Positions 1 to 40,030 of a DNA stretch of 40,030 bases are shown in pieces (within the stretch, counting starts at the first letter, position 1; every line of letters starts with the position of its first letter). The notes below the pieces were generated by a model. It made no database searches. It worked only from the letters and a program-made list of their open reading frames with translations, and was not told the DNA's origin. Location: IMG/VR virus record IMGVR_UViG_3300032241_001617, positions 1 through 40,030 of that record. One strand, 5' to 3'. The DNA is from a virus. Made by a program: the position numbers and the translations under genes.

Positions 1-123
1 CCCTCGGTAGTCAGGAACTTGCGCTTACTCTCAGGCGCGCCGTTCTCAATGTCGTCATGGTGGCGACCCACCTTGTAGGTGCCATCATCCTCCGCAATCG
101 CCGCCGCCTTGATGCGTTCACTC
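1..123. repeat. Terminal direct repeat, left copy
   Basis: Bases 1-123 are identical to 39908-40030. The repeat lies inside the 5' part of the ATP-grasp gene, and joining the ends restores one uninterrupted reading frame. That is expected for a circular or circularly permuted genome with an assembly overlap. True short terminal repeats of T7-type phages usually lie outside genes. Confidence 0.95.
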
Positions 124-125
124 AT
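1..125 (-). CDS. 5' end of the junction-spanning ATP-grasp fusion gene
   Basis: Reading leftwards, an ATG at 125-123 opens the frame that runs off base 1 and continues at 39907 into the long gene ending at 38497. This piece supplies 18 residues (beginning MSERIKAAAIAEDDGTYK) that are missing from any start chosen at the right-hand end. The ATG overlaps the stop of the upstream 48-residue gene by 8 bases, which supports it as the true start. The full product is 511 residues. See the entry at 38497-40030 for function. Confidence 0.85.
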   Translation of the reverse strand, partial: MSERIKAAAIAEDDGTYKVGRHHDDIENGAPESKRKFLTTE

Positions 126-264
126 CGTCGTCAACCCCCGCAGCGTCACAATGGCCCGCATCGCTTTCCTCTAATCGCGTCTGCCCCTCGTCCGGTTGCA
201 TGGAGCCCTTGCCGTAGTCCTCCCAGAAGCAGGAGGCAAATTCGTTGGTTTCGCGTTCTGGCAT
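118..264 (-). CDS. Small acidic protein, 48 aa, unknown
   Basis: The start ATG at 264-262 overlaps the TGA of the large internal virion protein gene (TGATG). The stop at 120-118 lies just past the ATG of the ATP-grasp gene. Both overlaps fit translational coupling in the late operon. The product is rich in Asp and Glu (it ends AAGVDDDE) with one Trp near residue 14 and two Cys. It has no signal peptide or membrane segment, and I do not recognise the family. The gene is short, so the call rests on operon position and the absence of any other gene in this gap. Confidence 0.55.
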   Translation of the reverse strand: MPERETNEFASCFWEDYGKGSMQPDEGQTRLEESDAGHCDAAGVDDDE

Positions 265-3200
265 CAGCGTAGGGTCTTGTCTATGTTGCGCGTAGGGGGC
301 ATCAGCTTGTCAAACTGAGCCTGAAGTTCGTCCCTATCCTTCTCCGGTATGTTGGCGCGGTCAATCTGCCTTTGAACGTGGTCGGCAATGGCTGCACGTT
401 CCTGCGGGGTTGCGGCCCTGAACACGCGCCAGAGGTCGCCGTGTGACTCGCTGCCGTCGATCGTCAAGTGCGCCGTGGCGTTCTCGAGATAAGTCCGGTC
501 TGTCCCGTTGACGACGTTCTGACGCTGCCGGTCGGTCAACTGGTCGGCGTCCTGCAATGAGTCAAGAATGGCGTTGGCCTGATCTTCCTTCCCGCTCCGA
601 AGCAGTTGCTTGGCGTTCTGGATCTGATGAACGCGGGCGGAGTCTGGGGAGTCGGCGCTCTTGAACTTGTTGCCCGCGAGTTCGCCGGCTAGGCGCTCGG
701 CGTCGGATTCTCCCATCCATGCCGGGGCGCGTGTGACGCCGACGAAAGCGCCCGCCTTTTCCGCGGCGGTCTGGCCTGCCGCCGCCTGCGTCTCATAGTT
801 GCGGAACGCTATCGGCTCAAACTGCTTCGAAGCAAACGTGAGTTCCTGCATGAGCTGACTGACAAAGGGATCGTCCGCGTGCCTGATCTCCTGCCCGTAG
901 TAGTCCTTGTTGAGCAACATTTCCCGCATGTCCTCTATGGCCGGGTTCACCTTGCCCGTCACGGTGCCAACGGGGTCATGCGCGTAGTGCATCATGTCCT
1001 TGATGTAGTTCGGGAACTGCATCCGCACCTCGCGGCCCTGCGGGTCAACCTCCCCGGTCGTCGGGTAGTTGGCGTCAAAGAGGGTCGGCGGCGCCTTGCC
1101 GTTCTGGAGGTAGTAGTAGATCGACCCGATCGCCGTGGACATGACAGGGAGGGCGACAACGTAGGCCATGCGGTGCGTGAACTCCGGGGCCTTGGCCTCG
1201 TTCACCGGCGCAAACCCCGCCTTGGCGAAGTCCTTCATCCCCCCGCCTATCTCGCGGACGGTGCCGATATTCCATCCCACCGAGCGAACGGTCGCCATGC
1301 TGATGTCCTTCATCCACTTCTTCCAAAAAAGGTTGTCATAGACCATCTGGCCCATGCGGTTGTCCACGGAATCAACCACCTTGCCCGCGGCCTTGCGCAC
1401 GGTGTCTACGTCCGGATTGCGGCCCATCTTCTCCATTTCGAGCCTCATCATGTCCATCGCTATGCCGAGCTTTTGGCGCGGAACGATATAGGACATAAGG
1501 GGTTCCCCTAGCTTCTCGATAAGCGCAAACGGGGCCTCCAGCGCGGCGGTGGCGTACTGCCTCCCGGCCTCGACCTTTTTGCCCTCTGCCGCTGCCGTCC
1601 GACCGGCGTCAATCGCCCCCTTCATCTGCTTCCAGAGGTTCGCCTGATAGAAACTGTCCATCTTGGCGCGGGTGCCCCCCTTCTTTAATCCCTCCATGAT
1701 CTGGGCAATCTCCGCACCTTGGCTTCCAGGACGCATCCATTCGGCCATTCCCTTGCTTCCTTGGAGCAAATTAGTGATGGGGGATGCTGGGATACCCCCG
1801 GCGGCTTTCAGGGCCTTGGCGGCCATCTGCGGGCTCGCTTTGCGGCCAGCCTCAACGCCGTATTCCAGCGCCAAGGCCAGCTTTGAGGTCGCCACGTCCA
1901 TCGTCGTGAACCCCAGATGGAAGGCTGAGAATCCTAACTGGAACTGGTTGACTGAGTTAGCAACAGAAAGGTAGGCCCGGAAGGACGGCGACCCCCGGAG
2001 TCCGGGCGAAAGGTAGTTGTTGGCGACCTGCGCAACCTCGTTCGGAGCCACGTAGTAACCCTCGATTTGCACGGCGCCGGGGTGGGAAGGGTTGCCGTAA
2101 ACGGTGGCAATGTTGTCGTCGATCTTCGTGTAACCCGCTGGAGGCTTTTCGGTTGCCCTGACGAACTTCACAAAATCCCGGTCCTTCATCTCCTGAAGCC
2201 ACTTCTGCCCCGTGATGTACTTGTCCATCTGGTGGGCCTTCAGCATGAGGAGGTCCACGGGGTTTGTGCTGACGGGCTCGAGATCAAGCTCCATTCCCTC
2301 GGCAATCGTCGGGATGGTCCTCTGCTTCAAAAAGCTCTTGTCGCCCTCCAAGGGTGCCCGCGCTCCCGCCTTCTGGAAGGCGTCAACGGCAGTTTCCGGG
2401 TCTTTCCAGATATGCGGGAAATAGTCGTCAATGAAATGCTCCAGCTTGCCGGTCCCCAAGGCGCGGATTTCGTCGCGCTTCGTGTCCATGATCGTCCGGA
2501 CGGTGTCGGCAAAGCCCTGCAGGTCCTCGTTTTCCTGCGCCTCCCTGTTCTCGATCCGGTCAACCGCCTCCCACCGCTTGTCGGCGTCCATCTTCATCAG
2601 GATGTCGCTCGATTCCTTTAGCGCAGCCTCGGCGCGGTTCTGGCGCTGCGCGAGTTCCGCCCCGTGTTCGCGGAGCGATTGCGCCGTGATCTCTGCCCTG
2701 TCGCCCCGTGCCTGCGGCGCGACGGTCTTTAGCACGTCGTCCCACGCCTGCGCCGCGGCGGACAGCTTCTTCACAGCGGCAGGCTCCATGTCGGCAATCT
2801 TCTGGGCTTGGTCTGCCGCAGACTTTAGAAGCTCCTGCTGCTCGGGTGGTGCCTTCGCCGCTGCCTGCTGCAAAGTTGCGGCAAGGGCTGTCGGTGTCTG
2901 CCCGTGCAAGTCCTTTGGATCTATCAGAGGCTTCTGGAGCGTGCCAGCATTGGCGTCTGCAACCTTCGACCTTTCGTCGAAATTAGTGCTGTATTTGCCG
3001 CTGACGCCGCCGATACCAAGGATCGTCTGGAGCGTGTAGGCAAACGTGTCGAACGTCTTTTGCGCTGCGGTGACGTCGGGGTCCTTTAGCTCGTTGTAAA
3101 GGTTTTTGGCACCCGTTGCCGAACCGTAAAGCATATACCCGCCAAACCCGCGACCGATGGCCGACTCTGCCGTCGGACCCAACGCCCTGCCGCCAGCGAT

Positions 3201-3545
3201 GGAAAGAAGGTTGCCAGGGTCTAGTGCCTGTTCCGCTACCAAACCGCCTACTTTGTGCGGCAAGTCGCTCCATTCGGTTTTGACGCCCTCGGTCTTTTGC
3301 GTGGACTTGGGACCGCTGCCGAAAGGGTTTGCGATGGGGCCTGCGGAGAAGATACCCCTCGTCAGATTCTGCCAGTCCATCGCCAGGGATTCGGCGGTCG
3401 TGGAGGGCCTGATCTGAGCGTCGGCAGGATGGTAGCCTTCGGGATGCTCCTGCTCGGTTTTGCCGAAAAGGATCTGATCGGCTTGGCTTGTCGGCGCGGC
3501 AGTCTCCTCCTGCTTGCCGTATAGGATTTGATCCGCTTCTGTCAC
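264..3545 (-). CDS. Large internal virion (ejection) protein, gp16 position
   Basis: A 1093-residue protein at the place and size rank of T7 gp16, last of three consecutive internal-protein genes (160, 507, 1093 residues). In T7 these form the internal core and are ejected to make a channel across the envelope. The sequence is mostly predicted helical, Ala/Gln/Lys-rich, with amphipathic stretches around residues 210-340. There is a hydrophobic segment near 780-805 (VVALPVMSTAIGSIYYYL) and another helical, partly hydrophobic region near 520-575. The N-terminus carries two copies of an ADQIL-Y/F-GK motif (residues 4-11 and 22-29). I see no lysozyme-type transglycosylase motif. Function is inferred from synteny and composition; no close family is recognised by eye. 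The stop overlaps the next small gene (TGATG). Confidence 0.65.
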   Translation of the reverse strand: MTEADQILYGKQEETAAPTSQADQILFGKTEQEHPEGYHPADAQIRPSTTAESLAMDWQNLTRGIFSAGPIANPFGSGPKSTQKTEGVKTEWSDLPHKVGGLVAEQALDPGNLLSIAGGRALGPTAESAIGRGFGGYMLYGSATGAKNLYNELKDPDVTAAQKTFDTFAYTLQTILGIGGVSGKYSTNFDERSKVADANAGTLQKPLIDPKDLHGQTPTALAATLQQAAAKAPPEQQELLKSAADQAQKIADMEPAAVKKLSAAAQAWDDVLKTVAPQARGDRAEITAQSLREHGAELAQRQNRAEAALKESSDILMKMDADKRWEAVDRIENREAQENEDLQGFADTVRTIMDTKRDEIRALGTGKLEHFIDDYFPHIWKDPETAVDAFQKAGARAPLEGDKSFLKQRTIPTIAEGMELDLEPVSTNPVDLLMLKAHQMDKYITGQKWLQEMKDRDFVKFVRATEKPPAGYTKIDDNIATVYGNPSHPGAVQIEGYYVAPNEVAQVANNYLSPGLRGSPSFRAYLSVANSVNQFQLGFSAFHLGFTTMDVATSKLALALEYGVEAGRKASPQMAAKALKAAGGIPASPITNLLQGSKGMAEWMRPGSQGAEIAQIMEGLKKGGTRAKMDSFYQANLWKQMKGAIDAGRTAAAEGKKVEAGRQYATAALEAPFALIEKLGEPLMSYIVPRQKLGIAMDMMRLEMEKMGRNPDVDTVRKAAGKVVDSVDNRMGQMVYDNLFWKKWMKDISMATVRSVGWNIGTVREIGGGMKDFAKAGFAPVNEAKAPEFTHRMAYVVALPVMSTAIGSIYYYLQNGKAPPTLFDANYPTTGEVDPQGREVRMQFPNYIKDMMHYAHDPVGTVTGKVNPAIEDMREMLLNKDYYGQEIRHADDPFVSQLMQELTFASKQFEPIAFRNYETQAAAGQTAAEKAGAFVGVTRAPAWMGESDAERLAGELAGNKFKSADSPDSARVHQIQNAKQLLRSGKEDQANAILDSLQDADQLTDRQRQNVVNGTDRTYLENATAHLTIDGSESHGDLWRVFRAATPQERAAIADHVQRQIDRANIPEKDRDELQAQFDKLMPPTRNIDKTLR

Positions 3546-3551
3546 GGCGGC

Positions 3552-5075
3552 TTAGATTCCGAAACGGATGGCGAGTATCTTGCGGGCAACGTCGGGTGTG
3601 ATCTTGTTCGCGTCCAAGTCTGCGCGGACATCCCTCGGGGAAGCATAGGATCCAAATCCCAAGCGGGTGCGCTCTGCTTCCGCTTCTGTCGGGCTGGCCT
3701 TTTGTCCCTGCTCGCTGTGAGCCCAGTCTAGATACTGCTTCTGGGCGTTCGCGTACCAATCCCGTGCCGCCGTGGCTCGCTTGGACTCGCGCTCCATGAT
3801 CTGGGCTCGCACCGCCTTTGGCCCGTAGGCCGTGCGCAGGTCAGCCGCCGACATGGTTTCGATCTTCTCGAGGCCGCCCTTGACGTAAGGCACTCCGCGG
3901 TTGTCCCGGTTCCCAGTGGGAACGAGGCCAACGATGTCCTCATAAGCCTGCTTCATCTGCTCGACCTGTGTGGCGTGCACCGGCGCCTCCGCCTTCTGCC
4001 CCTCCTTTTTCGCCTCCTTCATGTAGCGGTCTAGCTTCTCGGTCAGCCTCTCGCGCTCGCCGGGATTCTGGATGCCGTTGATACGCTCGGCCATCTTCTT
4101 CGCGGTATCCTGCGGTTTGTCGTCGGCAACCCAGTCGTGGTCGGTTATGTCGAGGGCGACGTAGGCGGCCTCCTTCTTGTCCTCCTCGGCGCTGTTGCGC
4201 TTCATGCGGTTTAGGAGCCTGTCGGCACCCTCCTGTGTGATCTCGCCTGCCTTCACCTTGGCGGCAAGCGCCTTCGGGTCGAGCGTCCTGTCGGGGCTGT
4301 CCTGCATCTGGTCGGAAAGGTCGTTCAAGTTCTCGCGCTGGACACGGTTCCTGGACTCGTCGGCGATGCGCGACAGCGTGCGGAACTTCTGCGGGTCGAT
4401 CACCCCCTCAAACTTCTTGATGAGTTCGGGGGCTTTCAGCGGGTTCGTGGTTATGGCCGTATTGGCGGCAGCCTCGGCGGCGATCTTCGGCGCCTGCTGC
4501 TTAAGCATGGCGGTCTCGCGGGGGCCGATAATGCCATTCTCGTTCAGTGAGTCGTAGATGACGTTCGCCTTGTCCACATGCAAATCCTGTAGCGCCGCCG
4601 TTGCCGCCGCAAAACCGCTTTCCTTTACGTCGCTTGTCTTCCGTTTCAGCGCCTCGATGCCGACCGCCGACACGCTCGTCTGCTTGAAGTTGGCCGTCAT
4701 CATGGCCAAGTGCTTCTTTGCTACCGGCGACAAGTCCTCCTGCCCCATGAGGTAGTCCGTCGTCTGCTGAACCCTGCGCGTGTATTCGGGCACCCATGTA
4801 TCCGGGTCTTTGGCCAGATTCGGGTCTTTCTGGATGTCCTGCACAAACTGGTCATGCGTGCGCTGCAAGGCCAAGTCTGCGTCGAAAACCTTTTTGGCAT
4901 TTCGGGCATCCTGCATGTTCTGCTGCAAGTCCTCAAATAGCTTTCCCACATCCTGACCCGCGGTGCCAAGAACCTCGCCCTTTGCCAAAACGGCGTTACG
5001 AAAAGCAGTGGGATCAATTTGAGTCCCGCCAATCGGAGTTGAAACTTCTGATCCAGGTACGATTCCAGCGGCCAT
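3552..5075 (-). CDS. Internal virion protein, gp15 position
   Basis: A 507-residue, strongly charged, almost wholly helical protein with no membrane segment or signal peptide. It lies one base from the gp14-position gene and six bases from the gp16-position gene. Coiled-coil-like heptads occur around residues 40-75 and 240-360, and the C-terminus (TPDVARKILAIRFGI) looks like a short docking helix. By position it should be the middle protein of the ejection complex, which in T7 lines the periplasmic part of the DNA channel. There is no catalytic motif. The assignment is from synteny; homology to T7 gp15 itself is not visible by eye. Confidence 0.6.
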   Translation of the reverse strand: MAAGIVPGSEVSTPIGGTQIDPTAFRNAVLAKGEVLGTAGQDVGKLFEDLQQNMQDARNAKKVFDADLALQRTHDQFVQDIQKDPNLAKDPDTWVPEYTRRVQQTTDYLMGQEDLSPVAKKHLAMMTANFKQTSVSAVGIEALKRKTSDVKESGFAAATAALQDLHVDKANVIYDSLNENGIIGPRETAMLKQQAPKIAAEAAANTAITTNPLKAPELIKKFEGVIDPQKFRTLSRIADESRNRVQRENLNDLSDQMQDSPDRTLDPKALAAKVKAGEITQEGADRLLNRMKRNSAEEDKKEAAYVALDITDHDWVADDKPQDTAKKMAERINGIQNPGERERLTEKLDRYMKEAKKEGQKAEAPVHATQVEQMKQAYEDIVGLVPTGNRDNRGVPYVKGGLEKIETMSAADLRTAYGPKAVRAQIMERESKRATAARDWYANAQKQYLDWAHSEQGQKASPTEAEAERTRLGFGSYASPRDVRADLDANKITPDVARKILAIRFGI

Positions 5076-5076
5076 T

Positions 5077-5559
5077 TTAGAATATGCTTTGGAGGATTGA
5101 ACCGCTGCCTTGGTAATTGCTGTAACCCGTGCCGATGGCGTTTGTCGCTCCGTTTATAAGAGCTATTGTTCCCTTTAGCCTGTCGGCCTGAGCCTGAGCT
5201 TGCCCCTCCAGTAGCCCAACGCTTGCCTGAGAATAATACTCAGCCTGCTTTTGCTGGCTGTTAACGTACTGCTGCTGAATCTGCTGCTCAAAGCGGCCCG
5301 CGTTCGTGATCTGGGCGTGGAGCGCGGAACCGCTTGTCGCCAAGACGCCGCTCGACGCATAGCCCGCCGCCTGCTTCGAAAGGTACACGGCGTCATTCTG
5401 ACGCTCGTTACTGATGTTTTGCAGCGTGTCCAGCTGCAACTGCTGCGCAACAGCCTGATCGTATTTGGCGTTGTATTGCGCTGTCTGTTCGTCAACGGCA
5501 GCGGCCTGCTTGCCCGCGTCGTAACCCATGATCCCTGAGAATAGTTGTCCTACCGGCAT
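5077..5559 (-). CDS. Internal virion protein, gp14-like
   Basis: 160 residues. A hydrophobic, glycine-containing N-terminus (GQLFSGIMGYDAGKQ) is followed by a long Gln/Ala-rich helix, a central motif with the pattern A-S-S-G-V-L-A-T-S-G-S (about residues 68-78), and a second Gln-rich helix. This layout, with the conserved Ala-Gly-Val-x-x-Ser-Gly-Ser turn between two helices, is typical of gp14-type core proteins of podoviruses, which insert in the outer membrane during ejection. It overlaps the upstream gp13-like gene by 10 bases and lies one base before the gp15-position gene. T7 gp14 is a little longer (196 residues). Confidence 0.7.
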   Translation of the reverse strand: MPVGQLFSGIMGYDAGKQAAAVDEQTAQYNAKYDQAVAQQLQLDTLQNISNERQNDAVYLSKQAAGYASSGVLATSGSALHAQITNAGRFEQQIQQQYVNSQQKQAEYYSQASVGLLEGQAQAQADRLKGTIALINGATNAIGTGYSNYQGSGSILQSIF

Positions 5560-5981
5560 TTGATTGCCTTTCCGTAAATGAGATGCGGGCGACCGCCCAC
5601 ATCGACGTAACCGAGTTTTGCCATGATTCGGGATTCGCTCCCGCCGTCCTCAACCATCGACATGACCGCTTTGCAACCACGCGACCATGCCTCGACCTCA
5701 AGGTGCTCGTAAAGGGCGTTTACCGCCTGCAATAGCTTTTTGGAAATGCCAAACGCCGGGTTGGTCGTAGTAAACTCAATCATTCCAATCCCGCCAACAG
5801 TTCCGCTTGCCACAAAAAGCCAACTTACGGCAACGGGAGTTAACTGCTCATCAACGGCGATGTAGCCCGCCGCTGGCAAAAACACCTCCTTCGGGATATT
5901 TACAGCCTTATGCGTTTCCCACCACTTCGCAATGATGGGGTAATCACTCTCAAGCTGGATGTTGCGAATCGTCATGGTCAC
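5550..5981 (-). CDS. GNAT-fold protein in the gp13 position
   Basis: 143 residues with a GNAT acetyltransferase-like layout: an N-terminal strand-helix (TIRNIQLESDYPIIAKWW), then central strands (GYIAVDEQLTPVAVSWLFVA), a strand with IGMIEF, a helix over the cofactor site, and a C-terminal strand after KLGYVDVGG. A gene of this size and fold lies at the same place (between nozzle and gp14) in T7-like phages, where gp13 is needed for virion assembly. The canonical acetyl-CoA pyrophosphate loop (Q/R-x-x-G-x-G/A) is not clear here (NPAFGISKKLL aligns with it), so catalytic activity is uncertain. It overlaps both neighbours by a few bases. Confidence 0.65.
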   Translation of the reverse strand: MTMTIRNIQLESDYPIIAKWWETHKAVNIPKEVFLPAAGYIAVDEQLTPVAVSWLFVASGTVGGIGMIEFTTTNPAFGISKKLLQAVNALYEHLEVEAWSRGCKAVMSMVEDGGSESRIMAKLGYVDVGGRPHLIYGKAIKCR

Positions 5982-8900
5982 GCCCTGTCATTCATTATCT
6001 CGTATTTGATCGTTAAGCCGAGGACCGTCAACGGCAGAGCGTCCTGACCCGTGATGATAATGGTCGGATCTTGGCCGGGCGTGATGTTCAGGGCGGGCGT
6101 GATATTGAGGTCCGTCGGCACCGTGACAAGCGACGGGACCGCAAAGGGGTTCGACGGGTTGTTTGTATATTGGAGGGGCTTTGGCAGGCTGTAAACGGGC
6201 GAGGGAACGAGCACCCACGGGTAAGTGTAGTTGAACACCCAATGAGTCGTGTCTGCGGCGGGCGGCGCCTGGCTGCTGCCGGGGGCAATGATGCAGGTAT
6301 AAACCTGCTGGTTATAGACCACGATTGCGCCTAGACCGTAGGACGTTCCCGCGTTCCACGTCTGCGGCCCAAGGGCGGGGTCCACGCTGGTATTCGTGGC
6401 CGCGCAGCATTGGTACGACAGACCAGACGCGGGGGACGTGACATAGGCTCCCGGCGAGTAAAGCGTGCCCCCGTACCAAAGTGTGTAAGGGCTTGTGCCG
6501 TTCCAGACGTTGCCTCCCATCGAGTTCCAGACCCGAAGGTAAACGCTGGAAATCTGCTTGTTAAGCCCCATAGTTACGCCCGCCCGCGAGTCGCTGTCAA
6601 AGCGCATCGGCTGGCACTCATAATAAATCGGTATGCCGATCTGGACCACGCCCACGCTTGTAGGGATGGACGACGGAAGCGTGACACCCCAGACGCCCGC
6701 GGTTTGCACGCATTGAATCGGGCCGAAGGCGTTGCCGTCCGCGAGACCGGAGAGCCAGCGGCCCTGCACGGCGTTGAAGTACGGCCCTGTTAGCGTAAGC
6801 GTGCCGGGGTTCTGGATCGTGGTCCCGCAATCGACGTAGTAGGCGTAGGGCAGGTATGGCGCGGGCTGGTTCGGATAGTAGGTGAAGTTTTCCTCCCAGT
6901 TGAACGGGTTGATGCGCTCAATGACCCGCGTTTGCACGTTGCCAATGTTCCGGTTTACGACCACCCAGATTTCATCGTCGTTTCGGCCCTGACCAGGAAT
7001 GACGGAAACTGTCTCAAATCCGTTGTCATTCGTGAGCAGTTGGCCCGTATTTGGGTTCGTTATGTTGTAGCCCGTCCGGTTCTGCGACCACGAATAAACC
7101 TCCTGATCCTGCTCGTAGGTCATGGTGCACAACTGGCCCGCCTGTGTGATCGCTATCACGAGCGGTTGACGCCGCCAGCGGGTGGCGTATCCGAGAGACA
7201 CGATGCCAGCCGAGAACATGTGCTCCGAAAGTGTCGTAATGTCCTCCGAAATGTACCGCTGCTGGTTAAGGACGTACTGCATCTGGCGAACGGTGGTTGC
7301 CGTGCGCTGCGTGAACAAAACCGAGTCGGCAATGATAATAGGGTCCACGTTGTCGGCACTACCCCAACTGGAGTGCTCGACGGCGTTTATGTTCGTGGGC
7401 GTCACGGCGGCACCGGACGACACGCCGTTGTTGAACGTGGAACCTGAGTTCACGATCCATTCCGCGCCGGACAGCCCAACGAACAAATCGGTTGATGCAA
7501 TAAGCCACTGAATCGGCCCACGGAAGGGCGCGTTAATGTCGATAACGACGGCGTCGGTGGCCTCGGTCTGATCGCCAAGGTTAAAGTTCTCAATGTCGTT
7601 TGTGACCGTCATCCAAATGCGCTGCGGTTCGTAGCCACTCCCCGCATAGACGAGACGCTGCTGGTAGGAGGTAATGCCTTGCGGGAACCCGCGATAATTG
7701 GACCACGCTCCTTCGCTCCAATAGATCGTCGCCGCCGTGCCGCCTAGCTGCTGAATCACGTTTGCCGTGGCCGTGTAGGCGTTCGTTATCGCCGTTATCT
7801 GGACAAGCCCGTAGATAAACCCGCTTGTGATGTTGAACACGATGCGCGGGTTCGTGGCCGGTGTCCCCGCTGGCGTGGTCGAAATGCCGCTAGGTATCGA
7901 CAGCACAAAGCGGTATAGGCTAAGTTCCTGCGCCGTGCCCGAGATGTCAAAGTTGCGGTCAGACCTGCCTGATTCCGTCCTGACAGTGTTCCATGTGGAA
8001 CCATTGTCGAAGGACTGCTGCAAGGCCAAGTCAACCGCCCAAGTGCCCTCGGAATAAAGCTCCCAGCCACCCAAACATGCAATGCTGGGCGACGCGTAGG
8101 GAAGCCCATGCCAGCTTGACGAGGTGCCCCCCACAACCACCGTGCCGGGGCTACCGGAAGTCGGGTTAAACCCCGCCGCAATGGTGCCGTCCACCTCTAG
8201 GTAATTTGCCTCATTCAGCGTCGCAAGCTGCCATGTTGATCTCACGTGCTCGGAATTAAACATGGTTACGACCGACCAAAGGCCAGCCGCCAAGTTGGTT
8301 GCGAACGTGCCCGAAACGTGCGGGGATAGGCAGTTGTAAATTACGCCGCCCTGTAGGACTGAGTTTCCAATCGTGTAGTAGGTGGACGTTGCCCAAGCGG
8401 GTGCGGAAGCCGTGAGCGTGATGCCGTTTCCTTGAATGGCACTTGCCGCAATGGTCGTGTCCGTCGCGTTCTGGTCAAGGAACGGCGGGGTCAGGAAATT
8501 GACCTGCTGAATCTGCCAATCGGTGTTCGTGTACCTAGTCAGCTTGTACGGCGGGTAATCGGGATGCGTGATGTAAATCACGTCGTTAATCTGGCAGAAG
8601 GACAGCGTGTAAACGTCCGTCTCGTAGATCGAGGTGTTGGGGTAAACGACGCTGCCGTTGTAGGGCGTAGGCTGCTCAAGGATTGTCTGGGCCACCCAAT
8701 GCGTCGTGTCGCTGTGCGGGGCCGTCGTCCCCGTGACACCGCTCGCCGTGTAGTAAATGTACGGGGCAACACCCGACAAATCCGTGACATAGCTGCCGGG
8801 GATGTAGGTTTGGCCGCTGACCCATGCCGGGGCCGACGAAACCACCACAGGCTGAGGCGTCGTGCCGCCTGAGTAGATTCGGACGTAGTAGCTCCCGAAC

Positions 8901-9160
8901 TCGAGCATGAACGTGACGTCGGGCGAGAACACGAACGATTGCAGGTTGACCGCATTGTTGAACTGGCCGAAGTTCTGGAACTTGGCGTTCGCCACAAACT
9001 GCGTGCCCGGTCGCCGCGTGATTGGACCCTGCTTGTAGCTTATCATGTTCAGCTCGGTTCGAGCCGCCGTGGTGTATTTGCCTATGTCAACACGGGCGTC
9101 CAGCTTCGGCGTCCACTCGCCCGAATTGAAGTTGACCTGGCTGTGAAGGCTCTTGGTCAT
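5978..9160 (-). CDS. Tail tubular protein B (nozzle, gp12-like) with inserted carbohydrate-binding-like modules
   Basis: A 1060-residue virion protein. The first 55 residues (QVNFNSGEWTPKLDARVDIG..., with RRPGTQFVA at 49-57) are the hallmark start of podovirus nozzle proteins, which hexamerise at the tail tip. The β-propeller-like body includes SYQQRLVYAGS and a region resembling LFVGLSGAEWIV. At least four modules of about 45 residues with the pattern W-x-x-G-x-x-Y-x-x-G-x-x-V...Y-x-C...P...W lie at about 110-160, 253-298, 893-932 and 933-977, much like the chitin-binding (CBM5/12) fold. This makes the protein longer than T7 gp12 (794 residues). It overlaps the gp13-like gene by 4 bases and starts 2 bases after the gp11-like stop. 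Confidence 0.85.
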   Translation of the reverse strand: MTKSLHSQVNFNSGEWTPKLDARVDIGKYTTAARTELNMISYKQGPITRRPGTQFVANAKFQNFGQFNNAVNLQSFVFSPDVTFMLEFGSYYVRIYSGGTTPQPVVVSSAPAWVSGQTYIPGSYVTDLSGVAPYIYYTASGVTGTTAPHSDTTHWVAQTILEQPTPYNGSVVYPNTSIYETDVYTLSFCQINDVIYITHPDYPPYKLTRYTNTDWQIQQVNFLTPPFLDQNATDTTIAASAIQGNGITLTASAPAWATSTYYTIGNSVLQGGVIYNCLSPHVSGTFATNLAAGLWSVVTMFNSEHVRSTWQLATLNEANYLEVDGTIAAGFNPTSGSPGTVVVGGTSSSWHGLPYASPSIACLGGWELYSEGTWAVDLALQQSFDNGSTWNTVRTESGRSDRNFDISGTAQELSLYRFVLSIPSGISTTPAGTPATNPRIVFNITSGFIYGLVQITAITNAYTATANVIQQLGGTAATIYWSEGAWSNYRGFPQGITSYQQRLVYAGSGYEPQRIWMTVTNDIENFNLGDQTEATDAVVIDINAPFRGPIQWLIASTDLFVGLSGAEWIVNSGSTFNNGVSSGAAVTPTNINAVEHSSWGSADNVDPIIIADSVLFTQRTATTVRQMQYVLNQQRYISEDITTLSEHMFSAGIVSLGYATRWRRQPLVIAITQAGQLCTMTYEQDQEVYSWSQNRTGYNITNPNTGQLLTNDNGFETVSVIPGQGRNDDEIWVVVNRNIGNVQTRVIERINPFNWEENFTYYPNQPAPYLPYAYYVDCGTTIQNPGTLTLTGPYFNAVQGRWLSGLADGNAFGPIQCVQTAGVWGVTLPSSIPTSVGVVQIGIPIYYECQPMRFDSDSRAGVTMGLNKQISSVYLRVWNSMGGNVWNGTSPYTLWYGGTLYSPGAYVTSPASGLSYQCCAATNTSVDPALGPQTWNAGTSYGLGAIVVYNQQVYTCIIAPGSSQAPPAADTTHWVFNYTYPWVLVPSPVYSLPKPLQYTNNPSNPFAVPSLVTVPTDLNITPALNITPGQDPTIIITGQDALPLTVLGLTIKYEIMNDRA

Positions 9161-9162
9161 GC

Positions 9163-10191
9163 CTACCCGTTAACTCCAAAGAATCGTGCGGCGTTGAATC
9201 GGGAAGAACTGATGGCGTTAAACCGCCTCGCCTGCTGCTCGCCGCCGTTCTTGGAACGCGCCTTCGATAGCTGCCTCTCGTAGAGGGATTCCATCTTGGT
9301 GGAGAGTTCTCCGCCGTCCTGACGGAGCGACGTTGCGATCATGGCCGCGAGCTTGTAGGCAAGGGCGTTCGTGAAGAGCGCGTCAAATTGCGTCGTGTCG
9401 GGCTGGTTCGGCACGTACTGGATCGTTGCCGTTGAGGCGTTGGCGAAGAGGTACGGCCCCATGATCTCGTAATCGTCGCTGCCCGCGCCATCAAAGTCCC
9501 ATGCCGCCGTCTCGTTCAGCGATGCAAGGAGCTGGAAATTGCTCGGAAGCTGGTACTGGTAAGGCCAGCCGCTTGCGTACTGGCTGCCGTTGTTGAACGC
9601 GCTAAAGGCGTCCGTGACCGTGCTCCCCGCCTGCTGGTCGGTCTGCGTCAGATACCCCGCCGTGAGGTCGTTAATGAAGCTCGCGGTGGATGTGTAGCTA
9701 AAATTGACGATGTAGTAGTAGTTCCCGTAGGACAGAAAGGCGTTCGCCTGATAGTAGGTAAACTGAGCCCAAGGTACCGCGCCCGAGACGACGCTGCCGT
9801 TCGTGTTGTAGAGGACAAGGTAGCCGTTCGACAGATCCGATGAGAAGGACACACCCGAGGTGTAGGAATTGACCACCTGATAGTACGCGCCGCCGTAGGC
9901 AATGTACGTGCCAGCCTGATAGAAGGTCGCCGTGGTCCAATTCACATAGGACGAGGGCGGGGCTATGCTTTGGCCGGGAAGGGGCGTTTGCGCGATGCTA
10001 GGCAGGTACGCCGTCGTGAGTAGGCAGTTCCACCGTGCCGAGCGGCTAACGTCTAGGTACGCCGCCTGAAAGTTCTGGTTGCAGACGATGCTGCTCTGGT
10101 TTGTCTGGTCCAGCAGGGAATTGATCGAATAGGCACCGATCTTCGATAACGCCAGATTGGAAATATCTACGGATGAAAGCGTCGTTGGCAT
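9163..10191 (-). CDS. Tail tubular protein A (gp11-like adaptor) with two inserted modules
   Basis: 342 residues. The N-terminal section (SSVDISNLALSKIGAYSI, then a helix ending SVRW-like DVSRSARWNC) and the later WPYQYQLPSNFQLL plus the helical LFTNALAYKLAAMIATSL match the gatekeeper/adaptor ring of podoviruses, which joins the connector to the nozzle. Between these halves, residues 83-126 and 140-182 are two Tyr-rich repeats (W-x-x-x-T-Y-x-A-G-x-Y-x-x-Y-G-x-x-Y-Y) not found in T7 gp11 and alike to the modules of the nozzle protein. It is preceded by a strong hairpin (10241-10275), which may separate it from the upstream decoration gene. Confidence 0.8.
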   Translation of the reverse strand: MPTTLSSVDISNLALSKIGAYSINSLLDQTNQSSIVCNQNFQAAYLDVSRSARWNCLLTTAYLPSIAQTPLPGQSIAPPSSYVNWTTATFYQAGTYIAYGGAYYQVVNSYTSGVSFSSDLSNGYLVLYNTNGSVVSGAVPWAQFTYYQANAFLSYGNYYYIVNFSYTSTASFINDLTAGYLTQTDQQAGSTVTDAFSAFNNGSQYASGWPYQYQLPSNFQLLASLNETAAWDFDGAGSDDYEIMGPYLFANASTATIQYVPNQPDTTQFDALFTNALAYKLAAMIATSLRQDGGELSTKMESLYERQLSKARSKNGGEQQARRFNAISSSRFNAARFFGVNG

Positions 10192-10240
10192 TTTAAGGTT
10201 TTAACAGGTTCCGTTTCGATATTCATGGCCTAAAGTTTAA

Positions 10241-10275
10241 GGGCCGTAACCGCTCGCCACAAGCAGTTACGGCCC
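10241..10275 (-). terminator. Hairpin, probable partial terminator after the decoration-like gene
   Basis: A perfect 10-bp inverted repeat (GGGCCGTAAC / GTTACGGCCC) with a 15-base loop lies between the stop at 10312 and the ATG at 10191. Read on the minus strand it is followed by TTAAACTTTA, a weak U-rich tail. It may attenuate transcription from the head genes into the tail genes. A second weaker inverted repeat (TGAACT/AGTTCA, 10285-10303) lies just upstream. Confidence 0.5.
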
Positions 10276-10311
10276 CATTTGGAATGAACTGAGGTTTAGT
10301 TCAGATCAAGG

Positions 10312-11130
10312 TTAGTTGGCCGCGATCACCGGAACGCGGAAGACAAGCACCGTGTTTGCCACGATGGTGTTCAGCGTCAGAATCCTAGCCTGAAGCCAGC
10401 AATCGTTCTGGATGATGTACGGCGTGTTCAGCGCGGCGGTGGCGGTAAAGCCAGACGCCAGCGTGCCCGGCGTAATCGCGTAGGGCAGAATCGAGGCCGG
10501 GCCACCGTAGAGTTGCGTTCCACCCGCAAACGCCACGTTGCCAGAGGCAGCGTGAACGTCAATCGAGTTGGAGTACCGCTGATTGCAGGGCATCCACACG
10601 GTGTTGGCCGCGCTGTGGGGCGCGGTCGTGCCGTTGGTCGTCGAGGCGACGCACATGTAGGTGTCGTACTGCTGGAACGAACCGCTCGAAGCGGCGGCGT
10701 CCTGCACCACGTTGCCATACACATAGGTCGTGCCCGACACCCACTGCGGGGCCGAGATCGACGTTGCCTGACCATAGGTCGGCTGCGCACCCGACGGATT
10801 CGGAATCGGCAGGTTGGCGAGGAGACCCATGTCGTTGTCACCCACGGAAATCGTGAGCGTGGTTGCCGGGGCGGTTAGCCCCGTGTTGACGTGGGCGAAC
10901 GACGGATCAATCAGGTAGCCCGCTTCGAGCTTCGCAATGTTGATCGTGTCGCCTACGGTTTCCGTAGCACCGCTAGAAACGGTGTACGTCGCCGTGATAA
11001 CTCCCGGCCCTTCCTGAATCGCGTTGTTCTGCCAGTAGGGCGGCTGAACAATTTGGACCGATCCGGGGGCACCGGGGAAGTTGTTGTACTGCTGCTGAAC
11101 GAGGGCTACGTCTGTGTACCAAGTTGCCAT
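10312..11130 (-). CDS. Putative head decoration or minor virion protein with an inserted carbohydrate-binding-like module
   Basis: 272 residues, β-rich and Gly/Ala/Thr-rich, without charged clusters. It lies directly after the major capsid gene, a usual place for head decoration or fibre proteins. Residues 50-105 (TETVGDTINIAKLEAGYLI ... TLTISVGDND) and 185-272 look like one domain split by an insert at about 127-182 with the pattern W-V-S-G-T-T-Y-V-Y-G-N-V-V...Y-M-C-V-A...P-H-S...W, the same module type as in the nozzle. I infer a surface-exposed capsid protein; no enzyme motif is present. The stop is followed by the hairpin at 10241-10275. Confidence 0.55.
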   Translation of the reverse strand: MATWYTDVALVQQQYNNFPGAPGSVQIVQPPYWQNNAIQEGPGVITATYTVSSGATETVGDTINIAKLEAGYLIDPSFAHVNTGLTAPATTLTISVGDNDMGLLANLPIPNPSGAQPTYGQATSISAPQWVSGTTYVYGNVVQDAAASSGSFQQYDTYMCVASTTNGTTAPHSAANTVWMPCNQRYSNSIDVHAASGNVAFAGGTQLYGGPASILPYAITPGTLASGFTATAALNTPYIIQNDCWLQARILTLNTIVANTVLVFRVPVIAAN

Positions 11131-11169
11131 GTTAGTTTGTCCTTTTTCTTAATTGTTTATGGTACTGGG

Positions 11170-12105
11170 TTAGACGGAGGAATCGCACGCGATCTGGACC
11201 ACACCTTCGTCCTCGGAGCGGGTAGCGTCCATGAGGAGGGCGGTGTAAACCTGAACGGCCTGCGACTGTGTCGGCAGAATGTCGATTTTCGTCGCAACGT
11301 CCTCGCCGATACCCATGACGAGGTAATTCTTCTGCCACGCGAAACAGTTGTGAACCGTCGTCGATCCAGAGGCGAAGGGGATAAGCTGGGTGCGCTTGAA
11401 GCTGAAACCCATGAAGTCCCTGATGCGTCCGTCGCGGAGGGCGCGAACGTCGTTATAGAGAACCGAGTTTACCTGATCCACGTTCGTGATGAGATTGTTC
11501 AGCTCCCTTGCCGAGTAGGCGAAGTAGCGGTCCATCTCGTCCACGTCATTGTAGTCCATGATGAACGACGCCTGTGTCAGCTTTGCGAGCTGGAGGCCGC
11601 TGTTCGCGCCGCCGCTGCCGTAGGTAACGGCAATCGTCTGGCCCGTGCCGCTCGCGCCGCCCGTGGTCGGGAGCGTCTGCGTCGTGGTGCCCTGCGATCC
11701 GGTGTAGCGCGTGCCGCCGAGCGCGTTCAGGAGGATGATGTCCTTCTGGCGGTTGGCCGCAATGGCGTGCTGACGCGCCGTGGGGCTCGTTGGGTCGCCA
11801 AGCATACCGAGCAGGGTCTTGTCGAACTGGTCGATCCAGGTCGTCTTGTCATAGGGGCGCGGACGCACCCAGTAGAAAGCCGACGGAACGTCAGAGGGTT
11901 CGGTCTTCTGCGCACGGGCAGTTACCTGCCGCATCGCGTAGTTCTGAGCACCGATAATGTCGAAGCGTTTTGCCTCGCCGTTGATCGTCTCGACAACGTA
12001 AGTGCCTTCGAGACGGTGGTTGATTTGCTGCGCCATCTTTTCGCGGAAGTGGTTGTCAAACGCGATCTGATAGTGAGCGGGAAGTGTCCAGATTGCTCCG
12101 GCCAT
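11170..12105 (-). CDS. Major capsid protein
   Basis: 311 residues, downstream of the scaffold and connector genes, of the size expected for an HK97-fold capsid protein. Visible features are an N-terminal helix segment (HYQIAFDNHFREKMAQQINHRL), the VRPRPYDKTTWIDQFDK region, a long helix (NDVDEMDRYFAYSARELNN) and a C-terminal stretch with YLVMGIGEDVATKIDILP plus SEDEGVVQIACD, as in capsid proteins of podoviruses such as the BPP-1 type. There is no obvious cleaved prodomain. It is the only head gene with a long untranslated leader and a strong terminator just upstream (12290-12321), which suggests its own promoter and high expression. Confidence 0.8.
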   Translation of the reverse strand: MAGAIWTLPAHYQIAFDNHFREKMAQQINHRLEGTYVVETINGEAKRFDIIGAQNYAMRQVTARAQKTEPSDVPSAFYWVRPRPYDKTTWIDQFDKTLLGMLGDPTSPTARQHAIAANRQKDIILLNALGGTRYTGSQGTTTQTLPTTGGASGTGQTIAVTYGSGGANSGLQLAKLTQASFIMDYNDVDEMDRYFAYSARELNNLITNVDQVNSVLYNDVRALRDGRIRDFMGFSFKRTQLIPFASGSTTVHNCFAWQKNYLVMGIGEDVATKIDILPTQSQAVQVYTALLMDATRSEDEGVVQIACDSSV

Positions 12106-12289
12106 GTTAGTAAGGTGTTAAACGAAAGATGTTACTGATCCCTTCGTTCGCGTCTCGGGTATGCCGTAGGGCGCCGATCATCGAACCGTTGTTCGAGTCG
12201 GGGAGTGAGCAGGGGTGCTAGGCACCGTATCTTCTGCTTCTCGGCTCTTGGCTGATGGATGGACTCGCGCTAGATTACTGTCAAGTGCC

Positions 12290-12321
12290 AAAAAAATAGC
12301 CCCTCCGTTTCCAGAGGGGCT
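12290..12321 (-). terminator. Rho-independent terminator upstream of the capsid gene
   Basis: An 8-bp perfect stem AGCCCCTC/GAGGGGCT (12298-12305 with 12314-12321) and an 8-base loop, followed on the minus strand by A then seven T (12296-12290). On the plus strand the tail is only TTCTC, so the direction is minus. It ends the transcript of the terminase/connector/scaffold genes and isolates the capsid gene. Confidence 0.85.
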
Positions 12322-12330
12322 TTCTCACTT

Positions 12331-12435
12331 CTAACCAATCCTGTATGCTTCGTAGAAAGAACGACGGACAATTAACGGGCTTTCGACCTTATCGCTGACC
12401 CAAGGGAACTTTAGTCCCGGCGTCCCGGGGATCAC
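12331..12435 (-). CDS. Possible 34-aa small protein or gene remnant
   Basis: A frame opening with GTG at 12435 reads VIPGTPGLKFPWVSDKV... and ends SFYEAYRIG before a TAG at 12333-12331. The residue mix looks protein-like and the stop lies just before the terminator, but there is no ribosome-binding site. The same frame stays open further upstream as an overlap with the decoration gene. It may be a remnant of a larger gene. Function unknown. Confidence 0.25.
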   Translation of the reverse strand: MIPGTPGLKFPWVSDKVESPLIVRRSFYEAYRIG

Positions 12436-12479
12436 CCAGAGGGATGGTCCGTGACCGGAGGGCCTACTTACCCAAAGAA

Positions 12480-12926
12480 CTAGACCGCAGACGAACTGCG
12501 GGCGAACTCGCACCATGACGTGCCGTTGGAAACGAACGCAACGCAAATTTGCTTTGAGTTCGTGCCAACAACGGTGCCGGTGGAGCGAAAGTTCGTGCCG
12601 AAGGTGATGGTGCGGGCGGCGGTGGCATCGTTGTCGATGGCGACCCAGAGACACCCGCCAGCGGGCGGCACAAAGTTGGCCGAATTGACCGTGGCGTTGC
12701 CGACGGTCGAATTCGTCACAATGTCCACCCATCGGGTGTAGTTGTTGCCGATGAAGGGGCCGATTTCAATGGCCGAGGCATACGTCGGTGCAAAGCCCGC
12801 GCCGATGGTCGTAGCGCCGTTGAAGCCCGTTAGCGGTGCACCGGAACCCGTGATCTGGGCAACCAGGTCAGGGTTGGGCGAAAAGGCGTTGTTGTTGACG
12901 CCGCGAGTGATGTTAGCTGCTCCCAT
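12480..12926 (-). CDS. β-rich virion surface protein (decoration or fibre type)
   Basis: 148 residues, Gly/Asn/Thr/Ala-rich with alternating hydrophobic strands. The C-terminal half follows a pattern common in phage head-fibre and decoration proteins: a strand ending in a Pro-Pro-Ala-Gly-Gly turn (about residues 88-92), LWVAIDNDATAARTITFG, then a G-T-N-S-K-Q-I-C-V-A-F-V-S-N-G-T-S-W hairpin (about 121-138). There is no signal peptide or enzyme motif. It lies between the glycosyltransferase fusion and the capsid gene, so it is probably on the head surface and could be the target of glycosylation; that link is inference. Confidence 0.55.
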   Translation of the reverse strand: MGAANITRGVNNNAFSPNPDLVAQITGSGAPLTGFNGATTIGAGFAPTYASAIEIGPFIGNNYTRWVDIVTNSTVGNATVNSANFVPPAGGCLWVAIDNDATAARTITFGTNFRSTGTVVGTNSKQICVAFVSNGTSWCEFARSSSAV

Positions 12927-12943
12927 GTTGATGATTTGTTATC

Positions 12944-14380
12944 CTAACTGGTGGCGTCCTGCCCTGTAAGTACCGGAGCGACCTTCGACTTAGCAAGCTC
13001 TTTTTGATCTGCATGGCCCACCGGAAGCGGCGGGAACTTGGCAGGGAACAGTTTATCACCGTCCTTGTGTTTCAGTTGGACTGACACATCGGCGACAATC
13101 GGTATGCCTGCGTCGCGGGTAAGCCAGTCGAGCCAGTAGTCCTCCGTGAGCCAGCGGGCATGTCCCGGCCAATGCTTCTCGTCGCGCACCGGACCCATCG
13201 AGAAGAATCCCCATTCATCCACGCCGAAGTCGTCATTGCGGTAGATTATCCAAGGGTTCTTTTTCGCAATGGTTTCCAGCGCACGCTTCCGGTAGCACTT
13301 GAACCCCGTTCCGAGTTCCATGACCTGCAACCCCCAGTTGTTCTGTATGCCTCGCGGGTCAAAACCGTTCATCACCCAATGTCCGTCCTCCTTTCGGATC
13401 GTGTATAGCCCGCCGCAAACGTCCAGATTCTCGCCCATGTGCGACAGGACATTCACGTAATCTTGCGCCGACGCCAAAAGGTCGAAGTCCACGAAAAACA
13501 GGAACTCCGCATCCGACAGCATGAACTTGCTCGCCCCGTAGTTCCGGCATTGGGCAACGCCGCCGCCCTGCAAGATCATCATCTCAAAGCGCCAAGCAAG
13601 ATGACCGTCGTGCGATTCCTTGAGAAGCTGGTTGATCGGGTCGCGGTAGTGGGCGGGCAAGCTTTCAAACGCCTCCTGCGCCGTGCAGCCCTTTATGTCG
13701 ATATGCCTGACGGGCGTGCATATGTAAACAAGCGGCCTCTCGTCGGGCTTTGCCATGAGGTCGTCACGGATGAACTTTAGTTCTGCAAAGTCGTAGTGCC
13801 AGCGGTTCTCATGGAATAGCGTGAAGCCCCGCTCCTTCATAAACTGCCGCACCTCCTTACGCTTGTTCTCACTGTGGGTTTCAAGGAGGATCGCCTTAAA
13901 CTCCCGTATGCGCCCCACGCGGTCCAGCCCATGCAGGATGCGAAGCTCGCACCCCTCGGTGTCGATTTTCAGCACGTCCGCCTTGGGGAGTGCCGCCGAG
14001 TCAATGAGGCGAATCGGCACTTTTTGCGTGCCCCAGTCGATGCAAATGGAGTTCTGCCCCGAATTGACAGGCCCTTCCGAAAGCTCCGCAATTTCCTCCT
14101 TGTCCGAGCAACCCACGTTGTAGGCGTTTGCCTGTATGCCGTGGTCTCTGATCGTGCGCTTCAAAAGGTCGTAAATCTTCGGGTGCGGCTCGTAGCAATG
14201 GAACGTCGCGCCAACCCACTTGATCGAAGCCCACCGGGCGAACGCCCCCACGTTGGCCCCAATGTCGAGGCACACGGGCTTGTCGAGCTTCAGGTCAATG
14301 TCGTAGCTGCCGCGAAGAACGTCGGCGCAGTGGTCCGGCCCCTGCGCGTAATCCTCGGGCCAAAGCTGATTAGTCTCCAT
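12944..14380 (-). CDS. FkbM-family methyltransferase fused to a GT-A-like glycosyltransferase
   Basis: 478 residues in two enzyme domains. Residues about 15-205 are an FkbM-type SAM-dependent methyltransferase: CLDIGANVGAF at 37-47 binds SAM, YEPHP at 63-67 and DVLKIDTEGCE at 135-145 are family hallmarks. Residues about 215-445 resemble a glycosyltransferase with the GT-A fold: VYICTPVRH start, GGGVAQCRNYGA at 272-283, a DFD in place of the usual DxD at 298-300, and LTEDYWLDWL at 411-420. The likely role is making and O-methylating a sugar on a virion or cell-surface target. It overlaps the co-chaperonin gene by 11 bases and precedes the decoration gene. Substrate unknown. Confidence 0.8.
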   Translation of the reverse strand: METNQLWPEDYAQGPDHCADVLRGSYDIDLKLDKPVCLDIGANVGAFARWASIKWVGATFHCYEPHPKIYDLLKRTIRDHGIQANAYNVGCSDKEEIAELSEGPVNSGQNSICIDWGTQKVPIRLIDSAALPKADVLKIDTEGCELRILHGLDRVGRIREFKAILLETHSENKRKEVRQFMKERGFTLFHENRWHYDFAELKFIRDDLMAKPDERPLVYICTPVRHIDIKGCTAQEAFESLPAHYRDPINQLLKESHDGHLAWRFEMMILQGGGVAQCRNYGASKFMLSDAEFLFFVDFDLLASAQDYVNVLSHMGENLDVCGGLYTIRKEDGHWVMNGFDPRGIQNNWGLQVMELGTGFKCYRKRALETIAKKNPWIIYRNDDFGVDEWGFFSMGPVRDEKHWPGHARWLTEDYWLDWLTRDAGIPIVADVSVQLKHKDGDKLFPAKFPPLPVGHADQKELAKSKVAPVLTGQDATS

Positions 14381-14738
14381 GAGTGTCGGATAGTTCTGCC
14401 ACCTTGCCAGCCATCCCCCATGCCGCCGTGCCCTTAAACTCGGGCTCCTTCGGCGGGGTGTATCCTGACACGATGCCGTTAATGTCGCGTTCCCTTATCA
14501 TCACGAGGTTCTTGTCCTCGTGCTTTATCTCGATTCCGGCGGGATGCTGGCCGTATGCTTTCAGGTGGACCGTATCGCCCACCACCACGTCCTTACACTT
14601 GGGACCGCGCCCCAAGACCCTGCAATAAACTCCCGTAGCCTCCGACAGCCTCCCCGTGTCAGGCATGTAGAGCCCGCCCACCTTGCCGGGCGCGTTAAGC
14701 ACCTCAAGGACAAGGTTGTCGCCTAGTGGGCGTATCAT
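14370..14738 (-). CDS. GroES-like co-chaperonin
   Basis: 122 residues. The start at 14738 overlaps the scaffold stop (ATGA) and gives MIRPLGDNLVLEV, the classic Cpn10 first strand. GGLYMPDTGRLSEATG fits the mobile loop and following strand, CRVLGRGP and VVVGDTVHLKAYG match the GroES β-barrel core, and EDKNLVMIRERDINGIV matches the last strands (E. coli: EVLIMSESDILAIV). About 20 extra residues follow. Phage co-chaperonins such as T4 gp31 replace GroES on the host GroEL so that the capsid protein folds. Its place between scaffold and head genes fits that role. Confidence 0.85.
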   Translation of the reverse strand: MIRPLGDNLVLEVLNAPGKVGGLYMPDTGRLSEATGVYCRVLGRGPKCKDVVVGDTVHLKAYGQHPAGIEIKHEDKNLVMIRERDINGIVSGYTPPKEPEFKGTAAWGMAGKVAELSDTHGD

Positions 14739-15667
14739 CGTCCCTTTGCTTGCCGTGCCGCAGCCTGACGCCAATAGCCCTCAACCTTCTCCTTGACGGA
14801 TCGGTGCTGCGGGTGGGACTGGTTGTAGTAGGCTTCGTAAAGCGGGTTTGCCTTGTTGTGGGCAATGTCCGACGCGAGGGCCATCGGATCGTTGGCCGCA
14901 GCGTCGGGGGATTCACCCCTTGGTGCGCTGTCCTCGCCCGTCGCAATCGCGTGACGCATCGCCATGAGGCGGGCATCTGCGGAACGCAGCAGCAGCTTCG
15001 TGCTGTCGGCGTTAATGTCTAGCCCAAGGGCGATGGCCCCCTTTTCAACTAGGGCGTTGGCCTTGTCTGCCGCGATGCCCTCACGGGTCACGACGGTCGC
15101 AAATGCCTTGTCCTGCTGCTGCACGAACTGCTGCTCGTACTGCTCCTGAGCGGCAAGCTGGCTTTTGACTGCCTCCGTTTGCAGCGCGATCAGCTTCTTT
15201 GCGGCCGCAGGGGAAACGCTGTTTTCATGCGCCCACTTCACGAACCCATCGGCAAGCGGCTGGTTCCACTGGCTTTCGGGCAGGTCCTTGGCGATGGCCT
15301 CGCGGGTGATGCCGTAGTCCTTGGGCTCCTTCGGCACCCCGTTAAACGAGTCAAGGAGCGCCTTCCGCTCTGCCTTGACCTCGGGCGGGGCGTTGTCGGG
15401 AAGCGGCAGAAGCCCCTTCTTGCCAACGGTCGCCGTCAGGTTAGCAACCCCGCGCACCAGCTCCTCGGGGTTCTTATACTTGGAAAGCGTCGGCGCAACC
15501 CATCGCACGTCCTCGGGCAAACGTTCGTAGCTCTTTGCGTTAAGCGTCCCGTCCGGTTGAAGCCAATCCGAATAGAATGGCTGGCCTACGCTTGGCGGGG
15601 TAGGGGCAGGGCTAGGGTTGTTTCCAGGCGCGGCTTCTGGGGGTGTTATTGTGGCTGTATCAGGCAT
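14735..15667 (-). CDS. Scaffolding protein
   Basis: 310 residues: a Pro/Ala-rich disordered N-terminus, a charged helical body and a long Gln-rich helix (around residues 160-190, EQYEQQFVQQQDKAFA). The segment YSDWLQPDGTLNAKSYERLPE followed by SKYKNPEELVRGVANL is common in capsid assembly scaffolds of podoviruses and siphoviruses, and the basic C-terminus (YWRQAAARQAKGR) would contact the capsid protein. It lies upstream of the co-chaperonin and capsid genes, coupled by ATGA. It is expected to leave the procapsid before DNA packaging. Confidence 0.75.
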   Translation of the reverse strand: MPDTATITPPEAAPGNNPSPAPTPPSVGQPFYSDWLQPDGTLNAKSYERLPEDVRWVAPTLSKYKNPEELVRGVANLTATVGKKGLLPLPDNAPPEVKAERKALLDSFNGVPKEPKDYGITREAIAKDLPESQWNQPLADGFVKWAHENSVSPAAAKKLIALQTEAVKSQLAAQEQYEQQFVQQQDKAFATVVTREGIAADKANALVEKGAIALGLDINADSTKLLLRSADARLMAMRHAIATGEDSAPRGESPDAAANDPMALASDIAHNKANPLYEAYYNQSHPQHRSVKEKVEGYWRQAAARQAKGR

Positions 15668-15920
15668 TGGGGCGGCTCCTTGACCTTAGAAGTTCCTCGG
15701 CCTGCGCCTGCTTTAGCTCCTCGGCCTCGTCAAGAAGCTGCGCTTCCTTTAGCAGATTGTCGGAATGGGCGATCAAAGCCTTGGCCGTGCCGAACGCCAA
15801 GACCGCAAGGGCCGCATGGTCCTCGTTCCGCGAGAAGTCGAACTTGTCGCGGAAGGCGGGTGCTATCTGGAAAGCGACCTTTTCAAGTCGCTCTATGTTA
15901 AGGTCTGATTCGTGGCTCAT
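15660..15920 (-). CDS. Small helical protein, 86 aa, unknown
   Basis: Two predicted helices: an N-terminal charged segment (NIERLEKVAFQIAPAFRDKF) and a strongly Glu/Ala/Leu-rich C-terminal helix (DNLLKEAQLLDEAEELKQAQ) that could form a coiled coil. It overlaps the scaffold start by 8 bases and the upstream 235-residue gene by 4. No family recognised; position suggests a head-assembly accessory. Confidence 0.65.
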   Translation of the reverse strand: MSHESDLNIERLEKVAFQIAPAFRDKFDFSRNEDHAALAVLAFGTAKALIAHSDNLLKEAQLLDEAEELKQAQAEELLRSRSRPNA

Positions 15921-16624
15921 GCTACTTCGTCCCTTTCGTCTCCGACGCTGTTTTGCACTAGGCTGCTCTCGTCTTCGTAATCCCAGCCGCCCATCACTTC
16001 CTTGGGCTCAAAGAGTACCGTTGCCCCGTTCTTCCACGGCGTGGGTCGCCGGGCGATAATCTGGTCGTCAAACTCGTCCTGATAGTGGCGAACATCCACC
16101 GGGCCTTTCTGCCACTTCTTGGGGCCGACCTGCAACCCCTTGCCCTCGTTGTCGTTCTCGATGCCATAGGCACCGTCCCTGTCGTCGATCATCTCGCTCG
16201 TCCGGCGGCGCACGCTCTTCCTCACCCATTCGCCGTTCTCGTCAACGTAGATGCCGTAGAGGATTTCGGCCTTCTTGGGGTACCACTTGCAGAGCCAAGT
16301 GACATAGGCGGGCGTCGTGTCGCCCAAGGTCGAGTCTTTCTTGGGCGCGGGAGGGATCTTCCCGGCGGGCTTGTCGTCAGCCTGCCCCTTGATCCGTATG
16401 TCGTTCACCTTGAGCCCGCTGTCGTGCGCCCCATTGTCCACGGTCCCGATGGCCGAAAGCACCTGCCGCTTGTATTTGACCGAGAACTCGCGGGTCTCGA
16501 ACTCCAAGTCACCGGACTTTCGGTCGTAATGGGCGACTTTGATCTTATCGCCCTCGTCGTCCGTCACAAGGTCCCCGTTTTTCTTAAACAAGACCTTGGC
16601 TGTTTGTATGTTGTCGTCTGCCAT
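15917..16624 (-). CDS. Unknown head-region protein, 235 aa
   Basis: A soluble, highly charged protein. The N-terminal part (residues 8-80) is β-strand rich (VLFKKNGDLVTDDEGDKIKVAHY), followed by a Lys/Pro linker around residues 85-100, a segment WLCKWYPKKAEILYGIYVDENGEWVRKSV, and an acidic C-terminus. No transmembrane segment, signal peptide or catalytic motif is seen and the family is not recognised. It is coupled by ATGA to the next gene. A virion or assembly role is guessed only from its neighbours. Confidence 0.65.
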   Translation of the reverse strand: MADDNIQTAKVLFKKNGDLVTDDEGDKIKVAHYDRKSGDLEFETREFSVKYKRQVLSAIGTVDNGAHDSGLKVNDIRIKGQADDKPAGKIPPAPKKDSTLGDTTPAYVTWLCKWYPKKAEILYGIYVDENGEWVRKSVRRRTSEMIDDRDGAYGIENDNEGKGLQVGPKKWQKGPVDVRHYQDEFDDQIIARRPTPWKNGATVLFEPKEVMGGWDYEDESSLVQNSVGDERDEVA

Positions 16625-16632
16625 GTGGCGTC

Positions 16633-16959
16633 CTATCGTTTTGTTTTTGGTTTCTCCAAAGAGGGCTTTGCGACCTTCGCCGCAAGCTCAACCTGGCGTT
16701 CAATGACTCTCAAGATGGATCTCGCTCCGTCCCTGTGTATTCCGGCAGCAACCAAGGCCAATCCGTCCTTAGCGTCACCGAACCTGTAGGAATTGCCATC
16801 GTCTCCGGCGCAGACTGCGAGGTGCCCCAACACAAGGGTTTGCGCCTGGCTGCGTCGAGTGCCCTGACCGAAAACTTGGGCAAAGGCGTTTGCGAGAAGG
16901 GCTTGCCTGAGTCGGGACTCTTGCAGGGCTTCGGACGGCTTTTCCTCGGCATCGCTCAT
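16633..16959 (-). CDS. Bbp19-like small phage protein
   Basis: 108 residues with the pattern of the Bbp19 family found near connector genes of podoviruses: a helix ending in F-x-Q-V-F-G-x-G (about 26-33), a middle helix, a short polar turn, then the helix ARSILRVIERQVELAAKVA. It normally lies between the connector and scaffold genes, as here. Function in the family is unproven; a head-completion role has been suggested from position. The stop is 8 bases before the next gene, and the start overlaps the glycosyltransferase stop by 4. Confidence 0.5.
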   Translation of the reverse strand: MSDAEEKPSEALQESRLRQALLANAFAQVFGQGTRRSQAQTLVLGHLAVCAGDDGNSYRFGDAKDGLALVAAGIHRDGARSILRVIERQVELAAKVAKPSLEKPKTKR

Positions 16960-17759
16960 TCAACCTCCGAATGTTCCCAGCGCGGCATGGCGGTGGAAGC
17001 CGCCTCCTCGATGCCCGTGACCTGAGCGGCGTCGTAATTGCCCTTCCCCCAATGCTGCAAGCGGATGCCCATGTCCACGTAAACCTTTAGCCCGGCCTCG
17101 CGCACAAGGCGGCACCAGTAAAAGTCCTCCGTGGTCCATTCGGTCGCGGTGCCGTCCTCGCTGAATATCACCCCTTGGCTAAAGATGTTCCATGCCTTGC
17201 CCTGCGCCTTCGGCTTGTTCTCCATGTTGGAATCGTACTCCAAGGGGATTATTGCGCCGTAGAGCTTCTGGCTAACGTCCTTCCACTTGGCGATCACGAC
17301 GTGAAGAGCCTGCACGTCTATTGCCATGAAGTCCGTCCCTGTGGCCCGTACCTGCAAGAGCCCGTCCTTTCCGATGTTCCGGTTCTCGTCCTGATCCAGC
17401 ACAAGGCGCGGCGGGAGCTGCTTAAACAAGTAGATGCCGCCTACCACCAAACCCCGCACGTCGTCCTTAAAGTGCGAAAGAACCCGGTTCAGATGAGCGG
17501 GCAAGTCGTCACCCCTAAATCCAATGTCGCCCGCCAGAAACACCAGCACGTCAAACCCCTCATTGACCGCCTTTGCGGCCAGGTAGTTGCGTGCCGCCGT
17601 GATCCCGCTGCCGCCGACCTCTTTCCATTCGTATTCCCATCCGTCGGCCAGTCCCTCCTTCATCATCTTACCGTAGCCCCGCCTCATGGCATCGCCCATC
17701 CCTCCATGAAGCGGGATGCCTATCAGGACTCTGCGGGCGTGGCGTGCCTCACTGACCAT
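16956..17759 (-). CDS. GT-A-like glycosyltransferase
   Basis: 267 residues: RRVLIGIPLHGG at 9-20 as first strand, GSGITAARNYLAAKA at 50-64 (the ARN signature shared with the fused enzyme at 12944-14380), VLVFLAGDIGF at 71-81 with a Gly-Asp-Ile in the metal site, TGTDFMAIDV at 140-149, TEDFYWC at 210-216 and LQHWG at 234-238. This order fits a small single-domain GT-A enzyme. It has no membrane segment. Lying between the Bbp19-like gene and a β-rich virion gene, it probably decorates a virion protein or modifies host glycans during infection; the substrate is unknown. Confidence 0.7.
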   Translation of the reverse strand: MVSEARHARRVLIGIPLHGGMGDAMRRGYGKMMKEGLADGWEYEWKEVGGSGITAARNYLAAKAVNEGFDVLVFLAGDIGFRGDDLPAHLNRVLSHFKDDVRGLVVGGIYLFKQLPPRLVLDQDENRNIGKDGLLQVRATGTDFMAIDVQALHVVIAKWKDVSQKLYGAIIPLEYDSNMENKPKAQGKAWNIFSQGVIFSEDGTATEWTTEDFYWCRLVREAGLKVYVDMGIRLQHWGKGNYDAAQVTGIEEAASTAMPRWEHSEVE

Positions 17760-17768
17760 CGAAATTAT

Positions 17769-18155
17769 TTACGAATTGAACGTGAACCCTCGGGCGTTCC
17801 AATAGACGTTTACTGAATTGGCCGTGGAAACCAGCGTGAGCGCGTTGCCCCTGCCGCACTGGATGGGCGTCGTGAAATTGGCGACCACCGTCGAGGCGTT
17901 CGTGTTCGCCGGACCCGCAGGCAGGTAGAACGTCGCCAGCACAACCGAGTTCGCAACCACGTTAATGTTGCACGCCGTGGTAGAGCTATTGCAAAGCTCA
18001 AGGTCCGTGAGCGCAATCTGCGAACCGCTCGGCGGGTTGGCGTTCGTGGTCGATGCCGCAGGAGCGGCCTGCACCGTGACCGCGCTGGTCGTCGTAATGG
18101 GCGACGCGCTACCGCTCGTTGACGACCACTGATAGCGTGTTGCGAGTGAACTCAT
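17769..18155 (-). CDS. β-rich small virion protein, 128 aa
   Basis: A Ser/Thr/Ala-rich protein with alternating strand pattern (ALTDLELCNSSTTACNINVV, LATFYLPAGPANTNAST, ALTLVSTANSVNVYWNARG). This resembles phage decoration or fibre subunits. No enzyme motif or signal peptide. It is preceded by the tandem DnaA boxes and TTGACA element in the 40-base gap after the connector gene. The Shine-Dalgarno AAAGGA lies five bases before the ATG. Confidence 0.55.
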   Translation of the reverse strand: MSSLATRYQWSSTSGSASPITTTSAVTVQAAPAASTTNANPPSGSQIALTDLELCNSSTTACNINVVANSVVLATFYLPAGPANTNASTVVANFTTPIQCGRGNALTLVSTANSVNVYWNARGFTFNS

Positions 18156-18168
18156 GTCCTTTGCGGGT

Positions 18169-18188
18169 TGTGAATAACTTGTGGATAA
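18169..18188 (-). promoter_or_regulatory. Two tandem DnaA-box consensus sites
   Basis: On the minus strand the sequences TTATCCACA (18188-18180) and TTATTCACA (18177-18169) both match the E. coli DnaA-box consensus TTWTNCACA, in the same direction and 11 bp apart, about one helix turn. They fill the small gap between the connector stop and the next ATG, right behind a TTGACA at 18195-18190. They may bind host DnaA to control late transcription, or be part of a second origin. Confidence 0.6.
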
Positions 18189-18195
18189 CTGTCAA

Positions 18196-19947
18196 TTACT
18201 TCTTGCCGCCCGTAGCGGCCTCCTCGGCGCCATCTTGCATCCATTGCGGCGACTGAGCCAAGTTCTTTGCGCCCTTGGCGACCTGTTCCGCAAGAGCCGC
18301 CTGCCTCTGCTGCTGCATTATCTTCGCCCTCTGCGCCCTGAGTGCCGCGACGCTGTTTTCGCCCTTCTCGGGCCTGAACGAATCAGGCGGCATACCGGTA
18401 TTCATGGCGTAATCCTTCACGATCTTGTCGAAGTCGAACACGTCCAAGAGTTCCGGCTTCTGCGCCTGCTGCACGATGGGCAGCACGAACTGCACCGTCT
18501 CCTCGGTGCCTCGGTTCTTAAGCGCCTTCATCGCGTCTGAAATGCGTGAGGTGACGACCACTTGAGGCATGCGCAGCGCGCTTGTCGTGGCCGTCAACCT
18601 CTTTAGGAGGGATTCGGGGGGCTTGCCCAGCTTGCCAGCGCGGAAGCGTATGCCGAACGCCCTCCGCATAAGCGGGTTTATGAACTCGGGAATGCGCCGC
18701 CCAAGCATGGGCGTTACGCCTTGAAGGTTCTCGGCCTGCCGCTGGCTTATCTCGTAAGCCGTCATCTTCTTGTCGATCAGCGGCTGGGAGTTTAGGAGCT
18801 GGAACGACTTGTTAAAGAAAGCGTCGCGGATGGCCTCCCGCTTCTGCTCCATGATTTCCATGCCCAGCTTGTATTCTGCAGCGCTCGCCCACTCCTTCGG
18901 CATCGCGCCCGGCACGTTCTCGTCGTAGGTCGTGACGCCGCCCGCCCGAAGGTCAACGTCGCCCTCAAGGTTCGACGGAACCAGGATGCGCGGGTCAATC
19001 AGCTTCTCTGCCGCCGCGTCCATATACTGCGCGATGTAGTTCAGTTCCCGAGCATCTGGCAGGGCAAGGTAGGCGGGGCCATAGCCCCACACGTTGTCTG
19101 TGCCCCACTTGGCGAACCTCGGCACTAGGGAGGGCTGCTCATGGTATCCGCTGACCCGCAGAACCTCCTTAAACTCGACCGAGATGAACACCGAGGCAAT
19201 CGGCATATTCTCGCCGTCCTTCCTGTCGGGCAGTCGATCCGAGTCCTTGCGCGGGAAGATGCAATGGAGCACCTTGAACTTCTTCGACCGCCCGTTCGCC
19301 CCCTTCGCCGCATCCCGCATCTTGCTCGGGATGTTGTCCTTCGGCTTGCTGAACTTCTGTTCGATCTGCCGGAAGGTCATTTCGCGCAGCGTGCGCGTCG
19401 TATCGACCACGCCCTTGTAATCCTCCTCGATCACATAGGTGCCGATCTTGACATGCTTGAAGTTGAACTCGCCCGGCTCGTCCTCGTCCTCGTCAAAGAG
19501 GATGAAGTCCGTCCCAAACACCCCGATGCCCAGCGCGTTTTGCGCCCTTGCGCTCGGGAAGTTCGACCGAGCAAAGGCGTCCATTATGTCGTCACTTGCC
19601 TTGCCTAGCCACTGCTGCGCATCTGCGGGGATCTCGCCGTCCTCGTCCCTCACTTCCTTCGGTGCGCCCAATTCTGCCCAAGGCTGCTGCGGGGGCGTCA
19701 GCCAGTTGTAGTCGCCAGCCGCATAGGTGTTAGCCGCCTGCACGGGCGTCGTGTCATAAATCTGGTCTGTCCACCCGGTAACGCCCTCGGTTTTCTTCGT
19801 GTTTATGTCCGAATCTTGCGGGAGGAAGTAATTTGCAATGTACTGATGATCGTTTTCGAAAACGCTCCGATACTTTGAATATCCGTCCTCGTATCGTGCT
19901 ATCTGCTCAGTGGCGAGAGCCTGCAATTTATCAGGGCCGTCTGCCAT
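18196..19947 (-). CDS. Head-to-tail connector (portal) protein
   Basis: 583 residues. The sequence matches the podovirus head-tail connecting family: an N-terminal helical part, YDTTPVQAANTYAAGDYNWLTPP at about 64-86 (a hallmark), LGIGVFGTDFILFDEDED around 141-158, the WGYGPAYLALPDARELNYI clip/stem region, and a long helical C-terminus with KMTAYEISQRQAENL. Twelve copies form the ring through which DNA enters and leaves the capsid. Its distance from terL is filled by four short coupled genes. The C-terminal 60 residues are Gln/Ala-rich, as expected for the barrel. Confidence 0.88.
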   Translation of the reverse strand: MADGPDKLQALATEQIARYEDGYSKYRSVFENDHQYIANYFLPQDSDINTKKTEGVTGWTDQIYDTTPVQAANTYAAGDYNWLTPPQQPWAELGAPKEVRDEDGEIPADAQQWLGKASDDIMDAFARSNFPSARAQNALGIGVFGTDFILFDEDEDEPGEFNFKHVKIGTYVIEEDYKGVVDTTRTLREMTFRQIEQKFSKPKDNIPSKMRDAAKGANGRSKKFKVLHCIFPRKDSDRLPDRKDGENMPIASVFISVEFKEVLRVSGYHEQPSLVPRFAKWGTDNVWGYGPAYLALPDARELNYIAQYMDAAAEKLIDPRILVPSNLEGDVDLRAGGVTTYDENVPGAMPKEWASAAEYKLGMEIMEQKREAIRDAFFNKSFQLLNSQPLIDKKMTAYEISQRQAENLQGVTPMLGRRIPEFINPLMRRAFGIRFRAGKLGKPPESLLKRLTATTSALRMPQVVVTSRISDAMKALKNRGTEETVQFVLPIVQQAQKPELLDVFDFDKIVKDYAMNTGMPPDSFRPEKGENSVAALRAQRAKIMQQQRQAALAEQVAKGAKNLAQSPQWMQDGAEEAATGGKK

Positions 19948-19948
19948 G

Positions 19949-20242
19949 TTAGCCTAGCGTTTTCTTGTAGCTTGAAGGGCCGCTACCGGGATTGCCGGGC
20001 GATCCAACCTCGCCAGCCTTGTACGCCGTGTCACCCGCGTAGATCGTGTTCTTGATCGACTTCTTCATTAGGTTTTGCCGCGCCGTGTCGAGTTCGGCCT
20101 GAACCACTTGTTGATTGGTGGACGATACGGGCGGCGCAGGGGTAGGCGTGGGTGCGCTGGCAATCGCGGGCGAGCTGCTGCTGCCGCCTTGCTGCTGCTG
20201 TTCAAGTTGACGCCTAAGCGGTCGCTGTTTCATGCCGTTCAC
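19949..20242 (-). CDS. Small protein next to the connector, 97 aa
   Basis: A Gln-rich and Pro/Ser/Ala-rich disordered first half (TPTPAPPVSSTNQQ), then a helix (AELDTARQNLMKKSIKNT) and a C-terminus ending in SYKKTLG. Short disordered proteins with a similar Lys-Thr-Leu-Gly tail often precede connector genes in podoviruses; their role is not known. An alternative start at Met4 (20233) is equally likely. It overlaps the upstream gene by 29 bases and ends one base before the connector start. Confidence 0.6.
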   Translation of the reverse strand: MNGMKQRPLRRQLEQQQQGGSSSSPAIASAPTPTPAPPVSSTNQQVVQAELDTARQNLMKKSIKNTIYAGDTAYKAGEVGSPGNPGSGPSSYKKTLG

Positions 20243-20528
20243 TTGACCGTAATGTCAGCCTTTGCAGAACGTCAAGGCGATACCGCCGCCGCTCGCCGTC
20301 GAAGCGTTCAAAGGAAACGTACGGTAGAGCGTACGGCATGATGGCCCAAACTGCGGCCATGTCTCCCGCGAAAGCCTCTAGGAACCAACTGTCGCCATCC
20401 GGGCAACCCATGACGAAGAAGCTCGGCGTCGAATACACAAATCCCCGCGCCATGTTCCGCGCTAGCGGCTCGTAGAAGTCCACGCCCTTTTCGGCGTATT
20501 TGCGTTCTATCTGCTCAAGGGGGCTCAC
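20214..20528 (-). CDS. Conserved podovirus protein of unknown function, 104 aa
   Basis: A GTG start at 20528 overlaps the TGA of the upstream small membrane protein (GTGA). The frame stays open further upstream, but those codons lie over other small genes. The product has the pattern G-F-V-Y-S-T-P-S-F-F-V-M-G-C-P, WFLEAFAGDMAAVWAIMP and YVSFERFDG...RLDVLQRL, seen in short podovirus proteins encoded between terL and the connector gene. Function is unknown. Confidence 0.6.
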   Translation of the reverse strand: MSPLEQIERKYAEKGVDFYEPLARNMARGFVYSTPSFFVMGCPDGDSWFLEAFAGDMAAVWAIMPYALPYVSFERFDGERRRYRLDVLQRLTLRSSERHETATA

Positions 20529-20632
20529 GGCCCTTCGAGGTCGTCGAAGCCGCCCGCGAACCAAAACACTACAACAGCAATGACAGGCGCGACGATCAGC
20601 CCGCAGACGCCACCCCAGAGGAAGGAGGTCAT
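20525..20632 (-). CDS. Small single-pass membrane protein, 35 aa
   Basis: ATG at 20632 overlaps the stop of the coiled-coil gene (ATGA). An alternative ATG six codons upstream (20650) would give 41 residues. A single hydrophobic segment (VCGLIVAPVIAVVVFWF) covers most of the product, with an acidic tail (DDLEGP). It may be a small holin or antiholin-like protein, but nothing beyond the membrane segment supports that. Confidence 0.55.
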   Translation of the reverse strand: MTSFLWGGVCGLIVAPVIAVVVFWFAGGFDDLEGP

Positions 20633-20784
20633 CGCCAGAAGGCCCACCATGGGCGGCTAAGTTTGGCGATGCGCTGCCACAGGTTGCAGATGTCTTGCTC
20701 ATGGTCCCGCGCATCTTGCTCCAGCTGCTCAATCCGCACGCGCAGTTGTGTTGACGTGGCTTCCCGTCGTTGTGGCGTTTTCAT
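20629..20784 (-). CDS. Small coiled-coil protein, 51 aa
   Basis: ATG at 20784 overlaps the terL stop (ATGA), and its own stop overlaps the next ATG. The product is basic at the N-terminus (MKTPQRREAT), then has one amphipathic helix with heptad spacing (LRVRIEQLEQDARDHEQDI) and a Trp-rich C-terminus (RPWWAFWR). No family recognised. Confidence 0.55.
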   Translation of the reverse strand: MKTPQRREATSTQLRVRIEQLEQDARDHEQDICNLWQRIAKLSRPWWAFWR

Positions 20785-22148
20785 CGTATGGAATTGATCT
20801 TGCGCCTAACGGGATAACTCGTCGGCCCCGGTCCACGCAAGGCTGTAATTGGGCGGCTGCGCATCTCGCGGGCGGTGAACGATGTGCCGTCTATCATGCC
20901 GCAGCGGTGCGCCTCGCCAAAGGTGCGCACGGCGTCTGAGCCGTGGCTGAACTCGTTGTGTATCGGCTCTTCATTGATTCTATGGCCCTCCTCGACCTCA
21001 TGCTTGGCGTAGAACTCCAGGCAGTCGAGAATTGACGGCATCTGCTGCCCCTTGTTGCCATGCACTCGGCTGGCGTTCGTTTTGTGGATAAACATCCTCG
21101 GGATCAGCGTGCGCAGATGGTTGATGCCGGTCCACTTGTAGTCGATGCGCGGGACAATCTTGATGTTGCGTAACCCGGCGTTTTCTAGGTCACGCTTCCA
21201 GCTAGAGCCGCGCACCACGTTCTCGGCGTCATGCGGCAGGTAGTGCGTCTTGACCGTCATGTCGTACTTAGCCTGCCACTCGCGGATCTTCTCGGCGTAG
21301 TGGCCGGGACCGTGACCCGTGCCCGAGTAGTAGTCCACCAAGTTGATGTGCCGCCCCTCAAGCTGCCAAAGCACAGGCACGCAGTAGTCGCTGTCACCAA
21401 CGTCCCATGAGGTTATGAAAGGTATATCGCGGTTGTGCTCAAAGTCGGATATGCGTGACGCCTTCCGCAGCTCGGCAATCAAATCGCCGTAGATCGAGCC
21501 CGGCACGCTCGCGTTAAACGAGCACTCAAACTCACGGTCATAGCTTTCCTGCCCCATGGCCTTGCGCGCCGATTCTAGCTCGCTCTGCGGGACTATTCCG
21601 CTCTGCGAGGCCGGGAGTATCATCGTAAAGTAGTCCGGGTCGGAGCAGGCTTTATCGTAGAGCCGAAAGAAAGCGTTCCTTCCCTTCGGCGTTCCGATCC
21701 AAACGCACCACCCAAGGCGATCAGACAGAGCAGGCCGAAGCAAATCCGTCCAAACTTCGGGTGCCATATCAGCAGGCTCATCCACCACGGCACCGTCGAG
21801 ATAGATTCCGCGCAGCGCATCGTAATTGTCCGCACCATATAGCGTAACTCGTCCATCACGCGGCAATTTAACGTGAAGCTCGCTTTCATGGACTTGCCTG
21901 CCAGGTATCGGCGCTGTGAAGTGCTTTAGGTAGTCCCATGCGACGAGCTTGGCCTGCTGGCGGTACGGCGCGAGGTACGCAAATCGAGGACTCGCTTTCT
22001 CGCAAGTGAGTGCGCCTCGGATGAGGTCGTTGATTCCGGCCACAGTCTTGCCTCCTCTTCGGTGAACCACCAGAGTTGCCCATCTCTTAACGCGATTATG
22101 GAAGGGAACGAAGGGGGCGCGTGGCTTATATGGGATCGTGACATGCAC
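20781..22148 (-). CDS. terL: Terminase large subunit
   Basis: 455 residues, the ATP-driven DNA-packaging motor and nuclease. In the N-terminal ATPase domain, VHRRGGKT at 28-35 is the deviant Walker A and AVVDEPADM at 120-128 is the Walker B with catalytic Glu. RQVHESE to LHVKLP and WIGTPKGRNAFFRLYD at 150-165 (motif III coupling) are also seen. The C-terminal RNase H-like nuclease has acidic residues in SWDVGDSD at 247-254, HDAEN at 306-310 and HGSDAVR at 402-408. It starts at the terS stop and forms the start of the coupled chain leading to the connector. A headful packaging mode would fit the circular permutation suggested by the window ends, but the class cannot be decided by eye. Confidence 0.92.
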   Translation of the reverse strand: MHVTIPYKPRAPFVPFHNRVKRWATLVVHRRGGKTVAGINDLIRGALTCEKASPRFAYLAPYRQQAKLVAWDYLKHFTAPIPGRQVHESELHVKLPRDGRVTLYGADNYDALRGIYLDGAVVDEPADMAPEVWTDLLRPALSDRLGWCVWIGTPKGRNAFFRLYDKACSDPDYFTMILPASQSGIVPQSELESARKAMGQESYDREFECSFNASVPGSIYGDLIAELRKASRISDFEHNRDIPFITSWDVGDSDYCVPVLWQLEGRHINLVDYYSGTGHGPGHYAEKIREWQAKYDMTVKTHYLPHDAENVVRGSSWKRDLENAGLRNIKIVPRIDYKWTGINHLRTLIPRMFIHKTNASRVHGNKGQQMPSILDCLEFYAKHEVEEGHRINEEPIHNEFSHGSDAVRTFGEAHRCGMIDGTSFTAREMRSRPITALRGPGPTSYPVRRKINSIR

Positions 22149-22540
22149 TAGACTTTCGGCGCGTCTCCCTGCCAGCTAACCGTCAATGCGCCGCTGTGTT
22201 CAAGCTCTTGGCGGTCACCGTACTTCTTCGGTGCCATCTTGCTCGCGTACCACTGACGAGCCCAAATGCGAAGCCTGGCGCTTTGCACCGTCTCCTCGGT
22301 GGCCTCGTCAGCAATGTCTATCGTCTCGGCGGTCAACGCATCCTGACCAGCGATTCTCGCGCGCGAGATAGTTGCCGCAAATTCTGCGTCAGAAGCCATT
22401 CGCTTCCAGAATGCTCGCTCAAAGTTCGCTGATATAGAGCGTGTTACGGCTCGCGTGGTCTCACCACTTGCCAAACGCGAACAAACCTCGGCTATGACCA
22501 TAGGATCATCTATTCCCGACTGCTCTACAGTCTGCCCCAT
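22148..22540 (-). CDS. terS: Terminase small subunit
   Basis: 130 residues of the Sf6 gp1-like type: an N-terminal helix-turn-helix (MVIAEVCSRLASGETTRAVT), an oligomerisation helix region (FWKRMASDAEFAATISRAR) and the highly typical segment ARLRIWARQWYASKMAPKKYG at about 87-107. It recognises the packaging start and loads DNA onto the large subunit. A palindrome CTCGCGCGCGAG (22356-22367) lies inside the gene; small terminase genes often contain the pac site. Its stop overlaps the terL ATG. Confidence 0.85.
   Translation of the reverse strand: MGQTVEQSGIDDPMVIAEVCSRLASGETTRAVTRSISANFERAFWKRMASDAEFAATISRARIAGQDALTAETIDIADEATEETVQSARLRIWARQWYASKMAPKKYGDRQELEHSGALTVSWQGDAPKV
22352..22367. repeat. 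GC palindrome inside terS, candidate packaging site
   Basis: GATT followed by the perfect 12-bp palindrome CTCGCGCGCGAG. The first 14 bases (GATTCTCGCGCGCG) recur at 22763-22776, where the palindrome is 14 bp long. Small-terminase binding sites often lie in or beside terS, so these two sites are candidates for pac or for a regulator. Confidence 0.4.
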
Positions 22541-22560
22541 GTGGCTAGGGCGCTATGCGC

Positions 22561-22749
22561 CTACTTGCTCGGCTTGGGAGCCGGGTTGATTACGCCGTCG
22601 AGGATGCTGTCTCCGGTGCCAGGTGTCATGGGATGGGTTGTGGAGCGTTTGCGGTGGGCTGTCAAGCGTTGCTGGCCGGGGCCGCGTTCCCAGTGGGCAA
22701 GCTTGAGGACGTTTTTTTGGGCGCGTTGGGTGCGGGATGTTGCGCTCAT
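22561..22749 (-). CDS. Small basic protein upstream of terS, 62 aa
   Basis: ATG at 22749, stop 20 bases before terS. The product is rich in Arg, Lys, Thr and Pro (QRLTAHRKRSTTHP) with C-terminal GDSILDGVINPAPKPSK, and looks nucleic-acid binding. No ribosome-binding site is evident; it starts close to the proposed late promoter and might be read from a very short leader. It is the only frame on this strand that looks protein-like in the gap, but the call is tentative. Confidence 0.45.
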   Translation of the reverse strand: MSATSRTQRAQKNVLKLAHWERGPGQQRLTAHRKRSTTHPMTPGTGDSILDGVINPAPKPSK

Positions 22750-22762
22750 TGGCAGGTTGACT

Positions 22763-22789
22763 GATTCTCGCGCGCGCGAGGGGTGTCAA
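22763..22789 (-). promoter_or_regulatory. Candidate late promoter with a palindromic spacer
   Basis: On the minus strand TTGACA (22789-22784) is followed by CCC, then a perfect 14-bp palindrome CTCGCGCGCGCGAG (22780-22767), then AATCAG at the -10 distance of 17. The -35 match is perfect but the -10 is weak, which is typical of activated or repressed promoters. A protein bound to the palindrome would sit in the promoter spacer. Confidence 0.4.
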
Positions 22790-22810
22790 GCTCAATAAAC
22801 TTTGATGCTG

Positions 22811-22827
22811 TGTAAATGGCTTTTACA
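22811..22827. promoter_or_regulatory. Inverted repeat in the divergent control region, candidate operator
   Basis: TGTAAA-TGGCT-TTTACA, perfect 6-bp arms with a 5-base centre, lies in the middle of the 197-base gap between the first minus-strand gene and the first plus-strand gene. It is well placed to control both blocks. No repressor gene is recognised in the window, so a host or small phage protein would have to bind. Confidence 0.45.
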
Positions 22828-22946
22828 TCGTCGTTTGCGTAATCGTAAGAAAAAGAGTGAAAATAGTTCTAGTATTTAGCCAAGCGATTGGGTATTGTGT
22901 GGGCGTCGAAAGGGAATCAACCCCGAGACACAAACCAAACAAAAAA

Positions 22947-23240
22947 ATGCAAGCGATACAAACCAAGTACATCAGCGCAACCAACACTAGAGGTTCCCGC
23001 ATCCGCGCCAAGTGCGCTCGCGGTTCAATAACTGTTTCGTGGTCTTATGACCTCACGGAAGAGGCAAACCACGTCGAAGCCGTCAGAGTCTTAACCGACC
23101 GTTTTGTGCGTGAGGATGCGAAAAACTACGGTACGCCTGTCCTCGAGAACCCTTGGAATAAGGAGTTTGTTACTGGATGCCTTCCTGACGGCAACTACGC
23201 CCACGTTTTTTCAAGCAACCGCGCCCGCGCACAGTTTTAA
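22947..23240 (+). CDS. Conserved small early protein, 97 aa, unknown
   Basis: The chosen ATG at 22947 (MQAIQTKYISATNTRGSR) matches the usual start of this widespread phage and plasmid family. The frame is open for 30 more codons, but those look unlike protein. After the conserved TKY-x-x-x-TNTRGSRI-x-A-x-C-x-x-G start comes VSWSYDLTEEANHVEAVRVL, and the end is GCLPDGNYAHVF. It is the first gene of the early block. Function unknown; it is often found first in phage early regions or on plasmids. Confidence 0.75.
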   Translation: MQAIQTKYISATNTRGSRIRAKCARGSITVSWSYDLTEEANHVEAVRVLTDRFVREDAKNYGTPVLENPWNKEFVTGCLPDGNYAHVFSSNRARAQF

Positions 23241-23267
23241 CCGCAACTTTCAAACACAATAAAATCA

Positions 23268-23435
23268 ATGCCACAAAACAGTTTCAGCTCGAAGGGTTTT
23301 AGTATGAAATCCAAAAACCCTGCCGCCGTAGCGCTAGGCCGTTTAGGTGGCAGCGTGCGAAGCGAGGCTAAAACTATTGCAGCCAGATTGAACGCCAAGC
23401 GACCTCGGAAGCGCAAGCCCAAACAGACCAGTTAG
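23268..23435 (+). CDS. Small basic protein with LGRLGG motif, 55 aa
   Basis: ATG at 23268, TAG at 23433-23435, directly before the terminator hairpin. The motif NPAAVALGRLGGSVRSEA (about residues 17-34) and the basic tail (KRPRKRKPKQ) belong to a common family of tiny phage proteins with the pattern A-A-x-x-L-G-x-L-G-G-x-x-x-x-x-A. Function unknown; probably nucleic-acid binding. An internal Met at residue 13 is another possible start. Confidence 0.7.
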   Translation: MPQNSFSSKGFSMKSKNPAAVALGRLGGSVRSEAKTIAARLNAKRPRKRKPKQTS

Positions 23436-23439
23436 AGCG

Positions 23440-23462
23440 AGCCGCCTTCGGGCGGCTTTTTT
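23440..23462 (+). terminator. Rho-independent terminator
   Basis: GCCGCC-TTCG-GGCGGC followed by six T (23441-23462): a short GC-rich stem with the stable UUCG tetraloop. It closes the two-gene leader transcript of the early block five bases after the stop of the 55-residue gene. Expression of the replication genes therefore needs read-through, antitermination or its own promoter. Confidence 0.9.
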
Positions 23463-23634
23463 GTGCTCAAACCCCGGCCCTACCCGTGGGTTTCACTCGG
23501 TAAGGCCGGGGGAAGGTCGTGTACCCTCTGGCTTGGTAAGGAAACTCAGATGATTTGAGATTCTTTGTCAAGCGACTATTTGCACTTGCTTAGTCCACCC
23601 TCGAGGACATTGTGGACATAAACTATCTACAATC
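23463..23634 (+). promoter_or_regulatory. Leader region before the replication gene
   Basis: No gene is seen. It holds an 8-bp perfect inverted repeat CCCCGGCC/GGCCGGGG (23472-23479 with 23504-23511) around a 24-base loop without a T-tail, so probably an RNA or DNA structure rather than a terminator. Near the 3' end GTCCAC (23593-23598) and GTGGAC (23612-23617) form an inverted pair of the iteron core found inside the next gene. A promoter is expected but no convincing -35/-10 pair is seen. Confidence 0.4.
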
Positions 23635-24333
23635 ATGCAAACTGACGGCTACACTAAACTCCACGCTTCCATATTAACCTCAACAATCTGGCTCGAGTCT
23701 GACCATGTGCGGATCGTTTGGATTACGCTACTTGCTTTGGCGAACAAGGAGGGTGTAGTGCAAGGCTCTGTGCCAGGACTTGCAAGCGTGGCTCGAGTGC
23801 CTGTCGATAAGGCTCGAGAGGCGATTACACGGCTTTTGGATCCAGACCCCGATTCCAGGTCAAAAACAGAGGATGGCCGACGCCTTGAAGCAATCGAAGG
23901 GGGATGGCGCCTAATCAACTTCGATTTTTACAGAAAACTTCACAGTGAAGAGCAGCGAAGGGAATATAAGCGCCTATGGATGGCCGAAAAGCGCAAAGAG
24001 TCCACAGCTGTCCACAAAAGTCCACATGTGTCCAAAGTGGACAATGTTGATACAAGCATAAGCAAGAAGCAGAATACAGAAGCAGAAACACAAACAGATG
24101 AATCATGGCTCGCTTCGCTCGCCTCCGACCCGGCTAACGCCGGGGTCGATGTGGCGAGAGAGGCTGACAAGGCTCGTTTCTGGTGCTCGAACAATCGGCG
24201 CAAGTTCACGCGAAAGATGTTTGTCAATTGGCTACTGAGGGCAGACAGGACAATCAGCGGAATGGCGAAGGACACAACCGTCAGTTGGCAAAGGGCGGTC
24301 GTGACCGCCGAAGAACACGCGAAAGGATTTTGA
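23635..24333 (+). CDS. Phage replication initiator (O-like)
   Basis: 232 residues. The N-terminal 115 residues match the winged-helix replisome-organiser type common in phages: YTKLHASILTSTIW, HVRIVWITLLALANKEGVV, SVPGLASVARV, then ARE-x-x-x-x-LLDPDPDSRS and the basic helix RREYKRLWMAEKRK. Residues 120-160 are a polar linker whose DNA forms the iteron array, followed by a helical C-terminus (NRRKFTRKMFVNWLLRADR) that may bind the helicase loader. The lambda O gene has the same arrangement of iterons in its middle. Followed at 2 bases by the methyltransferase gene, with a DnaC-like loader after that. Confidence 0.75.
   Translation: MQTDGYTKLHASILTSTIWLESDHVRIVWITLLALANKEGVVQGSVPGLASVARVPVDKAREAITRLLDPDPDSRSKTEDGRRLEAIEGGWRLINFDFYRKLHSEEQRREYKRLWMAEKRKESTAVHKSPHVSKVDNVDTSISKKQNTEAETQTDESWLASLASDPANAGVDVAREADKARFWCSNNRRKFTRKMFVNWLLRADRTISGMAKDTTVSWQRAVVTAEEHAKGF
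23999..24046 (+). promoter_or_regulatory. Iteron array, candidate replication origin core
   Basis: TCCACA at 24001, 24011 and 24021 and TCCAAA at 24031 recur at an exact 10-bp period in the same direction, each preceded by GT or GTG-like bases, and are followed by one inverted copy TGGACA at 24038-24043. The units resemble weak DnaA boxes or initiator sites. The array lies inside the initiator gene. Confidence 0.65.
24047..24110 (+). other. A-rich stretch next to the iterons, candidate unwinding element
   Basis: After the iterons the coding strand is strongly purine- and A-rich (repeats of AAGCA, AGAAGCAGAA, AAACACAAACAG). In lambda a similar A-rich stretch beside the iterons melts first. 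The composition contrasts with the GC-rich neighbourhood. Confidence 0.45.
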
Positions 24334-24335
24334 CC

Positions 24336-25028
24336 ATGAAGCCCTACTATCAAGACGACGCGGTGACGATTTATCACGCTAACGCTATTGATTGGCTGGC
24401 TGAGTTACCGCGCTGCGCAATCGCCTTTGCGCTTACCCTCACAGACCCTCCATACGGGATCAATGGGGGTAGGGGCGGCACATCCCGAGAGCGAAACCGT
24501 GGTGGTTACGTGGGGGCATTTACCGCCGAAATGGACACGCCACTATATATCGAGTCGATGGTGGTTCCTATCGTTAAGGCATCCATTGAGCGGTCGACGG
24601 CCAGTATTGTCACCCCAGGGAATAAAAACTTTTGCCTGTACCCGCAACCCGAGTCCTTTGGATGCCTGTGGCAACCTTCAGGTTCAGGAGCGCAGCATTG
24701 GGGGTGGTGCGATTCTCAGCCCATTTTCTATTACGGACGATCCCCTTTGGCTGGCATCGAATTGTCTAAGTGTTCCTTCGAGAACCGCGAGCATGACGAG
24801 TGTGACAACGGACACCCGTGCCCGAAGCCCTATAAGATTTGGCTCAAATTGCTGTCAAAGGGGCTTGGCGACCGGCCGGGCCCGGTGTTTGACCCCTTCA
24901 TGGGCAGCGGCACAACTCTCCGCGCCGCAAAAGACCTTGGCCGCAAGGCCATTGGCATCGAAATGGAGGAACGCTACTGCGAGATTGCTGCCAAGCGCAT
25001 GGCGCAGGAAGTGTTTAATTTCAAATAA
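24336..25028 (+). CDS. Orphan DNA methyltransferase (N4/N6, beta-type order)
   Basis: 230 residues. The start at 24336 follows a good AAAGGA site seven bases upstream. TDPPYG at 36-41 is catalytic motif IV, and FDPFMGSGTT at 185-194 is the SAM-binding motif I, followed by GRKAIGIEMEERYCEIA (motifs II-III). Motif IV before motif I is the beta order. The variable middle (70-165) would hold the target recognition part. There is no restriction enzyme nearby, so it probably modifies the phage DNA to escape host restriction or marks the origin. It lies between the initiator and helicase-loader genes. Confidence 0.88.
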   Translation: MKPYYQDDAVTIYHANAIDWLAELPRCAIAFALTLTDPPYGINGGRGGTSRERNRGGYVGAFTAEMDTPLYIESMVVPIVKASIERSTASIVTPGNKNFCLYPQPESFGCLWQPSGSGAQHWGWCDSQPIFYYGRSPLAGIELSKCSFENREHDECDNGHPCPKPYKIWLKLLSKGLGDRPGPVFDPFMGSGTTLRAAKDLGRKAIGIEMEERYCEIAAKRMAQEVFNFK

Positions 25029-25029
25029 C

Positions 25030-25824
25030 ATGAACACCGAACCCGAAATTCCGTTTGAAGCGTTGGAACCCGAGCCAGCATGGGAGTCAGTAGGCAACCG
25101 CTATTGCCCCGAGCCGGTCGCAATGGACTCCCTTGTGGCCGAAATGAAGGCTAGCCCGATGCTCACAGGCATTGCGGCCCCTGACCCTGACCTGCACCCC
25201 TACGAGGGCAAATGCAGGCAATGCGGCATAGAGCTGCATCCCGATTGGATTCAGCTTGAACGGTGCGAAGGCTGGTTTCCGGTCAATATCCACGAAGAGT
25301 GCAAGCCCGCCTACTACGCTTGCACAGGCGTTGCGGCGATCCAGGCCGAGCAATGGCAAAAGATTTGCCCGCCCGAGTTTCGGTCGCCGTGGGACGACAA
25401 GAAGGGCAATGCCGGGCTGCTGAAAAAGGTGCTGAGCTACGACCACAAGCAGGGCAAAGGGCTGCTGATTCACGGGACGAGCGGTGCAGGCAAGACGAGG
25501 GCGGCGTGGCAGCTTGTGCGGCAGATCATGGAGCAGGGGACGGCGGTCACGTTTGTCGAGTCGATTGACCTGCCTGACGAGAACGCCCGCGACATGATCC
25601 ATTTCCCTGTCTTGGTGATTGACGACCTTGGCAACGACAAGATGCAGGCGACAAAAGAAGCCCTTGTACTCAAGATCCTGCGGTCGCGGTTCCAATGGCG
25701 GCGGCCCACGATTATCACGACGCAGTTCAATGGGACAAAGCTCGCGGAGAGGTTCAGCGACGGCAACACGGCGCAGGCGGTCATTCGCCGGCTGCGTGAG
25801 TTCTGCGATGGTGTCGCCGCTTGA
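25030..25824 (+). CDS. DnaC-like helicase loader ATPase with N-terminal zinc site
   Basis: 264 residues. Residues 55-95 have a Cys/His cluster (C62, C65, C79, H88, C91) that probably binds zinc, as in DnaC-like phage loaders. The AAA+ core has Walker A GTSGAGKT at 149-156, Walker B LVIDDLGND at 195-203, TIITTQFNG as sensor I region at 227-235 and an arginine-rich end (VIRRLREFC at 251-259). It would load the host replicative helicase at the phage origin, in partnership with the O-like initiator. It begins one base after the methyltransferase stop. Confidence 0.82.
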   Translation: MNTEPEIPFEALEPEPAWESVGNRYCPEPVAMDSLVAEMKASPMLTGIAAPDPDLHPYEGKCRQCGIELHPDWIQLERCEGWFPVNIHEECKPAYYACTGVAAIQAEQWQKICPPEFRSPWDDKKGNAGLLKKVLSYDHKQGKGLLIHGTSGAGKTRAAWQLVRQIMEQGTAVTFVESIDLPDENARDMIHFPVLVIDDLGNDKMQATKEALVLKILRSRFQWRRPTIITTQFNGTKLAERFSDGNTAQAVIRRLREFCDGVAA

Positions 25825-25829
25825 CAGTC

Positions 25830-25840
25830 TTGCGCTTAGC
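25830..25840. repeat. TTGCGCTTAGC element, copy 1
   Basis: This 11-mer lies in the short gap after the helicase-loader stop. It recurs at 26026-26036 as part of a perfect TTGCGC-TTA-GCGCAA palindrome. Both copies lie before small early genes. A TTGACA (25821-25826) precedes this copy. Confidence 0.4.
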
Positions 25841-25856
25841 CCATACTGAAACGGCA

Positions 25857-26015
25857 ATGAGTACGCGAAAGAAAAAGGGTAATCCCAAGATGGCGCGGAG
25901 CAAAAGCGTTTGCCGTGAGGCTGCAAAGCAGCGTTGGGCGAACTACTGGAAAGAAAAAGAGATTCTTGCAAACGCCTATGCGTCAGGGATTTTGACGCCA
26001 CCCGATAAAAATTAA
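25857..26015 (+). CDS. Small basic early protein, 52 aa
   Basis: ATG at 25857. The frame is open 12 codons further, but those overlap the end of the loader gene. The N-terminus is Lys/Arg-rich (STRKKKGNPKMARSK), followed by an amphipathic helix (REAAKQRWANYWKEKEILA). Probably nucleic-acid binding. No family recognised. Confidence 0.55.
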   Translation: MSTRKKKGNPKMARSKSVCREAAKQRWANYWKEKEILANAYASGILTPPDKN

Positions 26016-26025
26016 GGAATATGTA

Positions 26026-26040
26026 TTGCGCTTAGCGCAA
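26026..26040. promoter_or_regulatory. Perfect palindrome TTGCGC-TTA-GCGCAA
   Basis: A 15-base inverted repeat with 6-bp arms lies in the 87-base gap before the 77-residue gene. Its left half plus GC repeats at 25830-25840. It is suited to bind a dimeric regulator, or forms a small hairpin without T-tail. Confidence 0.4.
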
Positions 26041-26102
26041 AGATAGTGTCCACTCTGATTCGTCGAGGGCAGCACAACGCAAACCCGAGACAAATCTTAA
26101 AC

Positions 26103-26336
26103 ATGACAACCGCCACACGCACGCCGCAGGTCGGCGAAATCTACGAATCGTTTAACGCCAACCCCTTTTTGAGGGGCAACACAGTTTTACGCATCGAGGC
26201 AGTAAAGGATGGTTATGTCCTTTACAGCTTCAAGCAAGCTGACGGCACGTTTTCCACGTACCGCCCCCATTGCGATACCGAATCGGTGGAGAGCTTCCTG
26301 TCCCGCTACCATCTCCAGCCCGTCGTCACCGCCTAA
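26103..26336 (+). CDS. Small early protein, 77 aa, unknown
   Basis: ATG at 26103; a GTG at 26046 would add 19 residues of non-conserved look. The sequence (VGEIYESFNANPFLRGNT, VLRIEAVKDGYVLYSF, SVESFLSRYHL) suggests a small β-barrel with an SH3-like KDGYV-L-Y turn, as in short phage proteins that begin with PQVGEIY. No function assigned. Confidence 0.6.
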   Translation: MTTATRTPQVGEIYESFNANPFLRGNTVLRIEAVKDGYVLYSFKQADGTFSTYRPHCDTESVESFLSRYHLQPVVTA

Positions 26337-26337
26337 C

Positions 26338-26424
26338 ATGACCACCTTCACCCATACGCCGAACGGCTACACGGCGATTGCCGATGCCGCTTGGACGCTG
26401 ATCCAAAAGGAGAAAATCGGATGA
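26338..26424 (+). CDS. Very short protein, 28 aa
   Basis: ATG one base after the previous stop; the stop overlaps the next ATG (ATGA). The product begins MTTFTHTPNGYTAIADAAWT. Its first 22 bases are identical to the start of the gene at 26777, so it may be a cut-down copy of that gene's 5' end kept for translational coupling. The AAGGAGA in its last codons serves as the ribosome site of the next gene. Confidence 0.45.
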   Translation: MTTFTHTPNGYTAIADAAWTLIQKEKIG

Positions 26425-26780
26425 GGACGCGCAAACAAACCGTTGAGCCCATGTCCGTTGATCGCTTCTTTGAGGTAGCGAAGTTTGCCGAGGTAAACGA
26501 CCTATTTGGGTTCGGGGTGGTGTTAAGCGATGACCTAAGGGAGAAAATCGCCTACGGCCTTGAATTAGAAGCTATGGGCCAAGATTTGGAACTGCTGCAC
26601 CATCGCCACGAGTATGTCACCTATTATTGTGCAATAATCGACGGCAAGCAGTGGGATTGGATGCACACTTGGACGGATGAATCTGACGGGCCGTTAGCGC
26701 CCCCTGGTTGCGAGGAGCAGGCATTTTACACAGATCGTGCCGTAAAGGTCTTTCTTAAGCGCAGGTATCCCACGCCATGA
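26421..26780 (+). CDS. Unknown early protein, 119 aa
   Basis: ATG at 26421 with a strong AAGGAGA site about eight bases upstream. A soluble acidic protein: a helical first half (MSVDRFFEVAKFAEVNDLFG) then an aromatic-rich β part (HEYVTYYCAIIDGKQWDWMHTW) and a basic end (FLKRRYPTP). No motif or family recognised. ATGA overlap with the next gene. Confidence 0.6.
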   Translation: MRTRKQTVEPMSVDRFFEVAKFAEVNDLFGFGVVLSDDLREKIAYGLELEAMGQDLELLHHRHEYVTYYCAIIDGKQWDWMHTWTDESDGPLAPPGCEEQAFYTDRAVKVFLKRRYPTP

Positions 26781-27022
26781 CCACCTTCACCCATACGCTT
26801 TACCGTCTGATTGACGACGACGACGAACAGGAGGCCATTGAGGTCACGGTTGAGGCAACCGTCGTCTGGATGCGTGCCGAATACCCCGGCGACCAGTCTG
26901 GCTACGGTTGCGACGACCTTCGGGTAACGACGAAGGACGGCGGCAAGGTCAAGCTTACCGCCACAGAAGACGAGGATCTGCGGAGCATCGCAGTCAAAAT
27001 GGCAACAGGGAGGGAGGCATGA
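26777..27022 (+). CDS. Small acidic early protein, 81 aa
   Basis: ATGA overlap at both ends. It begins MTTFTHTLYRLIDDDDEQEA, then β-strand pattern (IEVTVEATVVWMRAEYPG, LRVTTKDGGKVKLTATEDED). It resembles short phage proteins of unknown role. It shares its first 22 bases with the gene at 26338. Confidence 0.6.
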   Translation: MTTFTHTLYRLIDDDDEQEAIEVTVEATVVWMRAEYPGDQSGYGCDDLRVTTKDGGKVKLTATEDEDLRSIAVKMATGREA

Positions 27023-27204
27023 CCCCCGACGAAAAAGCCGACACGGTGCGGCTGATGGGCTTTCGCTCGACTGCCCTCGGCATGGACGTCGTGAACGCAT
27101 GGCTCGCAATGGCCCCTGTTCGCGCAGAAAGGCTTGCCGACTGCAAGACGCAGCTAGAGCGGGATGCGGACGATGCCGTGGAGATGACGGAGGGCGAGCA
27201 ATGA
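27019..27204 (+). CDS. Small early protein, 61 aa, unknown
   Basis: ATGA overlaps at both ends and an AGGGAGG site before the ATG. Mostly helical (DEKADTVRLMGFRSTALGMD, ERLADCKTQLERDADDAVE). No recognised domain. Confidence 0.55.
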   Translation: MTPDEKADTVRLMGFRSTALGMDVVNAWLAMAPVRAERLADCKTQLERDADDAVEMTEGEQ

Positions 27205-27425
27205 CCTTTGCCGCTGAACTCACCCTGACCCTTGGCGCGATGCTGCTTGCCGCGCTGATCGTGGCCGACGCCCTTGAGCGCCACGCGAAGCGGAAGGCCG
27301 ACGCCGACTGGCAGGACCGCTACTTCACGCAAATCAACCTGGACCGCCGCAAGCGCAACGCACGCGGCCAGTTCAAGCCCGCCAATTACGGAACTTTCAC
27401 AATTTCATCCCATGACCACAACTGA
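27201..27425 (+). CDS. Small membrane-anchored protein, 74 aa
   Basis: Residues 5-23 form one hydrophobic helix (AELTLTLGAMLLAALIVAD), followed by a strongly basic cytoplasmic part (RHAKRKADADW, LDRRKRNARGQ). It overlaps the ERF gene by 14 bases. A role in tethering replication or recombination proteins to the membrane is possible but unproven. Confidence 0.6.
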   Translation: MTFAAELTLTLGAMLLAALIVADALERHAKRKADADWQDRYFTQINLDRRKRNARGQFKPANYGTFTISSHDHN

Positions 27426-28134
27426 ACTATCCCTAAACGACGAGCGCGTTGCGCCGTCCGTCCCTTCCATGATGCAGGCCGTCATTGAGAAGGGAGTAAC
27501 CGCTGACAACGTGGTAGCCCTTGAACGCTTGGTGGACCTCTACGAGCGTATGCAGACGCGGGACGCCGAGAAGCAGTTTAACGCCGCGTTTGTGAAGCTC
27601 CAATCGGAGTTGCCCGTGATCGTGGCATCGTCCGAGATTCCGAACCGTGGCCGATACGAGCGTTTTGAGGACGTGATGCGCCAGATCGGCGACCCGCTCA
27701 AGTCCAACGGATTCAGCGTGTCCTTCACGCAGGACACAAAGGACAACCGAGTGACAGTAACCTGCCACCTTCGCCACATCGGAGGGCACGCACAAGCCAA
27801 CAGCTTCACAGTGCGGGCGGGCGGCAAGGCGGACAGCGATACCCAATCCGACTGCAAGGCTTCGACCACAGCCAAGCGCAACGCGCTCCTGCAGGCCCTC
27901 AACATCGTGATCCGCCAGGACGTTTTCCAAGATGAGGAAGGCAACGATGCCAGCATCGAAGGCGGGCCGATTGATTGGTCGCAGGTATCGTTCCTCAAGG
28001 ATTTGTGCAAAGAGGTAAACGCGGACGTTCCGGCGTTCCTCAAGTTTGCTGGAGTCGCAGCGTTTGAGGCGATCCCAAGTGCCCGTTACGCCGAGCTTGT
28101 GCGTGCGCTGGAAAAGAAGAAGGCCAAGCGGTGA
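27412..28134 (+). CDS. erf: ERF-family single-strand annealing protein
   Basis: 240 residues. The ERF hallmark runs from about residue 50: AEKQFNAAFVKLQSELP, NRGRYERFEDVMRQIGDPLKSNGFSVSF, VTCHLRHIGGHAQANSF and a C-terminal DTQSDCKASTTAKRNALLQALNI that matches the family's G-S-x-x-T-Y-x-R-R-Y-x-L helix. It forms rings on ssDNA and anneals complementary strands. Immediately followed, with GTGA overlap, by a YqaJ exonuclease, giving a two-part recombination system like lambda Red. It could recircularise a redundant genome after injection. Confidence 0.85.
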   Translation: MTTTELSLNDERVAPSVPSMMQAVIEKGVTADNVVALERLVDLYERMQTRDAEKQFNAAFVKLQSELPVIVASSEIPNRGRYERFEDVMRQIGDPLKSNGFSVSFTQDTKDNRVTVTCHLRHIGGHAQANSFTVRAGGKADSDTQSDCKASTTAKRNALLQALNIVIRQDVFQDEEGNDASIEGGPIDWSQVSFLKDLCKEVNADVPAFLKFAGVAAFEAIPSARYAELVRALEKKKAKR

Positions 28135-28739
28135 AGATAATCAACGTAAATCAAGGGTCTGTGGAGTGGCTGCAATCGCGGCTTGGGGTCATCACCGCCA
28201 GCGAGGCGGACGCGCTTGTGACCAGCAAGGGTAAGGTGAAGGAGGGCGGGGCGGTTGACACGTACCTGTATCGCAAGCTGGCCGAGAAGCTGACGGGCTA
28301 CTGCCCCGAAATGTTTGACAGCTACGAAATGGATCAAGGGCGCATGATGGAGACGACGGCAATACCGTTCTACGAGTTTACCACCGGCAGAAAGGTTGAG
28401 CGCGTCGGATTCATAACGACGGACGACGGTGCGGCAGGGTGCTCACCAGATGGTATGCTTGAAAACGGGAGCGGGCTTGAAATCAAGTGCCCGCAGGCGC
28501 CGAACCACATCAAGTACCTACTGGGAGGCGTTGTGCCCGACGAATACGTTGTGCAGGTGCAAATGAGCATCTGGGTCACGCACGCGCCGTATTGGACGTT
28601 TCTAAGCTACTCGCGCAAGCTGCCCGCGCTGATAGTGAGGGCAGACCCCGACCCGAAGATCCAGGCCGCGATTTCGGAGGCGGTGGGGACATTCACGCAG
28701 CGTATGAGCGCCGCAGTTGCGGCAATAACAAGCAAATGA
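28131..28739 (+). CDS. YqaJ-family alkaline exonuclease
   Basis: 202 residues from a GTG that overlaps the ERF stop. GSVEWLQSRLGVITASEAD at 9-27 is the family start; GCSPDG at 103-108 (Asp107), LEIKCP at 116-121 (Glu117, Lys119) and YVVQVQMSIWVT at 139-150 are the restriction-endonuclease-fold active site (D...E-x-K...Q). It would resect double-stranded ends so that the ERF protein can anneal them. Confidence 0.88.
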   Translation: MKIINVNQGSVEWLQSRLGVITASEADALVTSKGKVKEGGAVDTYLYRKLAEKLTGYCPEMFDSYEMDQGRMMETTAIPFYEFTTGRKVERVGFITTDDGAAGCSPDGMLENGSGLEIKCPQAPNHIKYLLGGVVPDEYVVQVQMSIWVTHAPYWTFLSYSRKLPALIVRADPDPKIQAAISEAVGTFTQRMSAAVAAITSK

Positions 28740-29212
28740 CCACCGACCCAACCACCCCTAGCATGAGCACCTACCTAGACGAACTCTCAGCCAACATTCC
28801 GCTCAACACAGAGCGTTCGTGGCGGTCAATGGCCGAGGAAGCCTGCGCCGAAGTCGATTCGCTGCGAGCCCGTCTCGCCGCAACCGAAGCCGACGCCAAA
28901 GCCGCGAAGGAGGAAAACGAACGGTTAAACACGGCGCACATCAAGTTTCCTGCCATTCAGAAAAGCGCGGAGTTGCTCCAAGCTGAAAACCGATTTCTCC
29001 GCAAGTGTCTAGATACGGAGGGCAAAGCTGGACTGGCGACCGCGCTAGAATCCGCGAAGGAACGCGAGGAGGGGTTAACGAAGGCGTTGGGAGACTTGCT
29101 CGACGAGCAAAACGGTGTGCGGCTTTTCACCCGCAAAAGCAAAAAAGAATATCTGGCGGCAGTCGAAGCCGCCCGCACAGCCATCGTCGCCGCACGAAAG
29201 GCCGCGCAGTGA
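28736..29212 (+). CDS. Coiled-coil early protein, 158 aa
   Basis: ATGA overlap with the exonuclease gene. A long Ala/Glu/Leu-rich helix covers about residues 35-135 (EEACAEVDSLRARLAATEAD, ALESAKEREEGLTKALG), then a basic helical end. Probably an oligomeric structural or adaptor protein. No enzyme motif. Confidence 0.65.
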   Translation: MTTDPTTPSMSTYLDELSANIPLNTERSWRSMAEEACAEVDSLRARLAATEADAKAAKEENERLNTAHIKFPAIQKSAELLQAENRFLRKCLDTEGKAGLATALESAKEREEGLTKALGDLLDEQNGVRLFTRKSKKEYLAAVEAARTAIVAARKAAQ

Positions 29213-29598
29213 CCGACGCCGACCTAGAAAAACGCCTCGCGGAGATTGAAGGGTGGACTGCGACTCCGAACATGGGCGCAGCTGTAGGTTTCCTGCTTCG
29301 CTCGCCTAAAGGCGAAACAGATTGGTGCACCATTTATGGCACAAGGGAACAAGCGTTGTCCCGAGCTTGTGAGTACCTGACCGACGCCAACGCGGTGCTG
29401 CGGGTTTTGGAAAAATGGCCCCACGGGTTCGAGTGGGGCAAGTATCAGTCGGGCGTCGCCGCAAAGGGCGAGGAGTACTACTGCATCCTTTCAGCAACAG
29501 GAGCGCGTGACGGGAAGTTCCACAGGGGAAAAGGGCCAACTTTGTGCCGCGCCGCCTGCCTCGCCATCGTCAACGCGCAGGAGGGGAAGCAAGCCTAA
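29209..29598 (+). CDS. Phage ABA-sandwich-like protein, 129 aa
   Basis: A GTG overlaps the previous stop. Its layout (LEKRLAEIEGW start, PHGFEWGKYQSG, GEEYYCILSATG, then a C-terminal helix RAACLAIVNAQ) fits the small phage ABA-sandwich family, which is widespread in early regions and has no known biochemical role. Assignment is by pattern only. Confidence 0.5.
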   Translation: MTDADLEKRLAEIEGWTATPNMGAAVGFLLRSPKGETDWCTIYGTREQALSRACEYLTDANAVLRVLEKWPHGFEWGKYQSGVAAKGEEYYCILSATGARDGKFHRGKGPTLCRAACLAIVNAQEGKQA

Positions 29599-29616
29599 CC
29601 CGCCACCGGGAAAATT

Positions 29617-29886
29617 ATGAGCATGACCCGCAACGACCGCACAGCCCATCGCGCCCTTAACCGCGCCCGCATCGAGGGCAGGCCAGCGGAATTCCTTTTC
29701 GTGCCAGAGATGCAGCGGCTCATACGCAGCGAGCAGCCAATGAAAGACATTCGCCCCTTCGCGCTTTGGGCATGGCCTGACGGCGCGATCCACTATCCGA
29801 CTGACTTGAAAAAGCGGTTCCGTCAGGTCGCCGCTGGAATACCTTGGCAGGACTGCGCACGGGGCAATCCGTTCACAATGCCATGA
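29617..29886 (+). CDS. Small early protein, 89 aa
   Basis: ATG at 29617 (a second at 29623). Basic first part (RTAHRALNRARIEGRPAEF), aromatic middle (FALWAWPDGAIHYPTDLKKR). No family recognised. ATGA overlap with the following gene. Confidence 0.55.
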   Translation: MSMTRNDRTAHRALNRARIEGRPAEFLFVPEMQRLIRSEQPMKDIRPFALWAWPDGAIHYPTDLKKRFRQVAAGIPWQDCARGNPFTMP

Positions 29887-30161
29887 CCAAGCAGCTCTTT
29901 TCCACCATAACCGGCGTCGATTGGCTGCTGGCTTTTGAACGCGCCAAGACCGAAGCCAACCCGCTTGAGGCCCAGATCGCCCGCAAGGTGCTCGAACTTA
30001 ACGCAAACTCTTATTTCGCCACGGAGACCCAACACCAGCAGGAGCGCATCGTGGCGCAGGCAACAGACGACATACGAAGGCTGGTAAAACAAGAACATGA
30101 TCGCACTTACAATCCACGAACGCGCCAACCTGATCCGAGCGGGGCTGATAACGCTTCCTGA
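29883..30161 (+). CDS. Small helical early protein, 92 aa
   Basis: Soluble and helical (GVDWLLAFERAKTEANPLEA, QHQQERIVAQATDDIRRLV) with a polar, probably disordered end. The last 65 bases overlap the next gene in another frame. Function unknown. Confidence 0.5.
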   Translation: MTKQLFSTITGVDWLLAFERAKTEANPLEAQIARKVLELNANSYFATETQHQQERIVAQATDDIRRLVKQEHDRTYNPRTRQPDPSGADNAS

Positions 30162-30318
30162 ACCCAAGGGGCCGACCATTGAGGACATACGCCGCAAAAA
30201 CCGGGAACGCCGCGCCAAATGGCTCGCAAATCCTGAAAACCGCGCCAAGGACCTAGCCCGCGTAAAGGCGGCACAGGCCAAAAAACGCGCAGAACGCATC
30301 AAAAACTCAAATGAGTAA
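30097..30318 (+). CDS. Small very basic protein, 73 aa
   Basis: After a short hydrophobic start the product is almost only Arg/Lys/Ala (RRKNRERRAKWLANPENRAK, AAQAKKRAERIK), probably a DNA- or RNA-binding helix. The 65-base overlap with the upstream gene is unusual for this operon, so one of the two may be shorter than drawn. Confidence 0.5.
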   Translation: MIALTIHERANLIRAGLITLPEPKGPTIEDIRRKNRERRAKWLANPENRAKDLARVKAAQAKKRAERIKNSNE

Positions 30319-30571
30319 ATACGACAACACGAACAGCGGAATCCTGGCACGCAACAGCCGAAAGGACAAGGAAACGCACCCCGACTATACGGGTCAGGCC
30401 GACATTGATGGGGTTGGTTATTGGATAAGTGGCTGGCTAAAGACGGGTAAGGACGGCAGCAAGCTGGCGGGGCAGAAGTTTTTCAGCCTCAAGTTTAAGC
30501 CGAAGGACACCCAACAGGCCGCGCCAGCCCCAAAAGCCACCCCAGAGAACGACGAGGACGTGCCATTCTAG
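30311..30571 (+). CDS. Small protein with an SSB-type acidic C-terminal tail
   Basis: 86 residues. The first part (MSKYDNTNSGILARNSRKDK, HPDYTGQADIDGVGYWISGW, FFSLKFKPK) belongs to a very common early-phage family with a compact β-fold and an N-terminal Lys-Tyr-Asn-Thr-N-S-G pattern. The last seven residues, NDEDVPF, mimic the DDDIPF tail of bacterial SSB that recruits replication and repair proteins, after a Pro/Ala-rich linker. With ERF and YqaJ in the same operon and no other SSB seen, it may act as the phage ssDNA-binding or SSB-mimic protein. Function is inferred. Confidence 0.65.
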   Translation: MSKYDNTNSGILARNSRKDKETHPDYTGQADIDGVGYWISGWLKTGKDGSKLAGQKFFSLKFKPKDTQQAAPAPKATPENDEDVPF

Positions 30572-30599
30572 GCCGTTTCCTTGGCTTTTACGGCCTTTT
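30570..30599 (+). terminator. Probable terminator after the SSB-tail gene
   Basis: AGGCCGT (30570-30576) pairs with ACGGCCT (30590-30596), 7 bp with a 13-base loop, followed by TTTTG. It overlaps the stop codon. A second small hairpin (GGCC-TTTTGA-GGCC) can form from its right arm. Modest strength. Confidence 0.45.
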
Positions 30600-30621
30600 G
30601 AGGCCCTAACCTATACCTACT

Positions 30622-30762
30622 ATGCACCCACCCCACAAAATCGCTTGTATCGCAATCGACACCTTGGCACTTTTGGGCGTCGGCCTGATCTTCGGAGCCA
30701 TCACCCTAGCCCTGCTGGTCTGGGACGGCCTAACAAGCGCCAACCGCAACGACGACCTGTGA
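30622..30762 (+). CDS. Small single-pass membrane protein, 46 aa
   Basis: ATG at 30622. Residues 8-34 are hydrophobic (CIAIDTLALLGVGLIFGAIT), with a polar tail (TSANRNDDL). Its stop overlaps the next GTG. Unknown; membrane-acting early protein. Confidence 0.55.
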   Translation: MHPPHKIACIAIDTLALLGVGLIFGAITLALLVWDGLTSANRNDDL

Positions 30763-30950
30763 CACCTGACACACAGGCACTCCTTGACGAAATCGAACGC
30801 CTAAAGCGTCAGGTGGAACAGCTTAAGGAGTGCGTGGAGGACGTGGCTTGCGGCATGAAGCTCGACTGCCCAACCTGCGGGAAACCAAAGCCGTGCATGT
30901 GCGACCATACCTCACGGATGACGACGATTCCGACGACGACGGCACCATAG
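30759..30950 (+). CDS. Small coiled-coil protein with Cys cluster, 63 aa
   Basis: A GTG overlaps the previous stop. A heptad helix (LLDEIERLKRQVEQLKECV) is followed by C-P-T-C-G-K-P-K-P-C-M-C at about 41-52, a likely zinc knuckle, then a Thr-rich end. May bind nucleic acid or a host protein. Family unknown. Confidence 0.55.
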   Translation: MTPDTQALLDEIERLKRQVEQLKECVEDVACGMKLDCPTCGKPKPCMCDHTSRMTTIPTTTAP

Positions 30951-30982
30951 AGGATTACCTAGAGGAAAAGGGCCTGCTTTAA
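30893..30982 (+). CDS. Possible acidic 29-aa protein
   Basis: A frame with GTG at 30893 or 30899 overlaps the end of the zinc-knuckle gene. It reads VRPYLTDDDDSDDDGTIEDY and stops three bases before the next ATG. The acidic composition is distinct, but the gene is very short. Confidence 0.3.
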   Translation: MHVRPYLTDDDDSDDDGTIEDYLEEKGLL

Positions 30983-30985
30983 GCT

Positions 30986-31114
30986 ATGTACCAGTACTTT
31001 ATGCACCCTGAAAACCGCATCGGCCTGTACGATCCGCTGCCGCGCCCCGCCTCACGCATCATCTGGATGCTGTTCGTTGGCGGGCTCCTGGCCATCGTCG
31101 TGGCCAATTTGTAG
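30986..31114 (+). CDS. Small membrane protein, 42 aa, end of the early block
   Basis: ATG at 30986. A polar first half (MYQYFMHPENRIGLYDPLPR) is followed by a hydrophobic helix (IIWMLFVGGLLAIVVANL) running to the C-terminus. Last plus-strand gene before the convergent junction. Function unknown. Confidence 0.55.
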   Translation: MYQYFMHPENRIGLYDPLPRPASRIIWMLFVGGLLAIVVANL

Positions 31115-31128
31115 GTATTGACTACCGT

Positions 31129-31211
31129 AAGGTGGTATCTGTTCGCAACCACCTTTAGATAGTAACCAATTCCCGCCGCTTTAGCGGTAAATAAGGCGGC
31201 TAATTACCGCT
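31129..31211. terminator. Convergent intergenic region with two hairpins
   Basis: AAGGTGGT/ACCACCTT (31129-31136 with 31148-31155) and AGCGGTAA/TTACCGCT (31183-31190 with 31204-31211) are perfect 8-bp inverted repeats between the two converging blocks. The second is followed by TTTGTT on the plus strand. They probably act as a weak bidirectional stop. Neither has a long T-run. Confidence 0.35.
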
Positions 31212-31473
31212 TTGTTGGGCGGTACCAGACCTGCTTGCCTAGCTTATTGCCGTTCTCGATTCGCTGCGTGCCGTTGAAAATCTCCAAGTCGCCAGCCTTG
31301 CGCATGGCGCAAATCCAGTTAGACAGAGCACCCTTCGTCTTGCTGCTTATGCGCGAGATTTCGGCCTTCGTGAGCCATCCCTGATTTGGCGGCGGCTCTT
31401 TGATTCGCCGCGTGAGTTCGCGTGCAAAGAGTTCAGCCCAAGCGCGGTCAGTAAGCTTTGAAGGAAGTGGCAC
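31204..31473 (-). CDS. Winged-helix-type protein, 89 aa, end of the late block
   Basis: A helix start (DRAWAELFARELTRRI), then GWLTKAEISRISSKTKGALSNWICAMRKAGDLE, a helix-turn-helix with a recognition helix, and a closing β-wing ending VWYRP. It could be a DNA-binding regulator, though it lies last on the late strand and overlaps the phosphoesterase gene by 26 bases. No repressor-specific features. Confidence 0.55.
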   Translation of the reverse strand: MPLPSKLTDRAWAELFARELTRRIKEPPPNQGWLTKAEISRISSKTKGALSNWICAMRKAGDLEIFNGTQRIENGNKLGKQVWYRPTKR

Positions 31474-32188
31474 AGTGGAATCTCCCGTCTATCTTGCGGA
31501 CCTTGTTCAGCGTGTAAGTGCCGTCGTCAAAAAGGAGGCCATAGGCCCACCCCTGCGACCAGCGCATCTTGGCCGTCTTCTGGTTTACGTAGTCCATGTT
31601 GCGGATGCAGACACAGGGGATCGCATCGGCAGAAGCCGCCTTGAGTGACGGAACAGGGGCCGACGAATCCTCATGGATATGCCCAAAGATGCAGTTGCCG
31701 TAAGTGTTGGCGTGCTGACGGCAGGCGTTCACCCCGTGAAAGTAGCCGTGAATGACCGTCAGTTTGCCAATCTGGTAAATGCCCTCGGTAGAATCATAGG
31801 GCAGCATCTTGGCGCGCACCTTCCGCACAATGCCCTCGATGCGCTTTATGCCGTCTTCGGCATAATCGCGGAGTATCCCTGTTGCCGATTTCGACAGGTT
31901 CCACAACCGCTCGTCATGGTTCCCGCGAAGGAAGATGTTTTCGCCCTCTCCCGCGAAAAGATCGGCCAAGTAATCGCTACCCGCCTCCCAGTCGTCACCC
32001 AGGGACGCGGACTTCTCGTCGTCACTCGCACCTTTCCGCAGGTTGCGGAAGTCCCAATTATCCCCGCCGTGTATCCTGATATGCGGCTTCCAGTCGCGCT
32101 TAAAGGCCATGAGGGCCGTGCGCGTCTCGGCGTCCTCCATGTCGCCGTGATTGTCGAAAGCGGCAATCCAACGGCGCGGCTCTTTCAT
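31448..32188 (-). CDS. Calcineurin-like metallophosphoesterase
   Basis: 246 residues from an ATG that overlaps the stop of the upstream gene (ATGA). Metal-binding motifs occur in order: D-N-H at 12-14, GGDNWD at 41-46, GNHDE at 89-93, HGYFHG at 147-152 and GHIHE at 169-173, the full set of the calcineurin-like phosphoesterase family. Phage members hydrolyse nucleotides or DNA ends; the substrate here is unknown. A longer reading from 32257 overlaps the upstream gene and adds no conserved part. Confidence 0.85.
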   Translation of the reverse strand: MKEPRRWIAAFDNHGDMEDAETRTALMAFKRDWKPHIRIHGGDNWDFRNLRKGASDDEKSASLGDDWEAGSDYLADLFAGEGENIFLRGNHDERLWNLSKSATGILRDYAEDGIKRIEGIVRKVRAKMLPYDSTEGIYQIGKLTVIHGYFHGVNACRQHANTYGNCIFGHIHEDSSAPVPSLKAASADAIPCVCIRNMDYVNQKTAKMRWSQGWAYGLLFDDGTYTLNKVRKIDGRFHCATSFKAY

Positions 32189-32424
32189 TTGAAGAGCGTC
32201 GTGACGTGGTGACACGCCGCCAGGAGCCCGCTGAAACTCATACCCCGGTGCATCCACTTCTCACGGTCGAGGTCGTCGGTTTTTTCCGTGTACTTGTCGA
32301 GCTTTGCCTCGATGCGGGCCAGTATCTTGTTTTGATTGGCGAGACTCCCGTAGATCGTGGCGAAGTTGGCATCGAAGGATGCCGGGTTGTAGCCTGCGCC
32401 GGGATCTGTGGGGGGCGGTGTCAT
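32185..32424 (-). CDS. Small protein with coiled coil and hydrophobic end, 79 aa
   Basis: A Pro-rich start (PPPTDPGAGYNPASF), a heptad helix (ILARIEAKLDKYTEKTDDL) and a short semi-hydrophobic C-terminus (GMSFSGLLAACHHVTTLFK). The layout resembles phage proteins near lysis genes, but no spanin lipobox or full membrane helix is seen. ATGA overlaps on both sides. Confidence 0.5.
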   Translation of the reverse strand: MTPPPTDPGAGYNPASFDANFATIYGSLANQNKILARIEAKLDKYTEKTDDLDREKWMHRGMSFSGLLAACHHVTTLFK

Positions 32425-32876
32425 GTTGCTGGAACGAGTAGCGGGCTTAATGCCAAGATGCCGGGGCTAACCTCGTAGGGCTGGACGCGGGAAAGCAGGT
32501 CAACGCCGCCCGCTTGGATGGCTGCAAAAACCAGTTCGCTGCAAAAAAACTTGCCCGGGTCTAAGTCTTTTGACTCCTTGGCTAAAAATCCTAAAATGTT
32601 TTTGGTGGCATATGGTTTCCCAACCTGTGCTCTCAAAAATGATTCAATTTTGTCTTCGTCAAAGGGGATAGTCACCGTGAAGTGGTCAACACTTTCCCCT
32701 TCCTGTGGACCAGTCCACGGCGACAGTTGGCGTACCCCAACGCCTTCGATACTCTCAATCAGAGAGTTATCCCTAAGTAATATGGCAGCGTGGCAATATT
32801 TACTCCTAGTCTCCCATTCTATTGCTTTGGAGATAACGCTGACGTGACCAGAAAAAAGTAATACCTTTAGGCTCAT
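32421..32876 (-). CDS. NlpC/P60-like (YiiX/YebB type) cysteine hydrolase
   Basis: 151 residues from the ATG that overlaps the HNH stop (TAATG). Catalytic pattern of circularly permuted NlpC/P60 enzymes: His29 in KYCHAAILL, then GKPY at 86-89 and Cys112 in FFCSELVFAAIQ. These enzymes cut peptidoglycan stem peptides or other amides. With the holin-like gene at 33792, it is the best lysis-enzyme candidate in the window. The N-terminal DNA is AT-richer than usual, continuous with the HNH gene, possibly from co-conversion. Confidence 0.7.
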   Translation of the reverse strand: MSLKVLLFSGHVSVISKAIEWETRSKYCHAAILLRDNSLIESIEGVGVRQLSPWTGPQEGESVDHFTVTIPFDEDKIESFLRAQVGKPYATKNILGFLAKESKDLDPGKFFCSELVFAAIQAGGVDLLSRVQPYEVSPGILALSPLLVPAT

Positions 32877-33376
32877 TAATTCGGGTGGTTTTCTGAATTC
32901 AACCAAGCAAATTGCGCATAACGATTTTTTGCCTCCGAATCATAAGCATTCGCGGCCAATTCTATGGTGTCAAAATTTCCAAGGAATTTGCATTTTCCGT
33001 CAGACTCGATAGCGGCCCGCCACTTTGATTTAGTCCTATCCCAACTTACACCCTTTTTACCGGACTTATTTGTGCTAAGTGGGCCTTTGTTTGCGCAATT
33101 TTGTTTTTGGCTACACGGCCTTAGGTTTGACCTGTTGTTATTGAGTTTATTTCGGTCGATGTGATCCACCATTTGGGAACCGAAAAAAGTTAATGACATC
33201 AACTTATGAATGCAGAATTTTTTGGCTTTATTGTTGCTGCACAACTGGACGTAAAAATAACCATCCCTCCCAATTCTTAATTTTAGAAACTTGGATCGTT
33301 TTACCCCAAAAACCATTCCGGTTTCCGTTATAAGATATAACGATTCGTATCCGGGGATTGGAGTAAGATTATCCAT
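32876..33376 (-). CDS. HNH homing endonuclease (NUMOD4-HNH-AP2), copy 1
   Basis: 166 residues: a NUMOD4-like start (IPGYESLYLITETGMVFGVK), HNH core with His57, MVDHIDRNKLNNNRSNLR at 69-86, and an AP2-type DNA-binding domain (GVSWDRTKSKWRAAI to ELAANAYDSEAK, 109-150). A mobile DNA endonuclease. The gene is clearly AT-richer than its neighbours and it is wedged between two genes with stop-start overlaps on both sides (TGATG and TAATG). Confidence 0.85.
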   Translation of the reverse strand: MDNLTPIPGYESLYLITETGMVFGVKRSKFLKLRIGRDGYFYVQLCSNNKAKKFCIHKLMSLTFFGSQMVDHIDRNKLNNNRSNLRPCSQKQNCANKGPLSTNKSGKKGVSWDRTKSKWRAAIESDGKCKFLGNFDTIELAANAYDSEAKNRYAQFAWLNSENHPN

Positions 33377-33795
33377 CAGCTTGTCTTGGCGGGCGGTGAC
33401 ACGACGCTCTCGTAGCCTTGGTAGAACTGAATGGCGTTGTTGATGCCAGTGGCGAAGTTTTGGGCGGCACCGACTAGGAGAGCCTGCGTCACTGTAACGT
33501 CGCCCGAGGTGGCAGAGGCCGCGCTATTCGTGACCAAGGCGGCAAGTGAACCGAGGTTTGAAGCAACAAGCGTGTCGGTGGCGGTCGTAAGGGATGCGAC
33601 ACCCTGAATCTGAGCGGCCAAGACCCCCGCTTGGTTTGGCGTAATCTTCCCTACCGGGATCTGTGGGAGCTGTGAGGCGAGGTTTTGCAGGGTCGGGATG
33701 GCGGCGGCACCCTGCTTGTTGAGGACGAAGGTTGCGATGATATTGCCAGCGGCAGACGTTGCCTGCGCGAGTAGGGTTTGCGGGTCGATGCTCAT
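33376..33795 (-). CDS. Unknown Ala/Gln-rich protein, 139 aa
   Basis: Weakly hydrophobic helices rich in Ala, Gln, Asn and Thr (LAQATSAAGNIIATFVLNK, GVASLTTATDTLVASNLGS). No signal peptide and no charge clusters. It looks like an oligomeric structural or lysis-region protein. It lies between the holin-like gene and the first HNH gene, with coupling overlaps at both ends. Confidence 0.5.
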   Translation of the reverse strand: MSIDPQTLLAQATSAAGNIIATFVLNKQGAAAIPTLQNLASQLPQIPVGKITPNQAGVLAAQIQGVASLTTATDTLVASNLGSLAALVTNSAASATSGDVTVTQALLVGAAQNFATGINNAIQFYQGYESVVSPPAKTS

Positions 33796-34061
33796 GGTTT
33801 TGCGGGTGCGGTTACGAAGAGATTGGGGAGCGGGTGGTCCTTCTTGTAGGCGCGAATGTCGGCAAGCCCCGTGAAAACCGGGACGGCAATGACGTGGGCC
33901 ACCTCAACGGCGATGTGCTGCCATTGGAAATCCAAGTGCGTTTGCCCGTCGGCTATCGCGGCAAGACCGCCCGTCGGTGCGCCGACCGGAAGTCCGTCGA
34001 TGAATCCGTCTAGGAACGCCGCGAGTGCTCCTCCAAGCCAAGGTTTAAGATCAGGGTTCAT
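33792..34061 (-). CDS. Holin-like small membrane protein, 89 aa
   Basis: Two moderately hydrophobic segments (PWLGGALAAFLDGFIDGLPV and AVEVAHVIAVPVFTGLADIR) separated by a Gly-rich turn, ending A-Y-K-K-D-H-P-L-P-N. The G-A-L-A-A-F... start and the K-x-x-P-L-P end follow a pattern of small phage membrane proteins found near lysis genes. A holin role is plausible but unproven. Confidence 0.45.
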   Translation of the reverse strand: MNPDLKPWLGGALAAFLDGFIDGLPVGAPTGGLAAIADGQTHLDFQWQHIAVEVAHVIAVPVFTGLADIRAYKKDHPLPNLFVTAPAKP

Positions 34062-34100
34062 CGGGCTCGGTATAAAGGGAATCCCCTTACGGCGTCAACA

Positions 34101-34568
34101 CTAGAGAGATAGGACGATCTGCGCGTTGACGGTTGCGGTGGCCGTGTTGCTGTTGGCGTCGGTGACAGTGACGTTTAGGACGGCGTCGTAGGTGCCCGCG
34201 CTGCCGCCGTAGGTTGCGGAGACGGTGGGCGTGCTGCTGCCGGTGAGGCCAAAGGGCGTGCCGGAAACGACGTTCCATGAATACGTATAGGGCACGGCGC
34301 CGCCTGATGCGTTGGCCGTGGAACTGTTGGTCGTGGCCGACGTTGTACCGCTGCCGCTGATGGACGTAGGCGAAACTGAAACCATTAGACTTGTGGTCGA
34401 CGTAGGCGAAGGTGTCGGCGTAGGCGAAGGCGTGGGCGTGGGTGTCGGAGTCGGCGCTTGGGGCGTTAGAACCGCCGTGCTGCGCTGCCCAGCGAAAGGC
34501 ACCGGGACCGACTGCGCCTTGAGCCCAAGCGGAATCATCAGAAACAAAAATGGCAGGAGCTTTCTCAC
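34101..34568 (-). CDS. Secreted Pro/Thr-rich protein with Ig/PKD-like domain
   Basis: 155 residues from a GTG overlapping the previous stop. Residues 1-18 (RKLLPFLFLMIPLGLKAQS) are a textbook Sec signal peptide with a cut after Lys-Ala. Next comes a Pro/Thr/Ser linker (TPTPTPTPSPTPTPSPT), then about 90 residues of Ig/PKD-like strands (VPYTYSWNVVSGTPFGLTG, ATYGGSAGTYDAVLNVTVTD). It would be exported to the periplasm or cell surface. It directly follows the fibre gene, which also has a signal-like start. Possible roles are receptor masking or a fibre partner. Confidence 0.7.
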   Translation of the reverse strand: MRKLLPFLFLMIPLGLKAQSVPVPFAGQRSTAVLTPQAPTPTPTPTPSPTPTPSPTSTTSLMVSVSPTSISGSGTTSATTNSSTANASGGAVPYTYSWNVVSGTPFGLTGSSTPTVSATYGGSAGTYDAVLNVTVTDANSNTATATVNAQIVLSL

Positions 34569-34651
34569 AGGATCGGCACTAGCTTGATGTAGATTGAAAC
34601 AGTACCCGCTTTGGCGCTGTTTCCGGTCTGGTATGGAAGCAAAAGGCGCAT
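34565..34651 (-). CDS. Short 28-aa protein between fibre and secreted protein
   Basis: ATG overlaps the fibre stop (TAATG) and the stop overlaps the next GTG. Product: MRLLLPYQTGNSAKAG, then a β-like TVSIYIKLVPIL. It could be a real tiny protein or only a coupling peptide. The two overlaps support translation. Confidence 0.45.
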   Translation of the reverse strand: MRLLLPYQTGNSAKAGTVSIYIKLVPIL

Positions 34652-37600
34652 TAGTTTGAAGATCCCCGAATAATCTCAAAATTGACAACCGGCGAGTCGC
34701 TTGCAGTTCCAACAAGTGAATAAAAGGTTACATTGAAACTTGTTCCCCCGCTGATGGCTGTGCAAAAAAAGGCATACTGATTCGTGCCGCTTGCTTCACT
34801 GAAATGCACAACGTCGCCCGAAAGTATAGAGGAATCATTGACCGTGAACGTGGCCGGAGTGGCTGAACCGGCGGCGGCAAACAGCGTGATTGCGCCTGTT
34901 AGTTTATTGAGCGTCACGGCAGTTGTCCTGCTGGTCGTCTGTGTCACCGCACCGCCAACGCTTTGCCCTGTAATGTAACCGAATGCCCCAAAGAAATCAA
35001 AGGTCGTCGTCCCTGTCGGGACTGCAGCAAGGAGCGTTGCGCTTTTATTGTAAAACGTCTGATCATAGGTCGATCCCTGACCGATCAATTCAAGGCCGTT
35101 TGCGGAATATGCGCCAAGAAACCCCTGTCCGTTTGCCGAAGGGCTCGGCGCTGGTCCGCCAACCGAAAAATTTCCGATCACTGAAAAGTTGGTCGTGCCG
35201 TGCGGGATGGCTGCCGCCGTTGTGCCCGATGAATTGACCACCGAAAAATCATTGGTTGACCCGTTGCCGATCACGACCGAACCACCCGTCGTTGTCGATC
35301 CGTAGGAGCCTTGGCCGGAAGAGGGTGAGGCCGAATACCCGTTTGTGACAAGCCCGTTTGCCGTGTAGATGAGCCCACCCGAGGATTGCCAATTGACCTG
35401 GCACCCTGAATCAAGGCTTGGAAACACGGTGTTGTTGCTGGTATCAGAGGCATAGAAGGTGTTTTGAACCGGGTTGCCTCCGTATCCGCTGGATGTTCCC
35501 TTGATTTTTATCTGGCCCGCGCCAGCGCCTGAAATGTTGTAGAAGTAATTGCTGTCGGCGGGCCACTGGATCGTCAGCAAGTTGCCTGTTCCAATCGGAT
35601 TGCCTCCGCAGGAAAATAGGCAGTTATTGTCTGCGTTCACAAGCAGCCAACCCACGCCGTTCTTTAGTTCTCCGCCGCAGTTGTAGAATTGATTGAACGA
35701 TGTGTTTGCTCCGTCTGCGTTGGCTCCCGTCGCGGAAGTAAGCACAAATCCGTTGGCCGAATACGAGGCCGAGGATTCAAACATGCGGTACACGCAATTC
35801 TTGAATACGTTGTGCTGGCTGTCGGATGCCTCTGCCAACGATCCAGAGGTATAGCAGGTGCAAAGGTAAGCCGCCGAGGTTGGATCATGCACGGAGATTT
35901 GTTCAAACAGGGACCAGTTCACGGACTGGATTTCGAGGCCGTAGGCAATAAGCCCGCTGCATTCAAGATATACCCCTGTAAGGCCACAGTTGTTTATCTT
36001 GCCATTGGATGCACCTGAAACCGTCTGGAAAAGGATCATCGCACCGGAGTTGCTGGTGCCGGTCCACGTTAGCTTTGTAGCTGGTGTCAGGCTTCCGCCA
36101 TCATGGAATTGGCCGGAACCGTCACCGATGATTTGGATGTTGGGCGTATTGACCACAAGCGGCGATGAAATGTCGTAGGTGGTCGGATTGCCGCCCGGAA
36201 TGTAGATCGTGCCGCGTCCGACTCCCTCAAAGTAATTGATGGCGTTTTGGATGGCTGTCGTGTCGTCATGCGATCCATCGCCGTAGGCTCCGAATTGTTT
36301 CACCGAAAGAGGCCCTGAATACTGCATGATCCATCGGCCAGTGGACACGCCGGTTGCCTGAACCACAACACCGGCAGGCGAGGTCATGGAGGTTGTGCTG
36401 GTGCTGTTCCAAGCGTAGGTCGCCTGCCCCCCGTCGCCTGCGGTGTAATATCCTGCGGTCGTAACTTGGTATCCGTTGGCGATGAGTGTGGTGTTGAGTG
36501 CCTTTAGAGCCGCCACATTCTGGACTACGTTTGGCAGGGACGGGGCAAATACGCCCGACGAGCTGATGGTCATGGCGTCCGTGCCGCTGTTGTAATAGAC
36601 GAAGTGGATGTTGTTGGCGGTCGCGGTCCCGATCGACAGGTCTCCGTTTTGGCTGTAGAGGTACGTCGCATTGGCTAGGTTAAGCGAGCCCGTGCCGACG
36701 AAGGTCGAACTGTTTATTCCAAAGTCCCCGTAGTAGGTGGTTGCAGTCCCAAGGTTGTTGTTGACGATGAAGTCAGCCGAGGCAGACGTGCCGTTCGACG
36801 TGTTTTGCAATATGTTCTGAAAGTATCCGTTCGTGCTGCCCGTTTGCTGGATGCCGATGCCTGTGTCGGTAAAGGACGGCGTGCCAAGGATGATGCCGCC
36901 TTGGAGGGAGGACGGTGCCGCGCTGGACGACGTGGCGTTGCCTGAAATGGAGTACGCTCCGACCGTCGTAGGCGAGGGAACAACCGAGGGCGTCGAGGGG
37001 TTAACAAGCAGGGTGCTTGAGCTGCTCGCCGTGGCGAGCGGGTACACGTAATTACCCACAGTAGAGGGTGCCGTCGAGGTGACGACGCCAGCCGAGAGCG
37101 GGACGTAGTAAATGCTGCCCGTCGTGAAACTGCCGCCCGTCACCGTGCACACGCCGTCCGTGACGACGGTAAATCCGTTGCTTGTGAGGCCCGTAGATTG
37201 GACGATGCCAACGGCGTTGGAGGCAACGAGCGTGCTGTTGGCCGTCGCAGCTACCCATGTGCCGCTCGAATTGATCGTGACCGCCTCGCCTGCCACGAAC
37301 GAGTTAGCCTGAACCACAACCTGCGATATGGTCGTCAAGCCGCCTGAACTCGTCGTCGGGTAGTAGGCAATGTTGCCGTTGGAATCGAAGCCAAGCAGCA
37401 TCGACTTGCGGCTGGTCAGGTTCAGTGTAGGCGACAGGAACTCGAACGGTTCAAATTGCAGCGACCTCCCCGCGACCTCATTAACTTGCTGCGCAAGCTC
37501 AGTCGTCTTGTCCAAAGCCTGTTCCAGCAAGTTGATGGTCAAGGGGCCAGTTGAAACAAAGGACACCGACTGATTAAAGGGCGACCCCTTCAAAATGACG

Positions 37601-37929
37601 ATCTGATCGCCCACCAAGACGTTGCTCTGCCCGCCCGCCTGCAAAGTGATGCTGCCAACCTGCATCTGGTTCGCCGTGTTATAGCCGCCCCCCGTAACCG
37701 TGTAGTCGCTTCCAAGGACCAGCGTAAGGGCGGGATCATGCACGCCGCTCGTCTGCCCCATGTCCAGCACCACAACGTCGCTCGAAAACTGGAACGGGAA
37801 ACCGATGCTGACCGACTGCGGCAAGTTGGTCAGGGTAACGGGACCAGTCTTGTCAACAGTCGAGGTCATGCTTGCCCGCGCCAAAAACGGAAGGCAAAGC
37901 AGTATCGCCACTTTAAGGAAGGATTTCAT
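34651..37929 (-). CDS. Tail fibre/tailspike with gp17-like N-terminus and pectate-lyase-like β-helix
   Basis: 1092 residues if it starts at 37929; an ATG at 37956 would add nine residues. Residues 1-20 (MKSFLKVAILLCLPFLARAS) look like a Sec signal peptide, odd for a tail fibre. Residues about 25-160 match the N-terminal attachment domain of T7 gp17 (VSIGFPFQFSSDVVVL, LGSDYTVTGG, ILKGSPFNQSVSF, LTINLLEQALDKTTELAQQV). A Thr/Ser/Gly-rich shaft follows. At about 543 the motif VKQFGAYGDGSHDDTTAIQN opens a right-handed β-helix of the pectate-lyase type, as in capsule-degrading tailspikes. A Gly/Ser-rich C-terminus ends GSSN. Confidence 0.85.
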   Translation of the reverse strand: MKSFLKVAILLCLPFLARASMTSTVDKTGPVTLTNLPQSVSIGFPFQFSSDVVVLDMGQTSGVHDPALTLVLGSDYTVTGGGYNTANQMQVGSITLQAGGQSNVLVGDQIVILKGSPFNQSVSFVSTGPLTINLLEQALDKTTELAQQVNEVAGRSLQFEPFEFLSPTLNLTSRKSMLLGFDSNGNIAYYPTTSSGGLTTISQVVVQANSFVAGEAVTINSSGTWVAATANSTLVASNAVGIVQSTGLTSNGFTVVTDGVCTVTGGSFTTGSIYYVPLSAGVVTSTAPSTVGNYVYPLATASSSSTLLVNPSTPSVVPSPTTVGAYSISGNATSSSAAPSSLQGGIILGTPSFTDTGIGIQQTGSTNGYFQNILQNTSNGTSASADFIVNNNLGTATTYYGDFGINSSTFVGTGSLNLANATYLYSQNGDLSIGTATANNIHFVYYNSGTDAMTISSSGVFAPSLPNVVQNVAALKALNTTLIANGYQVTTAGYYTAGDGGQATYAWNSTSTTSMTSPAGVVVQATGVSTGRWIMQYSGPLSVKQFGAYGDGSHDDTTAIQNAINYFEGVGRGTIYIPGGNPTTYDISSPLVVNTPNIQIIGDGSGQFHDGGSLTPATKLTWTGTSNSGAMILFQTVSGASNGKINNCGLTGVYLECSGLIAYGLEIQSVNWSLFEQISVHDPTSAAYLCTCYTSGSLAEASDSQHNVFKNCVYRMFESSASYSANGFVLTSATGANADGANTSFNQFYNCGGELKNGVGWLLVNADNNCLFSCGGNPIGTGNLLTIQWPADSNYFYNISGAGAGQIKIKGTSSGYGGNPVQNTFYASDTSNNTVFPSLDSGCQVNWQSSGGLIYTANGLVTNGYSASPSSGQGSYGSTTTGGSVVIGNGSTNDFSVVNSSGTTAAAIPHGTTNFSVIGNFSVGGPAPSPSANGQGFLGAYSANGLELIGQGSTYDQTFYNKSATLLAAVPTGTTTFDFFGAFGYITGQSVGGAVTQTTSRTTAVTLNKLTGAITLFAAAGSATPATFTVNDSSILSGDVVHFSEASGTNQYAFFCTAISGGTSFNVTFYSLVGTASDSPVVNFEIIRGSSN

Positions 37930-37996
37930 CTTTAAGGCGGTGCCGTGGCGTAGCACCTTATTTGCGGTTTATGTCTTTTTAGGGGGATTGTCGAGA

Positions 37997-38500
37997 TTAA
38001 GGAAAGTTGGTCTTAGCAAATTCTCCGTAAATGGCACGCGCAGCGGAATCATATGCCTTGGCCGCATCCTCTGCGCTTGTGAACAATCCTATGGTCTGCA
38101 TAACGCCCCCGAAGCCTATTTGTGCTTTCCATCGAACCATGTCGGAACGCTTGGTTACTCCTTTGAATCCGGTCTTATTATTGGCGCGTATGCAGCAATT
38201 CGCGTTGTTCTGGGAGTGGTTGCAAACGCGAAGGTTTGAAACCCGATTATCGGACTTTACCGAATTAACGTGATCCACCTCGGAAGCATCGGTAAGGCCA
38301 AGAAAGGTTGATGCAATCAATCGGTGGACCAAGTGACATTTGCCAAACATTTCAAACTTAACGAAGAGGTATCCGTTACCGCATTTTTGGAGCTTGCGAA
38401 ATCGCTTTGCCCTGTGGGTCCAAATCTGCCCGTCCTCTGTGGCGGCGTATAGACCTTCAAATCCAGGTATGTCTTTCATCTCCTCACATTGGTCTATCAT
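37997..38500 (-). CDS. HNH homing endonuclease (NUMOD4-HNH-AP2), copy 2
   Basis: 167 residues with the same architecture as the gene at 32876: IPGFEGLYAATEDGQIWT start, HNH core with His59 and EVDHVNSVKSDNRVSNLR at 74-91, then an AP2-type domain (GFKGVTKRSDMVRWKAQIG to AEDAAKAYDSAARAIYG). It lies between the ATP-grasp gene (ATGA overlap) and the fibre gene. A start at Met8 is also possible. The DNA is AT-richer than the surrounding genes. The two copies are diverged at sequence level, so not a recent duplication. Confidence 0.85.
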   Translation of the reverse strand: MIDQCEEMKDIPGFEGLYAATEDGQIWTHRAKRFRKLQKCGNGYLFVKFEMFGKCHLVHRLIASTFLGLTDASEVDHVNSVKSDNRVSNLRVCNHSQNNANCCIRANNKTGFKGVTKRSDMVRWKAQIGFGGVMQTIGLFTSAEDAAKAYDSAARAIYGEFAKTNFP

Positions 38501-40030
38501 GCCTTCTTTTCAACATCAAACGGATTGATTCCCAACTCTTCCAGCTTCTCCATTTGCGCGGTAGCCTCGTCAGCCCCGCCAAGTTTGAAGCTGACTCCAT
38601 AGGCTTTGATGGTTTCGCCAGCCTCGCTGCAATGGTCTAGGGCTTCTTGGAGCGTGTCACCCCAACCGACTACTGCCCCAACCTCTGCCATATCCTCGTT
38701 TTGGCTTACGGAGTAACGCCGTCCGTCGATCACGGCGCAATTGTAAATCTTGATCTGGTCCGTGTATTTGGGGTCAAAGTCTATGGGGAGCGTGTGCTCC
38801 TTTGCCCACGGCGATTTAAGGATAACCTCGACGCCCCACTTTGCCGCAGGCTTTGGCTCAACGACAATGCCCTCGGCACCATACCAAAAAATTTCCGAAA
38901 GATTGGTAAACAAAGCCTGCCACAATTCGGAAGGGGGCGAAGGTGCCCTAGTTGTCGCGTCAATGCAGTATGCCTTGAGATCGTCCGTGATCCTCAATTC
39001 ATTGGACAACGAACACCTGTAACCATACTCGGCCCATGCCGGGGCCATCGCGTTGTTCCATTCCGTAAGGACAGGATGCAGCCTGGAGTATTCGGTTATC
39101 ATCCCGGCATAGAACTGATCCTTAATCTCCAAGCCGATCAGCGTTGTTTCCGGGTACGCCCCGTCGATGCAAATAGTATCCGTGCCTATTTCCACGCAAT
39201 CAGGAAGGTTGTCCTCAACGATAAATTCAAGCGTCTCCTTAAACGCGCCCAAGTCATGCGCTATGGCGTCCAACTTGGTTTCGACAACATCGTAGCACGG
39301 GCTGAAAAAACTCTCCGTGAGCCCGCGCCAACGGTTGATCTTGATATGGACTTTCTCGTGTCCCTTTAGGTATTCACGAAGTGCGGTGATGCCTTTAACG
39401 ATGCGCCAAGGCTGAACGGGGAGCCCAAGGGATTCCATGTGCCGCTTGCACACCTCCCTATAAACCTCCATCTCCTCGCCGTTCCTAGTGCCAAAGACCC
39501 GCTTGCCCATCTTCTCTAGCTGGATTTGAAGGGCTGCATGGCCTAGATCGACAAACACAAACAGGTCCACCTTCTCAAAATGGGGGCCGAAAACGCTGTC
39601 AACCAGCTCGACGCCGGGTAGCCCGTAGCCAACCATTCCCGCACTAACCGTGGGGAAGCTGCCGCCATGCGGAACGTGAAGGAGGGTTTTACCGAAGTCC
39701 TTTGCCAGCCTTTCGGCCATCGAGACAAAGAGGGGGTTACACACAACAAGCACCGTCTTGCTCGACAGGTCAACCTGTTCGCTATTCTCGAATGAAGAAT
39801 CAAGGTTCACGTCCTCGCTGTAAAGGTCGGGGCCGGGATTGGCGGGGTCTTTTAGCTGCCCCTCGCGTTTCGCAATCTGGTACGCCTCGGCGCGGTCAAC
39901 GATGCGGCCCTCGGTAGTCAGGAACTTGCGCTTACTCTCAGGCGCGCCGTTCTCAATGTCGTCATGGTGGCGACCCACCTTGTAGGTGCCATCATCCTCC
40001 GCAATCGCCGCCGCCTTGATGCGTTCACTC
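38497..40030 (-). CDS. ATP-grasp (PurD-like) protein with an N-terminal phage domain, cut by the window edge
   Basis: Full product 511 residues when the circle is closed (the first 18 codons lie at 125-72 of the left copy). Residues about 7-60 (the left-end residues followed by VGRHHDDIEN and LTTEGRIVDRAEAYQIAKREGQL) match a small free-standing phage protein family with the pattern A-A-I...G-R-x-H-x-D-I...G-x-x-V-D-R-x-E-A. From about 90 on it follows an ATP-grasp ligase of the PurD type: a Rossmann-like first domain (TVLVVCNPLFVSMAERL), VFGTRNGEEMEVYREVCKRH, the lid and grasp strands (VHIKINRWRG), EGIVVEPKP, and a C-terminal VGAVVGWGDTLQEALDHC. It might ligate or modify a peptide or virion protein. 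Substrate unknown. Confidence 0.75.
   Translation of the reverse strand, partial: SERIKAAAIAEDDGTYKVGRHHDDIENGAPESKRKFLTTEGRIVDRAEAYQIAKREGQLKDPANPGPDLYSEDVNLDSSFENSEQVDLSSKTVLVVCNPLFVSMAERLAKDFGKTLLHVPHGGSFPTVSAGMVGYGLPGVELVDSVFGPHFEKVDLFVFVDLGHAALQIQLEKMGKRVFGTRNGEEMEVYREVCKRHMESLGLPVQPWRIVKGITALREYLKGHEKVHIKINRWRGLTESFFSPCYDVVETKLDAIAHDLGAFKETLEFIVEDNLPDCVEIGTDTICIDGAYPETTLIGLEIKDQFYAGMITEYSRLHPVLTEWNNAMAPAWAEYGYRCSLSNELRITDDLKAYCIDATTRAPSPPSELWQALFTNLSEIFWYGAEGIVVEPKPAAKWGVEVILKSPWAKEHTLPIDFDPKYTDQIKIYNCAVIDGRRYSVSQNEDMAEVGAVVGWGDTLQEALDHCSEAGETIKAYGVSFKLGGADEATAQMEKLEELGINPFDVEKKA
39908..40030. repeat. Terminal direct repeat, right copy
   Basis: Exact copy of bases 1-123. Collapsing the two copies gives a circle of 39907 bases. 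No mismatch is seen between the copies, which fits an assembly overlap. Confidence 0.95.

Follow-up and report, generated by a model that had tools for sequence, protein, structure and literature searches.

Our analysis of a 40,030-base IMG/VR virus record, analysed at its full length and referred to here as the window, points to a phage replication origin that is very probably embedded in its own initiator gene, in the manner of lambda ori and SPP1 oriL. The anatomy of the region, the helical phasing of its repeats, the selection acting on it as DNA, the covariation of its core sequences and the linkage between its adjoining tract and the initiator are demonstrated by the data presented below. 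Binding, melting, loading and firing are inferred, there being no replication data. The layout has not been described in the literature that we searched, in which subscription papers may have been missed.

The iteron array of the window (24000–24036, + strand) consists of three GTCCACA units, starting at 24000, 24010 and 24020, and one variant GTCCAAA starting at 24030, set at an exact 10-bp period and sharing the phasing found family-wide. Immediately after the fourth unit there is an inverted core (24037–24043, − strand; GTGGACA in + strand letters), which makes GTCCA-AAG-TGGAC with that unit. Directly 3′ of the array lies the 60-mer with the highest A content on the + strand (24043–24102), and within it an A/purine-rich tract of six-base period (24052–24100, + strand), for which TRF reported a 6-bp period at 24054–24098 and which has its counterpart in the family. 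Its units are a degenerate ACAAGC ATAAGC followed by GCAGAA, ACAGAA, GCAGAA, ACACAA and ACAGAT, and one step between units is 7 bp long. On account of this step, and of having three exact cores beside one variant, the window is somewhat irregular within its family. Upstream, the cores GTCCAC (23593–23598) and TGTGGACA (23611–23618) face each other before the initiator start codon. The initial annotation had claimed four TCCACA-type units at an exact 10-bp period, followed by an inverted copy and an A-rich stretch. All of this held, with the fourth unit being TCCAAA, not TCCACA, and the A-rich stretch being the six-base-period tract. It had also claimed two opposed cores flanking the gene start; the opposed pair was confirmed, and both lie upstream of the start codon.

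GTCCACA was the only exact 7-mer in the window with three copies at lag 10, and none was found at lags 8, 9 or 11–15. No 7-mer occurred three times at lag 10 in any of 300 order-2 Markov windows, and synonymous recoding of codons 119–138 never gave four GTCCAMA in 20,000 attempts (the maximum was three, in 8 recodings). The array is thus not accounted for by chance or by coding. Since GTCCACA as a single motif was not enriched in the whole window (6 found vs 4.8 expected), the signal resides in phased clustering. GC skew, proposed earlier as a marker through a switch at about 24.0 kb, was uninformative: in the window the skew follows gene orientation, with no switch beyond it, and the cumulative curve turns several times.

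The initiator gene (23635–24333, + strand) encodes a protein of 232 aa, P0001. An AF2 model built on 51 family sequences predicted a winged helix (about residues 11–95), a long basic helix (96–126), a disordered linker (about 127–156) and C-terminal helices (157–231), with pLDDT >90 across most of the N-terminal domain and <50 in the linker. The array occupies codons about 122–137, across the last part of the basic helix and into the linker, and the tract codons about 140–156, in the linker. P0001 matched PHROG_186, a group of DnaD-like loaders (E=1.7e-5), yet only 2 of 51 family members did so. Members of the family match PHROGs labelled replication-initiation, O-like, primosomal and replisome-organizer. 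A profile search gave no match to Pfam DnaD, and a Foldseek search of PDB with the initiator returned generic winged helices alone, none below E 0.001. In BFVD, the Foldseek matches of P0001 included DUF1376 and replisome-organizer phage proteins that share its fold, and it is possible that the linkers of such proteins conceal similar origins.

Downstream of the initiator lie an N4/N6 DNA methylase gene (24336–25028, + strand; PF01555, E=2.9e-19), which is outside the origin, and a DnaC-like helicase loader gene (25030–25824, + strand; phrog_50, E=7.6e-15; PF01695). The initial claim that a DnaC-like loader follows the initiator held with a slight difference in gene order, the methylase gene lying between. 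The loader is DnaC-like in the window and in four relatives (L208, L224, L263 and L284); other neighbours are a DnaB-like helicase in L218 and L248 and a primase/helicase in L225. A similar DNA methylase was also seen downstream of the initiator in L278. Elsewhere in the window, ARAGORN called a − strand tRNA-Glu at 29147–29233, across reading frames of the + strand, and this call is possibly a false positive.

A direct search with P0001 gave no match in IMG/VR or in isolated phages, and the family was reached through a scan for the DNA array and then through intermediate homologues. A scan of IMG/VR with three TCCACA spaced 10 bp apart yielded 41 loci, five of which (four distinct) encode homologues of the window initiator at or beside the array. 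Control scans recovered no family initiator, either in at least 120 loci with 11-bp steps or in 50 loci with the reversed hexamer ACACCT (5 of them common to the real scan). In total, 319 relatives were found in IMG/VR, and 88 loci were studied. A further eight relatives lie in bacterial and archaeal genome bins labelled Verrucomicrobia, Phycisphaerales, Polyangiaceae, Thermomonas, Acidobacteria and others. Searching four family members against 50,697 isolated phage records revealed no relative, while lambda O, used as a positive control, gave 438 matches in the same records. Against isolated phages, BLASTN of the window origin region gave weak matches to the A-rich tract alone, and BLASTN of a GTAACG-type origin found no match. 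The loci were all drawn from metagenomes or from genome bins and records. Because no relative was found among isolated phages, no characterised member anchors the inference of an origin.

The relatives share a common plan, in which 2–10 short cores spaced 10/11 bp apart are followed by an (RCAGAN)n tract in the disordered linker of the initiator. In 69 non-redundant loci we counted how often 5-mers matched exactly within the linker DNA, and compared the counts with shuffles that keep protein and codon content. Observed matches far exceeded shuffled ones at lag 10 (387 vs 39; z about 40), lag 11 (416 vs 50; z about 40), lag 21 (645 vs 170; z about 30) and lag 6 (814 vs 214; z about 28), the z values for these lags ranging from 28 to 41. 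Peaks stood at lags 10, 11, 21, 31/32 and 42 and at multiples of 6, and the signal was not seen in the first or last 250 bp of the same genes or in downstream DNA. Ten or 11 bp made up 84% of core intervals, often in strict alternation, and alternating steps of this kind correspond to the 10.5-bp helical repeat, that is, one core per turn. The tract most often starts exactly 21 bp from the start of the last core (33 loci).

It might be argued that the protein linker is simply of low complexity and that the repeats follow from it, with selection acting on the peptide. The region does encode a disordered linker, and in 43 of 44 cases the tract is read in one frame, as Ala-Glu-like repeats. For the latter reason, reading-frame usage was set aside as a weak proof of selection on DNA, and codon bias and non-coding copies were used instead. 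In the tract, GCA accounts for 99% of Ala codons vs 24% elsewhere in the same genes, and ACA for 95% of Thr codons vs 19%, an extreme usage that a peptide constraint does not explain. Steps of 10/11 bp cannot yield one peptide repeat per unit, and the signal is lost in protein-preserving shuffles. In three loci (L211, L233 and L016), cores and tract lie flipped and outside the coding region, and cores recur upstream of the gene. The shuffles and the non-coding copies refute the peptide explanation, which can be regarded as all but excluded, and the linker pattern is selected as DNA, not as peptide. The comparison of relatives at the DNA and protein levels, proposed with the initial annotation, gave the same answer: the 10/11-bp phasing is kept while cores and linker peptides change, so that the outcome that would have refuted the claim (the same linker without conserved spacing) was absent. 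The claim of an origin inside the initiator gene, with a DNA pattern selected for itself, was supported by every comparative test, binding and firing remaining inferred.

The tract and the initiator are linked. When 2.9 million contigs were scanned with the tract as the only query, 27 loci emerged, and in 26 of them a family initiator lies immediately before the tract with cores between; the 27th locus is truncated 36 bp ahead of the tract. Some of these contigs overlap the IMG/VR family set; the search itself was independent. In five bacterial genomes reached via the loci, every exact tract match was at a family initiator, one of which was previously unknown. This new member (L332/L329; G003 contig 300) is a second initiator in one Verrucomicrobia bin, and its frame is broken while its cores and tract are kept. 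Variants of the tract were also observed: in the linkers of L284 and L286, it is present as the reverse complement, encoding SVSVSVS, and still lies 3′ of the cores; in those of L297 and L300, other six-base repeats (CCAACA-like and CCAGCT-like) follow the cores at the usual place of the tract. From its position and conservation, we infer that the tract of the window serves as an unwinding element or a single-strand capture site, its melting being untested.

Another explanation is that the element is a junction for recombination or module exchange and that its phased repeats arose by slippage expansion. The C-terminal parts do vary between family members (as seen in the PHROG list), and one exchange of helix and array was observed. 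However, slippage yields a single unit length rather than an alternation of 10 and 11 bp with a fixed 21-bp offset, and the upstream arrays have the same core as the linker. We consider this explanation very unlikely.

The cores fall into classes, namely GTAACG (34 loci), GTCCC (6), GTCACG (5), GTCAAC (4), GTCCAC (4; that of the window) and GTCTAC (3). In 37 of 61 loci, the linker's own core also occurs within 120 bp upstream of the same gene, compared with 13.3 on permutation (maximum 23 in 2000), and without the dominant class the recurrence among minor classes was 18 of 22 vs 6.3 (maximum 14 in 5000). About 40% of loci lack such an upstream copy. Where upstream copies share a strand, the distance between them is mostly 10 or 19 bp. 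Given that the core of a relative's own linker tends to recur ahead of its initiator gene, the upstream pair in the window is likely to be a set of initiator sites for autoregulation and/or for the origin complex, although no binding data are available.

These upstream copies raise the possibility that the cores are operator sites only, the initiator-like protein being a transcription factor for its own operon and the origin lying elsewhere. Cores adjoin the start codon in most relatives, and a winged-helix fold is found in many regulators. On the other hand, this view leaves unexplained the long array within the coding region, the 21-bp register to the tract and the helicase and loader neighbours, and the PHROG labels of the family are those of replication. 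A purely operator role is thus unlikely, and an origin embedded in the initiator gene remains our preferred reading.

Comparison of two relatives, L220 and L234, bears on which part of the initiator reads the cores. Their proteins are identical at residues 1–102 and near-identical from the tract onward, and the flanking DNA is about 90% alike. The end of the basic helix (REAEADRKRRYREQRERN in L220 vs EKNRDRQRRFREKDERN in L234) differs together with the array, which has seven GTCCC in the former and ten GTAACG in the latter. Given the identity over residues 1–102, the winged helix is not what distinguishes the two cores. Among 51 sequences, the columns most associated with core class were mostly 107–121, in the basic helix; this association is confounded by ancestry, and the row named L234 in it is the L220 protein (identical first 60 residues). 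From the helix and array swap and the residue/core association, it is probable that the basic helix reads the cores, there being no binding data. In the window, the inferred iteron-recognition helix is the C-terminal part of the basic helix (about residues 103–126; 23941–24012, + strand), which overlaps the start of the array. Both L220 and L234 are metagenome assemblies, and an assembly chimera cannot be excluded; it is unlikely, because two crossovers within about 170 bp would be needed between phages otherwise about 10% apart.

The initial annotation had also named host DnaA as a possible binder to test, and the cores might be host DnaA boxes, with the origin opened by host DnaA. The established consensus of the DnaA box is TTATCCACA, and TCCACA equals its 3′ part. 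However, no box within one mismatch is present in the array (tested with TTWTNCACA), and the commonest core of the relatives is GTAACG, others being GTCCC or GTCACG; in most relatives the cores are unlike a DnaA box. Moreover, the cores were exchanged together with an initiator helix. Binding by host DnaA is therefore unlikely, and opening of the origin by it through these cores very unlikely. Apart from the array, two exact DnaA-box-like sites (TTATTCACA and TTATCCACA) were noticed at 18169–18188 of the window (− strand), 11 bp apart in a short gap between two structural-side genes.

The origin proposed here can be compared with known systems. As in lambda ori, repeats of initiator-binding type lie inside the initiator gene (O in lambda), followed by an A/T-rich region, with a loader gene (P) downstream (PMC7466680). 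In contrast to lambda, which has four 18-bp iterons at steps of 20, 24 and 23 bp, the window family has cores of about 6–7 bp at 10/11 bp and a six-base tract, and the loader of the window is DnaC-like. Homology to lambda O was not detectable (hhalign probability 0.3%, E 0.23), a few members matching O-like PHROGs. The description of the origin as lambda-style, given earlier, thus holds for layout only. As anatomical criteria for an initiator-embedded origin we took an initiator gene that contains repeats of initiator-site type under selection at the DNA level, an adjacent unwinding-type region in a fixed position, and a helicase loader or helicase gene nearby. Each was fulfilled, the second by a tract that is mostly 21 bp off and whose melting is inferred, as are binding of the sites by the encoded protein and the start of replication there. 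The criterion for lambda-type iterons, 18 bp at 20–24-bp steps, was not met in the family. SPP1 oriL, in gene 38 of this Bacillus phage, likewise has direct repeats within the initiator gene and an AT-rich unwinding element, and its loader and helicase are phage-encoded (gp38, gp39, gp40; PMC6316719). The window family, by contrast, was not found in isolated phages, and its likeness to SPP1 is drawn without sequence-level comparison. The DnaA-trios or DnaD recognition element of oriC is also a short-period single-strand motif adjoining double-strand initiator sites (PMC10201434). The likeness is in idea only, since trios recur every 3 nt and the tract every 6, and the family cores are not DnaA boxes. 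On the strand complementary to the tract, a TnnT motif of the DnaD type was considered and rejected, since by inspection it is present in TTCTGC units and not in ATCTGT or CTCTGC units.

In the mechanism that we propose, the initiator would bind its short cores, which recur once per helical turn and so face the same side of the DNA, mainly via the basic helix, whose codons directly precede the array, as inferred from the helix and array swap and the residue/core association. The bound row would adjoin, in fixed register, the six-base-period A/purine-rich tract, which may open or be held single-stranded, an inference from its position and conservation. The C-terminal part of the initiator, together with the nearby DnaC-like loader, may then place the helicase; this step is inferred from the neighbouring genes and by analogy with lambda O/P and SPP1 gp38/gp39, and in some relatives the gene nearby encodes a DnaB-like helicase or a primase/helicase. 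The upstream core copies probably couple initiator expression to origin occupancy.

A bolder reading is that this is an undescribed type of origin of uncultivated phages, in which the basic helix reads one core per turn, the helix codons and the cores form one exchangeable specificity cassette, and the six-nucleotide tract two turns away provides a strand-specific single-strand register analogous to, yet distinct from, DnaA-trios. Taken as one joint claim, we offer it tentatively, and the balance of our judgement leans slightly against it.

In summary, phased cores followed by a six-base tract provide a signature by which, with no experiment, replication origins can be located in the sequences of hundreds of uncultivated phages, and a compact system for the question of how a row of initiators opens DNA. 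The natural swap between L220 and L234 directs attention to the region of the initiator that recognises its sites. It also suggests a possible reason for the placement of origins inside initiator genes, in that an adjacent reader and site may change specificity in one recombination event.
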